From contig NZ_CP009429.1 in the NCBI RefSeq assembly GCF_001314325.1, positions 3,286,501-3,350,500 of the forward strand: a DNA stretch of 64,000 bases, read 5' to 3'. Positions 1-64,000 of this stretch are shown here, piece by piece; the stretch's first letter is position 1; every line of letters begins with the position of its first letter. Under the pieces are notes generated by a model that did not search any database, was not told the DNA's origin, and was given only the letters and a program-made list of their open reading frames with translations. The position numbers and the translations under genes were made by a program. The stretch comes from Sphingopyxis macrogoltabida (GTDB lineage Bacteria; Pseudomonadota; Alphaproteobacteria; Sphingomonadales; Sphingomonadaceae).

Positions 1-326
1 CACACGACCTTAAATCGGCTTTTGCCGCCGACGGGGTCGATTGGGCCGAATTGCGTATCGACGGCGGCATGGCCGCGAACGACTGGATGGCGCAGGATCT
101 GGCCGACATGCTCGATCTGGTGGTCGAGCGGCCGGGCTTCGTCGAGAGCACGGCGCTGGGTGCCGCGATGCTCGCGGCGACCGGCGCGGGAATTTATCCC
201 GACCTCGCGAGTGCGACGGCCGCGATGCGCGGCACCGCAACGCGCTTCACCCCCGCGCTCGCTGCCGCAAAACGCAAAACGCGCCTTGCCGGGTGGCAAA
301 GCGCGCTTGCAAAAGTCCTCGGCTGA
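1..326 (+). CDS. glpK: Glycerol kinase, C-terminal part (5' end outside window)
   Basis: This is the last 107 or so codons of a gene entering from the left; reading starts in frame at base 3 and stops with TGA at 324-326. The run RIDGGMAANDWMAQ followed by VERPGFVESTALGAA is the typical C-terminal actin-like ATPase fold of FGGY glycerol kinases, where the DGG loop contacts the adenine nucleotide. The enzyme phosphorylates glycerol to sn-glycerol 3-phosphate in the cytoplasm, which feeds lipid synthesis or glycolysis. It ends 14 bases before the convergent rpmE. Another FGGY-family sugar kinase cannot be fully excluded from the tail alone, but the VERP...ESTALGAA pattern favours glycerol kinase. 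Confidence 0.85.
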   Translation, partial: HDLKSAFAADGVDWAELRIDGGMAANDWMAQDLADMLDLVVERPGFVESTALGAAMLAATGAGIYPDLASATAAMRGTATRFTPALAAAKRKTRLAGWQSALAKVLG

Positions 327-340
327 CGCCGAAGCGCGAT

Positions 341-568
341 TTAACGCTTGAGGGTGAGACCACCGAAGCGCTTGTTGAACTTCGCAACCTGACCGCCCGC
401 GTCGAGCATGCGGCCCGTGCCGCCGGTCCATGCCGGGTGCGCCGTCGGGTCGATTTCGAGCGTCATCACGTCGCCCTCTTTGCCCCAGGTCGAGCGCGTC
501 TGATATTCGGTACCATCGGTCATCTTGACCGTGATGGTGTGATAGTCGGGGTGAATGTCTTTTTTCAT
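341..568 (-). CDS. rpmE: 50S ribosomal protein L31
   Basis: This 75-residue protein starts [12 protein letters not shown] and ends [10 protein letters not shown], the hallmarks of bacterial L31, a large-subunit protein in the bridge to the small subunit. The ATG at 568 was chosen over an upstream in-frame start because MKKDIHP is the universal N-terminus and an AGGAG-type ribosome site lies just upstream. There is no cysteine at all, so this is the zinc-independent form that lacks the CxxC ribbon of E. coli L31. It is convergent with the glycerol kinase gene and lies 115 bases beyond fabZ on the same strand. Confidence 0.95.
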
Positions 569-683
569 CTCTTGGCTCCTGCGCCGCTGGTTTCCGACCA
601 GCGGCTGAGTCGATGCTGTCCCCGCTATGGGGCCCGCGAAGCGGTGGCCCCTAACGGCGAACGCCTGATTTTGCAAGTCTTGC

Positions 684-1163
684 TTAGTCGCCGGGCGGAT
701 CGGCGATCATCGCGGTGAACTGGCATTCGGTCGCCAGTTGCCCGCCGAGCATCGCCTTGCCTTCGAACTTGCAGATATTCCGCTTCGCCTGAAGGATGGT
801 GACGTGGAGGTCGAGCAGGACGCCGGGTTCGACCGGTTTCCTGAACTTCACGCCGTCGATGCCCATGAAATAGACGAGCTTGCCCGAACCGCCGAGGCCG
901 AGCGATTCGACCGCGAGGATACCGCCAGCCTGCGCCAGCGCCTCGACGATGAGGACACCGGGCATGATTGGCCGGCCGGGGAAATGACCCTGAAAAAAAG
1001 GCTCGTTCATCGTCACCGCCTTGACCGCGTGGATCGAGGTGTCCTTCACCATCGATTCCACCCGGTCGACGAGCAGCATCGGATAACGGTGCGGCAGCAG
1101 CGTCAGGATCCGGCGGATATCCACCGGACCCAGGGCCCCCGCGTCCTTTTCCCCGTCAGCCAT
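684..1163 (-). CDS. fabZ: 3-hydroxyacyl-[acyl-carrier-protein] dehydratase
   Basis: FabZ dehydrates beta-hydroxyacyl-ACP to trans-2-enoyl-ACP in the type II fatty-acid elongation cycle in the cytoplasm. The 159-residue protein has the hotdog-fold signature [13 protein letters not shown] near residues 22-34. The catalytic pair is visible as His60 in [11 protein letters not shown] and Glu74 in VEALAQAGG. It is the last gene of the bamA-skp-fabZ segment and starts 5 bases after the skp stop codon, so it is probably cotranscribed. The envelope-assembly and fatty-acid link is a widely conserved arrangement in proteobacteria. Length and motifs match the family fully. Confidence 0.97.
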
Positions 1164-1168
1164 CAGGA

Positions 1169-1858
1169 TCAGCGCGTCGTCGGCGGCGTGCCGGTCGCCG
1201 GGGCGGCGGGAGCGGGCGTGCCCTGTGCGGCGCGCGCGGCGTCCATCAACTGCTGGTTGCGCTGCTGGACGAGCTGGCCCGGCTGGTAGCCGGCCGGCGC
1301 TGCGGTCGACACGCTGGGCAGGATGCGGTTGAGTTCGGTCACCACCGCGTCGGTGATGTCGACATTATTCTCGCGTGCCAGCACCGCGTCGGGGTTGAGC
1401 AGCAGGTCGACCTTCTTCGCGGTCATCGCCGCCTTGATCGCTTCGTTCATGCGAACGCTGATCTGGTCCTCGACATAAGCGATAGCGAGATCGACCGGCG
1501 CGCTGATCTGACCAAGTTCGGTCTGCGCAGCCTGGCGCTTGTCCTGCACGGCCTTGGCGGCCGCCTGCAGCGCCGCCTGATTCTGCGGCGTCTTCTTCGC
1601 TTCTTCCTGATATTTGGCGATCAGGACGTTGATTTCGGCCTGCAGCGTCTGGCCGCGCGACTGCTGCTGGTCGATCTGCGCCTTGTAGGTCGTCTCGATC
1701 TGCTGCGTGGCGGTCTGGAAGGCGTTCGAACGCGCGGCGGCGGCACGGACGTCGGCGACGGCGATGGCCTTTGCCTGCGCGAATGCGGGGGCCGACACGA
1801 CGGGCGAAACCGACAGCGCGGCGAAGGCCAGCGCCGAAGCGACAAAAATTTTCTTCAT
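1169..1858 (-). CDS. skp: Periplasmic chaperone, OmpH/Skp family
   Basis: This 229-residue protein has a clear signal peptide ([16 protein letters not shown]..., probable cleavage after AFA near residue 27). A long alpha-helical, Gln- and Ala-rich segment at about 50-150 resembles the tentacle coiled coil of Skp, which holds unfolded outer-membrane proteins on their way to BamA. The C-terminal 50 residues are a Pro/Ala/Thr-rich tail that looks disordered and is longer than in E. coli Skp. The start codon overlaps the bamA stop by one base (TGATG), which suggests translational coupling of the chaperone to the assembly pore. fabZ follows 5 bases on. Confidence 0.9.
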
Positions 1859-4560
1859 CAGAATTGGGTTCCTACGTTGAATGAGAAGCGTTTGGTATCA
1901 TCGCCCTCTTCTTTGCGAAGGGCGTAAGCGAAGTCGATCCGGAAGGGACCGAAAGGCGAGTTCCAGTTGACACCGGCACCGATCGAGACGCGCGGCATCC
2001 AGCTATCGCCGAAATAACGTTCCTCGAACGGGGAGAGGTTGGAGGTCGTCCCGGTCGGACAGCTGCTGTACGACCCCTGCGGGATCGCCGGGGTCGCAGC
2101 GTTGTTGTCATGATCGACCAGCGCCTGCGTACCGAAGCTGATCGCGCCGGTGGTGCCGTTGCGGCAAAGATTCTTGGTGAGACCGTCGGACGGATCCTTG
2201 AAGTCGGCGAGCGTGGTGAGGTCGGGACGCTTGACGCCGAAGACCGAACCGACGTCGAGGAAGACCGACGGCCGGAGGCCGAGTTCCTTGGCTCCGGTGC
2301 CGAGCGGAATGTCGATCTCGAGCCGCCCCTGATAATAGGCGCGGCCGCCGAGCGCGTCGTCGATGCGCTGTTTGGTCGTCGTGTCGAGGATCGGGTTTGC
2401 GGGATCGGTCACGTCGACCGACGCATAGCGGATGACGCGCGGACCGACGCCGCGAATGTCGAAACCGCGCATCTGCGGTTCGCCGAGGAAGAAGCGGTCG
2501 GTCAGGCGGACCTTGTCGCTGGTCGGGGTCGGGCGCCCGCCGAGCGGGTAGATATAACCGCCCTCGGCCGAAACATTGAGGATGAAGCGGCTGCCGAGGT
2601 TGAAGTGCTTGCTCGCCGCGGCGCGGGTACGGACATATTTGACGCTGCCGCCGAGGCCGGCGAAATCCTGGCTGAGCGACAGCGACTGGCCGCGCGTCGG
2701 GCGCAGGCGGTTGTCGCGGTCGTCATAGGCGATGGTGAAGCCGAGCAGCGAGGTCGTACGCTTGCCGATCGCGTCGCAGAGGTAACGGCCGGCGACCAGC
2801 GGGTCGCACTCGTCGCGGAAATAATAGAGATTCTTGTCGAGCGACACATCGTCGAAGTTCAGGCTGTAACGCGTGAAGAACGACAGGAATTCGGTGAGCG
2901 GCACACCGGCGTTGATCTGGAAGCCCGTCGTCGACTGTTCGAACGTCGTGCGGCGGTCGCTGCCGATGAAGTTGAACGAGTTCAGATCGCGGCGATAGAC
3001 GGTGCCGCCGATCGAGATGTTGCGGTCGAACAGATAGGGCTCGGTAAAGCCGAGTTCGACCGACTTCGAATAGCTCGAATAGTTGACCGACGCCTGCAAC
3101 TGCTGGCCGAGGCCGCGGAAGTTGCGCTGGCGGATCGATCCCTGCAGCAGGAAATTCTCGATCGACGAGAAACCGGCCGACAGCGACAGTTCACCGGTCG
3201 GCTTTTCCTCGACATTGGTTTCGAGGATGATGCGGTCGGGGGCGCTGCCTTCCTTGCGCTCGATCTCCAGATTTTCCTGGAAATAGCCGAGGCTGTTGAT
3301 GCGGTTTTCGGTGCGCTTGACACCGAAGCTGTTGAACGCATCGCCTTCGTTCAGGCGGAACTCGCGGCGCACGACCTTGTCGTGGGTCAGCGTGTTGCCG
3401 TTGACGTCGATGCGCTCGACGTAAGTCCGCGGACTTTCGGCGACGTTGAAGGTAATCCCCATCGTCCGCGTTTCGGGGTCGCGGCGGAACTCGGGGCTGA
3501 TGTCGGCAAAGGCATAACCGAACAGACCGGCGGTCTCGCTCAGGCTTTCGACGGTGTCCTCGACCAGCTTCGCGTCGTACCAGTCGTCCTTCTTCATCGG
3601 CAGCAGCGTCTTCAGCGTTTCCGGCCGAAAGTCGCGGATTTCGCTCTTCACGTCGACGTCGCCGAACTTGTAGCGTTCGCCTTCCTCGACGACATAGGTG
3701 ATGATGAAGTCCTGCTTGTTGCTCGTCAGCTCGGCGACCGCCGAAATGACGCGGAAGTCGGCATAGCCGTTCTGCAGGTAGAAAAGGCGCAGCTTTTGCT
3801 GGTCATAGGCGAGACGGTCGGGGTCGTAGCTGGTGTTCGACGACAGGATCGTCAGCAAGCCCGATTCCTTCGTCGCCATCTCGTCGCGGAGATCGCCGTC
3901 GCTGAACTTCTCGTTGCCGATGATGTTGATCTGGCGGACCTTCGACTTCGGACCTTCATTGATTTCGAAGACGACATCGACGCGGTTCTGGTCGAGCGAC
4001 ACCATCTTCGGCTCGACGGTCGCGGCGAAGCGGCCCTGCCGCTTGTAGAGTTCGATGATGCGCGCGACGTCGGCGCGAACCTTCGACCGGGTAAAGATCT
4101 GGCGCGGCGCGAGCTTGATCTCGGGGCGGATCTTGTCTTCCTTCAGGCGCTTGTTGCCCTCCAGAATGACGCGGTTGATCACCGGGTTTTCGGTGACCTG
4201 GATCGTCAGCGCACCGGCATTGTCGGTGATCTGGAAATCCTTGAAAAGTTCGGTCGCGGCAAGGTCCTTGAGCGCCTGGTCGAGTACCGAGCGGTCATAG
4301 GGCTGGCCGACGCGCAGACGCAGGTAGGACAGGATCGTCTGCGCTTCGAGCCGCTGGTTGCCGGTGACGGTGATCGACTGGACGGTCGTCGCCGACGGCA
4401 CAGCTTCGGGCGCGGGGGGTGCCGGGACGGTCGGCACGGTAGCCGGCGGTGCAGCTTCCTGCGCCATGAGCGGCGCGACGGGAGCCAGCATCGTTCCTGC
4501 CATGAGGAGTGCCGACAGCTGCATCCGCGCCGAAATTTTGTGTGAAGCCACGCTGTTCAT
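1858..4560 (-). CDS. bamA: Outer membrane protein assembly factor BamA
   Basis: BamA is the central beta-barrel of the complex that folds and inserts outer-membrane proteins. The protein has a signal peptide with cleavage near MAQ|EAAPP, five POTRA-type repeats over roughly residues 65-420, and a C-terminal barrel ending in NVGTQF, whose terminal Phe is typical. Motifs such as EGNKRL, NEGPKSKV and VGPRVIRY are family-like. An in-frame GTG at 4578 would add six residues. I prefer the ATG at 4560, which gives a normal n-region, but neither has a strong ribosome site. It lies 72 bases after rseP, and its stop overlaps the skp start by one base. Confidence 0.95.
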   Translation of the reverse strand: MNSVASHKISARMQLSALLMAGTMLAPVAPLMAQEAAPPATVPTVPAPPAPEAVPSATTVQSITVTGNQRLEAQTILSYLRLRVGQPYDRSVLDQALKDLAATELFKDFQITDNAGALTIQVTENPVINRVILEGNKRLKEDKIRPEIKLAPRQIFTRSKVRADVARIIELYKRQGRFAATVEPKMVSLDQNRVDVVFEINEGPKSKVRQINIIGNEKFSDGDLRDEMATKESGLLTILSSNTSYDPDRLAYDQQKLRLFYLQNGYADFRVISAVAELTSNKQDFIITYVVEEGERYKFGDVDVKSEIRDFRPETLKTLLPMKKDDWYDAKLVEDTVESLSETAGLFGYAFADISPEFRRDPETRTMGITFNVAESPRTYVERIDVNGNTLTHDKVVRREFRLNEGDAFNSFGVKRTENRINSLGYFQENLEIERKEGSAPDRIILETNVEEKPTGELSLSAGFSSIENFLLQGSIRQRNFRGLGQQLQASVNYSSYSKSVELGFTEPYLFDRNISIGGTVYRRDLNSFNFIGSDRRTTFEQSTTGFQINAGVPLTEFLSFFTRYSLNFDDVSLDKNLYYFRDECDPLVAGRYLCDAIGKRTTSLLGFTIAYDDRDNRLRPTRGQSLSLSQDFAGLGGSVKYVRTRAAASKHFNLGSRFILNVSAEGGYIYPLGGRPTPTSDKVRLTDRFFLGEPQMRGFDIRGVGPRVIRYASVDVTDPANPILDTTTKQRIDDALGGRAYYQGRLEIDIPLGTGAKELGLRPSVFLDVGSVFGVKRPDLTTLADFKDPSDGLTKNLCRNGTTGAISFGTQALVDHDNNAATPAIPQGSYSSCPTGTTSNLSPFEERYFGDSWMPRVSIGAGVNWNSPFGPFRIDFAYALRKEEGDDTKRFSFNVGTQF

Positions 4561-4632
4561 CCCGCAAAAATAACCCACAAGCGGCGAACGCCCTTTTTCG
4601 GCAGTTCGCGCGCACTCCCTGCCCCAGTCCGG

Positions 4633-5766
4633 CTATCCAATCAAGCGGGCGATCCGGTCCCACAGGCCGAATGAGCCCAAATCATTGAAAGTCACGACCA
4701 GCATCAGCGTCACGACCGCCGCAAAGCCGAATCGGAACGCCCATTCCTGCACCTTGGCGGGCGCGGGACGTCGCCTGATCGCCTCATATCCGTAAAAAAG
4801 CAAATGACCGCCATCGAGCATGGGCAATGGCAACAGGTTTATGAACCCCAGATTGATGGAGATCAGCGCGATCAGGAAGATCAGCGACGCAATCCCGAGG
4901 CTCGCGGCCTCACCCGACACCTTCGCGATGTTGAGCGGCCCGCTCAGATCCTTGACCGACCGGTTGCCGGTCAGAAGCTGGCCCAGCACTTCGCCCGTCT
5001 GCCGGACGATCTGCGCGGTCTGCTTGAGCCCGATCAGCGGCGCCTCGACGAGCGACACCTTCTCGAACACCACCTCGCCCGCCGCGATACCGATGACGCC
5101 GCGTTCGAAGCTGTTGCCGAACCGGTCCTGCTCCTTCACCAGCCGGGGGGTGAGCCGCAGCGTTTCTTCGGCGCCGCCGCGTTCGATCCTTACATCCATG
5201 GCCTCGCCGGGGCGGTGCGCGACCGCCATCGGAATATCGGTAAAGACGTCCATGGCGCGGCCGTCGATCGAGACGATGCGATCGCCCGCGCGGATGCCCG
5301 CGGCGGCGGCGGCCGAACCCTCCATCACCGAGCCCGCGACGGGCGGCGTTGTCGGCGTGCCGCCGATCCACGCGAAGCCGGCGAGGATCAGGATCGCGAA
5401 CAGAAAATTGGTCACCGGCCCGGCGAGGACGATCAGGGTGCGTTTCCACACTGGCTGGGCGGGAAAGCTGTGCGAGCGTTCGGCTTCCGGCAGCTTCTCC
5501 CATTCGGCGTCGGGCTGGCTGACCGCATCGCGGTCGCCCGCGAACTGGACATAGCCGCCAAGCGGCAGCCAGCCGATCTTCCATTCGGTGCCGCGCTTGT
5601 CGGTCCACGCGAGGATCTTGCGGCCGAAGCCGATCGAGAAGGTATCGGCCTTCACGCCGCACCAGCGCCCGACGATATAATGCCCATATTCGTGCACGAA
5701 CACGAGCGGGCCGAGCACCAGCAGGAAGGCCAGAATCGTGAAAGGAATGCCGGGGGCTTCAAGCAT
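4633..5766 (-). CDS. rseP: RIP zinc metalloprotease RseP (site-2 protease)
   Basis: RseP is an inner-membrane intramembrane protease that cleaves anti-sigma factors and leftover signal peptides. With the ATG at 5766 the protein is 377 residues. HEYGH (residues 25-29) in the first membrane segment gives the zinc ligands and catalytic Glu. The second motif, NLLPLPMLDGG at about 310-320, supplies the third zinc ligand. One PDZ domain lies at about 115-190, fewer than the two in E. coli. The start overlaps the dxr stop by 8 bases; in-frame sequence further upstream belongs to the dxr 3' end. Location between dxr and bamA is typical in alphaproteobacteria. Confidence 0.95.
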   Translation of the reverse strand: MLEAPGIPFTILAFLLVLGPLVFVHEYGHYIVGRWCGVKADTFSIGFGRKILAWTDKRGTEWKIGWLPLGGYVQFAGDRDAVSQPDAEWEKLPEAERSHSFPAQPVWKRTLIVLAGPVTNFLFAILILAGFAWIGGTPTTPPVAGSVMEGSAAAAAGIRAGDRIVSIDGRAMDVFTDIPMAVAHRPGEAMDVRIERGGAEETLRLTPRLVKEQDRFGNSFERGVIGIAAGEVVFEKVSLVEAPLIGLKQTAQIVRQTGEVLGQLLTGNRSVKDLSGPLNIAKVSGEAASLGIASLIFLIALISINLGFINLLPLPMLDGGHLLFYGYEAIRRRPAPAKVQEWAFRFGFAAVVTLMLVVTFNDLGSFGLWDRIARLIG

Positions 5767-6922
5767 GTTCGTAATGGTCCACAAAATGCTGCGCAGCCGC
5801 GCGTGATGCGGCGTCGACGCTGAATATGTCGTGAAGCGATACCGGTACCGGCGGCGCTTCGGCATCGATCACCCGGCGTACCGTGTCGACGATGGCGGGA
5901 AAGGAAATGCGGCCGGCGAGAAAAGCGGCGACTGCGACCTCGTTTGCGGCGTTAAGCTGCGCCGGGCGCGCGCCACCCTCGGCGATCGCGGCGCGGCACA
6001 GCGCGGTCGCGGGGAAGCGTATTTCGTCGGGTGCCTCGAAATCGAGCCGCGCGATCGTTGCAAGGTCAAGCGGCGCGCACGGCGTCGCCATCCGTTCCGG
6101 CCATGCAAGAGCGCTCGCGATCGGAATGCGCATGTCGGGCGAACCAAGCTGTGCCAGTGTCGAGCAGTCGATATATTCGACGAGGCTGTGGATCACCGAC
6201 TGCGGGTGGACGAGAATCTCGATGCGGTCGAGCCCGACCGGGAACAGATGATGCGCCTCGATGAGTTCGAGGCCCTTGTTCATCATCGTCGCCGAATCGA
6301 CGCTGATCTTCGCGCCCATCGACCAATTGGGATGCGCAACCGCCTGCGCCGGCGTGACGCGCGCCATGTCGGCGGCGCTCATGGTGCGGAACGGACCGCC
6401 GCTCGCGGTCAGGATGATCCGGCGCACCTGCTCGATCCGCCCGCCCGCGAGGCACTGGAAAATCGCATTATGCTCGCTGTCCACGGGCAGCAGCGTCGAA
6501 CCCGACGCGCGCGCCGCTGCGGTCATCAATTCGCCCGCCGAAACGAGCGCTTCCTTGTTCGCCAGCGCGACATCGGTGCCCGCCTCGATCGCCGCCATCG
6601 TCGGCGCGAGGCCGGCGCAGCCGACGATTGCCGCCATGACGAGGTCGGCGGGGCGCTTTGCCGCTTCGACCAGCGCTTCGGCGCCGGCGCTCGCCTCGAT
6701 CCCCGTCCCGGCCAGCGCTTCCTGGAGTTCGGTATGGCGGGCTTCGTCGGCGATCACCGCGATATCGGGGCGGAATTCCTTCGCCAGCTTTGCCAGCTCG
6801 GCGACGTCGCTGTTCGCGGTCAGCACAGCGATCTGCCACGCCTCGCCATCGCGCCGGACAAGATCGAGGGTCGATTGGCCGACCGATCCGGTGGCGCCGA
6901 ACAGCGAGAGGCGCCGCGCCAT
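5759..6922 (-). CDS. dxr: 1-deoxy-D-xylulose-5-phosphate reductoisomerase
   Basis: Dxr makes 2-C-methyl-D-erythritol 4-phosphate from DXP with NADPH, the committed step of the MEP isoprenoid pathway. The 387-residue protein opens with the Rossmann motif LFGATGSVGQST. It carries the family segments VDSEHNAIFQCL (metal and substrate site) and SVDSATMMNKGLELIEAHHLF. The ATG at 6922 was chosen because MARRLSLFGATG places the nucleotide motif at the very start, as in homologues; the upstream in-frame start lies inside cdsA. It follows cdsA by one base and overlaps rseP by 8, so all are probably translated from one message. Confidence 0.97.
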   Translation of the reverse strand: MARRLSLFGATGSVGQSTLDLVRRDGEAWQIAVLTANSDVAELAKLAKEFRPDIAVIADEARHTELQEALAGTGIEASAGAEALVEAAKRPADLVMAAIVGCAGLAPTMAAIEAGTDVALANKEALVSAGELMTAAARASGSTLLPVDSEHNAIFQCLAGGRIEQVRRIILTASGGPFRTMSAADMARVTPAQAVAHPNWSMGAKISVDSATMMNKGLELIEAHHLFPVGLDRIEILVHPQSVIHSLVEYIDCSTLAQLGSPDMRIPIASALAWPERMATPCAPLDLATIARLDFEAPDEIRFPATALCRAAIAEGGARPAQLNAANEVAVAAFLAGRISFPAIVDTVRRVIDAEAPPVPVSLHDIFSVDAASRAAAQHFVDHYEHA

Positions 6923-6923
6923 G

Positions 6924-7604
6924 TCAGCCGGCCGCGCGCACGGCGATCTGGCCCGCAAACGCGAGGCCGCCGAGGATCAACGCAACCGGGAGCAGGCCGT
7001 CGACGCGGTCGAACAGGCCGCCATGACCCGGAATCAGCTTGCCCGAATCCTTGACCCCGGCGCGGCGCTTCATCCAGCTTTGCGCGAGATCGCCAAGCTG
7101 CGCCGCGAGCCCCATGAACAGGCCGATCCACAGCGGCACGCCGATGATGCCGCCGCGATCACCGATCGTCGCGCTGGCGACGAGCGCTGCGATCATGCCG
7201 CCGATCAGCCCCGACCAGGTCTTCGACGGGCTGATTGTCGGTGCAAGACGCGCACCGCCAAAGGCGCGGCCGGCGAAATAGGCGCCGATGTCGGTCGCCC
7301 AGACCATGCCGAACACCCATAGTGCCGCAGTGACGCCCAGATGGTCGCGAATATACCAGAGCCCGGCCATCGATCCCGCGACGAGCAGCGGGCCGAGCAG
7401 CAGCAATGCCTTCTTCGTCCCGCCGGGAACCGCCATCGCGCGGACGAGCGCGAACCATTCGACGAGCACCAGCGCGCCGCCGACCAGCAGCAGCAGGCCG
7501 AAGGCGATGCCACCGAACCACAGCGCGGTCCCCGCGATCGCGAACATCACGATCGCCGATCCGATCCGCACCCACAGGTCCGATTTGCCAGATGCCATGC
7601 TCAT
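6924..7604 (-). CDS. cdsA: Phosphatidate cytidylyltransferase (CDP-diacylglycerol synthase)
   Basis: CdsA converts phosphatidic acid and CTP to CDP-diacylglycerol, the precursor used by PssA at 12355-13137. The 226-residue protein is strongly hydrophobic, with about six to seven membrane helices. Near the C-terminus it has the full family signature, with SWMKRRAGVKDS, PGHGG and FDRVD in the expected order. The start at 7604 overlaps the uppS stop as ATGA, giving a protein MSMASGKSD...; longer in-frame extensions lie within uppS in another frame and are artefacts. Placement between uppS and dxr is standard. Confidence 0.96.
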   Translation of the reverse strand: MSMASGKSDLWVRIGSAIVMFAIAGTALWFGGIAFGLLLLVGGALVLVEWFALVRAMAVPGGTKKALLLLGPLLVAGSMAGLWYIRDHLGVTAALWVFGMVWATDIGAYFAGRAFGGARLAPTISPSKTWSGLIGGMIAALVASATIGDRGGIIGVPLWIGLFMGLAAQLGDLAQSWMKRRAGVKDSGKLIPGHGGLFDRVDGLLPVALILGGLAFAGQIAVRAAG

Positions 7605-8293
7605 AATCCCCCGTAGCGGCGATCGCGCCGCGCAAACTGGTCGAGCGCCGCCTTCAGGTCGGCGGGCTTGAAATCCGGCCACAATGTGTCGGTAAAGTAA
7701 AGTTCGGCATAGGCCGACTGCCAAAGCAGGAAATTCGACAGCCGCACCTCGCCCGACGTGCGGATCAGCAGGTCGAGCGGCGGCATGTCGGCGGTGTCGA
7801 GATGCGCGGCGATGCTGTCCTCTGTAATCGGCCCCTCTGCCGCGGCCGCGGTCGCGGCGCGCACCAGTTCGTCCTGCGCGCCGTAATTGAGTGCCACCGC
7901 CAGCGTCGTACGCTTGTTGCCAGCGGTACGCTCGAGCGCGTTGTCGATCAGCGCGACGACGTCGGGAGCGAGCGCGCGCCAATTGCCGATCACTTTCAGC
8001 TTCACGTCATTGGCGGCAAATTCGTCGAGGTCGGAGAGGATGAAGCGCTTCATCAGCCCCATCAGGTCGCTGACTTCCTCTTCGGGCCGCTTCCAGTTTT
8101 CGGAACTGAAAGCATAGAGCGTCATCGCCTCGATGCCGAGGTCGCCAGCGGCGCGGACGATCGTGCGTACCGCCTCGACGCCGGCCTTGTGACCGGCGAC
8201 GCGGGGCAGCAGGCGCTTCTTGGCCCAGCGGCCGTTGCCGTCCATGATGATGGCAACATGGCGCGCACCATGGCTGGCGGCCGGTGTCGTCAT
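7601..8293 (-). CDS. uppS: Undecaprenyl diphosphate synthase (cis-isoprenyl transferase)
   Basis: UppS condenses isopentenyl diphosphate units onto farnesyl diphosphate to make the C55 lipid carrier for peptidoglycan and glycan export. The 230-residue protein contains AIIMDGNGRWAKKR with the catalytic Asp18 that binds magnesium-diphosphate. It also has YAFSSENWKRP and, near the C-terminus, a family-typical RTSGEVRLSNFLLWQ. The in-operon link to dxr (isoprenoid entry) and cdsA is functionally sensible. The stop overlaps the cdsA start by four bases, and frr ends 34 bases upstream of its start. Confidence 0.97.
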   Translation of the reverse strand: MTTPAASHGARHVAIIMDGNGRWAKKRLLPRVAGHKAGVEAVRTIVRAAGDLGIEAMTLYAFSSENWKRPEEEVSDLMGLMKRFILSDLDEFAANDVKLKVIGNWRALAPDVVALIDNALERTAGNKRTTLAVALNYGAQDELVRAATAAAAEGPITEDSIAAHLDTADMPPLDLLIRTSGEVRLSNFLLWQSAYAELYFTDTLWPDFKPADLKAALDQFARRDRRYGGL

Positions 8294-8327
8294 AGTCCGT
8301 ACAGCGTCCCGGAAATCCCCCGATCCA

Positions 8328-8882
8328 CTAGCCCAGGATTTCCTTTTCCTTGGCGGTCGCGGCGGCGTCGAGTTCGGCGATCGTCGCGTCGGTCAGCTTC
8401 TGGACATCGGTTTCGGCGCGCTTGCGCTCGTCCTCGCTGATTTCCTTCTTGTTTTCGTCGGTCTTCAGATTGTCCATGCCGTCGCGGCGGACGTTGCGGA
8501 CCGCAACCCGCGCCTTTTCGGCATATTGGCCGGCGAGCTTCGACAGCTCCTTGCGGCGCTCCTGCGTCATTTCGGGGATCGGCAGGCGCAGCGTCTGGCC
8601 GTCGACGATAGGGTTGAGCCCGAGGCCCGCCGAGCGGATCGCCTTGTCGACCGGGCCGACGTTCGACTTGTCCCACACCTGCACCGACAGCATGCGCGGT
8701 TCGGGTGCGCTGACCGAGGCGACCTGGTTGAGCGGCATGTGGCTGCCATAAACCTCGACCGTCACGGGATCGAGCAGCGCGGTATGCGCGCGGCCGGTAC
8801 GCAGGCCCGCGAGGTCGTGCTTCAGCGATTCGACCGCGCCGTGCATGCGGCGTTCGAGATCGGCCTTGTCATATTTCGCCAT
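8328..8882 (-). CDS. frr: Ribosome recycling factor
   Basis: RRF, with EF-G, splits post-termination ribosomes. The 184-residue protein is of family length, with the three-helix-bundle pattern: [25 protein letters not shown] at the start, and [13 protein letters not shown] and [16 protein letters not shown] in the C-terminal helices. The intervening beta domain carries [14 protein letters not shown], a conserved RRF segment. It sits between pyrH (50 bases upstream) and uppS (34 bases downstream), the near-universal pyrH-frr-uppS order. An ATG start at 8882 with MAKYDKADL is the only sensible start. Confidence 0.97.
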
Positions 8883-8932
8883 CTGTCTTTCCTCTCTTGA
8901 TCTTGTCAGGCCGCGTCGCCGGCATCATTGCG

Positions 8933-9655
8933 TTAGTCGGCATCGCCGACGACGGTGGAGACCCCCTCGCCCGCCAGCACGCGCGCCAGATTGCCCGGCT
9001 CGCGGATGTTGAACACGACGATCGGGATATGATTGTCGCGGCACAGCGCCACCGCGCTCGCGTCCATCACCTTCAGATTGTCCGCGAGCACACGGTCGTA
9101 GCTCAGCGTGTCATAGCGCACCGCCGAGGCATCCTGCTTCGGATCGGCATTATAGACGCCGTCGACGCTGGTACCCTTGAGCAGCGCGTCGCACTTCATT
9201 TCGGCGGCGCGGAGCGCGGCACCGCTGTCGGTGGTGAAATAGGGCGCACCGACACCGGCGGCGAAGATCACGACGCGGCCCTTTTCCATATGGCGCTCGG
9301 CGCGGCGGCGGATGACGGGTTCGCACACCTTGTCCATCTCGATCGCCGACTGGACGCGGGTTTCGACGCCAAGCTGCTCGAGCGCATTCTGCATCGCCAG
9401 CGCGTTCATCACCGTCGCCAGCATGCCCATATAATCGGCCTGCGCGCGGTCCATGCCTTTCGCCGCCCCGGCCATGCCGCGGAAGATATTGCCGCCGCCG
9501 ATGACGAGGCAGATTTCGAGACCGCTTTCCTTCGCCTGCTTGACCTCCGCCGCCATGCTCGCGACCGTTTCAGGGTCGATGCCGAAAGGACTGGAGCCCA
9601 TCAGCGCCTCGCCCGACAACTTGAGCAATATGCGTTTCAGGCCGGGCAATGCCAT
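8933..9655 (-). CDS. pyrH: Uridylate kinase
   Basis: PyrH phosphorylates UMP to UDP and is a hexameric, allosteric amino-acid-kinase-fold enzyme distinct from eukaryotic UMP/CMP kinases. The 240-residue protein starts [19 protein letters not shown], with the phosphate-binding KLSGEAL. It has [31 protein letters not shown] and a DGVYNADPK segment, all characteristic. It lies 232 bases downstream of tsf; that gap holds a palindromic repeat, so pyrH may also have its own promoter. frr follows after 50 bases. Confidence 0.97.
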
Positions 9656-9766
9656 GATCGGGGGAACCTCTTGTAAACAGCAGATACGCGAATGGCGCGC
9701 ACCCTAGTGAAGGCGCGCGCCATTGCCAAGCGGACTGCCGTGTCCGAACGGAGCCTTCCCCACTTT

Positions 9767-9843
9767 CGTCACCCCGGACTTGATCCGGGGTCCACCTGCC
9801 TTCGGAGGCCGGAATGGATGCCGGATCAAGTCCGGCATGACGA
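9767..9843. repeat. REP-like palindromic repeat between tsf and pyrH
   Basis: Two near-identical arms face each other here: cgtcaccccggacttgatcc at the left and, at about 9817-9843, its imperfect reverse complement ending in ggcatgacg. Each arm is itself a small palindrome around acttgatcc / ggatcaagt. The structure resembles the dispersed intergenic palindromes of sphingomonad genomes and could form a cruciform or, in the transcript, a long stem. It lies between the tsf stop and the pyrH start, where it might attenuate or stabilise message. Only one copy of this exact type is seen in the window; a second, different family is at 58162-58234. Confidence 0.8.
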
Positions 9844-9887
9844 GAAGGAGGGATTGACTCCCTTTCAGGTCAGCAGTCCAATTCTTC

Positions 9888-10814
9888 TTAAACGCCTGCG
9901 GCCGCCGCGACTTCCGCCGCGAAGTCGCTTTCTTCCTTCTCGATGCCTTCGCCGAGCTGGAAGCGGACGAAGCCCTTCAGCGTGATCGTCGCGCCGACAT
10001 CCTTGCCGGCGGCGGCGACGACTTCGGCGACCGGGGTCTTGCCGTCCATCACGAAGAGCTGCGACAGCAGCGCATTTTCCTTGCGGTACTTGGCGATCGC
10101 ACCGTCGACCATCTTGCCGACGATCTCGGCGGGCTTGCCCGACTGGGCGGCCTTTTCTTCCGCGATCGCGCGTTCGCGCGCGACGAGGTCGGCGTCGAGG
10201 TCGTCGCCGTTCAGCGCCAGCGGGTTCGCGGCGGCAACGTGCATCGCGAGCTGCTTGCCGAGCGGTTCGAGAACATCGGCACCAGCGGTCGATTCGAGCG
10301 CGACGAGCACGCCGATCTTGCCCATGCCAGGGGCGGCGGCGTTGTGGACATAGCCCGTGACGACGCCCGAGTTCACCGTGATGATGGCCGAACGGCGCAG
10401 CGACTGGTTCTCACCGATCGTCGCGATGTTGCTGGTCAGCTTCTCGGCGACGGTGCCGCCGGTCGGATAGGCCGCAGCATTCAGCGCGTCGATGTCGGTG
10501 ATGCTGCCGGCGAGCGCGACCTGCGTCACGTCGCGAACGAATTCCTGGAACTGCTCGTTCTTGCCGACGAAGTCGGTTTCGCTGTTCACTTCGACGAGCG
10601 CGCCCTTGGTGCCATCGGTGGCAAAGCCGACGAGACCTTCGGCGGCGACGCGGCCGGCCTTCTTGGCGGCGGCGGCGAGACCCTTGGTACGCAGCCAGTC
10701 GATCGACGCTTCGATATCGCCGTTGTTTTCGGCGAGCGCCTTCTTGCAGTCCATCATGCCTGCGCCCGTGCGGTCGCGCAGTTCCTTGACGAGAGCGGCC
10801 GTAATCTCAGCCAT
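9888..10814 (-). CDS. tsf: Translation elongation factor Ts
   Basis: EF-Ts is the nucleotide-exchange factor for EF-Tu. The 308-residue protein begins with the UBA-like N-domain ([34 protein letters not shown]). [10 protein letters not shown], the core exchange motif, follows near residue 80. The two core subdomains occupy about 100-280, ending in a short helical C-terminal module. Length and order are normal. It is downstream of rpsB (134 bases) on the same strand, the conserved rpsB-tsf operon. The ATG at 10814 has a purine-rich ribosome site just upstream. Confidence 0.98.
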
Positions 10815-10948
10815 GGGAAAATCCTTTCAAAAGGGGCGAGCCCATCTGGCCCGCGGGACGCCCGCGCGCATGGCGGGGCGATAAGTCAAAGGGATGACAG
10901 GGACGGCGCGAACCTGTTGCCGCACCGTCCCGTCATGCCCGAGGACGC

Positions 10949-11800
10949 TTAGGCGTCGCTCTGACGTTCGGTTTCGGCCGCGGCTTCGGCCGGGACCTGT
11001 TCGTCTTCGGTCACAGGAGCGGCGACGTCGGCAGCCGGAGCGGCTTCTTCGGTCAGCACGGCTTCAGCGGCGGGCTCGACAGCCGCGCCAAGGTCTTCAC
11101 CGCGGTTCGCGCGGGCCTGCTGGCCGCCACGGGTCGCCGCTTGGGCGACCGCATCGCAGTACAGGCGGATGGCGCGGGCAGCGTCATCGTTCGCCGGAAC
11201 CGGGAAAGCGATGCCGTCGGGCGAGACGTTCGAATCGAGGATCGCGACGACGGGGATGCCAAGAACATTGGCTTCCTTGATCGCCAGCTCTTCCTTGTTC
11301 GCGTCGATCACGAACATCACGTCGGGAATGCCGCCCATGTCGCGGATGCCGCCGAGGCTGAGTTCCAGCTTGTCGCGTTCGCGGGTGCGGTTGAGCACTT
11401 CCTTCTTGGTGAGGCCCGAGGTGTCGCCCGAGAGCTGCTCTTCGAGCGTCTTGAGGCGCTTGATCGAGTTCGAGATCGTCTTCCAGTTGGTGAGCATGCC
11501 GCCCAGCCAGCGGTGGTTGACGAAGTGCTGGCCCGAAGCGCGGGCCGCATCGGCGATCGGGCCCTGCGCCTGGCGCTTGGTGCCGACGAACAGCACCTTG
11601 CCGCCAGCGGCCGAGGTCGAGGCGATGAAGTCGAGGGCGCGCGCGAAGAGCGGCACGGTCTGCGACAGGTCGAGGATGTGGATGCCGTTACGCGCACCGA
11701 AGATATACGGCTTCATGCGCGGGTTCCAGCGGTGGGTCTGGTGGCCGAAGTGGGCGCCAGCCTCGATAAGATTCTGCATCGTGACGACAGGTGCCGCCAT
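10949..11800 (-). CDS. rpsB: 30S ribosomal protein S2
   Basis: S2 binds late on the 30S platform with S1. The ATG at 11800 gives 283 residues starting [27 protein letters not shown], with a good GGAG ribosome site; an upstream in-frame start is unsupported. The family core ([49 protein letters not shown]) covers about residues 1-228. After that comes an acidic Ala/Glu/Pro-rich tail of about 50 residues, unlike the 241-residue E. coli protein and probably disordered. Tails of this kind are known in alphaproteobacterial S2. Confidence 0.98.
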
Positions 11801-12110
11801 GGTCTTTCTCCTTCCGGTTGGTCCTCTGGAAAGCAAGAACCGGGATCCGCAAGCGGACGATCCGGCACCGGTTTATGTGCGCCTTCCATGTGGAATGGGC
11901 GGCCCGTTAGCTGCCCCGGCAGCAAAAAGCAAGGGCCCGGCCGAGGTTTTGACGCGCAGAATTACGAGGCGCGCGCCTCATCCCGGCGACAAACCGACTC
12001 CGTTCGTCGCAAAACGGTTGAGAACAAAACGAGAACATGGAACGAAGAACCCACGGAAACCGTCCCAACGGGAATAAGGTTTCGCACAAAGAAGCCGGAA
12101 GGACAAGATC
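11801..12110. other. 310-base intergenic region: divergent promoters of rpsB and the small SOS-type gene
   Basis: No convincing coding sequence is present. It must contain the rpsB-tsf promoter reading left and the promoter of the small gene at 12111 reading right. A GCTGC/GCAGC hairpin lies near 11910-11923. The right half is unusually rich in GAAC and AAAC words, including the SOS-box candidate described separately. I could not identify confident -35/-10 pairs by eye. Confidence 0.6.
12022..12036 (+). promoter_or_regulatory. Candidate LexA (SOS) box, GAAC-N7-GAAC
   Basis: GAAC at 12022-12025 and GAAC at 12033-12036 are separated by exactly seven bases. This is the direct-repeat LexA operator known in alphaproteobacteria (GTTC-N7-GTTC on the other strand). 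It lies 75 bases upstream of the ATG of the small membrane-protein gene at 12111, a normal promoter distance. Two extra GAAC words at 12040 and 12047 do not keep the 11-base phase. The box itself is seen; LexA control is inferred. Confidence 0.65.
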
Positions 12111-12371
12111 ATGGTTCAGGTCGCAGCCGCACTCCTTTTCGCCCTCGCCGCCGGGCTGGGCATCACGGTCATTCTGGCAATGTTCCGCAGCAATGAAGAT
12201 GCGATCCTTTCGGCGCTCCTTGGCGAAGGCGCCTTCCCGGCCATTGCCGGCCCGCAGCCCGATCCGGCGTCGCGGAAACTGACGCTGCGCCGTTCACCGG
12301 CCCGCCGCGATGCTCCGCGTCCCGTCCGCACCGTCACCCGCGTCCAGCCGCAGCTCAGCCGCGCCGCTTGA
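12111..12371 (+). CDS. Small single-span membrane protein, possibly SOS-induced
   Basis: This 86-residue protein has an N-terminal hydrophobic helix (about residues 2-24, VQVAAALLFALAAGLGITVI). A short amphipathic stretch (FRSNEDAILSALLGEGAF) and a basic, proline-rich cytoplasmic tail follow. A GGAAGGA ribosome site is well placed before the ATG. I recognise no domain. A SOS-box candidate lies 75 bases upstream. In Caulobacter, small single-span proteins (SidA, DidA) made after DNA damage block division; the architecture here is similar but no sequence relation is claimed. The last 17 bases overlap the convergent pssA 3' end. Confidence 0.7.
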   Translation: MVQVAAALLFALAAGLGITVILAMFRSNEDAILSALLGEGAFPAIAGPQPDPASRKLTLRRSPARRDAPRPVRTVTRVQPQLSRAA

Positions 12372-13137
12372 CCCTTGCATAGCTCGCGAGGCCGAAAGGC
12401 AGCGTCGCGGCATAAACCGCGCACACCGCGAGCAAGGTCAGCCACGGCGCGGTAACCAGCGCCGCGCCCAGCAGGCCAACGCCCGCCAGCGCGAACAGAC
12501 GCCACGAGCGGCGCAGGCGGATCGAAGCCCAGCTATAGGTCGGGATCGCGGAGATCATCAGCATCGCGATGCCGAGCGCCCAAGGCATGACGACATACCA
12601 TTCGCGAAACAGGTCGTTCGCCGTCACCAGCCACAGATAGACGGGCACGAACGCCATCCCCGCCCCGGCGGGCGCGGGGATGCCGGTGTTGAAGCCCGCC
12701 GATTTGTGCGGCTGGAAATCGGCGTCCATGCGCGAATTGAAGCGCGCGAGCCGCAGCGCGCAGCACACCGCAAGCGCGAGCGCGGCGGTCCAGCCGAATT
12801 TCGGCGCATTGTCGAGCGACCAGAGAAACAGGATCATTGCCGGCGCGACGCCGAAAGCGATGACGTCGGACAGCGAATCGAGTTCGGCGCCGAACTTGCT
12901 CTGTGCGCGCAGCAGCCGCGCGATCCGCCCGTCCATGCCGTCGAGCACCCCGGCGAAGATGATCGCCGCGAGCGCCTTTTCCCATTCCTCGCCGATCGCG
13001 AAGCGAACGCCGGTCAGCCCGAAGCACAGCGCCAGCGCGGTGATCGCGTTGGGCGCGAAGGCGCGGAGCGGGATACCGCCGATGCGGCGGCGCTCAACTT
13101 CGGTGTCCTCGGCGGCAGGCGACGCGTCGTCGGCCAT
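12355..13137 (-). CDS. pssA: CDP-diacylglycerol--serine O-phosphatidyltransferase
   Basis: PssA makes phosphatidylserine from CDP-diacylglycerol and serine in the inner membrane; Psd next to it then yields phosphatidylethanolamine. The 260-residue protein has the CDP-alcohol phosphotransferase motif DGx2ARx8Gx3Dx3D, seen as DGRIAR...G...DSLSD at about residues 69-91. About eight hydrophobic segments follow. The N-terminal 20 residues are charged and probably cytoplasmic. This is the integral-membrane (type II) synthase, unlike the phospholipase-D-like E. coli enzyme. It starts two bases before the upstream psd stop region ends, so the two are one operon. Confidence 0.95.
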   Translation of the reverse strand: MADDASPAAEDTEVERRRIGGIPLRAFAPNAITALALCFGLTGVRFAIGEEWEKALAAIIFAGVLDGMDGRIARLLRAQSKFGAELDSLSDVIAFGVAPAMILFLWSLDNAPKFGWTAALALAVCCALRLARFNSRMDADFQPHKSAGFNTGIPAPAGAGMAFVPVYLWLVTANDLFREWYVVMPWALGIAMLMISAIPTYSWASIRLRRSWRLFALAGVGLLGAALVTAPWLTLLAVCAVYAATLPFGLASYARVKRRG

Positions 13138-13138
13138 C

Positions 13139-13873
13139 CTATTGCCCGATGCCGTCGATCATCTCGGCCTTGCCGATCCGCGCGACGATGGTTTCGCCCG
13201 CCAGCGTGCGCTGGCCGAGCAGCACCTGCGGCGTCGTTCCTGCGGGGATATAGACATCGACGCGGCTGCCGAAACGGATGAGGCCGACGCGCTGGCCGGT
13301 CGACAGCTCGGTGCCCATGCTGACGAACGGCAGGATGCGCCGTGCGACGAGCCCGGCGATCTGGGTGAAACCGACGCGCACGCCATCGGCGCGCTCGACG
13401 ACGAAATGCTGGCGCTCATTCTCCTCGCTCGCCTTGTCGAGGTCGGCGTTGAGGAATTTCCCGGGAATATAGACGAGCTTGCGCAGTGTCCCGGCGACCG
13501 GGGTGCGATTGATATGGACGTCGAACACGCTCATGAAGATCGAGACGCGCAGCATCGTCGGGGCGACGAGGCCGTCGGGCCCGGCGATCTCCGGCGGCGG
13601 CGCAACTTCGGCGATCTGCGTCACCAGCCCGTCGGCGGGCGCGACGATGAGGTCGCTGCCGGTCGGGGTGATGCGAACGGGATCGCGAAAGAAGGTGCCG
13701 ACCCAGATCGTCACGCCCAGCATCAGCCAGCCGGGGATCGTCCAGCCGAGCAGCCAGAAGCAAAGGGTGACGATGCCGGCGATCAGCAGGAACTTGCGCC
13801 CTTCGGGATGGACCGACGGCCAGCGCCACTTGATACCGTCGCCGGGGCGGTTGGAAGAGATGGTTGTGGACAT
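13139..13873 (-). CDS. psd: Phosphatidylserine decarboxylase proenzyme
   Basis: Psd decarboxylates phosphatidylserine to phosphatidylethanolamine with a pyruvoyl group made by self-cleavage. The ATG at 13873 gives 244 residues (MSTTISSN...). Two hydrophobic segments at about 30-65 anchor it. The core has FFRDP, the PADGLV motif and [11 protein letters not shown]. The C-terminal [12 protein letters not shown] contains the Gly-Ser cleavage site within FGS, as in the short alphaproteobacterial/archaeal type, instead of LGST. The chain would split into a large beta and a small alpha subunit there. It is directly followed by pssA. The promoter must lie in 13874-14013, shared with icd. Confidence 0.95.
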
Positions 13874-14013
13874 GGCGATCTTTCTAGGGTGCGTCCCCGG
13901 CACTGACAATCGAATAAGGCGATGGTTCCGCATCCGTCAGGGCCATTGATCAATCGCCCCGCTTTGCCTAAGGCCCCTCGCAACTCCGACTCCCCAAGGA
14001 AAAAGGCGAAGAT

Positions 14014-15228
14014 ATGGGCAAGATCAAGGTAGCCAACCCGGTTGTCGAACTCGACGGCGACGAAATGACCCGGATCATCTGGCAATGGATCCGCGAACGG
14101 CTGATCCTGCCCTATCTCGACATCGACCTGCATTATTACGACCTCGGCATCGAGGAACGCGACCGCACCGACGACAAGATCACCGTCGAAGCCGCCAATG
14201 CGATCAAGAAGCACGGCGTCGGCGTGAAGTGCGCCACGATCACCCCCGACGAAGCCCGCGTCGAGGAGTTCGGGCTCAAGAAGATGTGGAAGTCGCCGAA
14301 CGGCACGATCCGCAACATCCTGGGCGGCGTCGTCTTCCGCGAGCCGATCGTGATGCGCAACGTTCCCCGCCTCGTTCCCGGCTGGACCGACCCGATCGTC
14401 GTCGGCCGCCATGCATTTGGCGACCAGTATAAGGCGACCGACTTCCGCGTCCCCGGCCCCGGCAAGCTGCGCCTGGTGTTCGAGGGCGAGGACGGCACGC
14501 TGATCGACGAGGAAGTGTTCCACTTCCCCTCGTCGGGCGTCGCGATGGGCATGTACAACCTCGACGATTCGATCCGCGACTTCGCGCGCGCCAGCCTGAA
14601 CTATGGCCTCGCGCGCCAGTGGCCGGTGTATCTGTCGACCAAGAACACGATCCTGAAAGCCTATGACGGCCGCTTCAAGGACCTGTTCGAGGAAGTGTTC
14701 CAGGCCGAATTCAAGGCGCAGTTCGATGCGCTCGGCATCGTCTACGAGCACCGCCTGATCGACGATATGGTCGCCTCGGCGCTGAAGTGGAGCGGCAAGT
14801 TCGTCTGGGCCTGCAAGAATTACGACGGCGACGTCCAGTCGGACACCGTCGCGCAGGGCTTCGGTTCGCTCGGCCTGATGACCAGCGTGCTGATGACCCC
14901 CGACGGCCAGACGGTCGAATCCGAAGCGGCGCACGGCACCGTCACCCGCCACTATCGCATGCACCAGCAGGGCAAGGCGACCTCGACCAACCCGATCGCG
15001 TCGATCTTTGCCTGGACCGGCGGCCTCAAGCACCGCGGCAAGCTCGACGGCACCCCCGAAGTGGTGAAGTTCGCCGACGACCTCGAAAAGGTCTGCGTCG
15101 CGACGGTCGAAAGCGGCAAGATGACCAAGGATCTCGCGCTGCTGATCGGCCCCGACCAGAATTGGCTGACCACCGAAGGCTTCTTCGAAGCGATCGTCGA
15201 GAATCTCGAAGCCAAGATGGGCGCCTGA
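14014..15228 (+). CDS. icd: Isocitrate dehydrogenase, NADP-dependent
   Basis: This enzyme converts isocitrate to 2-oxoglutarate and CO2 in the TCA cycle, giving NADPH. The 404-residue protein belongs to the homodimeric type II group shared with mitochondrial IDH, not the E. coli type: [14 protein letters not shown] near the N-terminus, [12 protein letters not shown] (substrate site), [18 protein letters not shown], and [14 protein letters not shown] near residue 310. Catalytic Tyr in NYGLARQWP and Lys in the [10 protein letters not shown] region are in the expected order. An AAGGAAAAAGGCGAAG ribosome site precedes the ATG. The gene is divergent from psd. Confidence 0.97.
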
Positions 15229-15304
15229 CGGCAAACATAGTTTAGCGATTTAGTCGACATGGGCGACTAGCCAATCGGGGCCGGCCTGCATAAGGTCGGC
15301 CCTT

Positions 15305-17086
15305 ATGGTATCGGAAACAGAAACCTCCCTCATCGGCGACGCGCTGGTGGTGCTGGGCGCTGCGGGAATCGTCATTCCCGCTTTCGCCCGCTTCCGCCTG
15401 CCGCCCGTGATCGGCTTCATCCTCGTCGGCCTGCTCGTCGGCCCGTCGGGCTTGGGATCGCTGACCGGCGATTATCCATGGCTGCGCCACGTCACCATCG
15501 GATCGGCCGAGGAAATCGCCCTGTTCGCCGAGCTCGGCATCGTGCTCCTGCTCTTCTCGATCGGGCTCGAGCTGTCGTTCCGGCGCCTGTGGCAACTGCG
15601 CAAGCTGGTGTTCGGCATCGGCGCCGCCGAACTCGGGCTGGGCGGGCTGATCCTCGGTACCGCATTACTCCTGCTCGGCGACCTTTCACCCGCCGCCGCC
15701 TACGGCCTCGGTATCGCGCTCGCCCTCTCCTCGACCGCCCTCGTTCTTCCTATTGCCGGCACCAAGTCGGCCGTAGGCAAATCGGCCTTTTCGATGCTGC
15801 TGTTCGAGGATCTGGCGCTCGTTCCGATCATCTTCATCCTCGCCGCCCTGTCGCCGACGGCATCGGGCGACAGCGCCGAATTGCTGCTGACGACGCTGTG
15901 GCAGGGCGTGGTCGTCGTCGCCGGACTGGCGATCGGCGGCTGGTTCCTGCTGCCGAAGATATTTGCCCAGGCCGCGCGCGCCAAGGATCCCGAGCTGTTC
16001 CTTGCCGCCAGCCTGCTTGTCGTCATCGTCGCCGCGCTGGCGACGGCGGCCGTCGGCCTGTCGCCGATCGTCGGCGCGCTGCTCGCGGGCCTGATGATCG
16101 CCGAGACCGAATATCATAACGAGGTCGAAGCGATCACCGCCCCCTTCAAAGGCCTCGCGCTCGGGGTGTTCCTGATCAGCGTCGGCATGGGCCTCAACCT
16201 CAAGACGATCGCGGCGCTGTGGCCGCAACTGATCGGCGCGGTCGTCGGCGTCGTCGTCGTCAAGGCGGTCGTCACCGCCGCGTTGCTGCGCTTTTCGGGC
16301 GTCGTCCGGCGCGGCACCGCCGCCGAAGTCGGGCTGTTGATGGCGAGCCCGTCGGAAACCACCCTGATCGTGCTCGCGACGGCGCTGCAGGCGCAGCTCA
16401 TCAGCCGCGACACCGCCGAATTCTGGCAGCTCGTCACCGCGATCGGGCTGACGATCACCCCGCTGCTGGCGCGCGTCGGCCACGACATCGCGCGGCGGAT
16501 CGAGATGCGGACCGGCGACGCGCAAAGCGAGGAAACGCCCGAAGGCCGCACCGTCATCGTCGGCTTTGGCCGCGTTGGCCACACCGTCGCCGAACTGCTC
16601 CGCGAGCATGGGCGTCCCTATGTCGCCGTCGACGCCGATATCGACACCGTCGCCGCAGCCCGGCGCGACGGCTTTGTCGTGCGGTTCGCCGACGTTGCCC
16701 GTCCTGGCAGCCTCGACAAGCTGGGCATCGATAATGCGAAGGCGATCGTGCTGACGATGGACGATCCGGTGCAACAGCTCAGGATGACGCGGCAGTTGCG
16801 CCAGAAATATCCCGAGCTGCCGATCATCAGCCGCGCGCGCGATGCCGACCATGCCGGGGCGCTCTATCAGGCCGGCGCTTCCGACGCGGTGCCCGAAACG
16901 CTCGAAAGCTCGTTGCAGCTCGCCGAGGCAGTGCTGATCGACCTTGGCGTCGCGATGGGGCCGGTGATCGCGTCAATCCACGACGTCCGCGCCAAGATGC
17001 GGCAGGACATCATGACCAAGGGCAAGCTCGACCACGAACCGCGGATCCGCCGCACCCGGCGGCACGCGACGGGCAGCGACAGCTAG
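15305..17086 (+). CDS. KefB-type monovalent cation:proton antiporter with TrkA-N domain
   Basis: This 593-residue inner-membrane protein joins a CPA2 (Na+/H+ exchanger) domain of about twelve membrane helices (residues about 10-395) to a cytoplasmic RCK/TrkA-N nucleotide-binding domain (from about 415). The latter opens with TVIVGFGRVGHTVAELL and a Rossmann GxGxxG. In the membrane part, LLLFSIGLELS and ALSSTALVLP are typical of KefB/KefC potassium efflux systems. Probable role is K+ or Na+ efflux in exchange for protons, gated by nucleotide binding. A KefG/KefF-type ancillary flavoprotein gene is not adjacent, so glutathione gating cannot be assumed. It is convergent with the M16 peptidase gene. 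Confidence 0.88.
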   Translation: MVSETETSLIGDALVVLGAAGIVIPAFARFRLPPVIGFILVGLLVGPSGLGSLTGDYPWLRHVTIGSAEEIALFAELGIVLLLFSIGLELSFRRLWQLRKLVFGIGAAELGLGGLILGTALLLLGDLSPAAAYGLGIALALSSTALVLPIAGTKSAVGKSAFSMLLFEDLALVPIIFILAALSPTASGDSAELLLTTLWQGVVVVAGLAIGGWFLLPKIFAQAARAKDPELFLAASLLVVIVAALATAAVGLSPIVGALLAGLMIAETEYHNEVEAITAPFKGLALGVFLISVGMGLNLKTIAALWPQLIGAVVGVVVVKAVVTAALLRFSGVVRRGTAAEVGLLMASPSETTLIVLATALQAQLISRDTAEFWQLVTAIGLTITPLLARVGHDIARRIEMRTGDAQSEETPEGRTVIVGFGRVGHTVAELLREHGRPYVAVDADIDTVAAARRDGFVVRFADVARPGSLDKLGIDNAKAIVLTMDDPVQQLRMTRQLRQKYPELPIISRARDADHAGALYQAGASDAVPETLESSLQLAEAVLIDLGVAMGPVIASIHDVRAKMRQDIMTKGKLDHEPRIRRTRRHATGSDS

Positions 17087-17116
17087 AACTAGAACCAGCC
17101 GCCCGCCAGGCGCAGG

Positions 17117-20089
17117 TCAACGCGAGGCGGCAACCGGCGCCGAGGCCTGCGATCCGCCCGCGGCGGCCGCCCCAGCCGCCGAGGCATCGGCCAGCGTCAT
17201 CCCCTTGGGCAGGATCGCCAGCGACCATTGGCGCGCCGGCGTCAGATAGAGTTTGGCGAGGCGCTGGATATCGGCGGCGGTGACCGCCGCGATATCGTCC
17301 TGGATCGACAGCGCCGCCGCGGCAACGCGCGGATCGCGCGTCGCGCCTTCGAGCAGGAACATCCAATAGACATTGCCCGTCGAGGCGCGCGCGACCTGCT
17401 CGCGGATCGGCCCGGCGTTGCGCGCGAGTTCGTCGGCGCTGACCGGGTTGGCGACGAGGTCGGCCGCAATGTCCTTCGCGATGCCATAGAAACGGTCGAT
17501 GTCCTTCGGCGCCAGCAGGCTGCCGACGAGCAGATAACCGCCGCTATTGTCGAACCCCGTCGGCCAATGGCTGTCGACGACGGGGCCATAGCTGGCCCCT
17601 TGTTCGGCGCGCAGCCGGTCGAACAGGCGGTCGTTGAAGATCGCCGCCAGCACTTCCAGACCCCGCGCATCGCGCGGGCTCGCAAGGCCGCCGCTCGTCG
17701 GCCAGGCGGTCATCGCGGCCGCCTGTCCCTGTTCGCCGCGATGATAGGCGACTTCGGGCACGGTCACATGCTTGGCAAAGGCGACCTTCTGGCCGCCCGC
17801 CGGCGCCAGCGGGGCGCGAGGCGACAGGGCGCCGAACGTCTCGGCCAGGATCTTGCGATAATCGATCGACGCCATGTCGCCGAACAGCTGGACCTCGATC
17901 GGCCCGCTCGCAAGACGCGGTTCCCAGAAGGCGCGGAACTTTGCCGGCGTTAGTGCCTCGATTTCGGCCTTGTCGGGCGCCGACCAGCGCGCGTCATTGC
18001 CCGAAAGCCAGCCGCGCAGATTGCGGTCGAGCACGGCGTTGGGGGTCGCGTCGTTGAGGTCGTAGCCGGTGAGGAAACCGACGCGCAGGCGGTCGACGGG
18101 CGCCGTATCCCAGCGCGGCGACGCCAGCTTGCCCGCCAGCAGCTTCATCTGGTCGGCAAGGTCGGCGGGCTTGCTTTCGGCGGACAGTTCGAACGCGTCG
18201 TCGTCGATCGCGAAGTTCATCTGGATCTGGCGCCCGTTGGTGAGCTGGTCGATCTCGTTCTGGCCCCACGGACCGATGCCGCTCGCGATCAGGGCATAAT
18301 CGCCCGTCCACAGCAGGTTGGGTGCGTCGGCGGCGACGCTGCGGTTGCCGGTACCGAAACGGACGTTGACGCGCACCTTGCCGGGTTCGACCTTGTTGTT
18401 CGAGACGAGCGCCGTCACGCCGTTGGCGAACTCGATACGCTCGGCGCGCAGCCCGGGGACGAGGGTTGTCGATGCGATCGTGCCCGGTGCGCCGATCGCC
18501 GGTAGCTGGCTGAAATCGGCCTTGATCGCCGCCAGCCGGTCGTCGCGGACCAGCGCCGGCGCCGCCAGCGCGGCGAGCAGCGCGCCGTCGCCGCCGTCGA
18601 TTGCCGTCGGCGTCGTCAGTACGACGCGCGTCACCGGCGCACTGAAGATCGCGCGGCTGATCTCGAGCATCGCCTGCGGCGTCGCCGCGGCGCGGATCGA
18701 CCGGAACATATCGACCTGCCCCTGCGGGCTGGTCACCGTTTCGCCGATGTCGACCGCGCGCACCATGTCGTCGGCCAGCCGCGCGCCCGGCTCGTTGCGC
18801 GCGTTTTCGAGTTCCTTGCGCAGGAAAGCTTCGATCTCGTTCGCTTCGCGGTCGATATCGGCCTGCGAGGGCGGCGTCTTCATCGCGTCGGCGATCACCC
18901 CGCGCACATCGGCAAGCGCCGGCTTCCAGTCGCCGAGCGGCACGATCTGCGCCATCGTCACGTCGACGCTGCGGCTGACATATTCCTGCTCGACCGTCGC
19001 GACGAGGTAGCTGCCGCCCGCGCGGGCGCGGTTTTCGAGGCGGCGATTGACCAGCGCCTGCGCAAGAAACTCCATATAAAGCCGCCGGGTATTTTCGACG
19101 GTGTCGATCCGCTTCTTCCACGGCCGGACCATCGCGAGCGACAGCGCGACCGGCTGGTTCGCCTCGACGATCGCGCGGGCCACCGGCGCCTTAGGGTTCG
19201 GTTTGCCGAAATCAGGCTGCGCCGGATTGGGGCCGCTGGCGCGCCAGTCGCCATAATATTTCTCGATCAGCCGGGCGAATTCGGCGGGATCGCCGTCGCC
19301 GACGATCACCACCACAGCGCGGTCGGGGCGGTACCAGCGGTCGTGGAAGGCGGTCACCGTGTCGGCGCGCGCCGCGCCAAGCGATTCCACCGTGCCGATC
19401 GGCGACCGGTCGCCGAGCAATTGTCCGGCGAACAGATGGGCGCTGGTCGCGTCCGATATCCGTTTTTGCGGGCCGTCCGATTCGCGCAGTTCGGACATGA
19501 CGACGCCGCGTTCGGCGGTCACCGCGGCGTCCGAAATCCGCGGTTCGCGGACCATCCCGGCGAGCAATTTCATGCTCTCGTCAAGGTTGGCCGGCGTGAT
19601 GCTGGGCAGGTCGAGTTGGTACACCGTCTGCGTCGGCGTTGTCTGCGCGTTCGAATCGCTGCCGAAAGTGACCCCGAACCGCTGCCAGATCCGCTTCGCT
19701 TCGCCGTCGGGGATATGTTCGCTGCCGCGAAATGTCAGATGTTCGAGGAGGTGCGCAAAGCCGCGTTCCTTTTCGGTTTCGAACAGCGATCCGACGTCCA
19801 TCCGCACGCGGATCGAAACCTGCCCCGGGGGGACGCCATTGTTGCGCACGGCATAGCGGACACCGTTCGGCAGGACGCCAAAGGTCCATGCGGTATCGCG
19901 CGGGATATCGCTGCCGACATAGAGCCAGTCATCGGCCTTTGCGGTGCCGGCCGTTGTCTTGGCGGAAGGTGCAGAAGTTCCGCCGGTCTGCGCCGCGGCA
20001 GGCGGCGCTAGCAGCAGGGCGGTCGCCGCACAGGCCGGAAGCAGAAATCGGAAAAGCGAGAGCGTGGTCGACGCAGGAGAATAGGACAT
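17117..20089 (-). CDS. Secreted M16-family zinc peptidase (two-unit, pitrilysin-like)
   Basis: This 990-residue protein has a signal peptide (cleavage near residue 34, PAAAQ). Two M16 modules follow. The first carries the inverted zinc motif HLLEH at 113-117, with the distal glutamate in ERGVVMSELRES about 80 residues later. The second half (about 540-960) is the inactive clam-shell partner. M16 enzymes degrade short peptides in an enclosed chamber, here in the periplasm or outside. A C-terminal Ala-rich tail is low complexity. It is divergent from the amidase gene at 20189 and convergent with the antiporter. No accessory gene suggests a specific substrate. Confidence 0.92.
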   Translation of the reverse strand: MSYSPASTTLSLFRFLLPACAATALLLAPPAAAQTGGTSAPSAKTTAGTAKADDWLYVGSDIPRDTAWTFGVLPNGVRYAVRNNGVPPGQVSIRVRMDVGSLFETEKERGFAHLLEHLTFRGSEHIPDGEAKRIWQRFGVTFGSDSNAQTTPTQTVYQLDLPSITPANLDESMKLLAGMVREPRISDAAVTAERGVVMSELRESDGPQKRISDATSAHLFAGQLLGDRSPIGTVESLGAARADTVTAFHDRWYRPDRAVVVIVGDGDPAEFARLIEKYYGDWRASGPNPAQPDFGKPNPKAPVARAIVEANQPVALSLAMVRPWKKRIDTVENTRRLYMEFLAQALVNRRLENRARAGGSYLVATVEQEYVSRSVDVTMAQIVPLGDWKPALADVRGVIADAMKTPPSQADIDREANEIEAFLRKELENARNEPGARLADDMVRAVDIGETVTSPQGQVDMFRSIRAAATPQAMLEISRAIFSAPVTRVVLTTPTAIDGGDGALLAALAAPALVRDDRLAAIKADFSQLPAIGAPGTIASTTLVPGLRAERIEFANGVTALVSNNKVEPGKVRVNVRFGTGNRSVAADAPNLLWTGDYALIASGIGPWGQNEIDQLTNGRQIQMNFAIDDDAFELSAESKPADLADQMKLLAGKLASPRWDTAPVDRLRVGFLTGYDLNDATPNAVLDRNLRGWLSGNDARWSAPDKAEIEALTPAKFRAFWEPRLASGPIEVQLFGDMASIDYRKILAETFGALSPRAPLAPAGGQKVAFAKHVTVPEVAYHRGEQGQAAAMTAWPTSGGLASPRDARGLEVLAAIFNDRLFDRLRAEQGASYGPVVDSHWPTGFDNSGGYLLVGSLLAPKDIDRFYGIAKDIAADLVANPVSADELARNAGPIREQVARASTGNVYWMFLLEGATRDPRVAAAALSIQDDIAAVTAADIQRLAKLYLTPARQWSLAILPKGMTLADASAAGAAAAGGSQASAPVAASR

Positions 20090-20188
20090 CGGCCCATCTT
20101 ATCGCCATCGAAGCTTGCTGGCCACTGAACTGTCGCGTCCCCCTGCGCGCCTCTTGTCCTGCCTGCGCCAGCGGACTAGCCAGACGCG

Positions 20189-21046
20189 ATGGACAACATC
20201 TCTCCCTCACCCGTCGCGGCGCTGATCCAGATGACCAGCGGTATCGATCCGGACGCCAACCTCGCGACGATCGATCGCGCGATGGCCGAAGCCGCCGCGC
20301 GCGGCGCCGCAATGGCTTTCCTGCCCGAAATGTCGCTGCTGCTCGACCGCGACCGCGCGCGTTCGGCGGCGCATATCCTGCGCGAAGCCGACAGTCCGTG
20401 GCCCGCAGCGCTGCAGGAGATGGCGCGGCGGCACGGGCTCTGGCTGCATTCGGGGTCGATGCCGCTGCTCGCCGACGATGGCGAGCGCCGTGTCAACCGC
20501 AGCCATATCATCGCCGCCGATGGCAGCATCCGTGCGCGCTACGACAAGATCCACATGTTCGACGTCACCCTGCCGTCGGGCGAGAACTGGACCGAATCGG
20601 CGGCCTATGCCGGCGGCGACGCAATAACGGTTGTCGACACGCCGCTCGGACGGCTCGGCCTCAGCATCTGTTACGATGTCCGCTTCCCCGAACTTTATCG
20701 CGCGCTTGTCGATCAGGGTGCCGATATCATCGCTGTTCCGGCCGCCTTCACTGTATCGACCGGCGAGGCGCATTGGCATGTCCTGCTCCGCGCCCGCGCC
20801 ATCGAAACGGGTTGCCATCTCCTGGCGGCGGCGCAGAACGGCACGCACGCCGACGGGCGTGCAACCTATGGCCACAGCCTTGCCATCGATCCGTGGGGTG
20901 CAGTCATCGTCGATGCAAGGAACGGAACGGCGGCCAATGCGGGTTTCGATCTGGCGCTAGCGCCGATCGAAAAGGACGCGGTCGTCCGGGCAAGGCAAGC
21001 GATCCCGCTGGCGCGGTCCCGCAGCGTGCGCGCCATCACGCTATAA
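20189..21046 (+). CDS. Carbon-nitrogen hydrolase, Nit1/Nit2-like amidase
   Basis: This 285-residue cytoplasmic protein of the nitrilase superfamily has the full Glu-Lys-Cys triad: Glu47 in FLPEMS, Lys120 in YDKIHMFDV and Cys161 in SICYDVRFPEL. The KIHMFDV and CYDVRFPEL patterns are those of the Nit branch, whose characterised members hydrolyse deaminated glutathione or omega-amidates (repair of transamination side products). Assignment to that exact substrate is inferred. An alternative is a more general aliphatic amidase. A bidirectional terminator follows at 21118-21148. There is no close operon partner. Confidence 0.88.
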   Translation: MDNISPSPVAALIQMTSGIDPDANLATIDRAMAEAAARGAAMAFLPEMSLLLDRDRARSAAHILREADSPWPAALQEMARRHGLWLHSGSMPLLADDGERRVNRSHIIAADGSIRARYDKIHMFDVTLPSGENWTESAAYAGGDAITVVDTPLGRLGLSICYDVRFPELYRALVDQGADIIAVPAAFTVSTGEAHWHVLLRARAIETGCHLLAAAQNGTHADGRATYGHSLAIDPWGAVIVDARNGTAANAGFDLALAPIEKDAVVRARQAIPLARSRSVRAITL

Positions 21047-21117
21047 GAGCCTATACGGCCACCGGATTTCACGTTCCCCGGCGCCCACTCCCATATGCCC
21101 ACCTTCACCGGACGCAC

Positions 21118-21148
21118 AAAAGGCCCCGAGCGTAGCTCGGAGCCTTTT
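21118..21148. terminator. Bidirectional rho-independent terminator
   Basis: A strong hairpin with arms AAAAGGC-CCGAGC and GCTCGG-GCCTTTT, loop GTA and one mismatch sits between two convergent genes. Its A-run on one side and T-run on the other allow termination in both directions. It would serve the amidase gene (stop at 21046) and the small gene read leftward that ends at 21174. Confidence 0.9.
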
Positions 21149-21173
21149 GGTATCTTTGTCGAGCAGCCGCGGC

Positions 21174-21407
21174 TTACGGGCTGGTCGGAGCATCCTTGTC
21201 GTTGTCGATCAGGAAGTAGAGGCCCACGCCGAACGCAATCGCGGCCAGCACACCGAGAAGCCAGCCATTGCCTTCCATCTCGTTCTGGTCGCTGACAACC
21301 GACGTCGCACGGGCACCGTCGAGGGCGGGCGCAGCCGATGCCGCAACCGGCGCAACGATCATCGATGTCGCCGCAAGGGAAACAGCGGCTTTCTTCAGCA
21401 GGTTCAT
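21174..21407 (-). CDS. Small exported or membrane protein of unknown function
   Basis: This 77-residue protein has an N-terminal signal-like segment (MNLLKKAAVSLAATSMIVAPVAASA, cleavage near residue 25). A second hydrophobic helix, GWLLGVLAAIAFGVGLYFLI at about 48-67, and a short acidic tail follow. A GGAGAATA ribosome site precedes the ATG. It ends at a strong terminator and has an AT-rich upstream region (21408-21580), so it looks like an independent, possibly well-expressed gene. I do not recognise a family. It resembles the short single-helix envelope proteins often seen in sphingomonads. Confidence 0.7.
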   Translation of the reverse strand: MNLLKKAAVSLAATSMIVAPVAASAAPALDGARATSVVSDQNEMEGNGWLLGVLAAIAFGVGLYFLIDNDKDAPTSP

Positions 21408-21580
21408 CTTATTCTCCGTCCACTGGAACTTTGTCTTCTCGAATCACACCAGAGAATCGTCCCCGATCTGCTTCTGCGCTGCCGTCTTAGGGTTTGCCTT
21501 TCGCGATTGCAATATATTTTGCCTCGGTCTGCGACGACTAGAAAATTGCAAAATTGGCGAAAAATTGATCCGGATAAATT

Positions 21581-22384
21581 TTACCCTCTCCGCACGCGTT
21601 CGAAGCTTTCGCTGGTCACCGGGTAGCCGAGATGACCGGGTATGCAGAGGTGGGTCTCGCCTCCCCGCTCCTCGAGCCACGGCGTGACGAGCTCGACCGG
21701 AAACTGCCGGGAATGGGATGAAAACCCTTCAAAATCATCTGCTTGTGACAATTTCTCCAGATTACGCCGGGTCGGGAAAATTACCGACACCTCGCCGTTG
21801 TCGGCCATCGCCAGCGTGTGCTTCGCGCTGGCCCAGAAAATATGGCTGTGCTCGGCCTCCTCGACGGTGAGCTCGTGGCCGTGCAACGGCGCCGCCACCG
21901 CATAGAAACGCGTGTCGAAGGTTCGCGCTTCCTTGAAATTGGGGCACCAGCGCGCAAAGGGCACCAGCGCGTCCAGCACGAGTCGCTCGCCGCGTTCCGC
22001 CAATATGTCGGACAGCAGGACATCGCTGAGCAACGCCTGCCGCACGCCCGCCACATCCGCCTCGGCCAGTCCCGGCCAACCGACCGCGAGCCCCGTTTCC
22101 TCCAGTGTCTCGCGGAGAGCCGCGACGCGCGCCGCGCCATCGGCCTCATCGTCGGCAAAGCCGTGCTGGCGCGCGACGAGATAGTCGTCGGGGTCGACCC
22201 GCCCGCCGGGAAATACGACGGCGCCCGCCGCGAAGGCCATGTTGCTCGAACGCTTCACCATCAGGATTTCGTCGGGCCCGCCGTCTTCGGAGGGGCGCAT
22301 GATGACGAGAGTCGCCGCAGGGATTGCCCCGTCGGGAAGGCCCGCGACGGCGCCGGGCGATGAAGCTGTATCGGTCATGCCCAT
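21581..22384 (-). CDS. NUDIX hydrolase, NUDT19-like with inserted Nudix box
   Basis: This 267-residue protein starts at the ATG at 22384 (another ATG lies two codons on). GGRVDPDD begins the Nudix box near residue 60 and RETLEETGL completes it about 30 residues later. The box is thus split by an insertion of roughly 20 residues, as in the NUDT19/RP2 group and related bacterial proteins, some of which hydrolyse CoA or acyl-CoA. VKRSSNMAFAAGAVVFPGG is family-like. Substrate is not shown by the sequence. It is divergent from the DUF4126 gene, with about 100 bases between. Confidence 0.82.
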   Translation of the reverse strand: MGMTDTASSPGAVAGLPDGAIPAATLVIMRPSEDGGPDEILMVKRSSNMAFAAGAVVFPGGRVDPDDYLVARQHGFADDEADGAARVAALRETLEETGLAVGWPGLAEADVAGVRQALLSDVLLSDILAERGERLVLDALVPFARWCPNFKEARTFDTRFYAVAAPLHGHELTVEEAEHSHIFWASAKHTLAMADNGEVSVIFPTRRNLEKLSQADDFEGFSSHSRQFPVELVTPWLEERGGETHLCIPGHLGYPVTSESFERVRRG

Positions 22385-22482
22385 GGCGATAACTGGCCCG
22401 CGGCGGCTTGTCATCCGGCCATTGCAGCGACCCGCCCACCGGTGCAAGATGCCGGATCGCTGCAAGAACCGGGAGCAGAACC

Positions 22483-23139
22483 ATGGGGATTGTCGAGATT
22501 TTGGGCGTCGCGGGCAGTCTCAGCCTGCTGGCCGGCTGGCGGCTCTACCTCACCATCCTCGCGACGGGCATCGCGATGCATTTCGGCTGGCTGCCGCTTC
22601 CCGAACATCTCGCGGCGCTCAAGGTGCTCGCCAATCCGTGGGTGCTCGGCGTCGCGGCGATCGGCACCGTCGCGGAATTTACCGCCGACAAGATCGCGTG
22701 GGTCGATTCGGCGTGGGATACGGTGCACAGCGTCATCCGCCCGCTCGGCGGCGCGCTGCTGGCGCTGGCGCTCGTCGACTCCTCCGACCCGGCGTGGCAG
22801 GTCGTCGCCTTCCTGCTCGGCGGCGGCGGCGCCCTGCTCAGCCACGGCGCCAAGGCGACGACGCGGGCGGTCGTCAACGTCAGCCCCGAACCCTATAGCA
22901 ATGCGGTGGTTTCGACGGGCGAGGATGTCGCGACCGGCGGCCTGCTGGCGCTCGCCATCGCCTTCCCGCCGCTGGCGATCGCAATCGCCATCGTCATGGC
23001 GGTCGCCGCCGTCGTGGTGATCATCGCGCTGCGCCGCCTGCTCCGCAACATCAAGGCGACGCTGAAAAAAGCGCTCGGCGATGCGCCTGCATCTGCGGCA
23101 GTCGAATTGCCGCAGGCCGGCACCAGCGCTCCGGATTAG
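22483..23139 (+). CDS. DUF4126 family membrane protein
   Basis: This 218-residue protein, MGIVEILGVAGSLSLLAGWRLYLTI..., has about five hydrophobic segments. The pattern KIAWVDSAWDTVHSVIRPLGGALLA, then LLSHGAKATTRAVVNVSPEPYSN, is characteristic of DUF4126 proteins. These are inner-membrane proteins of unknown function. The ATG at 22483 has a GGGAGCAG ribosome site, which decides against the longer upstream reading. The C-terminal 30 residues are cytoplasmic and Ala-rich. It has no operon partner downstream; the autotransporter-like gene starts 109 bases on. Confidence 0.8.
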   Translation: MGIVEILGVAGSLSLLAGWRLYLTILATGIAMHFGWLPLPEHLAALKVLANPWVLGVAAIGTVAEFTADKIAWVDSAWDTVHSVIRPLGGALLALALVDSSDPAWQVVAFLLGGGGALLSHGAKATTRAVVNVSPEPYSNAVVSTGEDVATGGLLALAIAFPPLAIAIAIVMAVAAVVVIIALRRLLRNIKATLKKALGDAPASAAVELPQAGTSAPD

Positions 23140-23248
23140 CGATTTGGCAACCACTGCCGCATAGGCAGCTATTTGCAAACCGCGCATTTTTCCGCCGAAC
23201 GTTTGCGGAAAACAGGGACCAGGCTGCGCCCCGCACGAAGGGAAGCCT

Positions 23249-26074
23249 ATGCCTCGGAAATCGAAAACCCCCGCATCCTGTCGCGCATTCGGCGCGGCAC
23301 CGTCCTCGCAAACCCGCCGGCGACTGCTCCTTTCGTCGGCGATGGCGCTCGCGCTTGGACAGGCGGCACCGGCGTTCGCGCAATGCGACCTCGTGCCGAC
23401 CCCCGGCGACGACAGCTATGTCTGCGACAGCGGCACCGCGCCGGGCGGCCTTGCCGATCCCGGCGGCAACAACCGGCTCGACCTGCCGTCCGGCGGGACA
23501 GGAATTATCGACGGCGACGTGACCTTCGGCGCGGGCACGGACGTCATCGTCATGGGATCGGGCGAAATCCGCGGCATGGTCGATCAAGGCAATGGCGACG
23601 ACCGCTTCGAGATTATGGCGGGCACGGTCACCGGCAATGTCCAGCAGGGCGAAGGGCTCGACGACTTCCGGATGACGGGCGGCGAGATCGGATCGCTGAA
23701 TCAGGGCGGCGCGCTCGACAGCTTCTTCATGTCTGGGGGCCGCATCGTCGATGCGTTCGACGACGGCGACAGCGCCGTGATGACGGGCGGGCGCATCGGC
23801 CGCGTGAACATGAAACTCGCCGACAATCTGTTCGACATGTCGGGCGGCACGATCGACCGCAACCTCGTCACCGGTTTCGGCAACGACACGATCATCCTGT
23901 CGGGCGGAACGATCGGGGGCAATATCAGCGTTTCGGGCGGCACCGACAGCGTCACGGTCACCGGCGGTTCGGTCGGCGGCGAGGTCCGGATGAGCAGCGG
24001 CACCGACAGCTTCGTGTGGGACGGGGGCGGTGTCATCCACGGCGCGATCGATATGGGCGACGATGACGACAGCGCCCGCCTCGCGAATCTCACCGCCGCG
24101 AACATCGGCGCGACGCCGGCTGTCGGCGGCGGCGACGGCACCGACGGGCTGACCTTCGACAATGTCACGACGGGCAATGTCGCGCGCTTCACCGGATGGG
24201 AGACGATCGACGCCCTCAACGACACCGAATTGACTTTCGACGATTTCCTTACCCTCGGCGATGCCGGGACCGGCACCGGCACGTTCCGGATCGACGCGTC
24301 GAGCACGATCTTCGGCGGCGGCGCGCAAGGCGGCGTTATCGCCTCCACCGCCGGCCAGCGCGCGACCGTGATCAACGCCGGCCGCATCGACCTGACCAAC
24401 GGCGGCAACCTGCCCGGCGACAGCTTCACCATTGCCGGAGACTATGTCGGCAACGGCGGGCTGCTGCTCATCGATACGGTGCTCGGCGACGATGCTTCGC
24501 TGTCGGACAAGCTGGTGATCGACGGCGGCTCCGCTTCGGGAACGACCGGGGTGACGGTGCTGAATGCCGGGGGAACCGGCGCCGCGACGGCGCAGGACGG
24601 CATATTGATCGTCGAGACGCTGAACGGCGCGACCACCGCAAGCGGCGCCTTTGCGCTCAATCACCGCGTCGCGGTCGGCGCATTCGAATATTATCTGTTC
24701 CGCGGCGGCATCTCGGCCGACAGCGAGGAAAACTGGTATCTGCGTTCGACGCTGGTCTCGCCGCCAGCCGCAACGCCCCCACCACAGCCCGCGCCCGCCC
24801 CGCCGCCGCTCGAACCTGCGCCGCCGCCGCCACCCCCGGTGGCGCCCGAACCGCCGGCGCCGCCGCCTCCCCCTGCGCCGCCCCCGCCACCCTTGCCCCC
24901 CGAGCCGACCCCGGCCGATCCAGACCCGGTCGACCCGTCGCCGCCGGTGATCATCGACGATCCGGCGCCGCCCGAAGAGCCCGCCCCGCCGCCCGCACCC
25001 GAACCCGAGCCGCCGGCACCACCCCCGGCACCGCCGACCGAGCCCGCCCCGGTTCCGGTGCCTGATACGCCGACCCCGCCGCCGACCCCCGGCGCAACGC
25101 CGGTGATCGCCGAGGTCGTGCCGCTCTATCGCCCCGAGGTTCCCGCCTATGTCGTTGCCGTACCCGTCGCGCATTATCTGGCAACCGCAGCGCTCGGCAC
25201 CTTCCACGCGCGGCGCGGCGAGCAGGCACTGCTGCGCGGCGGCAAACTGCTCCCCGCGACATGGGGCCGCATCCTCCGCGAGGACAGTGAACTCAAATGG
25301 CAGGGCGACGTCGCGCCGTCGTTCGACGGCGACCTCAAGGGGTTCCAGATCGGGCAGGACCTGTTCGGCCAGGGCGACGCCGACGGCACGAACGTCCGCG
25401 CCGGTATCTTCATCGGCCGCGCCGAAATGGACGGCACGACGCGTGGCCGGTCGCTCGGCTGGAACGACCTGACCGTCGGCCGGATCGACACCAAGAGCAC
25501 CAGCTTCGGCGGTTATGCGACGCTGACCGGTGCGAACGGCTGGTATGTCGACGCCGTCGTCATGCATAGCTGGTTCGACGGCGAGGCGTCCGCCGACAGC
25601 GGCCTTGCCATCGACATCGACGGCACCGGCTGGGCCGCGTCGCTCGAAGCCGGCTATCCGCTGGCGCTATCGGGGCGCTGGACGCTCGAACCGCAGGCCC
25701 AGATCGTCTGGCAGAAGGTGTCGCTCGACGATCGCGCCGACATGTTTTCGACGATCGATTTCCGGGCGGACGACGCCCTGACGGGGCGCTTCGGGTTACG
25801 CCTGCACGGCGATTTTTGGAGCAGGAACAGTCACTTCCAGCCCTATCTTCATGCCAGTTTGCGCCATGGCCTGTCGGGACGGCAGACGACCCGGTTCGGC
25901 GACGACCCGATCCGCACCGATCTCGGCCGTACCGAATTCGAGGCCGGCGCAGGATTGGTTGCCCGCCTCGGACAGAATGTCGGCATCCACCTGAAAGGCG
26001 ATTATGCGGTCAACGCCGATGGCCCGCGCAGCCGGCGGCTGGGCGGGACGGTCGGCCTGACCATCAACTGGTAG
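23249..26074 (+). CDS. Autotransporter-like protein with repeat passenger and proline-rich linker
   Basis: This 941-residue protein has a signal peptide (RRRLLLSSAMALALGQ..., cleavage after AFA near residue 44). The passenger (about 45-500) contains short repeats of about 18-22 residues with a recurring SGG.I or TGG.I core (MTGGEIG, MSGGRIV, MTGGRIG, MSGGTID, LSGGTIG), probably a beta-helix. A low-complexity segment at about 505-617 is dominated by Pro, Ala and Glu. The C-terminal 300 residues look like an autotransporter barrel, with aromatic alternation and a final TINW. The protein is probably surface-displayed. Passenger function is unknown. It is convergent with the FAD oxidoreductase gene. 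Confidence 0.85.
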   Translation: MPRKSKTPASCRAFGAAPSSQTRRRLLLSSAMALALGQAAPAFAQCDLVPTPGDDSYVCDSGTAPGGLADPGGNNRLDLPSGGTGIIDGDVTFGAGTDVIVMGSGEIRGMVDQGNGDDRFEIMAGTVTGNVQQGEGLDDFRMTGGEIGSLNQGGALDSFFMSGGRIVDAFDDGDSAVMTGGRIGRVNMKLADNLFDMSGGTIDRNLVTGFGNDTIILSGGTIGGNISVSGGTDSVTVTGGSVGGEVRMSSGTDSFVWDGGGVIHGAIDMGDDDDSARLANLTAANIGATPAVGGGDGTDGLTFDNVTTGNVARFTGWETIDALNDTELTFDDFLTLGDAGTGTGTFRIDASSTIFGGGAQGGVIASTAGQRATVINAGRIDLTNGGNLPGDSFTIAGDYVGNGGLLLIDTVLGDDASLSDKLVIDGGSASGTTGVTVLNAGGTGAATAQDGILIVETLNGATTASGAFALNHRVAVGAFEYYLFRGGISADSEENWYLRSTLVSPPAATPPPQPAPAPPPLEPAPPPPPPVAPEPPAPPPPPAPPPPPLPPEPTPADPDPVDPSPPVIIDDPAPPEEPAPPPAPEPEPPAPPPAPPTEPAPVPVPDTPTPPPTPGATPVIAEVVPLYRPEVPAYVVAVPVAHYLATAALGTFHARRGEQALLRGGKLLPATWGRILREDSELKWQGDVAPSFDGDLKGFQIGQDLFGQGDADGTNVRAGIFIGRAEMDGTTRGRSLGWNDLTVGRIDTKSTSFGGYATLTGANGWYVDAVVMHSWFDGEASADSGLAIDIDGTGWAASLEAGYPLALSGRWTLEPQAQIVWQKVSLDDRADMFSTIDFRADDALTGRFGLRLHGDFWSRNSHFQPYLHASLRHGLSGRQTTRFGDDPIRTDLGRTEFEAGAGLVARLGQNVGIHLKGDYAVNADGPRSRRLGGTVGLTINW

Positions 26075-26077
26075 GCG

Positions 26078-27304
26078 TCAGGCCGGCAACAGCTCCTTGA
26101 GCGGCGTGCCGGCGTCGGCGAGCTGCTCGGCGGTCGCGACGAGCCCGGCGGTGACGATCATGCGCCCTTGGACATAATCCTTGGTCGCGTTGACGCAGTC
26201 GATGGCGATGACCTTGCCGGCCTTCAGATAGACGATCGAGAAGCTGCGCGTCGCAGGATCGCCGCGCAGCACCGCCTGATCATGCCCGGTCGACAGCCCC
26301 GCGGTCTGGAGCTTCAGATCATATTGGTTCGACCAGAACCACGGGATGGCGTGATAGGGCGCCTCGTCGCCGACGATGCCCTTGGCGACGACATTCGCCT
26401 GGTCGTTGGCATTCTGCACCGATTCGAGCCGGATGCAGGCGCCCTCGGCAAAATGATTCTCATGCGCCGCGCAGTCGCCGATCGCATAGATGTCGGGCAG
26501 GCTCGTCTTGCACAGGCCGTCGACGAGCACGCCGTTGCCGCCTTCGGCACCCGCCGCGACCAGCGGCTCGACCGCGGGGACGATGCCGATGCCGACGATC
26601 ACCAGGTCGGCGGGAATGACCTCGCCGTCCGCCAGCCGCACCCCGGTGACCCGGGTCTCGCCCTCGATCGCCGCGACCGAGACGCCGAGCCGCAGGTCGA
26701 CGCCGTGATCGCGGTGCTCCTTTTCATAGAAGCGCGACAATTCCTCGCCCGCAACACGCGCCAGCACCCGGTCGAGCGCTTCGAGCAGCACGACCTTCTT
26801 GCCCGCCTTGGTCAGCACCGCTGCCGCCTCGAGCCCGATATAGCCGCCGCCGATCACGACGATCTGGCCCGCAGTCTCCGACGCCGCCTTCATCGCGTCG
26901 GCATCGGCCCTGGTCCGCACGCCCTGCACGCCGGGCAGGTCGCCGCCGGGGATCGGCAGCATGCGCGGGGCTCCGCCGGTCGCCCAGACGAGCTTGCCGT
27001 AACCGATCGTCTCGCCGCCGTCGGTCGTCACCACATGCGCCGCCGGATCGACCGAGACGACACGCTTGCCGAGCAGCATCGTCACTTCGCGCTCGTCCCA
27101 ATATTTGGCGGGGCGGAGCTGGATGCGTTCGAATTCCTTCTCGCCCGCGAAATATTCCTTCGACAAAGGCGGGCGCTCATAGGGAAGCTCGGGTTCGTCG
27201 CCGATGATCGCAATGCTGCCTTCGAACTTCTGCGTCCGCAGCATCACCGCGACCTGCGCGCCGCCATGCCCAGCACCAACGATCACAACGTCGAATCGCA
27301 TCAT
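26078..27304 (-). CDS. FAD-dependent ferredoxin/rubredoxin-type NAD(P)H reductase
   Basis: This protein of about 408 residues has an N-terminal FAD-binding [12 protein letters not shown], a central NAD(P)-binding [14 protein letters not shown] and the second flavin motif [12 protein letters not shown]-terminal reductase domain follows ([15 protein letters not shown]). This is the layout of putidaredoxin-reductase-like enzymes, which pass electrons from NAD(P)H to a ferredoxin for cytochrome P450 or Rieske oxygenases. No ferredoxin or oxygenase gene is near, so the partner is elsewhere. Two adjacent ATGs (27304 and 27301) are possible starts; a GAGGG site fits the first. It is convergent with the autotransporter gene (3 bases apart). 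Confidence 0.9.
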
Positions 27305-27445
27305 CTTTGCCCTCTCGCCTCTCTCACCGATCTGCGAGCGCGTCCCTCGCACGCGCGGCCCCACGATGGCAAGGGACCTTGGCGCGGGATTTTTCCCCCA
27401 GGCCGTAGCGGCGATCGGCCGGGCCGATACGCGCATCGCCGGTCT

Positions 27446-28036
27446 CTAGAAGTCGAAACCGGTCTGAACATCGTCCTGACCGCGCGGCGTCTTTTTCGCG
27501 GATGCCGGCGGTGCGACCGTCACCCCTTCGAGCTCGAGCATCCGTGCCTTCGACAACGATCCGCCGGGCGCAGAAAAGCCGCCGATCTTGCCGCCGGCAC
27601 CGGTCACGCGGTGGCAGGGGACGATCAGCGGGATCGGATTGCTCGCCATCGCCTGTCCGACGTCGCGCGCAAATTCAGGACCGGCGCCCAGCGCCTTGGC
27701 GATGGCGCCATAGGTGGTCGTCTCGCCCCACCCGAGATCGCGGACGCGGGCGTAGACTTGCCGAAAAAAGGGCTCCTGCTCGCCCATGTCGACGGGCACA
27801 GCGGCGAAATCGACTTTCTCTCCGGCGAAATAGCGCAGCACGGCGTCGACGATGGCCTCGACCGGCGGCGGCGGCGTGGACCGCAACGCGCCGGGCAGGC
27901 GGCGGAGCAGCGCCCGCTCTGCCTCGCCCGCGCTGGCGGCGGGCAAGCGAAGCGCCGAAATCCCCTTATCGTTCCAGCCGAGCGCAACGAACCCCGCCGC
28001 GGTTTCAAACAGGTGATAGGAATTCTGCCTTGTCAT
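27446..28036 (-). CDS. ogt: Methylated-DNA--protein-cysteine methyltransferase
   Basis: This suicide enzyme moves the methyl group from O6-methylguanine or O4-methylthymine in DNA to its own cysteine. The 196-residue protein has the active-site PCHRV with Cys141, and the helix-turn-helix region YGAIAKALG at about 109-117. GGFSAPGG lies after the active site. The N-terminal Ada-like domain (about 1-80) is short. The C-terminal 25 residues are an unusual charged extension. It lacks the Ada regulatory N-domain, so it fits a constitutive Ogt role. It is downstream of fahA by 64 bases on the same strand. Confidence 0.92.
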   Translation of the reverse strand: MTRQNSYHLFETAAGFVALGWNDKGISALRLPAASAGEAERALLRRLPGALRSTPPPPVEAIVDAVLRYFAGEKVDFAAVPVDMGEQEPFFRQVYARVRDLGWGETTTYGAIAKALGAGPEFARDVGQAMASNPIPLIVPCHRVTGAGGKIGGFSAPGGSLSKARMLELEGVTVAPPASAKKTPRGQDDVQTGFDF

Positions 28037-28100
28037 CCTGCCTATATTTTATCGCCGCCGGCCGAATGCAACACCCGCTCCGACCGGCGCGCGGTGCCGC

Positions 28101-29414
28101 TTATCCGCCGACCGCCGGCAACACCACCGCGCGGCAACTGCCGAAACCGATCTGGGCATAGCCGTCCTTGCGCGCGCGCGCCGACAGCAATATCTCGTCG
28201 CCATCCTCGACGAAGCGCCGCGTTTCACCGTTCGGGAGCGCGACCGGATCGCTGCCGCCGCGCGTGATTTCGAGCAAGCTGCCGAACCCCTCGCGATCGG
28301 GTGCCGAGATCGTCCCGGTGCCGAGCAGGTCGCCGGGATTGAGGTTGCAGCCGCCTGAAGCATGATGCGCGACCATCTGCGCGACCGTCCAGTACATGTT
28401 CGACGCCGGTCCGCGGCTCAGCCGGTGCGGCGCCAGACCGGCGGCGCGCATCGCCCCGGTCAGCAGCGAGACTTCGAGTTCGAGGGCGAGCGCCCCGCCC
28501 GCCTGATCGACCTCGTCCCACAGATAGGGCAGCGGCCGCGGATCGCCCGCTGGGCGCGCCGGCTGCGCGCAGCGGAACGGCGCCAGCGCCTCCGCCGTCA
28601 CCACCCACGGCGAGATCGTCGTCTGGAAATTCTTGGCGAGGAAGGGACCGAGCGGCTGATACTCCCACGCCTGGAAATCGCGCGCCGACCAGTCGTTGAG
28701 CAGGCAGAAGCCCGCGATATGATCGGCCGCCGACGCGATCGGGATCGTCGTTCCGAGTGCGTTGCCCGCGCCGATCCACACCCCGAGTTCGAGTTCGTAA
28801 TCGAGCCGCTGCGACGGCCCGAAGGCGGGCTCCGCCGCATCGGGCGCCTTGTGCTGGCCGACTGGCCGCACCACGGGCACTCCGGAAGGCCGGATCGACG
28901 AGGCACGGCCATGATAACCGATCGGCACATGCTTGTAATTGGGCAGCAGCGGATTGTCGGGGCGGAACAGGGTTCCGACATTGGTCGCATGATGGATGCC
29001 GACATAGAAGTCGGTGTAATCGCCGATCATCGCAGGCAGGTGCAATTCGCAGTCATCCGCCGGATGCAGCGCCGGTTCGACCGCGGCGCGATATTGCTCG
29101 TCGGACAGCAGGTCCGACAGCCGCCGGCGAAGCGTCACCCGCAACGCGCGCGGCAGCGCGAACAGGGCGTTCAGCCTGTTCCCGCCGCACGCCGGCACGA
29201 CATCGGGGGGCAGCATCGCCGCGACTGCCGCGAGGTCGAGAATCTGGTCGCCGATCGCCACCCCCGCGCGCGCCGCGCCGTCCTGTGGCGAGAAAATGCC
29301 ATAGGGCAGGTTCTGGACCGGGAAGTCCGGGTGGCCGTCGGCGCCCGGCACCCAACTCGTCCGCCGGGCGTCATGGGTTTCGTCGATCGCTTGGCGATCG
29401 GCTGCATCGGTCAT
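28101..29414 (-). CDS. fahA: Fumarylacetoacetase
   Basis: This enzyme splits 4-fumarylacetoacetate into fumarate and acetoacetate, the last step of tyrosine/homogentisate catabolism. The 437-residue protein starts the domain with FPVQNLPYGIFSP. It has DFYVGIHHATNVGTLFRP (catalytic His), DYELELGVWIG (metal-binding acids), LLNDWSARDFQAWEYQPLGPFLAKNF (metal Asp, substrate Lys) and SGGCNLNPGDLLGTGTIS. All expected motifs are intact and the length matches the animal enzyme. Homogentisate dioxygenase and maleylacetoacetate isomerase genes are not adjacent. A perfect 14-base palindrome lies just upstream of the start, implying local repression. Confidence 0.95.
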   Translation of the reverse strand: MTDAADRQAIDETHDARRTSWVPGADGHPDFPVQNLPYGIFSPQDGAARAGVAIGDQILDLAAVAAMLPPDVVPACGGNRLNALFALPRALRVTLRRRLSDLLSDEQYRAAVEPALHPADDCELHLPAMIGDYTDFYVGIHHATNVGTLFRPDNPLLPNYKHVPIGYHGRASSIRPSGVPVVRPVGQHKAPDAAEPAFGPSQRLDYELELGVWIGAGNALGTTIPIASAADHIAGFCLLNDWSARDFQAWEYQPLGPFLAKNFQTTISPWVVTAEALAPFRCAQPARPAGDPRPLPYLWDEVDQAGGALALELEVSLLTGAMRAAGLAPHRLSRGPASNMYWTVAQMVAHHASGGCNLNPGDLLGTGTISAPDREGFGSLLEITRGGSDPVALPNGETRRFVEDGDEILLSARARKDGYAQIGFGSCRAVVLPAVGG

Positions 29415-29430
29415 GTCAGTCGCCTATTTA

Positions 29431-29444
29431 GTTTCAATTGAAAC
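29431..29444. promoter_or_regulatory. Palindromic operator upstream of fahA
   Basis: GTTTCAATTGAAAC is a perfect 14-base inverted repeat 17 bases upstream of the fahA ATG. The AT-rich palindrome with a TTCAATTGAA core resembles operators bound by MarR-type repressors of aromatic catabolism. No such regulator gene is in the window, so the trans-acting factor is unknown. Its position between promoter and start suggests repression. Confidence 0.6.
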
Positions 29445-29513
29445 CATATAGGCGGGCCGTGAAACGCGTGTCAACGACCGCGTACCAGGATCGGCGTGCG
29501 GCGGCGTTGCGGC

Positions 29514-30404
29514 CTATTTGCCCGCTGCCGCCCGCGCCATCAGCATCGCGCCCTCGAGCCCCGCGTCGGCGAGCGCCGCCGGCACCAGATAGGTCGCCGG
29601 ATCGATGTCGGCGGCGGCGCCATAGGTGCCGAGTTGCGCCTGCAATTCGGTGCGAACGGCATCGATAAGGCCGTGGGCGCCAAGCACGCCGCCACCCAGT
29701 ACGATGCAATCGGGCGACCAGGCGAGCGTCAGCGTCGCGCAGAGCTGGGCGAGATAATCGGCGGCCAGCGCCAGCACGTCGGGCGCATCGGCAAGATCGG
29801 CGATATCGCCCAGCCGGCGCCGGATCGCGGGCCCCGCAACCAGCCCTTCGGCGCAATCGGCATGGAAGGGGCAGCCGCTTGCGAAACGATCGCCCGGACG
29901 GCGAACCATCCGGATATGCCCGATTTCGGGATGCGGGTTACCCTTGAGCGTTTCGCCTGCAATCGACAGCCCACCCCCGATGCCGGTGCCGACCGTGACA
30001 TAGGTGACAAGCCGCTGGCCGCGCCCGGCGCCGATCTGCTGTTCGGCGAGCGCTGCCGCATTGACGTCGCTGTCGACCACCACGGGTGCGCCGAGTTCGG
30101 CGGCAATCGCGCCGCGCAGATCATAGCCCGACCAGCCGGCCTTGGTGGTGGCGAGCATCCGGCCGTAGCGCGGGCTGGCCGGATCGACGACGATCGGGCC
30201 GAAACTCGCCACCCCGACCGCAACGAGCGTCGCGCCGGGAGGCATCACCCGGCGAACCGCGCCGGTCAGCAACGCAATCGACGCGTCGGGCGCCACGGTA
30301 TCGAACCGCCCTTCCCCGATCACCGCGCCTTCGGGGTCGGCCAGCCGATAGAGCAGCTTGGTGCCGCCGGTCTCGATGGCCGCAATCAGATGCTTGTGGG
30401 TCAT
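29514..30404 (-). CDS. ROK-family sugar kinase (fructokinase-like)
   Basis: This 296-residue protein has the N-terminal ATP-binding AAIETGGTKLL, then VVDSDVNAAALAEQ (catalytic Asp region) and TVGTGIGGGL. A zinc-site region, GHIRM...CPFHADC.EGL at about 165-190, is of the fructokinase type, in which His and Cys replace the CxCGxxGC pattern of repressor ROKs. There is no DNA-binding domain, so it is an enzyme. Fructose is the most likely substrate, giving fructose 6-phosphate. No transporter or hydrolase for a sugar is adjacent. It lies 161 bases beyond the esterase gene on the same strand. Confidence 0.85.
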   Translation of the reverse strand: MTHKHLIAAIETGGTKLLYRLADPEGAVIGEGRFDTVAPDASIALLTGAVRRVMPPGATLVAVGVASFGPIVVDPASPRYGRMLATTKAGWSGYDLRGAIAAELGAPVVVDSDVNAAALAEQQIGAGRGQRLVTYVTVGTGIGGGLSIAGETLKGNPHPEIGHIRMVRRPGDRFASGCPFHADCAEGLVAGPAIRRRLGDIADLADAPDVLALAADYLAQLCATLTLAWSPDCIVLGGGVLGAHGLIDAVRTELQAQLGTYGAAADIDPATYLVPAALADAGLEGAMLMARAAAGK

Positions 30405-30565
30405 AGCGAGGCGGGACGCGCGCCCGGATCGCGCGGGAAACCGGGCGAGGCAAAGTTCATATCGGCGTCATCCTGGTCCATGGGCTCCCACATCGCCGCT
30501 ACGCGATAAAGCGTTTCCCGTCCACGAAACGGCGATGGTGCAACCTTCGAATGCCGATGGGCAAA

Positions 30566-31510
30566 TCAGTCCAGCCGGTCGCGAATGAAGGTGGCGCCGT
30601 CGCGGATCGCTTCGCGCGCCACCGCCGCGACCGACATCGCCTCGAGGAAGCTGTGCGTCGCCCCGGCATAGATTTTCGCCATCGTCGCGACGCCCGCCTG
30701 CTCGAGCCGCTCTTCCATCGCCAGCGACTGTTCGGTCAGCAGGTCGCATTCGGGGATGACGAGGAACACCGGCGGCAGACCGGCAAGGTCGGCATGGATC
30801 GGACAGGCGAAGGGATCGCGCTGGCCCGCGTCCCAGTCGGCGAGGTAATTGACGTAATAGCTCTGCGCCTCGGCGCGATCCATGATCGAACCCGGACCGC
30901 CGAAGCGTTCCTCGGCGCGATCGGAGACCTCGGGCGTAAAATAGCCGTAATTGGCGAGGATCGCCCGCACGAGGCCGCCTTCGCCGCGCTCGCGAAGGCG
31001 AAGCGTCGCCGCGAAAGAAAGATTGGCGCCCGCGCTGTCGCCGCCCAGCGCGAGCCGCGCCGCATCGACGCCAAGCTCGCCGCCATGCGCCTTGAGCCAG
31101 AGAATCAGCGCCTCGATGCGATCGAGCGCGACGGGATATTTATGCTCGGGCGACAGCGGATAATCGACGCCGATCACCACGAACCCGCCGGCCGCCGCAT
31201 ATTCGCGCATCAGCCGGTCGTGCGTATCGATCGAAAACAGCGTGAAGCCGCCGCCGTGCAGGTAAATGAGCGCCGGGGCGGGCGTCGCGACGCCTGCGGG
31301 GCGATAGACGCGGATGCGGAGTTCGCCCGCACCGGGATCGAAAGTCCGTTCGACGGTTTCGGCCATCGCCGGGCCGCCCTCGGTCCAGCGCGCCCGCACC
31401 TTTTCGGACACCGCGCGCTGGTCGGGAAAGCCGAGGTCGCCGAAGGGCGGGTGCTCCGCCCAGCGCCGCTTCATTTCATCGAGAAAGGCCTGGATTTCCG
31501 GATCGATCAT
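30566..31510 (-). CDS. Alpha/beta hydrolase of the HSL family (esterase/lipase)
   Basis: This 314-residue protein starts at the ATG at 31510 (MIDPEIQAFLDEM). It has the hormone-sensitive-lipase oxyanion motif HGGGF at 85-89, the nucleophile elbow GDSAG with Ser159, and probable Asp256 and His286 to complete the triad. There is no signal peptide, so it acts in the cytoplasm on short-chain esters. It follows the propeller-amidohydrolase gene by four bases, so it is likely the last gene of that leftward operon. The exact substrate is not given by the sequence. Confidence 0.9.
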   Translation of the reverse strand: MIDPEIQAFLDEMKRRWAEHPPFGDLGFPDQRAVSEKVRARWTEGGPAMAETVERTFDPGAGELRIRVYRPAGVATPAPALIYLHGGGFTLFSIDTHDRLMREYAAAGGFVVIGVDYPLSPEHKYPVALDRIEALILWLKAHGGELGVDAARLALGGDSAGANLSFAATLRLRERGEGGLVRAILANYGYFTPEVSDRAEERFGGPGSIMDRAEAQSYYVNYLADWDAGQRDPFACPIHADLAGLPPVFLVIPECDLLTEQSLAMEERLEQAGVATMAKIYAGATHSFLEAMSVAAVAREAIRDGATFIRDRLD

Positions 31511-31514
31511 TGCG

Positions 31515-34500
31515 CTATTTCCCTTCTGCCACCGGCAGCCACTGGCTTGGACGCTGTTCGCCCGCGAACCAGCTCGGCGGCGACTTGCGCGCTTCGGGCC
31601 ACAATTCGTCGAGCGTATCGGCATCGAACAATTGTCCGCCGCGCATCACCAGCTTGACCGACCTTGTGTTGCGGATGTCGGCCAGCGGATCGCGTTCGAA
31701 GACAACGAGGTCGGCATATTTGCCCGGTTCGAGCGTCCCCATGTCGCCGAGGCGGCCGATCGTCTCCGCCGCGCCCGCCGTCGCGGCATGGAGGACCGCC
31801 ATCGGCTTCATGCCGCCGAGCGCATGCGCCTCCAGCTCGTAATGATAGCCGATGCCGGGGTCATCGCCGTGCGACCCTACCCCCACCAGGGCGCCGCTTT
31901 CGGCGAGCCGCGCGGCGTCCGCCGCCAGCGCCGGCAGGCGCGAGGCATCGAGCGAGCTCCATTCGCGATGCGCCAGCTTGTGCGCGATCGCCGGCGGCGA
32001 CCAGAAGCGCTTGACCTTGGCATCGAGCGCCGGGTCATATTTGGCGACAAAATAATGGCGCGCCGACGGCCCGTTGGTGTCGATGAGCAAAGTCGCGACA
32101 TAGCTCGTCCGCATCAAGCGATAGAGGGTCAGCACATCCTCCTGGAACGGCGAGATCGGCAGCGCATGCTCGTTGCCGGCATAGCCGTCGATGGCCTGGG
32201 TCAGCATCAGCTTGGGATTGAGGCTGCCCTCGGTCGTCGGCAGAAGGCCGAGTTCGCGCGCGGCGATCGCGATCCACTGACGCACCGTCCGGCTCTCGCC
32301 GCGATATTGCTTGATGTTGCGCAGCCCCCACGCGTCGCGATAGCGGCGCAGCACATCGCGCACCTGATCGAGCGAGGTGAAACGCTCCTTCGAAAAGAGC
32401 GCAGGGCCCGTCGAACGCAGCCGCGGCGCGACGACCAGCCCGGTATCGATCAGATCCTGATAGGCGATCTGGTCGATGCCCAGCGTCGAGGGATCGAAAG
32501 AGGTCGTCACCCCGAAGGCCAGCCGCGCCCGCAGCCCCCATTCGTCATAACCGATGACGTTGCGGCGAACGCCGCCGATATGGTCATGGTCGTCGATAAA
32601 CCCGGGGCCCACCGTCTGGCCGCCGAGCTCGCGGGTCGGAGTTCCGGCCGGAATCGCAAAGCTGCCGCGCGGACCGATCGCCGCGATCCGGTCGCCCTCG
32701 ACGAGGATGTCGGCGTCGTCGATCACCCGGTCGCCGCCCGCCATGGTGAGCGCGCGGGCACCGCGGAGCAGCAAGCGACCGATGGGCCGCGCCCGCGGCA
32801 ATTCGGCGACCAGTTCGATCCGGTCCTTGGGCGCCGCCGCGGCACCGGGTCCGGGCAATATCTCGACATAATTGCCGACCGACCAGAGCAGGCTGCCGTC
32901 GCGGCGCCAGTCGAAGAAATCGGCGCCCATCGCGGTGACCTTGCGCGCCGGGTTGCCGGGCGCCGTCAAATCGATCGCGCCGCCCTCGGACGGCGGCACG
33001 GGCATCACGTAGAGCTGTTCGCTGGTCTGTGCGGCGAGCCACTTGCCGTCGGGGCTGATGCGAATGTCATCGGCGGCGGCGAGCTGGTCGGTGAAATAAT
33101 AGCCCTGCCCCTTCACCGATGCGACCGGACGCCGGGCGCCCGAAGCCAGATCGATGGCGACAAGGCCGGCGTCGCCGAGCAGAAAGGCGGTGCCGTCCTG
33201 ACCGTCGACGAAATGCGGGCGACCGCCGAGCTGTCCCGATGCGACGACGCGCGCGGTCCCGCCACGCACCGGAAGCGCGACCAGTTCGGCAGGCCGTATC
33301 GTCCCGAACTCGAAGCTCGTATGCTGGCGCGCCGCGGCAGGCGAGCGCACTGCGAGGATCGAGCGGCCGTCGGGGGTGAAGGCCGGATGCGTATAGAAGG
33401 CGGGGATGTCGCTGATCTTTGCGGGTTCCCCCGATCCGTCGGCGGCGATCGTCCAGATCGACCCGCCCGCCGTTTCGCTCCACGTCACATAGGTCAGGCG
33501 CTTGCCATCCGGGCTCCACGTCGGCAGCGACGGCGGATCGCCGCTGATTGGCAAGCGGATCGCCTTGCCGCCGCCCAGCGGCTGGACATAGACGCTGCCG
33601 AGCGCGGCAAAGGCGACGCGCGCGCCGTCGGGTGACGGCGCGGTTCCCTGCGGCAGTTTCGCGCGCACCGCGCCCGTTTCCTCGCGAAAGGCGATCCGCG
33701 TCGTCGGCCCGACCGCAAGCTGGACCCGCGCCGTGAAGGGGATGCGCGATGCCGGCGAGCCGTCGACCGGCCGGCGCTCGATCTTGCCTTCATAGGCGAT
33801 GAGGATCGCCTTGCTGTCGGGGGTGAAGGCATAGCGCGGGATCAGGTCGAGCCACGCGGCCCCGTTCATCAGGTCGAGCGGCGCCGGCCCCAAATCGCGA
33901 TCGATGCCGGTCGCCAGTTCACGGACGCGCAGGTTCGTCCGCGCCATCTGCCGCGTCGCATAGGCAAGGAGCTTGCCGTCGGGCGAGATCGCCGGGCGGA
34001 AAAAAGTTTCGCCGCCGGCTTCGCGTCCGCCCGAGCTCTCGATCACGGTCGTTTCGGCGCCGGTAGCGATCTCGCGACGGACGACCATCCACGACACGGG
34101 TCCGTCGAACGAAAGATCGCCGGTCTGCCGCGCATAATAAAGATATTTGCCGTCGCGCGACGCCGACGCGCCGAGCGTGCTTTGCCACGCCGAACGCGGC
34201 GCATCCTCGGCGGGCTTCGCCGGCGCAACGAGTTCGCCGGGCGATCCGTCGATCGGATGACGCCAAAGTTCGTAGCGGTCGATCCGAATGCGATAGCGGC
34301 TGACATAGACCGACTTGCCGTCGGCGCTCCATTCGGGCGAGGTGCGCACCTCGCCTTCGTCGCCGGTGCTGATCCGCCGCGCGCCACTGCCGTCGGTACG
34401 TGCGATCCAGACATTGTCGCCGCCCGACCGGTCGCTGACATAGGCGATCCATTTGCCGTCGGGCGAGAAGGTCGGCTGCACCTCGAACGCCATGCCGGTG

Positions 34501-34742
34501 GCAACCGGTACCGCGCGGCCGCCCTTCACGGGCATCGCGTAAATCTCGCCGAGCATGTCGAAGAGGATCGTCTTGCCATCGGGCGAGACGGCGAGCGACA
34601 TGAAGGTCCCGCTCGACACTTCATAGTCGAGCGTGCGGGCGGGCTGCATCGGCAGGCCGCTCATCTCCTCGGCGTGCAGAAGCGGAACCGCCAGCGCGAA
34701 CGCCGACGCCAGCCCGCAGAGCCCCCGAACCATCTGCTTCAT
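31515..34742 (-). CDS. Secreted TolB-propeller/amidohydrolase fusion protein
   Basis: This 1075-residue protein starts at the ATG at 34742, which has a GGGGAGGCG ribosome site. It carries a signal peptide (cleavage near HAEE, residue 25). The N-terminal two thirds (about 40-630) hold many PD40/TolB-type repeats with SPDGK.I, SADGKSVY and TPDGRSILA. The C-terminal third (about 640-1070) is a metal-dependent amidohydrolase with FIDDHDHIGG, GVTTSFDPS and a closing GTLEPGKYADLVVFERDPL. Such fusions are annotated as Xaa-Pro dipeptidase-like or imidazolonepropionase-like. Probable role is periplasmic cleavage of an amide or peptide. Confidence 0.88.
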   Translation of the reverse strand: MKQMVRGLCGLASAFALAVPLLHAEEMSGLPMQPARTLDYEVSSGTFMSLAVSPDGKTILFDMLGEIYAMPVKGGRAVPVATGMAFEVQPTFSPDGKWIAYVSDRSGGDNVWIARTDGSGARRISTGDEGEVRTSPEWSADGKSVYVSRYRIRIDRYELWRHPIDGSPGELVAPAKPAEDAPRSAWQSTLGASASRDGKYLYYARQTGDLSFDGPVSWMVVRREIATGAETTVIESSGGREAGGETFFRPAISPDGKLLAYATRQMARTNLRVRELATGIDRDLGPAPLDLMNGAAWLDLIPRYAFTPDSKAILIAYEGKIERRPVDGSPASRIPFTARVQLAVGPTTRIAFREETGAVRAKLPQGTAPSPDGARVAFAALGSVYVQPLGGGKAIRLPISGDPPSLPTWSPDGKRLTYVTWSETAGGSIWTIAADGSGEPAKISDIPAFYTHPAFTPDGRSILAVRSPAAARQHTSFEFGTIRPAELVALPVRGGTARVVASGQLGGRPHFVDGQDGTAFLLGDAGLVAIDLASGARRPVASVKGQGYYFTDQLAAADDIRISPDGKWLAAQTSEQLYVMPVPPSEGGAIDLTAPGNPARKVTAMGADFFDWRRDGSLLWSVGNYVEILPGPGAAAAPKDRIELVAELPRARPIGRLLLRGARALTMAGGDRVIDDADILVEGDRIAAIGPRGSFAIPAGTPTRELGGQTVGPGFIDDHDHIGGVRRNVIGYDEWGLRARLAFGVTTSFDPSTLGIDQIAYQDLIDTGLVVAPRLRSTGPALFSKERFTSLDQVRDVLRRYRDAWGLRNIKQYRGESRTVRQWIAIAARELGLLPTTEGSLNPKLMLTQAIDGYAGNEHALPISPFQEDVLTLYRLMRTSYVATLLIDTNGPSARHYFVAKYDPALDAKVKRFWSPPAIAHKLAHREWSSLDASRLPALAADAARLAESGALVGVGSHGDDPGIGYHYELEAHALGGMKPMAVLHAATAGAAETIGRLGDMGTLEPGKYADLVVFERDPLADIRNTRSVKLVMRGGQLFDADTLDELWPEARKSPPSWFAGEQRPSQWLPVAEGK

Positions 34743-34761
34743 AACGCCTCCCCTCCCCACC

Positions 34762-35811
34762 TCAGTTGGGCTGCCACGTTTCCACCCGGAAGCTGTCCGG
34801 ATGATAGCGCGTCACCTCTTCTTCATCGCCCTTGCCGGGGAAATCGGTCGAATCCGCGTTGACGAGATAGAGCCGCCCGGTGCGGTGATCCATGTCCATC
34901 ATCCGCGCGCCATAGGCGGTGCGGACCGTCGCGACGAGGCGCAGGCTGTCCGGCCCTTCGCGCTGGATCACGGTCATCGATCCTTCGTAATTGCTGCTGA
35001 CGATCCGTTCGCGTTCCTCGTCATAGGCAAGCGCGTCGAGCCCCTTGCCGATCGTCACCCGCGACAGGATTTTGCCGCTCGCGGGATCCATCAGAAAAAC
35101 GGCGGGCTTGTCGCCGGTGCAAGCACCGAGCAGGCGGTCGGTCGCGGCGAGATATTTCATCTTCGACACGTTGCAGCCGACGTCCCAGCGCGCCTGCTCC
35201 TTGAGGGTGCGCGAGTCGAGCCTGAGCACGATGCCGTCGAGGCGCGCCGGCGCATAGAGGTGCCCTTTGCCGTCCGCCGCCGGATCGTCCATCTTGCGGA
35301 ACGGGAAACGCGTCGTCGCGAGCAGCTTGCCGGTTGCGGCATCGATGCTGAACCAGGTCGCTTCGCTCGGCCGGGTGCCGGTGATGACGTGCAGGCGGCC
35401 CGTCGCGGGGTCGAGCGAACCGCTGTTGAGCCCGCCGTCGCTCGCGAGCTTGGTGCGCGCGATGACCGTCAGCGTCTTGAGGTCGAAGCTCAACAGCGAG
35501 CCATCGTCCATCGCGACATAGCCGCGGTTATATTGCGGGAGCAGCACCGGACCGTTGGCGCCGCGCGAATTTTCCATCGTCTTGATCGGCTGTCCGCGAT
35601 CGACGTCGTAAACGGTCAACCCATCGCCCAACCGCCCCATGAACAGGCGCGCGCTGCCCGGTTCGAACTTCACATAATCCCAACCGGTGTCGGTGCTGGG
35701 CAAGGTAACGCTGCCGGTCATCGCATAGGGAAGCTCCGGCCCGGCCTCCTGCGCAAAGCCCGGTGCGGCGACGAGCAGCGCAGCAGCAAAAACAGAAAGA
35801 ACCGGTTTCAT
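34762..35811 (-). CDS. Secreted YncE-like beta-propeller protein
   Basis: This 349-residue protein has a signal peptide (MKPVLSVFAAALLVAAPGFAQ). Seven or so short repeats follow (GLTVYDVDRGQPIKT, SLLSFDLKTLTVIA, TWFSIDAATGKLL, VLRLDSRTLKEQA, VFLMDPASGKILS), the pattern of YVTN/YncE propellers. Such proteins often act as binding scaffolds or lactonase-like enzymes; no catalytic motif is visible here. Two internal cysteines at about 225 and 245 could pair. It lies between proC (79 bases) and the propeller-amidohydrolase gene (19 bases), so it shares that transcript. Function is unknown beyond the fold. Confidence 0.8.
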   Translation of the reverse strand: MKPVLSVFAAALLVAAPGFAQEAGPELPYAMTGSVTLPSTDTGWDYVKFEPGSARLFMGRLGDGLTVYDVDRGQPIKTMENSRGANGPVLLPQYNRGYVAMDDGSLLSFDLKTLTVIARTKLASDGGLNSGSLDPATGRLHVITGTRPSEATWFSIDAATGKLLATTRFPFRKMDDPAADGKGHLYAPARLDGIVLRLDSRTLKEQARWDVGCNVSKMKYLAATDRLLGACTGDKPAVFLMDPASGKILSRVTIGKGLDALAYDEERERIVSSNYEGSMTVIQREGPDSLRLVATVRTAYGARMMDMDHRTGRLYLVNADSTDFPGKGDEEEVTRYHPDSFRVETWQPN

Positions 35812-35890
35812 CGGAAAGCCTCCATTTTCCAGAAATCACTCAAGACAGAGCAGACCGCGCTGGTCGGTCCGGCCATCACCCGGCCGTTTT

Positions 35891-36667
35891 TCAGCCGGCA
35901 AGTTCGCGCGACCGCGCCGCCGCCGCGTCGACGACAGCACGCAGCAGCAGATCGACCGAGCCATCCGCATTCATCTGCGCCAGTCCCGCCGCCGTCGTGC
36001 CGCCGGGGCTCGTCACCTGTTCGCGCAGTGCCGCGAGCGAAGACCCGTCGGCTTCGGCGAGCGCCGCCGCACCGGTGAAAGTGGCGCGCGCAAATTCCAT
36101 CGCGAGCGGCGTCGGCAAGCCCGCCGCTGCTCCGGCGGCCGCGAGCGCTTCGGTGAAACGGAAGAAATAGGCGGGGCCGCTGCCCGACACGGCGGTCACG
36201 GCATCGATGAGCGCTTCCTCGTCGAGCCAGACGACCGCGCCCGCAGGCGCGAGCAAGCTATCGATCGCCCCCCGATCTTCGACCCGCAAATCGGGTCCCG
36301 GTACGGCCGCGCTGATTCCCCTGCCGATCGCGGCCGGCGTGTTCGGCATCGCTCGCACGACGCGGCCAGTGCCGAGCGCCGTTTCCAGCCGCTGAAGTGT
36401 GATCCCCGCCATGATCGAGAGAAAAAGCGCGCCGCGCTCGGCGAGCGGCCGCAGCGCGTCGGCGACCGCATCGAATGCCTGCGGCTTGATCGCAAGAACG
36501 ACCGACAGCGGTCCGTCGACCACGATATCGGCGAGCGATGCGGCGCGCTCGACCCCATCGGGCACCTCGGCGGCGAGCGGATCGTGGACGAGCACGCGGC
36601 GACTGCCGACCCAGCCGCGCGCCATCGCGCCGCCCATGCGCCCGCAACCGATCAGGAGCACCGTCAT
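35891..36667 (-). CDS. proC: Pyrroline-5-carboxylate reductase
   Basis: ProC reduces 1-pyrroline-5-carboxylate to proline with NAD(P)H. The 258-residue protein opens with the Rossmann motif VLLIGCGRMGGAMARG. It has AIKPQ at about 60, VRAMPNTPAAIGRG at about 105 and AVSGSGPAYFF at about 160, then the C-terminal signature VTSPGGTTAAGL with the PGGTT core. All are family hallmarks. It starts one base within the stop of the coupled pseudo-amidohydrolase (TGATG). Its place in a run of prolidase-like amidohydrolases hints at proline recycling from peptides, but this is inference. Confidence 0.95.
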   Translation of the reverse strand: MTVLLIGCGRMGGAMARGWVGSRRVLVHDPLAAEVPDGVERAASLADIVVDGPLSVVLAIKPQAFDAVADALRPLAERGALFLSIMAGITLQRLETALGTGRVVRAMPNTPAAIGRGISAAVPGPDLRVEDRGAIDSLLAPAGAVVWLDEEALIDAVTAVSGSGPAYFFRFTEALAAAGAAAGLPTPLAMEFARATFTGAAALAEADGSSLAALREQVTSPGGTTAAGLAQMNADGSVDLLLRAVVDAAAARSRELAG

Positions 36668-37941
36668 CAGCGAACCTCCCGATAGCGCTCGGCGAGTTGG
36701 TCCTGCCGCGACCGGATCGCCGTCTCGCGACCCTCGACGATCACCGAGAGCGCGTTGGTCGAGGGCTCGAGCGGGTCGCCGTCCCAGATCACCAGATCGG
36801 CGTCGGCGCCCGGCGTCAGCGTGCCGCCGCCGCGACCCCAGATGGCGAGCGGGTTGACGGTGACGGCCTTCAACGCCTCGGCATAAGGGAGGCCGTTGGC
36901 GACCGCGATCCCCGCCCCCTCGCGCAACCCCATGCCGGCATTGTAATTGGTATGAATGACGCCGCCGGCCTGTCCCACCGCGACCATGACGCCCGCCTTG
37001 GCGAGCAGCGCCGCATTATCCTGCCGCGCGCCGAGCTGGTCGAAATTGAACGGCAGGTTGACCTGCGGGTCGACGATCACCGCCACCTTGGCCGCAGCGA
37101 GTTGGTCGGCGACGCGCCAGGCCTCTGCCCCGCCGACGATAATGACGCGGATACCGAAGTCGGCGGCGAGCGACGCCGCCTGACGGATGTCGGACTCGCG
37201 ATGCGTCTGGATCGCCAGCGGCACCTCGCCGCGCAAAACCGCCGCCAGCAGTTCCTCGCCGCCATGACGTCCGCCGGGCCCGCCGTGCGGCGGCGGCGAT
37301 GGGCGCTTGCGATCCTTCTTGCCCTCGGCGGCGGGGGGACCATCGGCTTTGCGTTTCGCCTCGGTGAGGGCGTTGCGAAGACTGTCCCACTGCGCGGCGC
37401 GCGACCCGATCCGGTCCCATGCGCCACCACCGATCACGGTATAGACCCCGACATTGGCGACATCGAGGATATCGACGCCGTCGCGCAGCCGCGCGAAGGC
37501 GGGTTCGCCGTTGAACGGCGCGCGCCGCGACGGCGACGGATAGACGAGCGCGCGCGTCAGACCGTCGGCGCGCGCCAGGCTGACCAGCGTCGAATTGCCG
37601 TTGAGCGCGCGGCTGACGTCATAGCCCGGATTGCGGTCGTCGGCCGAACTCGTGTCGACGGTATCGGATGAGCCCGCAATCTCGACGAGGCCGATCTGGG
37701 TCGCGCCGTTGACGAGCCCGGGGGTCACCGGCTTGCCGCGCGCATCGATGACGCGCGCGTCTGCCGGTGCCACGCCGCCCGCCGCGACCGATACGATACG
37801 GCCGTTCTCGATGACGATCGTCGCGTCCTTCACCGGCGCATCGCCTTCCATCGTCCACGCCTCGGCATGGGTGACGGCGAGCGTCTGCGCCGCGGCGGGC
37901 ATGGCGATGGCGAGCGCGATCAGGCTGGCGAGCGTCTTCAC
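36667..37941 (-). CDS. Amidohydrolase-fold protein lacking the metal-binding HxH (probable pseudoenzyme)
   Basis: The GTG at 37941 overlaps the upstream amidohydrolase stop as GTGA and gives 424 residues with a signal peptide (MKTLASLIALAIAMPAAAQ). The long in-frame extension upstream lies inside the neighbouring gene and was rejected. The composite domain is recognisable: IVIENGRIVSV, then KPVTPGLVNGATQIGL, and at the end GTLTPGADADLVIWDGDPLE. The segment that normally reads IDxHxH is NGATQ, so both metal histidines are missing. QTHRESDI is retained. It probably pairs with the intact amidohydrolase encoded just before it. Confidence 0.85.
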   Translation of the reverse strand: MKTLASLIALAIAMPAAAQTLAVTHAEAWTMEGDAPVKDATIVIENGRIVSVAAGGVAPADARVIDARGKPVTPGLVNGATQIGLVEIAGSSDTVDTSSADDRNPGYDVSRALNGNSTLVSLARADGLTRALVYPSPSRRAPFNGEPAFARLRDGVDILDVANVGVYTVIGGGAWDRIGSRAAQWDSLRNALTEAKRKADGPPAAEGKKDRKRPSPPPHGGPGGRHGGEELLAAVLRGEVPLAIQTHRESDIRQAASLAADFGIRVIIVGGAEAWRVADQLAAAKVAVIVDPQVNLPFNFDQLGARQDNAALLAKAGVMVAVGQAGGVIHTNYNAGMGLREGAGIAVANGLPYAEALKAVTVNPLAIWGRGGGTLTPGADADLVIWDGDPLEPSTNALSVIVEGRETAIRSRQDQLAERYREVR

Positions 37942-39326
37942 GGCCGTACTCCCCCGCGTCCGAGTTCGAAATCCGAAACCGGCCCCGCCGGCGGCTTCGC
38001 GCGATCCCACGCCACCGCGCCGCCGATCAACACGAGATCGGCGTGGGTGTAGATGCTGAACGGATCGCCCGACCAGACGACCAGATCGGCCTGCAATCCC
38101 GGCGCGATCGTGCCGACCTGCTTGTCGAGCCCGAGCAGCTTCGCAGGGTTGCCGGTCGTCCATTTGATCATCCGTTCGGGCGGGATATCGACGCCGATGC
38201 GGCGCCCGGCAGCGGCGGCCTTTGCTGCGGCGATGTTGAGCCGCTGGCCGTCGGCGGGCGAGTCCGAATGCATCATCACGCACACCCCCGCCTGTTCGAG
38301 CAGCGGCGCCTCGGCGCGGATCGCATCCTGCGCCTCGACCTTAAACCCCCACCAGTCGGCCCATACCGCCGCGCAGGTGCCCGCTTCGCGCAGCAGGCCG
38401 GGAATCTTGTATGCTTCGGTCGCATGGTGGATCGCACCGATGCGGAAACCGAATTCCTTCGCGACACCCAGCGACGCCGCGATATCGCCGGCGCGATAGC
38501 AATGGAGATTGACGCGGACGTCGCCCGCAAGGATGCCCGCCAGCGTCTCGAGCTTGAAATCGCGCGGCGGCATCGCTCCGGCGCCGGCGCGCGCCTGCTC
38601 GACCGCGCGCTTGTAGCGCTGCGCGTCGGCGAATTGCTGCCGCATATAGGCGATGACCCCCTGCCGGCTCGTCGGCCCTTCATTGTCGTCGTCGGCGCCC
38701 CAACTCTTCGGATTCTCGCCGCACGCCATCTTGAAGCCCTGGACGCCGCCGGCCGCCTTCATCCCCCACACGGTCGGCGCGCGGACCGGCTTCACGACGA
38801 CCGAATGGCCTGCGAAGATCGGCGTCGATCCGGGGAGGATCTGGAGCGTCGTCACCCCGCTGGCCAGCGCCCGATCGAACGCCATGTCCTGCGCATTCAC
38901 CGCCGTCTCGATCCACGTGTCGGCGCTGTTCGGCGTCGCGACTTCGGCGACGTCGGAGGCTTCGCGGTCGATTTCGGTCAGCGGCAGGACATAAGTCCCG
39001 TCATGGCTGTGCACGTCGATCACCCCGGGCGTGATCCAGCGGCCGGTGGCATCGACCTCGGGCACGCCGGGGTTCGCCAGTCGCTTGCCGACCGCCGCGA
39101 CCTTGCCCCCGCGAACCAGCACGTCGCCGCCGTCGATGCGCCCCCCGGCGCCATCGAGGATGGTTGCGCCGCGGAGCAGCATGTCGCTGGCCACCGGGGC
39201 CTGATAGCGGCTCGGATACGGATCTTCCTGCCAGGGGAGCGGCGCCGATCGCTGTGCGTCTGCCGGCGCTGCGAACAGCAATGCGCCCACCATGACCGAG
39301 AGACCGAGCTGCCGCATCCTCATCAT
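37938..39326 (-). CDS. Secreted metal-dependent amidohydrolase
   Basis: This 462-residue protein starts at the ATG at 39326, overlapping the PaiB-like gene as ATGA with a GGGGCGGGA ribosome site. A signal peptide ends near ADAQ (residue 25). The composite beta domain is followed by ITPGVIDVHSHDG with the metal ligands His106 and His108. Later come VNLHCYRAGDI, IGAIHHATEAYKI and MMHSDSP, covering the remaining metal and catalytic residues. GTIAPGLQADLVVWSGDPF closes the domain. Relatives are annotated as imidazolonepropionase-like or prolidase-like. It is translationally coupled to its degenerate partner downstream. Confidence 0.9.
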   Translation of the reverse strand: MMRMRQLGLSVMVGALLFAAPADAQRSAPLPWQEDPYPSRYQAPVASDMLLRGATILDGAGGRIDGGDVLVRGGKVAAVGKRLANPGVPEVDATGRWITPGVIDVHSHDGTYVLPLTEIDREASDVAEVATPNSADTWIETAVNAQDMAFDRALASGVTTLQILPGSTPIFAGHSVVVKPVRAPTVWGMKAAGGVQGFKMACGENPKSWGADDDNEGPTSRQGVIAYMRQQFADAQRYKRAVEQARAGAGAMPPRDFKLETLAGILAGDVRVNLHCYRAGDIAASLGVAKEFGFRIGAIHHATEAYKIPGLLREAGTCAAVWADWWGFKVEAQDAIRAEAPLLEQAGVCVMMHSDSPADGQRLNIAAAKAAAAGRRIGVDIPPERMIKWTTGNPAKLLGLDKQVGTIAPGLQADLVVWSGDPFSIYTHADLVLIGGAVAWDRAKPPAGPVSDFELGRGGVRP

Positions 39327-39925
39327 TCCCGCCCCTTGTTGAACCGCCGCATCCATGCCGTCGTCGGTGCGTCGGGCAGCGTCGTCACGATCGACGCGAA
39401 TGTTTCCGGCTTTTCGTCCTGCCCCAGCTTGAACTTGCCCGACAGCGAGGTCACCGAGGCCCGGAAACCGATGATATGGCCCAGCATCGCGCCATATCGC
39501 TCGCCGAGTTCACCAACGTCCCACGGCTCGGCACGCGCCGATTCCATGGCGGCGACGAGCAGTTCGAGCGACCATTCGGTGAGCTCGGCATCGAAGCGGA
39601 CCTCCGCGCCGATCCTGAGCTGCGCATAATTCCAGGTCGGACCCCAATTTTTGAGCCCGGCATGTTCGGGGCTGACATAGGCGTCGGGTCCCTTGAACAG
39701 GATCGTCGCGCGCGGGTCGGCCTCAAGCGCCGTCAAAAGCGGATTGGAGCGCATCAGGTGACCGACCAGCTCGACGAGCCGGCCGTCCGCATCGAAGACA
39801 CCGACCAGCGGCAGCAGGCTTGCCTCGACCGCGCCTGCCGGCCCGCCACACACCCAGGCGAGCGGATATTGCTCCACCAGCGCGCGAACGTCGGCATTGT
39901 CGAATGTGTCGAAGAGCCCCACCAT
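39323..39925 (-). CDS. FMN-binding PaiB-family protein
   Basis: This 200-residue protein carries the PaiB pattern. EQYPLAWV opens the split-barrel flavin fold, ATILFKGPDAYVSPEHA and WGPTWNYAQLRI match the family core, and the C-terminal half has IIGFRASVTSLSGKFKLGQ. PaiB of Bacillus was described as a negative regulator of sporulation and degradative enzymes; most homologues are better seen as FMN or heme-utilisation-like oxidoreductases. It is the first gene of the leftward run and is divergent from the MocR regulator, a position that often marks the main target of such a regulator. Confidence 0.88.
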   Translation of the reverse strand: MVGLFDTFDNADVRALVEQYPLAWVCGGPAGAVEASLLPLVGVFDADGRLVELVGHLMRSNPLLTALEADPRATILFKGPDAYVSPEHAGLKNWGPTWNYAQLRIGAEVRFDAELTEWSLELLVAAMESARAEPWDVGELGERYGAMLGHIIGFRASVTSLSGKFKLGQDEKPETFASIVTTLPDAPTTAWMRRFNKGRE

Positions 39926-40136
39926 ACCCCCTGAAAAATCATGCGAAACCGAAAATCGTCACCCGCCTGCGGGCACACCGGTCCCGGCACCGATACGCTG
40001 ATTGTTCCCCAGCCTTGGCACTCCGGCAAGCACCAAAAACGAAAAGTGCGGGGGACCAGTGCAGGTTGCAGTCTGGAAAATATCGCGATAGGATTGGCCC
40101 CTTCGTTCACGAAAATTTACCCGCGAGGCAGGTCCA
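39926..40136. promoter_or_regulatory. Divergent control region between the PaiB-like operon and the MocR-type regulator
   Basis: This 211-base region must contain both promoters. It holds CTGGTCCCC on the minus strand (40052-40060), TTGGCCCC on the plus strand (from 40094) and CTGGAAAATAT (from 40073). These resemble the TGG.CC boxes found upstream of the three transcription units to the right and the CTGGAC half-sites reported for other MocR regulators. The exact 24-base spacing seen at the other loci is not kept here. Autoregulation is plausible. Confidence 0.5.
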
Positions 40137-41597
40137 ATGCTGCGTCCCTTACAAGTGAGCCTGGGCGAACGGATCGATCCGTCGCGCGACGTCCCCATCT
40201 ATATGCAGATCATTCAGGCGGTGATCCGCGATATCGAACGCGGCCGGCTGGCGTCGGGCACCTATCTGCCGAGCAGCCGCGAACTGGCGCAGACGCTCGG
40301 GGTCAATCGCAAGACGGTGGTGATCGCCTATGAGGATCTGATCGCGCAGGGGTGGCTCGATTCGGCGGGCACCCGTGGCACGATGGTCGCCGCTTCGCTT
40401 CCCGACCCGGTCATCCGCCATCATGGCGAGGCCGAAGCGACGATGAGCAGCGCCGTCATCGACTATCGCTTTGCCACGCCGCCCGAACGGCCGCTCGCAG
40501 TGCCGGGCGGGCCGGGGCTCAAGGTCGACGAGGGCGCTCCCGACGGCCGCCTCTTTCCCGTCGAGCTGCTGGCGCGCGCCTACCGGCTGGCGGCGCTCCG
40601 CGCGTCGCGCGACAATGGTTTCCAGTATCGCGATCCGCGCGGCTCGCCGGCGCTACGCGAAGCCATCGCCGCGATGCTGCGGAGCCAGCGCGGCCTGCCG
40701 GTCAGCGCGGAAAATATCTGCATCACGCGCGGCAGCCAGAACGGCATATTTCTTGCGGCGCAGGTCCTGCTCGGGCGCGGCGATTCGGTGATTGTCGAGA
40801 AACTGACCTACGAACCCGCGGTCGCCGCGTTCCGCGCGCTCGGCGCCAATATCGTGCCGGTGGGACTCGACGAGGACGGCATCGACATCGACGCGGTCGA
40901 ACATGCCTGCCGGCGCAATGCGGTGCGCGCGGTCTTCGTGACCCCGCACCACCAGTTTCCGACCACGGTGTCGCTGCGCCCCGAACGCCGTCTGCGCCTC
41001 CTCGACCTCGCCCGCCAGTTCGGCTTTGCGATCATCGAGGATGATTATGATCACGAGTTCCACTTCGAATCGCAGCCGTTGCTGCCGCTCGCGGCCTATG
41101 GTCCCGGCCATGTCCTCTATGTGGGATCGATGTCGAAGCTCCTCCTGCCCGCACTGCGCATCGGCTATGTCGCCGCGCCGCCCGCCGTCGTCGAGGCCAT
41201 TGCGCACCGCGTGTCGCTGACCGACGGCATGGGCAATGCGCTGACCGAGGATGCCGCCGCCGAGCTGATCGAAAGCGGCGAACTCCGCCGCCACGGCCGC
41301 AAAGTGCTCCAGATCTACGCCAAGAGGCGCGCCAATTTCGCGGCCGAAATCGACCGCACGTTAGGCGACATCGCCGAATATCGCCTGCCCGACGGCGGCC
41401 TTGCCTTCTGGCTCAAGGTCAACACCGATCTCGACAAGATGGAAGAACGCGCCGCGGCGATGGGGCTTCGCTTTGCCTCGTCGCGGTCTTTCATGACGAC
41501 CGAAGATGCGCCGCGCGGCCTGCGCATCGGTTTCGCCAGTCTCAACGCGCACGAAGCGCGCACTGCCCTGTCGGCGCTTCGCAAGGCGGCGGGATAG
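40137..41597 (+). CDS. MocR-type regulator (GntR HTH fused to PLP aminotransferase-like domain)
   Basis: This 486-residue protein has an N-terminal GntR winged helix (about 20-90: PIYMQIIQAVIRDIERGRLASGTYLPSSRELAQTLGVNRKTV). A class I aminotransferase fold follows from about residue 115. Lys334 in GSMSKLLLPALRIGY is the expected Schiff-base lysine for pyridoxal phosphate, and EDDYDHEFHF is the usual acidic motif. MocR proteins sense an amino compound or PLP and bind direct repeats. It is divergent from the PaiB-like operon, and its stop is followed closely by the secreted-protein/amidohydrolase unit. Target prediction is given in the findings. Confidence 0.93.
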   Translation: MLRPLQVSLGERIDPSRDVPIYMQIIQAVIRDIERGRLASGTYLPSSRELAQTLGVNRKTVVIAYEDLIAQGWLDSAGTRGTMVAASLPDPVIRHHGEAEATMSSAVIDYRFATPPERPLAVPGGPGLKVDEGAPDGRLFPVELLARAYRLAALRASRDNGFQYRDPRGSPALREAIAAMLRSQRGLPVSAENICITRGSQNGIFLAAQVLLGRGDSVIVEKLTYEPAVAAFRALGANIVPVGLDEDGIDIDAVEHACRRNAVRAVFVTPHHQFPTTVSLRPERRLRLLDLARQFGFAIIEDDYDHEFHFESQPLLPLAAYGPGHVLYVGSMSKLLLPALRIGYVAAPPAVVEAIAHRVSLTDGMGNALTEDAAAELIESGELRRHGRKVLQIYAKRRANFAAEIDRTLGDIAEYRLPDGGLAFWLKVNTDLDKMEERAAAMGLRFASSRSFMTTEDAPRGLRIGFASLNAHEARTALSALRKAAG

Positions 41598-41606
41598 TCC
41601 TTCCGA

Positions 41607-41649
41607 CTGGCCCCCTCCCTCTCCCGCTTATTGGATGTTTTGCGATCCA
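41607..41649 (+). promoter_or_regulatory. Two-box motif upstream of the secreted protein/amidohydrolase pair
   Basis: CTGGCCCC at 41607 is followed 24 bases later by TTGGATGTTTT at 41631 and then ATCCA. The same arrangement recurs at 43884 and 46278. The second box can be read as a partial inverted repeat (TGGAT...ATCCA). It lies 43 bases upstream of the ATG at 41692. Candidate operator of the MocR-type regulator encoded just upstream. Confidence 0.5.
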
Positions 41650-41691
41650 TCCCGGAAGCGGATCGTGTGGCCGGTTCAGGAGGGAGATATC

Positions 41692-42189
41692 ATGAAATAC
41701 GCATTCGCCTTGACGATCGCCGCAGCGGCCCTGCCGTTCTCCGCCGGCGCGCAACAGACGCCCGCCCCCGCCGCGCCTCCGCCCGCCGCCGACGCGCCCT
41801 GGCCCGAAGCGTGGTTCGAAATCTTCAAGCTGGCGCCGGGCAAGCAGGAACAGTTCATCCGCGAACTCGCGCTCGCGGACGAAGTCGCCGCCGCCGGCGG
41901 CTTCCCGCCGACGCAGCTCTTCTTTCATGAAAATGGCGCCGACTTCGACGTCATCCTGTTCAAGCCGGTGACCGGCATCGAACCGACCCCCGAACAGGCG
42001 GCGGCGATGGAACGGAAAAGCAAGGAACTCGGCCTGCCGAGCGGCCCCGCCTATTTCGTCAACATCCGCGCACTGGTCGCCGAGCACACCGATTCAAAGA
42101 CCTATGGCCCACTGTCGGCGGCCGCCTGGCTCGCAAGGCTCGACACATGGCGCGCCGCGAACCCGCCGCGCAAGCCGGCGGGCAAGTGA
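41692..42189 (+). CDS. Secreted protein of unknown function
   Basis: This 165-residue protein has a signal peptide (MKYAFALTIAAAALPFSAGA, cleavage near residue 20) and a short Pro/Ala stretch. A compact domain of about 120 residues follows: WFEIFKLAPGKQEQFIRELALADEVAAAGGFPPTQLFFHENG, VILFKPV and AYFVNIRALVAEHTDSKTYGP. The alternation suggests a ferredoxin-like alpha/beta fold such as a dimeric alpha-beta barrel, but I do not recognise the family. AGGAGGGAGA is a strong ribosome site. Its stop overlaps the next start (TGATG), so it is coupled to the amidohydrolase and may assist it. Confidence 0.8.
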   Translation: MKYAFALTIAAAALPFSAGAQQTPAPAAPPPAADAPWPEAWFEIFKLAPGKQEQFIRELALADEVAAAGGFPPTQLFFHENGADFDVILFKPVTGIEPTPEQAAAMERKSKELGLPSGPAYFVNIRALVAEHTDSKTYGPLSAAAWLARLDTWRAANPPRKPAGK

Positions 42190-43853
42190 TGCTCGGCCGC
42201 CGCACGCTCCTCGCCCTCGCCGGCGGCACCGCTGCGGCGGCCGCTACGCGCGCCTTCGCCCACGCCGAGGGCGACCTCGACGCCGCCTATATCAACGCGA
42301 CAGTGTGGACGGGGGCGGGCCCCACGGCGCGCACCGATGCAATCGGCGTCATCGGCGACCGGATCGCCGCGATCGGCGCCGACGCGGTACGCGCGCGGAC
42401 CGGCAAGCGCACGCAAATCGTCGACCTTGCCGGCGCGTTCGTCACGCCGGGCTTCATCGACCCGCACGTCCATTTCGTGACCGCATCGACGATGCTGTCG
42501 CAGCCTTCGCTGCGCGACGCCGCCAATCCGCAGGAGTTCGTCGCGCGTATAGCAGCGGCGGCAAAGGCGCTGCCCAAGGGGCAGTGGCTGGAGGGCGGCA
42601 ACTGGGATCAGGACCGCTGGGGCGGCGAGATGCCGCACAAGGACTGGATCGACGCGGTTACGCCCGACACGCCTGTCGCGGTCATCCGTTACGACCTCCA
42701 CATGCTGCTGCTCAATTCGCTCGCGCTGAAGCTGGCCGGGATCGACCGCAACACGCCCGACGTGCCGGGCGGCGTGATCGAACGCGACGCCAAGGGCGAA
42801 CCGACCGGCATCGTCAAGGACGCCGCGAAGGATCTGGTGGTCCGCGCGATCGGCGCGCCTTCCGAAACGCAGATCGACGCCGCGACGCGCAAGGGTATCG
42901 AACTTGCGCTGAGCAAGGGCGTGACGCAGGTCCATCCGACCGAGCTCGAAACGATCAGCTTCGATTCCACCCGGCGGCTGCGCGCGCTCGGCGAGACGGG
43001 ACTGCGCTTCCGCCATTATCTGCCGCTCAAGGATTGGGAGGCGCAGGTCGCACTCATCGCGGAACAGGGGCGCGGTGACGACTGGGTGCAATGGGGGGCG
43101 TGCAAGGTGGTGTTCGACGGTTCGCTGGGATCGCGAACGGCGCGCTTCTACGAACCCTATAGCGACGATCCGACGACGCGCGGCATCGTCGTCACCGACC
43201 CCGCCGATCTCCGCCGCTGGATCGAAGGCGCCGACAAGGCCGGGTTGCAGGTGACGGCGCACGCGATCGGCGACGAGGCGAACGATATCGTGCTCGACAC
43301 GATGGCGGCGGTGGCGAAGGCCAATGGCCCGCGCGACCGTCGTTTCCGCATCGAACATGTGCAGCATATGAAACCGCATGCGATCGGCCGTTTCAGGGAA
43401 CAGGGCATCATCGCGTCGGTGCAGCCCTATCATGCCATCGACGACGGCCGCTGGGCGGTGCGACGCATCGGCGAGGAACGGCTGAAAACCAGCTTTGCCT
43501 ATGGGTCGCTCGTCGGCTCGGGCGCCCATGTCTGCATGGGCTCGGACTGGCCGGTCGCGCCGATCGATCCGCTCACCGGGCTCGACGCCGCGGTCAATCG
43601 CGAAACGCTCGACGGCCAGAATCCGCAAGGCTGGCACCCTGAACAGCGGGTCACTCTCGCGCAGGCGATGCACTGCTACACGCAGGAAGGCGCCTTCGCC
43701 GGGTTCAACGAAACCAGACTCGGCCTGATCGCGGCTGGCTTTCTCGCCGACTTTGTGGTCTGGGATAGCGATCTATTTGCTATCGATTCGCATTTGCTTG
43801 TAAAGGCCAAGGTATTGAAAACGGTCGTCGGCGGGATTGTCCGGTTCGGATAG
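42189..43853 (+). CDS. Exported amidohydrolase, YtcJ-like (Amidohydro_3)
   Basis: This 554-residue protein starts at the ATG at 42189, overlapping the stop of the secreted protein by one base. The N-terminus LGRRTLLALAGGTAAAAAT is Tat-like, with twin Arg, so the enzyme is probably exported folded with its metal. TPGFIDPHVHF gives metal ligands His93 and His95. The remaining Amidohydro_3 landmarks are LEGGNWDQDRW, RYDLHMLLLNSLAL, VTAHAIGDEAND, EHVQHMKP and MGSDWPVAP. Substrates of YtcJ-like enzymes are mostly unknown amides or carbamates. A shared two-box motif precedes the unit. Confidence 0.9.
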   Translation: MLGRRTLLALAGGTAAAAATRAFAHAEGDLDAAYINATVWTGAGPTARTDAIGVIGDRIAAIGADAVRARTGKRTQIVDLAGAFVTPGFIDPHVHFVTASTMLSQPSLRDAANPQEFVARIAAAAKALPKGQWLEGGNWDQDRWGGEMPHKDWIDAVTPDTPVAVIRYDLHMLLLNSLALKLAGIDRNTPDVPGGVIERDAKGEPTGIVKDAAKDLVVRAIGAPSETQIDAATRKGIELALSKGVTQVHPTELETISFDSTRRLRALGETGLRFRHYLPLKDWEAQVALIAEQGRGDDWVQWGACKVVFDGSLGSRTARFYEPYSDDPTTRGIVVTDPADLRRWIEGADKAGLQVTAHAIGDEANDIVLDTMAAVAKANGPRDRRFRIEHVQHMKPHAIGRFREQGIIASVQPYHAIDDGRWAVRRIGEERLKTSFAYGSLVGSGAHVCMGSDWPVAPIDPLTGLDAAVNRETLDGQNPQGWHPEQRVTLAQAMHCYTQEGAFAGFNETRLGLIAAGFLADFVVWDSDLFAIDSHLLVKAKVLKTVVGGIVRFG

Positions 43854-43872
43854 TCCCGTCGCAGGCCGAAAA

Positions 43873-43925
43873 CTGGACCCGCCTTGGTCCCCAGTCGCTA
43901 CGCAAATTGGATGTTTTACGGCCCA
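43873..43925 (+). promoter_or_regulatory. Repeated TGG.CC boxes upstream of the siderophore-type receptor
   Basis: CTGGACCC at 43873 and TTGGTCCCC at 43884 lie 11 bases apart, one helical turn. TTGGATGTTTT follows 23 bases later at 43907, with a closing CCCAA. CTGGAC direct repeats are typical of MocR operators such as that of TauR. The site lies about 95-145 bases upstream of the receptor ATG at 44019. Confidence 0.55.
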
Positions 43926-44018
43926 ACCGGGTCAAACATGTTACGGTTCCGATTATGGGCTTGGCAACCGCCTCGCTCGATCGGACGGGAATTCGGACAC
44001 CATTTCGGGGGAAATATC

Positions 44019-46193
44019 ATGGTTGCAATTCGGGGCATCGTTCGGGGGACCAGCCTCCTGACGCTGGGCGCTACGCTGGCGGTTGCCGGGCCGGCTTTCG
44101 GGCAGGATGCGGCGGACAGCGAAAGCATCGTCGTCACCGCGCAGCGCAACAACCAGACCAAGGTGACCGGCGGCGGCAATGTCGGTGTCTTCGGCACCAA
44201 GGCCGCCGAAGATATTCCCTTCAATATCCGCAGCTACAACGAGGCGCTGATCCTCAACCAGCAGCCTGACACGCTCGGCGAAGTGCTGGAAAACGACCCG
44301 ACGGTCCGCACCACGCTGGGCTTCGGCATCGCCGGTGAAGTCTTCGTTATCCGCGGTTTCGAACTGGATGCCAGCGATGTCGGCTTCGACGGTCTCTACG
44401 GCATCACGCCGCGCCAGCTCGTCGCGCCCGAACTTTTCTCGTCGGTGCAGGTGATCAACGGCGCGAGCGCCTTTCTGAACGGCGCCGCGCCCGGCGGCAG
44501 CGGCATCGGCGGCAGCGTCAACCTGATCCCCAAAACGGCCGAGCGCGACATGACCCGCGCGACGCTCGGTTACACGTCCGCCGCGCATTTCTCGGGCGCG
44601 GTCGACGTTGCCCGCCGATTTGGCGCCAACGGCGAATGGGGCCTCCGCGTCAACGGATCGGCGCGCCGCGGCGACATCGCGATCAACGACGAATTTCACT
44701 CGAGCTATGTCCTCGGCGCCACGCTCGATTATAACAACGGCCCGCTGCGCAGCTCGCTCAATCTCAATTACCAGCGGCTCAACCAGTCCTATTGGCGCGG
44801 CCAGGTGGGTATCGGCGCGGTCATCCCGCGCGTGCCCGATGCCGACACCAACTATTCGCAGCCGTGGAGCCAGATCCTGACCAAGGACTTCTTCGGCGCC
44901 TTCAGCATCGAATATGACCTGTCCAGCGAGGCGATGGTCTATGCCAAGGTCGGCGCCCGCGACGGGCGCGAGGATCAGACGACCGCCAGCATCACCGTGC
45001 TCGATGCGGTGACCGGTGCCGCCACCGGCGCCGGATCCTACGTCCCGCGCGAGGATAATAACGAATCGGCCACCGCCGGCATCCGCATCAAGCTGGAAGG
45101 CGGCGGCATGAGCCACGAGGTCAACGCCGGCGTCGCGGTAAGCTGGCAGGTCAATCGCAACGCCTATGATTTCGATTTCATCGGCTACGCGACCAACCTC
45201 TACGATCCCGTCGTCGCACCGCGGCCCATCCCCAACCAGTTCGTCGGCGGCGACCTCGACAATGTGTTCCCGATCGGCCGCACCCGCGTGTCGAGCGCCT
45301 TTTTCTCGGACACGCTCGGGCTGTGGGACGACCGCATCCTGATCACCGGAGGGCTGCGCCTGCAGGAGATCAAGACGACATCCTATTCTTACGCCGACGG
45401 CTCGCGCACCGGCGGCTACAAGGAATCGGCGATAACCCCGGTCGTCGGCCTCGTCGTCAAGCCCGTCGAGGGTCTGTCGATCTATGGCAACCGGATCGAG
45501 GGTCTGCTGGCGGGCACTATCGCGCCGCCGACGATCGACGACGGCCAGGGCGGCTTTCTCCCGGTCGTCAATGCCGGCGCCGTGCTGCCGCCGGTCAAGT
45601 CGACGCAATATGAAGTCGGCGGCAAGCTGAACTTCGGCCGCTTCAACGCGGGTCTCGCGCTGTTCCGGATCGACAAGCCGAACAGCTTCGTCGACCCGGT
45701 CACGCTGATCTATGGCAATTACGGCGTGCAGCGGAACCGCGGCATCGAGATCACGCTCGACGGTGAACCGGTCGACGGCCTGCGCATCATCACCGGCCTG
45801 ACCATCAACGACGCCAAGCTGCGCCGCACCGAAGGCGGCATCAATCAGGGCAATGACGCGATCGGCGTGCCCGAAGTGCTCGCCAACGCCAACGTCGAAT
45901 GGGACCTGCCGTTCCTGCCCGAACTGACGCTGGTCGGCCGCGTGGTCTATACCGGCAAGCAGGCAGCGAATGCGACGAACACGCTCGAACTCGATAGCTG
46001 GACCCGCTTCGATCTCGGCGCGCGCTATGTCGCGCTGATCGGCGAAACCCCGCTGACGCTGCGCTTCAACGTCGATAACGTCGCTGACAAGCGCTACTGG
46101 GCCTCGGCCTATAACGTCTTCAGCGCCTTCGGCACCCGGCTGCTGCAGGGCGGCCCGCGCACCTTCAAGGCATCGGCCTCGATCGAATTCTGA
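44019..46193 (+). CDS. TonB-dependent siderophore-type receptor
   Basis: This 724-residue outer-membrane receptor starts at the ATG at 44019 (MVAIRGIVRG..., signal cleavage near AFGQ, about residue 30). The TonB box is SIVVTAQRN. The plug (about 50-170) has GEVFVIRGFELDASDV and PGGSGIGGSVNLIPKTAE, the pattern of FhuE/FoxA-like siderophore receptors. The barrel ends in ASIEF with terminal Phe. It imports a ferric or other metal chelate with TonB energy. Upstream are TGG.CC boxes, not an obvious Fur box, which suggests amino-compound control. A terminator follows at 46216-46243. Confidence 0.92.
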   Translation: MVAIRGIVRGTSLLTLGATLAVAGPAFGQDAADSESIVVTAQRNNQTKVTGGGNVGVFGTKAAEDIPFNIRSYNEALILNQQPDTLGEVLENDPTVRTTLGFGIAGEVFVIRGFELDASDVGFDGLYGITPRQLVAPELFSSVQVINGASAFLNGAAPGGSGIGGSVNLIPKTAERDMTRATLGYTSAAHFSGAVDVARRFGANGEWGLRVNGSARRGDIAINDEFHSSYVLGATLDYNNGPLRSSLNLNYQRLNQSYWRGQVGIGAVIPRVPDADTNYSQPWSQILTKDFFGAFSIEYDLSSEAMVYAKVGARDGREDQTTASITVLDAVTGAATGAGSYVPREDNNESATAGIRIKLEGGGMSHEVNAGVAVSWQVNRNAYDFDFIGYATNLYDPVVAPRPIPNQFVGGDLDNVFPIGRTRVSSAFFSDTLGLWDDRILITGGLRLQEIKTTSYSYADGSRTGGYKESAITPVVGLVVKPVEGLSIYGNRIEGLLAGTIAPPTIDDGQGGFLPVVNAGAVLPPVKSTQYEVGGKLNFGRFNAGLALFRIDKPNSFVDPVTLIYGNYGVQRNRGIEITLDGEPVDGLRIITGLTINDAKLRRTEGGINQGNDAIGVPEVLANANVEWDLPFLPELTLVGRVVYTGKQAANATNTLELDSWTRFDLGARYVALIGETPLTLRFNVDNVADKRYWASAYNVFSAFGTRLLQGGPRTFKASASIEF

Positions 46194-46215
46194 GCCGACA
46201 GCAAAGACGCCCGAA

Positions 46216-46243
46216 AGCCCGGCCGGCGACGGCCGGGCTTTTT
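46216..46243 (+). terminator. Rho-independent terminator after the siderophore-type receptor
   Basis: A 10-base-pair GC-rich stem, AGCCCGGCCG paired with CGGCCGGGCT around a GCGA loop, is followed by a run of Ts (46239-46243). It lies 22 bases after the receptor stop. It separates the receptor gene from the next unit, which has its own upstream motif. Confidence 0.9.
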
Positions 46244-46277
46244 CTTTGCCCGGCAACATTGATCGGCACAAGGACAC

Positions 46278-46319
46278 TTGGACCCATCGATATACCGAAA
46301 AGTGGATGTTTTTTGGACC
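46278..46319 (+). promoter_or_regulatory. Two-box motif upstream of the PepSY/porin unit
   Basis: TTGGACCC at 46278 is followed 24 bases later by GTGGATGTTTT at 46302 and then TTGGACC. It is the third copy of the arrangement seen at 41607 and 43884. It lies between the receptor terminator and the ATG at 46344, at the expected place for a promoter/operator. Confidence 0.5.
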
Positions 46320-46343
46320 GCGCCCGCGCGGCAACAAGAGAAG

Positions 46344-47435
46344 ATGACCGAAACATCCCGCACGACGCGACCGCCGCTTCGCCGGCAGATATTGACGGCG
46401 CACCGATGGCTCAGTCTTGGCGCCGCCCTGTTCTGGCTGCTCCAGGCGCTCACCGGCATCCTGATCGTCTTTCACTGGGAGATCGGCGACGCGGCGCTGA
46501 GCGATATCCACCGCAAGACCGACCTCCCCGCGATCGAGCGCCGCCTCGATGCGATCGCACCCGCCGGCGGCGACAGGACGGTGACGACGATCTGGACAAC
46601 CGCCGGGTTGCCCGACCGCTACACCGTCTATTTCGACGAAGCGGGCGGCGATGGCGGCAAGGTCCGCATCGCCGGCGACGGGACGGTGATCGACGTGCCG
46701 AAGCCGGACGAGACGACGCTGATCGACTTCCTCGTCGGCTTCCACCACGACCTGCTCGGCGCATGGGGGAGCTGGATCGTGTCGATCAGCGGCCTGCTGC
46801 TTTGCTCCAACCTCGTCCTCGGCCTCGTCGCCGCATGGCCGCGGCGCGGGACGTGGCGCACCGCGCTCATCCCGGCGCGACGCGGTCCGGCGGCGGCGCG
46901 GCTCTATTCCTGGCACCGCGCGGTCGGCCTGTGGGCGGTCGTTCCGGCGCTCGTCATCGCCGCGACCGGCACGATGCTGAAATTCGAAGACGGCGTCGGC
47001 ACCGCGCTCGGCGCCGAAAGCGTCGCCATGGCCGCCAATCCGCAGACCGGCGCTCCGGTCGGCTTCGCAGCGGCGGCCGGCGCGGCGCTCGGGGCGATCC
47101 CCGGCAGCAGCCTGACCCAGGTCGCCTGGCCCGAAGCCGACGACGCCACCTATCGCATACGCGTTCTCGCGCCCGGCGAAATCCGCCGCGCCTATGGCGG
47201 CAGCATCGTCCTCGTCGATGCCAATGACGGCGCCGTCCGGGGGGTATTTCCGATCGCCGAAGCCGAACCCGCCCGCGCCTTCATGAGCGCGCTGTTCCCC
47301 ATCCATACCGGCGAGGCGGGCGGGCTGATCGGACGGCTCCTCTCGGTCGCGATCGGCCTGTGGCTGGTGACGATGATCGTCGCCGGCCTGCTGCTTTGGT
47401 TCAAGCGCCGCAAGCCGGCGACAAGGAAGAATTGA
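46344..47435 (+). CDS. PepSY-associated membrane protein (PiuB-like)
   Basis: This 363-residue inner-membrane protein starts at the ATG at 46344 (MTETSRTTRP). Four hydrophobic helices carry the family pattern: HRWLSLGAALFWLLQALTGILIVFHWE, FHHDLLGAWGSWIVSISGLLL, YSWHRAVGLWAVVPALVIAATGTML and a C-terminal LLLWFKRR. The histidines within or near helices (H20, the FHHD pair, YSWH) could bind heme. PepSY-TM proteins accompany siderophore receptors and are thought to reduce ferric chelates or process them in the periplasm. It fits as partner of the receptor upstream. The porin gene follows after 2 bases. Confidence 0.88.
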   Translation: MTETSRTTRPPLRRQILTAHRWLSLGAALFWLLQALTGILIVFHWEIGDAALSDIHRKTDLPAIERRLDAIAPAGGDRTVTTIWTTAGLPDRYTVYFDEAGGDGGKVRIAGDGTVIDVPKPDETTLIDFLVGFHHDLLGAWGSWIVSISGLLLCSNLVLGLVAAWPRRGTWRTALIPARRGPAAARLYSWHRAVGLWAVVPALVIAATGTMLKFEDGVGTALGAESVAMAANPQTGAPVGFAAAAGAALGAIPGSSLTQVAWPEADDATYRIRVLAPGEIRRAYGGSIVLVDANDGAVRGVFPIAEAEPARAFMSALFPIHTGEAGGLIGRLLSVAIGLWLVTMIVAGLLLWFKRRKPATRKN

Positions 47436-47437
47436 TC

Positions 47438-48742
47438 ATGAAAATCCGCGCTCTCCTCCTCGCCGCTACGGCGCTGTCGATCGCGCCTGCGGCCCAGGCG
47501 CAGGAAGACCGGCTCGGCGCGCTCGAACGCAAGCTCGCCGAACAGCAACAGCGGATCGAGCAGCTCGAAAGCCTTGTCGCGCGGCAATCGCAGATGCTCG
47601 AACAGGTCGGCACCCCCGCCCCTGCCCCTCAGGTCGCGCCGCCGGTCGCGGCAGCGCCCGTTGCGGCGAGCACGCCCGCCGCGGCGCCGCAACTTGCAAG
47701 CGCTGCACCGGCACCGGGCGGCGAGTTCGGCATCGCGGGCCTCGACGTCAGCGGCGACATGCGCGTGCGGCAGGAATGGAATTACGGCACCGCGCGCGAC
47801 CGGTCGCGCAGCGCCGTCCGCGCCCGCCTCCGCGCCACCTACAAGATCGACGATCATTTCGCGGTCGGCACCCAAATCGCGACGGGCGATCCCGACGACC
47901 CCAATTCGACCGACGTGACGCTGGGCAATTTCGTCGATGACTTTGCGGTCTCGCTCGATCAGGCGTGGGTGCGCTACACCAATGGCGGCCTCACCGCCTA
48001 TGCCGGGAAATTCCCGCAGATCTTCCAGCGTACCGACATGCTGTGGGACGGCGACGTCTCGCCGCAGGGCGTCGGGGTCAGCTATGGCGCCCGCCTCGGC
48101 GGCGCGCGTGTCGATGCCCGCGGCATCTGGTTCGTCATCGATGAAGCCGCAGTGGCACGCGACAGCGACATGCTCGGCGGTCAGCTCGCGCTTTCCGCTC
48201 CGCTCGGCGCGACGCTGAAGGCCGGGCTGACCGGCAGCTATTATCATTACCGCCTCGGCTCGGTGGCGGGCGCCGATGCAGGGGATTTCCGTGGCAACCT
48301 CATTTCGGGAGGCCGCTACCTCTCCGACTTCCACCTGATCGAGGGCATCGGCACGCTTGGCTGGTCGGGCCTCTCCGAACGCTGGCCGCTGGCGTTCACC
48401 GCCGACTATGTGAAGAACCTCGGCGCCGCGGTCGCCGGCGATACCGCATTCAACCTCGAACTGGCGGCGGGGCGGACCGCGAAGCCCGGCGACTGGCGCA
48501 TCGCCTATAATTATTCGGAAGTTCAGGTGGACTCGGTCCTCGCCGCGTTCAGCCACGACAATATCGACCTGTCGACCAACTACAAGCTGCACGGGGTCGG
48601 CATCGGCTATGTCCCGGCACCGCATCTGCAGCTCGATCTGCTCTGGTATCATTACCGGCCGCTCGACCCGGCCTATGCCGGCGCGCTGCCGCCGCGCGAG
48701 TGGCTCGACCGCATCCGCCTCGCCTTCATGGTCAGCTTCTGA
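47438..48742 (+). CDS. Putative outer-membrane porin with N-terminal coiled coil
   Basis: This 434-residue protein has a signal peptide ending AQAQ (residue 21). A coiled coil of about 35 residues follows (RLGALERKLAEQQQRIEQLESLVARQSQML), as in SlpA/OprO-type porins that trimerise. A Pro/Ala linker (about 58-95) leads to a barrel domain (GDMRVRQEWNYGTARDRSRSAVRARLRATYKID...) ending in FMVSF with terminal Phe. The barrel resembles the putative-porin families of proteobacteria. It has an AAGGAAG ribosome site, follows the PepSY gene by 2 bases and overlaps the next start by one base. Probable role is diffusion of a chelate or small solute. Confidence 0.85.
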   Translation: MKIRALLLAATALSIAPAAQAQEDRLGALERKLAEQQQRIEQLESLVARQSQMLEQVGTPAPAPQVAPPVAAAPVAASTPAAAPQLASAAPAPGGEFGIAGLDVSGDMRVRQEWNYGTARDRSRSAVRARLRATYKIDDHFAVGTQIATGDPDDPNSTDVTLGNFVDDFAVSLDQAWVRYTNGGLTAYAGKFPQIFQRTDMLWDGDVSPQGVGVSYGARLGGARVDARGIWFVIDEAAVARDSDMLGGQLALSAPLGATLKAGLTGSYYHYRLGSVAGADAGDFRGNLISGGRYLSDFHLIEGIGTLGWSGLSERWPLAFTADYVKNLGAAVAGDTAFNLELAAGRTAKPGDWRIAYNYSEVQVDSVLAAFSHDNIDLSTNYKLHGVGIGYVPAPHLQLDLLWYHYRPLDPAYAGALPPREWLDRIRLAFMVSF

Positions 48743-49944
48743 TGCTGACCCCGGCGCTCGCACTCGCTTTCTCCGGCGCGCCGGCGGGGGACGCCCCTGC
48801 CCCGCATGCCGGCGGCCACGCACCCCACGGCCACACCCATGCCGGCGGCGAGATCGACGAAGACCACGGCCCGATCCTGCTGCAACTGACCTATACCGGC
48901 GAAGTGATGGGCAATGTATCGGGCGGTGTGCGCAAGGGCGCGCGCTATCTCGACAATCTCGACATCGTGTTCGAGGCCGATCTGGAAAAGCTCGCCGGCT
49001 GGACGGGCGCCCAGCTCCATCTCTACGGCCTCTACAACAACGGCCGCTCGATCGGCGCGCTGGCGGGCGACACCCATGGGGTGAGCAATATCGAGACCGG
49101 GGTTTCGGCGCTGCGGCTCTACGAGGCATGGATCGACCAGAAGATCGGCGAGCGCGTGTCGGTGAAGGCGGGTCTCTACGACCTCAATTCGGAGTTCGAC
49201 TCGCTCGACGCCGCGGGGCTGTTCGTCAGCAGCCCGCACGGGATCGGGACCGACTTCGCGCAAAGCGGCCGGAATGGCCCGTCGATCTTTCCAAGCACCT
49301 CGCTCGCCGCCCGCTTTCAGGTCGAACCGGCCGACGGCTGGGCGGTGCGCGCCGCGGTGCTCGACGGCGTGCCCGGCGATCCCGACCGTCCGCGACGGAC
49401 CGCGATCAAGCTCGGGAATGGCGACGGCGCGTTGCTGGTCGGCGAGGTGCAAGCGCCGCTGAAGGGCGGCAAGCTGCTGCTCGGGCACTGGCAATATACG
49501 GCGTCGTTCGAACCGAACGACGGCGGCGCCGCGGCGAAAGGCAATAGCGGCACCTATTTGCGCGGCGAGATGCCGATCGTCGTGCAGGGCGAACGCCGCG
49601 CCGATCTGTTCGCACGGGTCGGCACGGCAAAGGGCCGGTTCAACATGTTCGACGGCTTTGCCAGCGGCGGGATCAAGTTCGCCGGCTGGATCCCCGGCCG
49701 CGAGGAAGATGAATTCGGCCTCGCCGTCGCCGCAGCCTTCACATCGGACAGCTATCGCGCGGCGACCGGTGCCAGCGCCTCGGAAATCGCGATCGAGGCG
49801 ACTTATCGTGCGCCGCTGACATCGTGGCTGACGCTCCAGCCGAGCCTCCACTATATCCGGCGTCCGTCGGCCGATCCGACAATCCCCGATGCCTTGGTCA
49901 TCGGCCTGCGCGCCGAGACAAGCTTCAGCCCGATCGGGTTCTGA
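48742..49944 (+). CDS. OprB-family porin with histidine-rich N-terminus
   Basis: This 400-residue protein starts at the ATG at 48742 (MLTPALALAFSG), overlapping the previous stop. A short signal is followed by a His-rich stretch with His at about residues 22, 26, 29, 31, 33 and 42, a likely metal-binding segment. The rest is a carbohydrate-selective OprB-like barrel: LTYTGEVMGNVSGGVRKG, LHLYGLYNNGRSIGALAGD, EAWIDQKIG..VSVKAGLYDLNSEFD, and ending SFSPIGF. The metal motif plus the neighbouring receptor and PepSY protein suggests metal uptake, not sugar uptake. It is convergent with the TonB receptor on the other strand. Confidence 0.85.
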   Translation: MLTPALALAFSGAPAGDAPAPHAGGHAPHGHTHAGGEIDEDHGPILLQLTYTGEVMGNVSGGVRKGARYLDNLDIVFEADLEKLAGWTGAQLHLYGLYNNGRSIGALAGDTHGVSNIETGVSALRLYEAWIDQKIGERVSVKAGLYDLNSEFDSLDAAGLFVSSPHGIGTDFAQSGRNGPSIFPSTSLAARFQVEPADGWAVRAAVLDGVPGDPDRPRRTAIKLGNGDGALLVGEVQAPLKGGKLLLGHWQYTASFEPNDGGAAAKGNSGTYLRGEMPIVVQGERRADLFARVGTAKGRFNMFDGFASGGIKFAGWIPGREEDEFGLAVAAAFTSDSYRAATGASASEIAIEATYRAPLTSWLTLQPSLHYIRRPSADPTIPDALVIGLRAETSFSPIGF

Positions 49945-49953
49945 TCCCGCGGC

Positions 49954-51987
49954 TCAGCCGCCGAAGCTGCGCTGGATATTGATCCCCGCATAGCGGCCGC
50001 TGCGCAGCGTGCGGACTTCGCGATAGCGGAAGGCGCTGTCGCCGCGAATGCCGGTATAGATGTCGCGCGTCCGTACTGCGGCGCTGTCGGTCAGGTTGCG
50101 GCCGAAAAGGCGGATCGTCCAGCGCGCGTCGGGTTTATATTCGACGAACAGATCGAGCCGCCCGCCGAGCCGCTCGGTCTCGATCTCCTCGATCTTGAAG
50201 CTGCGCTCCTCTTCGGCGACGACAAAACTGCCGCCCCACCGCAAGTGCCAGGCGGGGAGGTCGTGCGTGAGGCTGATCTTCGCCTCGATCGGGACATCTT
50301 TCGAGATGCGCCGCCGTTCGCCGGTCGACGGATCGGTCGCGCGGCTCCGCCGCGCCGTCGCATCGGCGGTGACAAGGACTCCCTTCAACCCCGCCGCGTC
50401 GAGCGGCAGTTTGAGCGATGCTTCCAGCTCGTCGCGGCGCGCGCTGCCGATATTGCCGACCCCGTCATAGATCGCCCCGTCGGCAAAGATCGGCAGCTGG
50501 TCGACCAGATCGGATATCCATTCGCGGCGCGCGGTCAGCACGATCGAGCCGGCGCCGAAACGATGTTCATAGGCGGCCTCGGCGCGCCACAGCGTCTCGG
50601 GCTCGAGGTCGCGGTTGCCGGCGCTGATCGTCCCCGCGTTGAGCGACGCCGCGCCGACGAAATCGTCGAAATCGAGCTGCCCGACCTCGCGTTCGACGAG
50701 CAGCCGGATTTCGTCATGCGGGCCCGGCGACCAGTTCAGCCGCGCGCGCGGTTTGACGAACGCCAGCGATTTGGCAAGATCGCTGTCGCCCTTCTGCGTG
50801 AGGCGCGAGATTTCGTAGCGGATGCCGGCCTCCGCGGTCAGGCGCGGGCCGAGCGTCCAGCTCGAATTGGCGAAGAATTCGCCGCGATGCTCCTCGACGC
50901 GCACCTGCGCATTGGGGAGCGGCACCGCGACGTCATCCTCGAACAGCAGGTTGCGGCTGTCGAGAATATTGATCGCCCCTTCGCCGCCGACTTCGAGCGC
51001 CAGCGCGCCGCGATGATGCCGCCACGCCGCGCGCAGGATCGATTCGCTGCTCGTCGCACGCTCGTCCGACAGGTCGTTCGAAGCGCCCGCGATTTCGCGG
51101 TCGATCCCGGTTTCGCGTTCGGCGCGATGGTTGGCGACCAGTTCGATATCGTCGGCCGCGCCGAGGGTGCGTTCGTATCGCAGCCCGGCTTCCCAGGTCC
51201 GCGTGTGGTTGCGCTCGCTACCGGTGATCGTTTCGGGTTCGGGAAAGCGAATGTCATAGCCAATATCGGCGAACATCCGCACATCCTTGAACAGGCCGTT
51301 GAGGCGCAGCGTGCCGCCGAACAGCGGCGTGCGATAGCCGGCGCTCGTCTCGACCACCGTCTCGCCTTCGGGCTGCGCATAGTCCGCCAGCCGCAATGGC
51401 GTGCCATCCGCCGCGAAGCGGTCGCGGGTGCCGAAGCCATGTTCGTCGTCGATCGTCCGATAGACGGCGCCGAACAGGTTGAGGACATGGCCGCCACGGT
51501 CGAGATCGACCTGCACCGATCCGCGGGGCGCGCTATACCCGTGGCGGAACAGGGCGTTCTCGGCCTCGATCCTGCCCGCAAGACGGCTGTCGGAGCGCAG
51601 CACGACATTCGCGAGCAGCGCGAAGCCCTGCATGTCGATCCCCGGCGTCCCGGCGCGGACGAGTTCGATGCGCGCGACGCGCGCCGCCGGAATGCGCTTC
51701 AGCATGTCTTCGAGCGTTTCCGCCTTGCCCGCCGGCCGCTGGCCGTCGATCAGGATATTGCCGGCTGCGCCCGAATAGCCGCGAACGTCGGTGTTGCCTT
51801 CGACGAGCCGGAAGCCCGGCAAAATCGCCAGCATGTCGAAAGCCGTCGTCGGCTGAACGCGCGCGAAATATTCGGGCGTATAGGCCGTGCGGCCTTCGCT
51901 CGCCATATCCTGCGCGGCCGCGGGAAACGCCATGGCGGGCGCCGCGAGCAGGACGCCCAGGGTAAAGGAGACATGATGAAGGCGCAC
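49954..51987 (-). CDS. TonB-dependent receptor (plug-domain type)
   Basis: This 677-residue outer-membrane protein starts at a GTG (51987) that completes a signal peptide (LHHVSFTLGVLLAAPAMAF..., cleavage near AAAQ). The plug contains ILIDGQRPAGKAETLEDMLKRIPAARVARIELVRAGTPGIDMQG, typical of the receptors annotated as outer-membrane beta-barrel or TonB-dependent receptor plug. No clear xVVTA TonB box is visible after the signal. The C-terminal strand ends NIQRSFGG, not in an aromatic residue. It is the last gene of the receptor-amidohydrolase-receptor run. Substrate is unknown. Confidence 0.85.
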   Translation of the reverse strand: MRLHHVSFTLGVLLAAPAMAFPAAAQDMASEGRTAYTPEYFARVQPTTAFDMLAILPGFRLVEGNTDVRGYSGAAGNILIDGQRPAGKAETLEDMLKRIPAARVARIELVRAGTPGIDMQGFALLANVVLRSDSRLAGRIEAENALFRHGYSAPRGSVQVDLDRGGHVLNLFGAVYRTIDDEHGFGTRDRFAADGTPLRLADYAQPEGETVVETSAGYRTPLFGGTLRLNGLFKDVRMFADIGYDIRFPEPETITGSERNHTRTWEAGLRYERTLGAADDIELVANHRAERETGIDREIAGASNDLSDERATSSESILRAAWRHHRGALALEVGGEGAINILDSRNLLFEDDVAVPLPNAQVRVEEHRGEFFANSSWTLGPRLTAEAGIRYEISRLTQKGDSDLAKSLAFVKPRARLNWSPGPHDEIRLLVEREVGQLDFDDFVGAASLNAGTISAGNRDLEPETLWRAEAAYEHRFGAGSIVLTARREWISDLVDQLPIFADGAIYDGVGNIGSARRDELEASLKLPLDAAGLKGVLVTADATARRSRATDPSTGERRRISKDVPIEAKISLTHDLPAWHLRWGGSFVVAEEERSFKIEEIETERLGGRLDLFVEYKPDARWTIRLFGRNLTDSAAVRTRDIYTGIRGDSAFRYREVRTLRSGRYAGINIQRSFGG

Positions 51988-52100
51988 CGGCGGTTCCCCG
52001 TTCGTCGGGAGGACCGTCCTCCGCTGCGCGCTCTATGCAGCGATGCCGCTGACGGGAGGCCCGCGGACGATGTCAGGTTGATGTCAGCTTCGCCGGTACA

Positions 52101-53210
52101 TCATCGCGCTCGCGATCCGCTCACCCAACCGGCGCGCAGATAGGGGGCAAGGTTGCCGCAGAGTTGCCGCCATTCGGCGTCGGTGACGGGCAAGGCCGTC
52201 CGCTCGATCGCGAAATATTCGGCGGGCGGCTCGAGCGCCGGCCAGTCGCTGGCGAGGACGAAGCGGTCAAGGCCGATCTTGCGCATCCCGGCGACATAAG
52301 CGGCGCGCATTTCGTCGAAGCTGCGCGTTTCGGACGGATCTTTTATCGGCGCCTTGCTGGGGTCGAATTGCGCGACTGCCGAAAGATCGAGCACGAGATT
52401 TTTCGTCCCCGGCGCCTTGCGCGCAATCGCCTTTCCATAGAGGTCCAGCGCGTCGAGCGTCGGCTGGTCGATGCCGCCATAACCGCCGCCGTGCGCGATC
52501 TGCACCGGCAGGTCGCCTGCGCGCGACAACACCTTGTCGATGAAGGTCGCGATGTTGGCGACCGTGAACGGCGCCGCGCCGCGCAGATGAATGACGAGCG
52601 GCATATGCGCCCTGTTCGCCGCCGCGACGAAGGCGCCGAGCTTGCGGACCTGCGCCCGGTTGCCCGGATCGAAACCGCTGTTCCCGAGGTGGAGCTTGAC
52701 GCCCCACGCCCCCGGCTGGCGCGACCAATAGCCGAGTTCATCCAGTGCATTGGGCTGAAACGGATTGATCCCGACGAAGGCGACGAGACGATCGTGCGAG
52801 GCGAGCGCCGCGTCGACGTTGAAACGGTTTTCCGCCCGCATCCGCCGCGCCCTTTCTTCCGGCTCGAGCGGAACGGCGGGAAAGCCGAACATATAACCCA
52901 TCGAGAGCAGGACCCCTTTCGGGATGCCGGCGCGGTCGAGCTCGCGCACCGCATCGGCGCCGCTGCGCGTGGCGTACAGATCGTCCGAGATACCGTCGAA
53001 CACGGTGGGCATCGCCTTTTGCATTTCGCCCAACCACGCGGAAATCAGCGGGCTCTGGATATGCATATGATGGTCGGCGAGTGGCACCGGATCGGCGCCC
53101 TCCGCCTGCGCGGCGGCGGGCGCGGTCCAGCATAGAGCAACCGCAATCAGCATGGCATGCGCAATGGCCGCGATGACAGGCCGCGCAGCGCGATATCCGA
53201 TTATGCTCAT
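52101..53210 (-). CDS. Secreted amidohydrolase (Amidohydro_2-type TIM barrel)
   Basis: This 369-residue protein has a signal peptide (hydrophobic LIAVALCWTAPAAAQ, cleavage near residue 35). PLADHHMHIQSP at about 43-54 gives the metal HxH pair. Later motifs are WGVKLHLGNSGFDP, MPLVIHLRGAAP, QIAHGGGYGG and FVLASDWPALEPP, whose Asp is the catalytic residue. All are consistent with amidohydrolases of the Amidohydro_2 group (decarboxylases or lactone/amide hydrolases). It lies between two TonB receptor genes on the same strand, 38 bases after the first, so it probably processes the imported or exported substrate. Confidence 0.88.
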   Translation of the reverse strand: MSIIGYRAARPVIAAIAHAMLIAVALCWTAPAAAQAEGADPVPLADHHMHIQSPLISAWLGEMQKAMPTVFDGISDDLYATRSGADAVRELDRAGIPKGVLLSMGYMFGFPAVPLEPEERARRMRAENRFNVDAALASHDRLVAFVGINPFQPNALDELGYWSRQPGAWGVKLHLGNSGFDPGNRAQVRKLGAFVAAANRAHMPLVIHLRGAAPFTVANIATFIDKVLSRAGDLPVQIAHGGGYGGIDQPTLDALDLYGKAIARKAPGTKNLVLDLSAVAQFDPSKAPIKDPSETRSFDEMRAAYVAGMRKIGLDRFVLASDWPALEPPAEYFAIERTALPVTDAEWRQLCGNLAPYLRAGWVSGSRAR

Positions 53211-53248
53211 ATTTTCTTATCCTTATCTCGCAAATTTCTCATTGATCC

Positions 53249-55426
53249 TCAGAAACGCGACGACAGGCTGAGCCCGATCGTCCGCGGCTGGAGGATGGTG
53301 ACCTGCGCCGGCCCGTCGAGAATGGACAGGCTCGTTTCGGCGCTGAGCTGTCCGCGCACGTCGAAGAGGTTGCGCACGAAGAGCTGGGCATCAACGGGGC
53401 CGGCGCTGAAGCCGGCGCGCAGGTCGACGGTGACATAATCGGGTATCGCATATTGGGGGAAGCCGCCGTTCAGGTCGAAACTGGACGTCCGGTCGGCAAC
53501 ATAGCGCAGGCTCGCCCCGATGCTCGGCCGCAGCGCGCTCGCGGTTTCGACATGGTCGGCGTTGATCGATGCGGTGAAGTGCGGAACGTTCGGCAACCGC
53601 TCCCCTTTCCGCGCGCCGACCGCGGGGGTGTCGCCGGTGACATAACCGTCGTTATAGGTGAAGGCGCCGGTGATCGTCGTGCCCCGATCCGGCCGTGCGG
53701 TCAGCGTCAACTCGGCGCCCTTGATCCGCGCATTGCCGGCATTGGTCAGCACCGAAACCCCGCCCGCCGCGGTCGGGAGCTGGATGTCCTTCCAGTCGAT
53801 CAGGAAGATCGACGCATCGGCGCCGAAACTGCGGTCGGCGGTTTCGGCTTTCAGGCCGAGCTCGTAGCTGTCGAGCGCGTCGGACTTGAAACTGAGCGGC
53901 GCCAGCAGTTCGCCGGTGTCGGGATCGCGCGCGACGAAGTTCGGCCCGCCCGCGCGGTAGCCGGTCGCAAAGCGGGCATAAGCGGTGACCTGGCGGCTGA
54001 AACGATAGCGCGCATTGGCAAGATAGGTCACCACCCCGGCGCCCGACTCGACCGCCGGCGCCGACCCGATCAGCAGCCCCGACGCCTTTTGTTCGTACCG
54101 CTGGTCGTTACGCGCGTAGCGGAGGCCGCCGGTGACGTCGAACTTGTCGGTGAGGTGCCAGGTCAGATTGCCGAAAAAGGCATATTCGCGGTAGATGCTG
54201 GGTAGCGACACATGCGCGACATCGACCCCCGGCAGCAGGTCGAGATTGGCGTCGAGCGCATCGACGGCCTGAAAATTGGCGCTCTTCTCACGCGTGTAAA
54301 AGGCGCCGATCAGCCATTCGAGCGTCCCCGGCGCCGACGCCAGGCGGATTTCCTGCGTGAACTTCTTCGTGCGCAGGTCGAACGAGACCGGCGCCGCGGC
54401 AATGCCCGGCACGAAAGGCGCAAGCAGCGCCGGGTAGAGTCCCGAGGCATCGAGGACATATTCGGCCCGGCCGGTCTGGTAGCTGGTGATCGAGGTCAGC
54501 GCCGCGGCGCCGAAATCATAATCGACCTGCCCGCTGATCAGACGGAAATTCGACCGGAACGGTTCGGCCAGCGGATGCCGCTGGTCGAGCGGTCCATCGA
54601 CCGGATCGCCGGCGCGCGTATAATGCGCATAGAGCGCACCCTCACGGCGGACATTCTGCGCGAAACCGGTCAGCCGGATCGACAGATCGTCGACCGGCTC
54701 GAGCAGCAGATCGAGACGCCCGCCATAGACCTTGCCGCGGTCGACATCCTTTTCGCCGGTCTCGAGATTGTCGATATAGCCGCCGCCGCGCGAATAAAAT
54801 GCGCTCGCGCGCAGCGCCGCCTTGTCGATCGCCAGTGGCACGTTGACCACCGCGGCGCCATTATAGTTGGTACCGCCGTAGCGCGTGTCCGACACCCCGG
54901 CCTGCACGCGCCCCTCGAAGCCACCGAGCACCGGCTTGCTCGTCACATATTTGAGCACCCCGCCCATCGAACTCGCGCCATAGAGCGTGCCCTGCGGCCC
55001 GCGCAGCACCTCGACCCGGTCGAGATCGAACAGCCCGACGTCGAGCGCGAGCTGCGCGCCGCGGGCAAAGGCCGAGGTCGAGCCATAAGGGACTTCGTCG
55101 ACATAGATGCCGACCGTCTGGATCACGTCGGCGCCGGTCGTGACGCCGCGCAGGCTGACCGACGATTTGCCCGGACCCTGCGTCGTGAACTGCAGCCCCG
55201 GCACCGACGCGGCAAAATCCGAAAATTGGGTCGCGCCGAGCTTGGCGAGATCGTCGCCCGTCAGCGCGGTCACCGACTGCGGGGTATCGAGCAGGCGTTC
55301 GGACCGTTTTTGCGCGGTGACGACGATATCGTTCGGATCGGTTTCGCCCGCATCGGCCTGCGCCAAGGCCATTTGCGGAACCAGTGCGCCCGCCGCGCAG
55401 CACGAAAACCACAGCCACTTCGACAT
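53249..55426 (-). CDS. TonB-dependent receptor
   Basis: This 725-residue outer-membrane receptor has a signal peptide (cleavage near ALAQ, about residue 23) and the TonB box DIVVTAQKR. The plug reads LLDTPQSVTALTGDDLAKLG and VEVLRGPQGTLYGASSMGGVLKYVTSKP. This is the class of receptor greatly expanded in sphingomonads, used for many hydrophobic or glycan substrates. The barrel ends in GLSLSSRF with terminal Phe. A GGGGGAGGAA ribosome site precedes the ATG. It is divergent from the TetR gene, and an operator lies just upstream, so it is the likely main target of that repressor. Confidence 0.92.
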   Translation of the reverse strand: MSKWLWFSCCAAGALVPQMALAQADAGETDPNDIVVTAQKRSERLLDTPQSVTALTGDDLAKLGATQFSDFAASVPGLQFTTQGPGKSSVSLRGVTTGADVIQTVGIYVDEVPYGSTSAFARGAQLALDVGLFDLDRVEVLRGPQGTLYGASSMGGVLKYVTSKPVLGGFEGRVQAGVSDTRYGGTNYNGAAVVNVPLAIDKAALRASAFYSRGGGYIDNLETGEKDVDRGKVYGGRLDLLLEPVDDLSIRLTGFAQNVRREGALYAHYTRAGDPVDGPLDQRHPLAEPFRSNFRLISGQVDYDFGAAALTSITSYQTGRAEYVLDASGLYPALLAPFVPGIAAAPVSFDLRTKKFTQEIRLASAPGTLEWLIGAFYTREKSANFQAVDALDANLDLLPGVDVAHVSLPSIYREYAFFGNLTWHLTDKFDVTGGLRYARNDQRYEQKASGLLIGSAPAVESGAGVVTYLANARYRFSRQVTAYARFATGYRAGGPNFVARDPDTGELLAPLSFKSDALDSYELGLKAETADRSFGADASIFLIDWKDIQLPTAAGGVSVLTNAGNARIKGAELTLTARPDRGTTITGAFTYNDGYVTGDTPAVGARKGERLPNVPHFTASINADHVETASALRPSIGASLRYVADRTSSFDLNGGFPQYAIPDYVTVDLRAGFSAGPVDAQLFVRNLFDVRGQLSAETSLSILDGPAQVTILQPRTIGLSLSSRF

Positions 55427-55461
55427 TTTTTCCTCCCCCTGAAACCATCATCATTATAAAA

Positions 55462-55473
55462 GAATGAACATTC
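55462..55473. promoter_or_regulatory. TetR-type operator, copy 1 (receptor side)
   Basis: GAATGAACATTC is an inverted repeat with two central bases, embedded in AAA...GTTTTT. It lies 36 bases upstream of the TonB receptor ATG on the minus strand. A second, similar site sits at 55533, so both divergent promoters are covered. Confidence 0.7.
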
Positions 55474-55532
55474 GTTTTTCATAAGAAATTTTGGCTGTCA
55501 AGGGTTGATGCCGGCCCGCCGGCTAAATAGAA

Positions 55533-55544
55533 GAATGATCAATC
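55533..55544. promoter_or_regulatory. TetR-type operator, copy 2 (regulator side)
   Basis: GAATGATCAATC, followed by GTTTTTT, matches the first site in ten of twelve bases and shares its flanks. It lies about 20 bases upstream of the TetR gene ATG (55564), consistent with autorepression. Center-to-center distance to copy 1 is 71 bases. Confidence 0.7.
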
Positions 55545-55563
55545 GTTTTTTTGAAGGTGAGCC

Positions 55564-56142
55564 ATGCCCAAGCGCGACCCCGGCCATATGAACTCCCAGC
55601 GCGAGCGCATCATTCTGGCGGCGATCGCCTGCATTGCGCGCAAGGGAGTCGAGGGCACCTCGATGGCCGATATCTGGAAGGAAGCCGGGCTGAGCGCCGG
55701 CGCGCTCTACGTTCACTTCAAGAATAAGGAAGACCTGGTCACTCAATGCCTGCGTTTCGAACTGGCGCCGGACCGCGCCCCGCCGGCGACGTGGGATGAA
55801 CTCAAGCAGCGGATGCTGGACTTCGACGCGCGCCCTGGCCTCGATGCGACGATCGTGACCCGCGCGCGCATCCACCTGCGCGCAGCGTGCATCAATCCGG
55901 GCGAATTGCACGACATCATGCGGGGATTTCTGAACGGGCAGATCGTCGATCTGACGGGATGGATCCAGCGCCTGGTCCGCGAGGGGATCATCGCGCTCCG
56001 CATGGACGCGGGCCAGACCGCAGCGGCGATCTGCGCACATGTCGACGGCATGTTATGGATGGCGCTGGCGACCGACCGGCCGCTCGACCAATATTTGCCC
56101 GAAATATCTGCCGGGCTGGACCAACTCATAACGCGGCCATAG
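55564..56142 (+). CDS. TetR/AcrR family transcriptional regulator
   Basis: This 192-residue protein has the N-terminal DNA-binding domain at about 13-60: RERIILAAIACIARKGVEGTSMADIWKEAGLSAGALYVHFKNKEDLV. The AGLSAGALYVHFKNKEDL recognition helix is canonical. The remaining helices form the ligand-binding and dimer domain. It is divergent from the TonB receptor/amidohydrolase run, with matching palindromes at 55462 and 55533. It probably represses that operon and itself until a substrate-derived ligand binds. A GAAGGTGAG ribosome site precedes the ATG. A GCGGC/GCCGC hairpin follows the stop. Confidence 0.93.
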   Translation: MPKRDPGHMNSQRERIILAAIACIARKGVEGTSMADIWKEAGLSAGALYVHFKNKEDLVTQCLRFELAPDRAPPATWDELKQRMLDFDARPGLDATIVTRARIHLRAACINPGELHDIMRGFLNGQIVDLTGWIQRLVREGIIALRMDAGQTAAAICAHVDGMLWMALATDRPLDQYLPEISAGLDQLITRP

Positions 56143-56342
56143 CAGCGGCGGAACAGCCGCTATCGCAAGCACGCCGGCGCAGCCATCGATCGACCGCGAC
56201 GGAAGCGTCCCAGCAACTCCAGCCCGCCGGCGGAGGGTGGGCACCGGCAACCGCGGTCATTGCCCGATCGAAGTTGGGAATCGCTTCCTTCCGTGATAAT
56301 GTCGTGCGGTTGTTTCTGGTTCGCCTTGGGGAGGGCAGGATT

Positions 56343-58115
56343 ATGATACATCGACCTAGCCGTATCGCTGTTCTTGTCGGCATCGGCCTCTTCGCCGCGG
56401 GCGACAGCGCCTTGCCTGCCTTTCCGATTGCGACGCTCGAAGCGCTCGACCCGAGCCGCCTCGCCGGCTTCGTCTGCGGCGCGCGGCGTGCCGGCTCGTC
56501 GCTCGCGCAAAATCTGCTCGTGGCGGCCGCCTTCGCAGCGCCCGCCAGCGAGGGCCGGCCCATCCCGCTCTTCGCCGATCTCGCGAAATCGCCCTTCCCC
56601 GTTTCGACCGCGAACGGACAGGCACGCGGCTATTTCAGCCAGGGCCTGCTGATGACCTATGGCTTCAACCATGCCGGCGCGGTGCGCTCCTTCCGTACCG
56701 CGCAGCGCCTCGATCCAGGCTGCGCGATGTGCTGGTGGGGCGAAGCGGTGGCGCTCGGCCCCAACATCAACGCGCCGATGGACGAGCGCGACCGCGACGC
56801 GGCGCTGGCGGCGATGGACCGGGCGATGGCGCTCCGCGACACGGCGACGTCGCTGGAACGAGCGCTGATCGAAGCCGTCGCCCATCGCTATTCGCGCGAT
56901 CCGGCGAGCGATCGCGCCGCGCTCGACGCCGCCTATGCCGATGCGATGCTCGACGTCGCGCGCCGGTTTCCCGCCGATGACGACGTCGCGGTGCTGGCGG
57001 CGGAGGCCGCAATGGATACCAGTCCCTGGAATTACTGGATGACCGACAAGCTGACGCCGGTGGGCCGCAGCGGCGAGGCGGTGCGCCTCATAGAAACCGT
57101 CCTCGGCCGCAATCCGGCGCATGTCCAGGCGAACCATCTCTATATTCACCTGATGGAATCGCGCGATCCCGCGCGCGCCGAAGCCGCCGCCGACCGGCTC
57201 GCGCGCCCCGACGCGCCCAGCGCCGCGCATCTGGTGCATATGCCCGGTCATATCTACCAGCTACGCGGCCGCCATGCGGATTCGATCCGCGTCAATGTCG
57301 CCGCCGCGCGGGCCGACGAGGCCTATATCCGCCGCGCGGGTGACCAGGGCCTCGTGCGCTACGGCTATTACCCGCACAATGTCCATTTCATCGTAACCTC
57401 GGCGCAAATGGCGGGCGATATGAACACCGCGATCCGCGAGGCGAAGCGGCTGCGGACCCTGCTAGATCCCGAGACCTCGGCGCAGATCGGCTGGATTCAG
57501 GCGATCGACGCCGCGCCCTATTTCGCCATGGCCCAATTCGCCACGCCGAAGGCGATATTGGCGATGCCGGAACCTGATGCCCGCCTCGGTTATCCGACGG
57601 CGATGCGGCATTATGCCCGCGCCATCGCCTATACGGGGCTTCGCGACCGCAACGGGTTCGACCGCGAAATCGCCGCGATGGCTGGCCTCCGGGCATCCGG
57701 CGCGCTTCAAGGCCTGGTCGATCAGGGCATGCCCGCTGTCGATCTCGTCATGCTGGCCGAAAGCGCAGCGCAAGGCCGCTTCGCGTCGGCGCTCGGCCGC
57801 CACGACGAAGCGATCGGCTTCTATCGGCAGGCGGTCGAGATCGAGACCCGCCTTCCTTATCAGGAACCGACCTACTGGTATTATCCCGTGCAGCAATCGC
57901 TCGGCGCCGCCTTGTTCGAGGCAAAGCGTTATTCCGAAGCGAGCGACGCCTTCCGCGCCGCGTTGACGCAGGCGCCCAACAATGGCTGGGCGCTCTACGG
58001 GCTGGGGCAGAGCGAAGCGGCGCAAGGCAAGAAGCTGGAAGCAGCTGCCGCAAACCGGGCCCTGTCGAAGGCCTGGCTGGGCAACACCCGCTGGCTGCGG
58101 ATGGACCGGCTGTAG
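56343..58115 (+). CDS. Exported tetratricopeptide-repeat protein
   Basis: This 590-residue protein starts at the ATG at 56343 with a strong GGGAGGG ribosome site. An N-terminal hydrophobic segment (IAVLVGIGLFAAGDSA) is a signal or anchor. TPR-like helical repeats include QARGYFSQGLLMTYGFNHAGAVRSFRTAQRLDPGCAMCWWGEAVALG at about 93-140 and, near the C-terminus, SDAFRAALTQAPNNGWALYGLGQSEAAQGKKLEAAA. CAMCWW contains a CxxC of unknown role. The family is widespread in proteobacteria without a known function. The reading frame runs open further upstream, through the TetR gene, but no good start is there. It stands alone in its orientation. Confidence 0.82.
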   Translation: MIHRPSRIAVLVGIGLFAAGDSALPAFPIATLEALDPSRLAGFVCGARRAGSSLAQNLLVAAAFAAPASEGRPIPLFADLAKSPFPVSTANGQARGYFSQGLLMTYGFNHAGAVRSFRTAQRLDPGCAMCWWGEAVALGPNINAPMDERDRDAALAAMDRAMALRDTATSLERALIEAVAHRYSRDPASDRAALDAAYADAMLDVARRFPADDDVAVLAAEAAMDTSPWNYWMTDKLTPVGRSGEAVRLIETVLGRNPAHVQANHLYIHLMESRDPARAEAAADRLARPDAPSAAHLVHMPGHIYQLRGRHADSIRVNVAAARADEAYIRRAGDQGLVRYGYYPHNVHFIVTSAQMAGDMNTAIREAKRLRTLLDPETSAQIGWIQAIDAAPYFAMAQFATPKAILAMPEPDARLGYPTAMRHYARAIAYTGLRDRNGFDREIAAMAGLRASGALQGLVDQGMPAVDLVMLAESAAQGRFASALGRHDEAIGFYRQAVEIETRLPYQEPTYWYYPVQQSLGAALFEAKRYSEASDAFRAALTQAPNNGWALYGLGQSEAAQGKKLEAAAANRALSKAWLGNTRWLRMDRL

Positions 58116-58161
58116 CGTTGGGCCGTCGGCTTTGGGGTGGGAAGCGGACGTTTCCAACTTT

Positions 58162-58234
58162 TGTCATCCCCGCGAAAGCGGGGACCCAGAGTAGTGTAAA
58201 CCCGCCCTGGGTTCCCGCTTTCGCGGGAATGACA
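58162..58234. repeat. REP-like inverted repeat after the TPR gene
   Basis: Arms of about 28 bases face each other: TGTCATCCCCGCGAAAGCGG at 58163 and its near-perfect reverse complement ending GCGGGAATGACA at 58234. Each arm holds a CCCCGCGAAAGCGGGG hairpin. It is a common intergenic palindrome type in sphingomonads. It lies between two convergent genes and could also act as terminator or DNA-uptake/IHF-type site. It is different in sequence from the repeat at 9767. Confidence 0.8.
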
Positions 58235-58300
58235 CAATTGAGGAATTCCAAACGACTTACGTCCACTCCCGGCCGAAAGCTGCCGCCAAAACACCTGCTT

Positions 58301-59275
58301 TCAAAGCTTCCGCGTATTCGCCTCGATCAGCTTCTTCGCTTCGGCGATGGCCTTGGCCGTCGTCAGCTTCTTGTCCTGCACCTCGTCGGCCATTTCGAGG
58401 AGGCGGCCGCTGATCACGGTACCCGTTTGGGCCTCCTCGTCGATCGCAATCCCGCCCTTGGCCGTGGCGACGCGGTCCCATTCGGCGCGGACGGCGGCCC
58501 AGTAGTCCCTGGTCGCGGCCCAATAATCGTCGGCCGCCTTCACGTCATACTGGTCGTATTTGATATAGGTGTTGAGGACATATTCCTGGACGATCGGCAC
58601 CAGCTTGCCGTCTTTTGTCCCCATCTTGGTATTGTCCTGCCAGTGGACCCAGCCGTCGGGGCTCGGCTGGTGGCGGTTGATCGACAGATAGCGGTCGTAA
58701 ACGGGGTTGCGCACGGCATCGCGGCGCGCGAGCGGGCGCCAGGTCCAGTTCGACCGCCAGCGGCGGACGCCGCCCCGCGTTTCAAATTGGCCCCAGCCGC
58801 CGTAGCGCGGCGAATCGTCGACCTGCCAGACGGTCTGCGACCAGCGGCCGGTGCGCATCTTTTCGGGGACGTCCTCCCACTGCCATGTGTTGCGGTCCGA
58901 ATAGACGAGCAGTTTCGCGGGTTCATATTCCCAGTCCTGCCGCCAATGCTTGATGATCATGCTCTTGTCATCGTCGCCGGTGATGACGAGCATGTGCTGC
59001 AGCACGATCTTGCGACCGGTATCCTCGATGACGCGGACGACTTCGTTGCCGCCCGAGCGCTTAGGTTCGAGCACTTCGTAATCGGGGTCCCAGCGCGTCG
59101 ATTCTTGCATGTTGAAGCTGACGCGGTAATTGCCCGCCATTGCAAGGATGTCGGCGCGGTCCTGCTCGAAGCTCGCCGCGGCGGCTTCGGCGGCGATCGG
59201 CGGATGCGCCGATGCCCCGGCGGGAAGTGCGGCCGACAGCAGCAGGGTGGCGGCGATGGTGCGATATATTTTCAT
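58301..59275 (-). CDS. Secreted DUF6607-like protein, partner of heme-type receptor
   Basis: This 324-residue protein has a signal peptide (MKIYRTIAATLLLSAALPAGASA). The mature part reads DILAMAGNYRVSFNMQEST, TGRKIVLQHMLVI, MIIKHWRQDWEYEP, WVHWQDNTKMG and KYDQYDVKAADDYWAATRDYWAAVRAEWDRV. It matches what I recall as the DUF6607 family, often found next to TonB receptors. An open frame extends upstream to about 60103 but is only the antisense shadow of the receptor gene. It starts 20 bases after the receptor stop, so they form one operon. Likely a periplasmic or outer-leaflet accessory for iron or heme uptake. Confidence 0.75.
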   Translation of the reverse strand: MKIYRTIAATLLLSAALPAGASAHPPIAAEAAAASFEQDRADILAMAGNYRVSFNMQESTRWDPDYEVLEPKRSGGNEVVRVIEDTGRKIVLQHMLVITGDDDKSMIIKHWRQDWEYEPAKLLVYSDRNTWQWEDVPEKMRTGRWSQTVWQVDDSPRYGGWGQFETRGGVRRWRSNWTWRPLARRDAVRNPVYDRYLSINRHQPSPDGWVHWQDNTKMGTKDGKLVPIVQEYVLNTYIKYDQYDVKAADDYWAATRDYWAAVRAEWDRVATAKGGIAIDEEAQTGTVISGRLLEMADEVQDKKLTTAKAIAEAKKLIEANTRKL

Positions 59276-59295
59276 CGGTGCAGTCCTTCGATGAT

Positions 59296-61539
59296 TCAGA
59301 AACGGAAGCTCAGCGACACGCTCGCGTTGCGGCCGGGCTGGGTATAGGCGTCGGTCACTGTCGAGGCGGCGCCGAGACCGCGCACGTCGCTCCACCAACT
59401 GTATTTCTTGTCGAGGATGTTGAAGACGCCGGCGCGCAGCGTCAGCGCGTCGACGATGCGAACGAAAGCGGTCGCGTCGAGGATGGTGAAGCCGCCGGGA
59501 CGGAAGCAGGCGGCGCCGCTGCAGATCGTCGTCGGGTCGCCGTCGACATCGGTGCCGACGGTGCGCGACACTTCTTTGCCCGCGCTGTGCGTCATGACGA
59601 GCTGGCCACCGAAACGGCCGCCCGGCGCGCGATAACCGATTCCGGCAACAAGCTTCAGCGGATCGATCGACGACAGCGGCAGCCGTTCCAGCCCCGTGCC
59701 GCGCACGGTGCCGGTCGCATAGGATAGGGCGAGCGTCGTATATAGGCCGGACGACGCTCGCCCCTCGAACCGCGCCTCGGCCCCCTTGACTTTGACGCGA
59801 TCGAGATTGACGAATTGATAGATGGCGGGGTCGGCGAAGGTGCCGCTGCCATCGACCACTTCCTGACTGATGAAATCCTTGTAGCGCGCCGAAAAGGCGG
59901 TGACGTCGAGGCTGACCGCATCGGAGGCGAAGCGCACGCCGCCCTCGAAGCTGGTGCTGCGTTCGGGCCCGAGATCGGGGTTCGGGCGCGAGGTATAGCC
60001 GAAGGCGAGATTCTCGAAGAACTGGTTCACCTGGCTTGGCTCGGGCGCCTTGAAGCCGGTGGCATAGTTGGCGAAGAGACGGATTTCGTCGGTCAGTTTC
60101 CACACCGCGCCGAATTTCGGCGACACGCGCGAACCGCTCTGATCGGCTGCCCCGGCACCGGGGAAGAGCGGATCATTGCGCGGCGACAGGTCGTACCAGT
60201 CGAAGCGCAGCGCCGGGTAGAGCAGCAGGCGGCCGTCGGCGATACCGATCTCGTCGCCGACGAACAGGCCGCCGCGCGTGAAATCGGTGGTCGGGAAAGC
60301 GCGCGACGGGAAGACGTCGGGCGGGGTCGGCAGCACGCCGTCACGCAGTCCGCGCTGGCGCGTCTTGCTGATGTCGCCGCCAAAGACGATGCGGTGGGTG
60401 ATCGCGCCGGTATTGAAATCGGCGCGCGCATCGGCCGAGGCACCGATGACGCGGTTCTCGAAGCTGTTGAGCCGTTCGCGGTCGGCGGCAGGGGTACGGT
60501 CCTCGTCGGTGAACTGGACGTCCTCGCCATCCTGCCAATAAAGCGCGACGCGCGCGAAATCGATCACGCCCTCGCCTTCCCAGCTCCAGTCGAGCGACAC
60601 GCGCTTGCGCTTGCCGGTATCGACGGCCTCGAGCAGTTCGACCGTCGCGCTCTGCCCCGTCAGGCCTTCGGTGAACAGGCGGGTATCGAGATATTCGCCG
60701 GTCAGGCGCAGCTTGTGGCCGTTCGCGGGGTCGTAGACGAGGCGCGCGAGCGCGGCATTCGAGCGGCCGTCCTGCGGATTGGGCTTGGTGCGGAGCGCAC
60801 CGGTGCCGCCCACCGTCCCCTTGTTGTCGAGCTCGTTGTAATCGCGGCGGGTATAGGCGCCCATGATCGACCAGTCGCCGCTGCGCCCGGCGACGATCGC
60901 GGTTTCGCTGAACTCATTGTCGGCGCTGCTGTACGACGCCCGCAGAAGGCCGCCGACATTCCTGCCGTTTTCGAGGAAATCGGCCGGATCGGCGGTGACG
61001 AAGCTGACCGCACCCGCAAGCCCGTCGCTGCCGTAGAGCGCCGACGACGGGCCGCGCAATATCTCGACCGACTTGATCAGGCCGAGGTCGACATAGTCGC
61101 CGCGCCCCGCCGCCTGCGCCCCGAAGCTGAACCCGTCGGGAACGCGCACGCCGTCGACCTGGATCAGCACGCGGTTCCCGCCGATGCCGCGGATGTTGAA
61201 ACCGTCGTTGCCGGCGCGGCCGGTGGCGCTGAGCGCCGCGTTGAAGCGGGCCGGCTGGCGCTGGACGCTGACGCCGGGTTCGAAGCGGACGAGGTCGCGG
61301 ATGTCGGTGACGAGTTCGTCGGCAATCTGCTCGGCGGTCTTGACGGTGATCGTCACCGGCACATCTTCGGCCAGCGCCTCGGTACGCGTCGCGGTGACGA
61401 CGATCTGGCTCTTGCGCGCCGCCCAATAGTCGCCGTCATTGTCCTGCGCGGCCGCGGGCGAGGCGACCGCCGCGAGCGCGAGGCCGAGCGCGCTACCGGC
61501 GGCGAGACGGGACATGAATGGCGAACGGACGGTGATCAA
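59296..61539 (-). CDS. TonB-dependent hemoglobin/heme-type receptor
   Basis: This 747-residue outer-membrane receptor has TonB box QIVVTATRTE. The plug carries FNIRGIGGNRVLIQVDGVRVPD and VEILRGPSSALYGSDGLAGAVSFVT. The heme-receptor signature is visible as FKAP in NYATGFKAPEPSQ and NPDL, close to the FRAP/NPNL pair, with a His-poor loop between. It ends SVSLSFRF. The TTG at 61539 has a good AGGGGAAG ribosome site; an ATG at 61515 would give a shorter signal peptide. Fur-like boxes lie upstream. It is followed by the DUF6607-like gene. Heme or a ferric chelate are the likely cargo. Confidence 0.9.
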   Translation of the reverse strand: MITVRSPFMSRLAAGSALGLALAAVASPAAAQDNDGDYWAARKSQIVVTATRTEALAEDVPVTITVKTAEQIADELVTDIRDLVRFEPGVSVQRQPARFNAALSATGRAGNDGFNIRGIGGNRVLIQVDGVRVPDGFSFGAQAAGRGDYVDLGLIKSVEILRGPSSALYGSDGLAGAVSFVTADPADFLENGRNVGGLLRASYSSADNEFSETAIVAGRSGDWSIMGAYTRRDYNELDNKGTVGGTGALRTKPNPQDGRSNAALARLVYDPANGHKLRLTGEYLDTRLFTEGLTGQSATVELLEAVDTGKRKRVSLDWSWEGEGVIDFARVALYWQDGEDVQFTDEDRTPAADRERLNSFENRVIGASADARADFNTGAITHRIVFGGDISKTRQRGLRDGVLPTPPDVFPSRAFPTTDFTRGGLFVGDEIGIADGRLLLYPALRFDWYDLSPRNDPLFPGAGAADQSGSRVSPKFGAVWKLTDEIRLFANYATGFKAPEPSQVNQFFENLAFGYTSRPNPDLGPERSTSFEGGVRFASDAVSLDVTAFSARYKDFISQEVVDGSGTFADPAIYQFVNLDRVKVKGAEARFEGRASSGLYTTLALSYATGTVRGTGLERLPLSSIDPLKLVAGIGYRAPGGRFGGQLVMTHSAGKEVSRTVGTDVDGDPTTICSGAACFRPGGFTILDATAFVRIVDALTLRAGVFNILDKKYSWWSDVRGLGAASTVTDAYTQPGRNASVSLSFRF

Positions 61540-61556
61540 ATTTCTTCCCCTATTTG

Positions 61557-61575
61557 ATTGCGACTGACTCGCAAT
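61557..61575. promoter_or_regulatory. Fur-like palindrome 1 upstream of the heme-type receptor
   Basis: ATTGCGA and TCGCAAT flank a five-base centre, giving a 19-base palindrome 18 bases before the receptor start. The outline resembles iron-dependent Fur boxes in proteobacteria. It lies close to the translation start and could repress the promoter or leader. Confidence 0.5.
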
Positions 61576-61616
61576 AGCGGCGCATTAGGGGCGTCGGCGC
61601 GCTAGGTCAACAATTA

Positions 61617-61642
61617 TGATATTGAGAATCGTTTGCATAATA
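61617..61642. promoter_or_regulatory. Fur-like box 2 upstream of the heme-type receptor
   Basis: TGATATTGAGAATCGTTTGCATAATA reads like the classic iron box (TGCAAACGATTCTCAATATC on the other strand), with the central GAGAATC. It is AT-rich amid GC-rich DNA and lies about 80-100 bases from the receptor start, within its promoter. Iron control is inferred. Confidence 0.6.
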
Positions 61643-61718
61643 TTCGCGCCGTTTGACAGGGAAGTAGCGCATTGCCCTTCCCTCCCGTGCACGCCATGAT
61701 GCGCGGCGGGGGAAAGCC

Positions 61719-62699
61719 ATGCCGGCACAGGTTTTCATCAGCTATTCGTCGAAGGACCGCACCGTCGCGAATATGGTGTGCGCGTTGCTCGAAGAGCGCG
61801 GGCACCGCTGCTGGATCGCGCCGCGCGACATCCTGCCCGGCGCATCGTGGGGCGAGGCGATCATCGACGGGCTGAAGGAATCGGCCGTGTTCGTGCTGGT
61901 CTTTTCGCAAAACGCCAATGCGTCGCCGCAGATCCTGCGCGAGGTCGAGCGCGCGGTGCACCTCGGCCTGCCGATCATCCCCTTTCGCATCGAGGATGTG
62001 CTGCCCGAACGCAGCCTCGAATATTTCATGAGCGTGCCGCACTGGCTCGACGCGCTGTCACCGCCGGTCGAGGACCATATCGTCCGGCTGGGCGATGTCG
62101 TCGGCCAGTTGGTGCACGGCGCGGCAGGCCGCGGCGATTATATCCCGCGCAAGCCGCGGGGCGCGAAAAGCGTGAGCTGGAACAACGCGCTGGTCCGCGC
62201 GGGCGCGGGCGGCGCGGTGCTGGCGCTGCTGCTGCTCGCCGCTTGGCTGGGCGGGCTGGCGCCGCCGGAATCGCCGGTCGGCTGGCTCGCCGCGCTGCTC
62301 GCCATCGCGATCCCCGTGGGGGCGATTGCCGCTGGCGGCGCGAAACTATGGACCAGAGGCTGGGTGCGCGGCGTGCTGCTCGCGCTGCTGCTCGCGGCGG
62401 CAGCGGGATATGGCTGGACGCGCAGCGCCTATGTCATCGCGGGCGAGAATGGCGCACCGCTAGTGCGCGGCACCGAGTGTACGCCTGACGCGAAGCTGGT
62501 GTTCGAAAGCGAATGCCCCGATCTGCCGTCCGACGCGCTGGCCGATGCGGCCTATGATCCGGCGATGCTGTGGACGGCGGCGTCGATCGGGCGGGTGAAG
62601 CTGATGCTCGCCGCCGCCTGGGCGCTCGCGGCGGCGGTGGCAGCGTTGCTCGTGGCGGGATGGATGGGCGGCCCGCGGCGGCTGAAACAGGAGGATTGA
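61719..62699 (+). CDS. TIR-domain membrane protein
   Basis: This 326-residue protein joins a cytoplasmic N-terminal TIR domain (about 4-125) to four membrane helices (about 160-180, 188-208, 215-233 and 292-315). The TIR part reads VFISYSSKDRTVANMVCALLEERGHRCWIAPRDI and ILREVERAVHLGLPIIPFRIED; Glu75 in REVERAV lies where NAD-cleaving bacterial TIRs have their catalytic Glu. The loop at about 234-291, with Cys254 and Cys266, should be periplasmic by the positive-inside rule. The next gene starts one base after the stop, with its ribosome site GGAGG in this gene's end. Role is unknown; TIR proteins often serve defence or NAD signalling. Confidence 0.85.
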   Translation: MPAQVFISYSSKDRTVANMVCALLEERGHRCWIAPRDILPGASWGEAIIDGLKESAVFVLVFSQNANASPQILREVERAVHLGLPIIPFRIEDVLPERSLEYFMSVPHWLDALSPPVEDHIVRLGDVVGQLVHGAAGRGDYIPRKPRGAKSVSWNNALVRAGAGGAVLALLLLAAWLGGLAPPESPVGWLAALLAIAIPVGAIAAGGAKLWTRGWVRGVLLALLLAAAAGYGWTRSAYVIAGENGAPLVRGTECTPDAKLVFESECPDLPSDALADAAYDPAMLWTAASIGRVKLMLAAAWALAAAVAALLVAGWMGGPRRLKQED

Positions 62700-62700
62700 G

Positions 62701-63687
62701 ATGGGCAAGGCGAAGATGCTGATGCTGCTGGCTGCGGTGGCGTCTCCGGTGACGGCGACCGCGAAGGAACCGCTCGATGCCGCGGGGCTCAAGGCGATCG
62801 AAACGCGGGTGCCGCCGCAAAGCTGGTACCCCGACGGCTATTACGACATCCGCATCGCCGCCGAGGGGCAGGTCGCCGATTTCCCGCGCGAGACGCTGAC
62901 GATGGACTGGGGCGACGGGCAGCCGCCCTATTACGACGTCATCGACTGCAACGCCGAATATGTCAGCCTCGACGAAACCGACCCGCTGACCGCGCGCTAT
63001 GGCCCGGTGGCGCTCGAGGTCGCGCGGCTGCGCGGCGAGTTCGAGCGGATGAAATATCCGCTAGCGGTTTATGCCGGACCGCTGCTCGAGTTCGAGAAGG
63101 CGAAGATCGAAGAGGCCAAAACCGCACCCGAACCCGTGTCCGAAGCCGAAATGAGCGACGCGATGGCGATGGAGGCGAGCGCCGCTGCCGACGCGGCGGT
63201 CGCGGAGGCTGCTGCCGATGCTGCTGCGGCGGCGGATGCGGCGTCGATGGAGGCCGCACCCCCGGCCGATGGCGGCATGGACGAGGCCGAAACCTATAAC
63301 GACCCCTATTTTCTGCTCGCCAAGGCAGTCGAAGCGAACCGCGAGCGGCTAGCGCCGAAGCTGCCGAAGGTGCTTGCCGATGGCGGCTGCGGCGCCGGCG
63401 AAGGGAGCAGCGTCATCGTCAAGACGGTGCCGCCGCAGGGCGAGGTGCTGCTGATCAACGCCTTTGCCTTCAAGGTTTGCACCCGCAAGAAACCTGACCC
63501 GTGGGATCGCTTCGCCTGCAAGTGGAACGAGATCGAAACCGGCGTCGAGAAGCCGCTTTCCGGCCGCTATGTCTATCAGGTCAAATGGCCCGACGGGACG
63601 GTGCGCAAGGGAACCCGCGACATCGTCCCCAATTACGAAGATGAGGCGGTCGCGGCCGTGGTGACCTTCAAGAAAGTCGGAAGCTGA
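62701..63687 (+). CDS. Secreted protein of unknown family, paralogue of the next gene
   Basis: This 328-residue protein has a signal peptide (MGKAKMLMLLAAVASPVTATA). WYPDGYYDIRIAAEGQVADFPR at about 42-63 is almost repeated in the next gene. The middle (about 140-195) is an Ala/Glu-rich low-complexity linker. A C-terminal domain has VIVKTVPPQGEVLLINAFAFKVC and SGRYVYQVKWPDGTVRKG. Cysteines 83, 230, 260 and 273 could form two disulphides in the periplasm. I recognise no family. Coupled to the TIR protein (one-base gap), it may contact the TIR protein's periplasmic loop. Not found elsewhere in the window. Confidence 0.8.
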   Translation: MGKAKMLMLLAAVASPVTATAKEPLDAAGLKAIETRVPPQSWYPDGYYDIRIAAEGQVADFPRETLTMDWGDGQPPYYDVIDCNAEYVSLDETDPLTARYGPVALEVARLRGEFERMKYPLAVYAGPLLEFEKAKIEEAKTAPEPVSEAEMSDAMAMEASAAADAAVAEAAADAAAAADAASMEAAPPADGGMDEAETYNDPYFLLAKAVEANRERLAPKLPKVLADGGCGAGEGSSVIVKTVPPQGEVLLINAFAFKVCTRKKPDPWDRFACKWNEIETGVEKPLSGRYVYQVKWPDGTVRKGTRDIVPNYEDEAVAAVVTFKKVGS

Positions 63688-63689
63688 CG

Positions 63690-64000
63690 ATGGGCGGTCG
63701 GACGATCGCAGCGCTGCTGATGCTGGCGAGCCCGTCCGTTGCCATGGCGCAGGATGCCGCCGCCGATGACGGTGCAGCCATGAAAGCGCTGGAAGCCGAT
63801 GTGCCGCAACAGCCGTGGTATCCCGGCGGCTATTACGACATCCGGATCGCGGCCGAAGCACAGGTCGTCGAATTTCCGCGCCCGGCGAGCGATCTGCCCG
63901 CGACGCCCGAACAATCCTATAATCTGGTTGCTTGCGATGTCGAACGGCCGGGGAACGATGCCTCCGATCCGATGCTGGAACGCTATGGCTATGTCGCGCT
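63690..64000 (+). CDS. Secreted protein, tandem paralogue (3' end outside window)
   Basis: Only the first 103 residues are present. A signal peptide (MGGRTIAALLMLASPSVAMAQ) is followed by a short acidic spacer. PQQPWYPGGYYDIRIAAEAQVVEFPR then closely matches the previous gene's WYPDGYYDIRIAAE segment. A Cys in VACDVERPG corresponds to Cys83 there. It starts two bases after the previous stop, so it belongs to the same operon as the TIR protein. The two secreted proteins arose by duplication. The ending and any further genes of the operon lie beyond the window. Confidence 0.8.
   Translation, partial: MGGRTIAALLMLASPSVAMAQDAAADDGAAMKALEADVPQQPWYPGGYYDIRIAAEAQVVEFPRPASDLPATPEQSYNLVACDVERPGNDASDPMLERYGYVA

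Follow-up and report, generated by a model that had tools for sequence, protein, structure and literature searches.

A TIR domain joined to a four-helix membrane domain and encoded with secreted paralogues in Sphingopyxis: a possible two-part envelope receptor

At the end of the window analysed here, which is the whole 64,000-nucleotide stretch of Sphingopyxis macrogoltabida DNA, a gene for a TIR protein with membrane helices is followed head to tail by two genes for secreted proteins, designated Sec1 and Sec2. To our knowledge, the known bacterial TIR systems respond to cytosolic events. This arrangement raises the question whether a bacterial TIR domain can be driven from outside the inner membrane, and whether such an operon serves defence. 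The first gene displays the following features:

61719..62699, + strand: TIR/membrane protein of 326 aa, a TIR_2 domain joined to a four-helix membrane domain
61731..62051, + strand: TIR_2 domain, residues 5-111 (Pfam, alignments)
61941-61943, + strand: codon of Glu75 in the TIR_2 domain
62205..62261, + strand: TM1, residues 163-181 (hydropathy; helix in a low-confidence model)
62277..62333, + strand: TM2, residues 187-205 (hydropathy; low-confidence model)
62358..62420, + strand: TM3, about residues 214-234 (helix in a low-confidence model; under the hydropathy cut-off)
62427..62588, + strand: two-cysteine loop between TM3 and TM4, residues 237-290, presumably periplasmic (invariant cysteines; lowest dN/dS)
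62478-62480 and 62514-62516, + strand: Cys254 and Cys266 of the two-cysteine loop
62601..62657, + strand: TM4, residues 295-313 (hydropathy; low-confidence model)

The TIR_2 match (E 2.1e-22) scored 80.3 bits against a curated Pfam cut-off of 28. Glu75 was unchanged in the 16 full-length orthologues aligned, which represent 16 of the 17 carrier genomes; G027 was left out, its TIR gene being cut by contig ends. The residue was also kept in all eight diverse TIRs compared. Its counterpart in an alignment with the C. elegans tir-1/SARM1 chain is the glutamate of the segment HKEL, which we take to be the catalytic glutamate of SARM1-type TIRs. A glutamate at the equivalent place is also found in TIRs devoid of NADase activity. 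Cleavage of NAD by means of this residue is the probable chemistry of the domain.

The earlier note on this DNA had described a TIR domain joined to four helices and a loop with two cysteines, and this layout was confirmed. At a hydropathy cut-off of 1.6, TM1, TM2 and TM4 were detected and TM3 was not, yet TM3 is helical in the low-confidence model. The AlphaFold model of the protein was weak (pLDDT 55.9, 16 close sequences); used as a Foldseek query it retrieved TIR structures, with TIR-STING as the best match (E 4.5e-5). The topology was read from the sequence and its hydropathy: as the TIR domain is taken to be inside, the two-cysteine loop would lie outside. Cys254 and Cys266 were invariant in all 16 full-length orthologues and in each of the 18 membrane domains compared across the wider family, and the residues invariant across these 18 aligned domains lie mostly within the loop. 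Moreover, the loop is the most constrained region of the protein, with a median dN/dS of 0.11 compared to 0.16 for the TIR domain, 0.20 for TM4 and 0.41 for TM1-3 (NG86, 10 pairs with the window sequence, within the genus).

The two downstream genes follow at gaps of one base (TIR gene to Sec1) and two bases (Sec1 to Sec2), and their products have the motif WYPxGYYDIRIAAE in common. Spacing, paralogy and motif had all been reported before and were found in the sequence as described.

62701..63687, + strand: Sec1, 328 aa, with signal peptide, helical N-terminal domain, variable linker and C-terminal beta domain
63406..63684, + strand: C-terminal domain of Sec1, residues 236-328, the best-conserved part of the Sec family
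63690..64000, + strand: Sec2, paralogue of Sec1, 285 aa; the gene leaves the window and ends at 64547 (L004:4191-5048)

Signal peptides of the Sec proteins were assigned by reading the sequence. Searches of Sec1 against Pfam, PADLOC and NCBIfam returned no family above threshold; likewise, no model of these collections exceeded its cut-off for the pair of Sec and four-helix domain. Among known folds, the transthyretin/CnaB-like beta sandwiches were set beside the C-terminal beta domain as a candidate likeness. Apart from the start methionine, all residues invariant in 14 diverse Sec proteins belong to the C-terminal domain. The N-terminal part and the linker are more variable, and the N-terminal parts diverge between copies. 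In a tree, first-position and later-position copies formed largely separate lineages, which indicates that the paralogues are old. Broken or cut copies were excluded from the tree and from alignments A2 and A3. One Sec protein carries a lipobox, as judged by reading its sequence, and would stay attached. Disrupted extra copies were seen in G026 and G055 (L074:10637-11696, L075:9846-11644); matches to the flanking genes are likewise split in G055, where assembly errors are possible. Two near-identical orphan Sec genes are present in G012 and G032 (L080:8877-9794, L081:8430-9350), and TIR queries found no match adjoining them.

Sec was present in 17 of 148 relatives, all of them within the genus. 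The TIR query matched 24 of 80 genus genomes, 17 of which hold a close orthologue of the TIR/membrane protein (at least 71% identity over the matched stretch). These are the same 17 genomes that contain Sec, and the genes are adjacent in every one of them; the pairing is beyond chance. Each operon comprises one TIR gene and one to four Sec genes on the contig, some of them cut or disrupted, and G012 would reach five Sec genes provided that two of its contig ends adjoin.

Within the genus the chromosomal position of the operon is fixed. Upstream and divergent from it are genes for a TonB-dependent receptor and a DUF6607 protein, which precede it in 13 of the 17 carriers including the window. 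Downstream and convergent is phoH, followed by the genes for MiaB, an acyltransferase and Fur. Fourteen carriers display phoH after the operon on the same contig, and in the other three the contig ends first. Twenty of the 63 non-carriers were examined: two showed different neighbours, and in 18 the site was empty, a distance of 0.2-2.3 kb separating phoH from the genes for the TonB receptor and DUF6607, with neither a TIR nor a Sec match between them. Profile searches at E values up to 1 revealed no operon remnants in the 10 of these 18 gaps that were searched. The gap between phoH and the TonB receptor gene can hold other genes in non-carriers, with open reading frames of 578 and 202 aa (L120:1147-3409, L115:1169-2053), and the site may take up varied cargo.

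Alignment of the regions upstream of the TIR start revealed a promoter-like pair:

61672..61700, + strand: TTGCCC - 17 nt - CATGAT, upstream of the TIR start (upstream alignment)

The pair was found in all 15 upstream regions aligned (15 of the 17 carriers). TTGCCC was invariant, and the second hexamer was invariant at five of its six positions. The TTGCCC/CATGAT pair escaped a stricter, consensus-based scan, whose promoter-like site lies at another position on the opposite strand. Between 61540 and 61650, upstream of the TonB receptor gene, there is an inverted repeat TTGCGA...TCGCAA accompanied by a second AT-rich element. By their resemblance, these elements are possibly iron-regulator sites.

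Outside the genus the operon has a different composition. The Sec profile, run on 298 genomes of the family, gave two strong matches outside the genus (G417 and G213) and a weak one in G399 (E 0.003). Overall, three of the 298 family genomes are strong positives; the weak match in G399 and those in seven genomes (E 2.6e-4 to 0.009) were not counted. In a class-level search of 385 genomes the own genome alone was positive. The module is rare. In both G417 and G213, a small protein is encoded directly 3' of Sec that corresponds to the C-terminal half of the window TIR protein and contains the helices and the two-cysteine loop without a TIR domain. A genome search with the membrane domain yielded 15 loci, five of them outside the genus and one of these being G417 again. 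The six non-genus loci are thus those of G213, G417, a Phenylobacterium MAG, Alteraurantiacibacter aestuarii, a Sphingomicrobium MAG and an Acidobacteria MAG. Sec adjoins the four-helix, two-cysteine domain in all six (Sec E values 1e-10 to 3.5e-69). Two loci were found via Sec and five via the membrane domain, and therefore the adjacency is not built into either search.

In five of the six loci the membrane domain lacks a TIR; there, the Sec gene precedes that of a free-standing membrane protein. Further candidate pairs without TIR are known from metagenomes (proteins P0182-P0202). The Sphingomicrobium locus has a fused TIR, with the TIR/membrane gene preceding Sec as in the window, so that both gene orders occur among the non-genus loci. 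Because five of six loci are devoid of TIR, the partner of Sec is the membrane domain rather than the TIR. What is conserved is thus the pair of Sec and four-helix membrane domain, to which the TIR is added as an output. The proposal that secreted genes sit beside TIR genes was borne out in 17 of 17 cases inside the genus and not in five of the six loci outside it. A single origin of the TIR fusion is possible: in the tree the Sphingomicrobium version stands apart from the genus, but a single clade was not rejected (p-AU 0.265), and identity is 65.9% in the TIR parts compared to 37.6% in the membrane parts.

A mobile or viral origin was considered and rejected. No viral contig encodes the four-helix domain, none of nine pattern matches being confirmed, and Sec1 had no match among phage records. 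Plasmids did not match the TIR-less protein; four matched the TIR part only, at 27.5-32% identity.

Gene order, co-occurrence, domain layout, the pattern of conservation and constraint and the TIR-less versions point to a two-part envelope receptor with TIR output, in which Sec is the sensor on a transmembrane four-helix protein that gathers cytosolic TIR domains. We give this reading a probability of roughly 55%. As to location, docking, signal direction and catalysis, it predicts that Sec is exported and located on the outer side of the inner membrane, with its conserved C-terminal domain docked on the two-cysteine loop. Such docking is the simplest reading, because both conserved outside parts travel together with or without a TIR. 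A change outside, be it a ligand, envelope damage or phage entry, would be read by the variable N-terminal part and linker of Sec; this variability and the tandem copies would suit a sensing role. The sensed change would rearrange or cluster the four-helix protein and thereby bring the cytosolic TIR domains together, which may then cleave NAD+ or make an NAD-derived signal. Clustering and NAD+ cleavage, the mode of action of other TIRs, are probable here as well. The secreted proteins beside the TIR gene probably act as its outside sensors. The previously suggested signalling from outside sensors across the membrane to the TIR agrees with the anatomy and with the joint occurrence of Sec and membrane domain even where the TIR is missing; the view of the TIR as the core of the system did not hold, the constant pair being Sec and the four-helix domain.

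The genomic context gives hints of what the receptor would serve. In the Sphingomicrobium MAG (L100:341-7250), cas9 lies on the strand of Sec and starts about 250 bases downstream of it; cas1, cas2 and three CRISPR-like repeats come next. In Alteraurantiacibacter (L099:5487-14572) the pair is flanked on one side by a tRNA-Leu with a tyrosine integrase and on the other by genes for an HNH nuclease and McrBC, so that the region resembles a tRNA-Leu island. Defence genes are thus located beside two of the six non-genus loci, and none were noticed in those stretches of the other four that were read. Next to the window operon, the scanned proteins are housekeeping proteins, in agreement with the former statement that no defence genes are nearby; weak ATPase-type PADLOC matches of the window phoH (E 3.5e-4 to 7.2e-4) were discounted. 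A defence role, which the earlier note suggested as one candidate function of the operon, is plausible if thinly supported, with the two non-genus loci speaking for it and the genus locus not.

The same context bears on a different explanation, namely that Sec and the four-helix protein are an envelope housekeeping pair for assembly, redox or transport, to which the TIR is a scaffold or regulator devoid of an immune role. The five non-genus loci without TIR would fit, as would the fixed place of the genus operon between the TonB receptor gene and the PhoH-MiaB-acyltransferase-Fur genes, outside any defence island. Against it stand the rare and patchy occurrence of the pair (17 of 80 genomes in the genus, three strong matches in 298 of the family, one in 385 of the class) and its position in an integrase island at one locus and next to CRISPR-Cas at another. 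We regard this explanation as unlikely.

A second alternative inverts the sign of the signal: the TIR would be active by default and held off by Sec bound outside, and loss or capture of Sec would free the TIR and kill the cell. Tight gene coupling and several Sec genes per TIR, with one TIR per operon throughout, could reflect an excess of inhibitor. However, the order of translation in the genus is TIR first and Sec second, some Sec genes are orphans without a TIR, and TIR-less pairs need no inhibitor, which makes this guard arrangement quite improbable. That released Sec acts on other cells or on a host, with the TIR as a side gene, would accord with its export, duplication and diverging N-terminal parts and is very improbable, as Sec and membrane domain are neighbours in all six distant loci and the copy with the lipobox would not leave the cell.

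The two-part receptor reading was compared with known TIR systems. No Thoeris effector model, ThsA or other, was matched among the neighbours scanned, and the operon ends at the convergent phoH. The curated Thoeris models were not reached by the TIR protein itself (ThcB4 19.7 bits vs 220; ThsB_TIR 17.2 vs 21.2). The same applied to the CBASS/Pycsar TIR effector model CAP12/PCTIR (12.9 bits vs 24.7), and the scanned neighbours matched no cyclase model. Furthermore, no ThsA, CD-NTase, Argonaute or CARF model was matched among the proteins scanned. With Thoeris, CBASS TIR effectors, SPARTA and Cat1 the window protein shares a TIR with a glutamate at the catalytic position and, probably, NAD chemistry. 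In contrast to these systems, which read cytosolic signals, the window TIR is fused to a four-helix membrane domain and coupled with a secreted partner. No description of a pairing of TIR/membrane protein and Sec was found in the portions of the open literature available, including PMC10907252 and PMC7159879, in which other names for such a pairing may be missed.

Animal Toll-like receptors likewise combine an outside sensor, a membrane passage and a cytosolic TIR, and would be alike in working if the model is right. They differ in that no leucine-rich repeats were seen in the window system and that its sensor is a separate secreted protein; common descent is not claimed. A bolder version, which we put forward tentatively and regard as somewhat doubtful, takes the system as the Gram-negative counterpart of Toll-like receptors: a periplasm-facing immune receptor in which tandem, diverging Sec sensors report phage entry or envelope breach via the four-helix, two-cysteine domain to a cytosolic NAD-cleaving TIR, the TIR having been added to an older TIR-less pair. 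If a TIR is indeed driven from outside the inner membrane, bacteria would possess a receptor with the layout of animal Toll-like receptors, and one route to such receptors would be the gain of a TIR by an existing outside sensor pair. The TIR-less relatives of Sec and membrane domain suggest an undescribed sensing module able to drive TIR output, and the pair offers a test case for the action of one sensor with and without a TIR.

Domain matches suggest that the combination of a TIR with an outside domain is a recurrent one in the genus. Two genus proteins have the order TIR_2 - helix - LprI (L059:868-1974, LprI above the cut-off; L050:1477-2496, slightly below it), and a third has the order TIR_2 - helix - DUF3617 (L053:1048-2079, DUF3617 above the cut-off). 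These proteins are possible one-piece outside-sensing TIR receptors. Like the window protein they would have TIR_2 inside and a domain outside, with one membrane helix by reading. Unlike the window system they consist of a single chain with another outside domain, and TIR identity is 28-33% in the three aligned.
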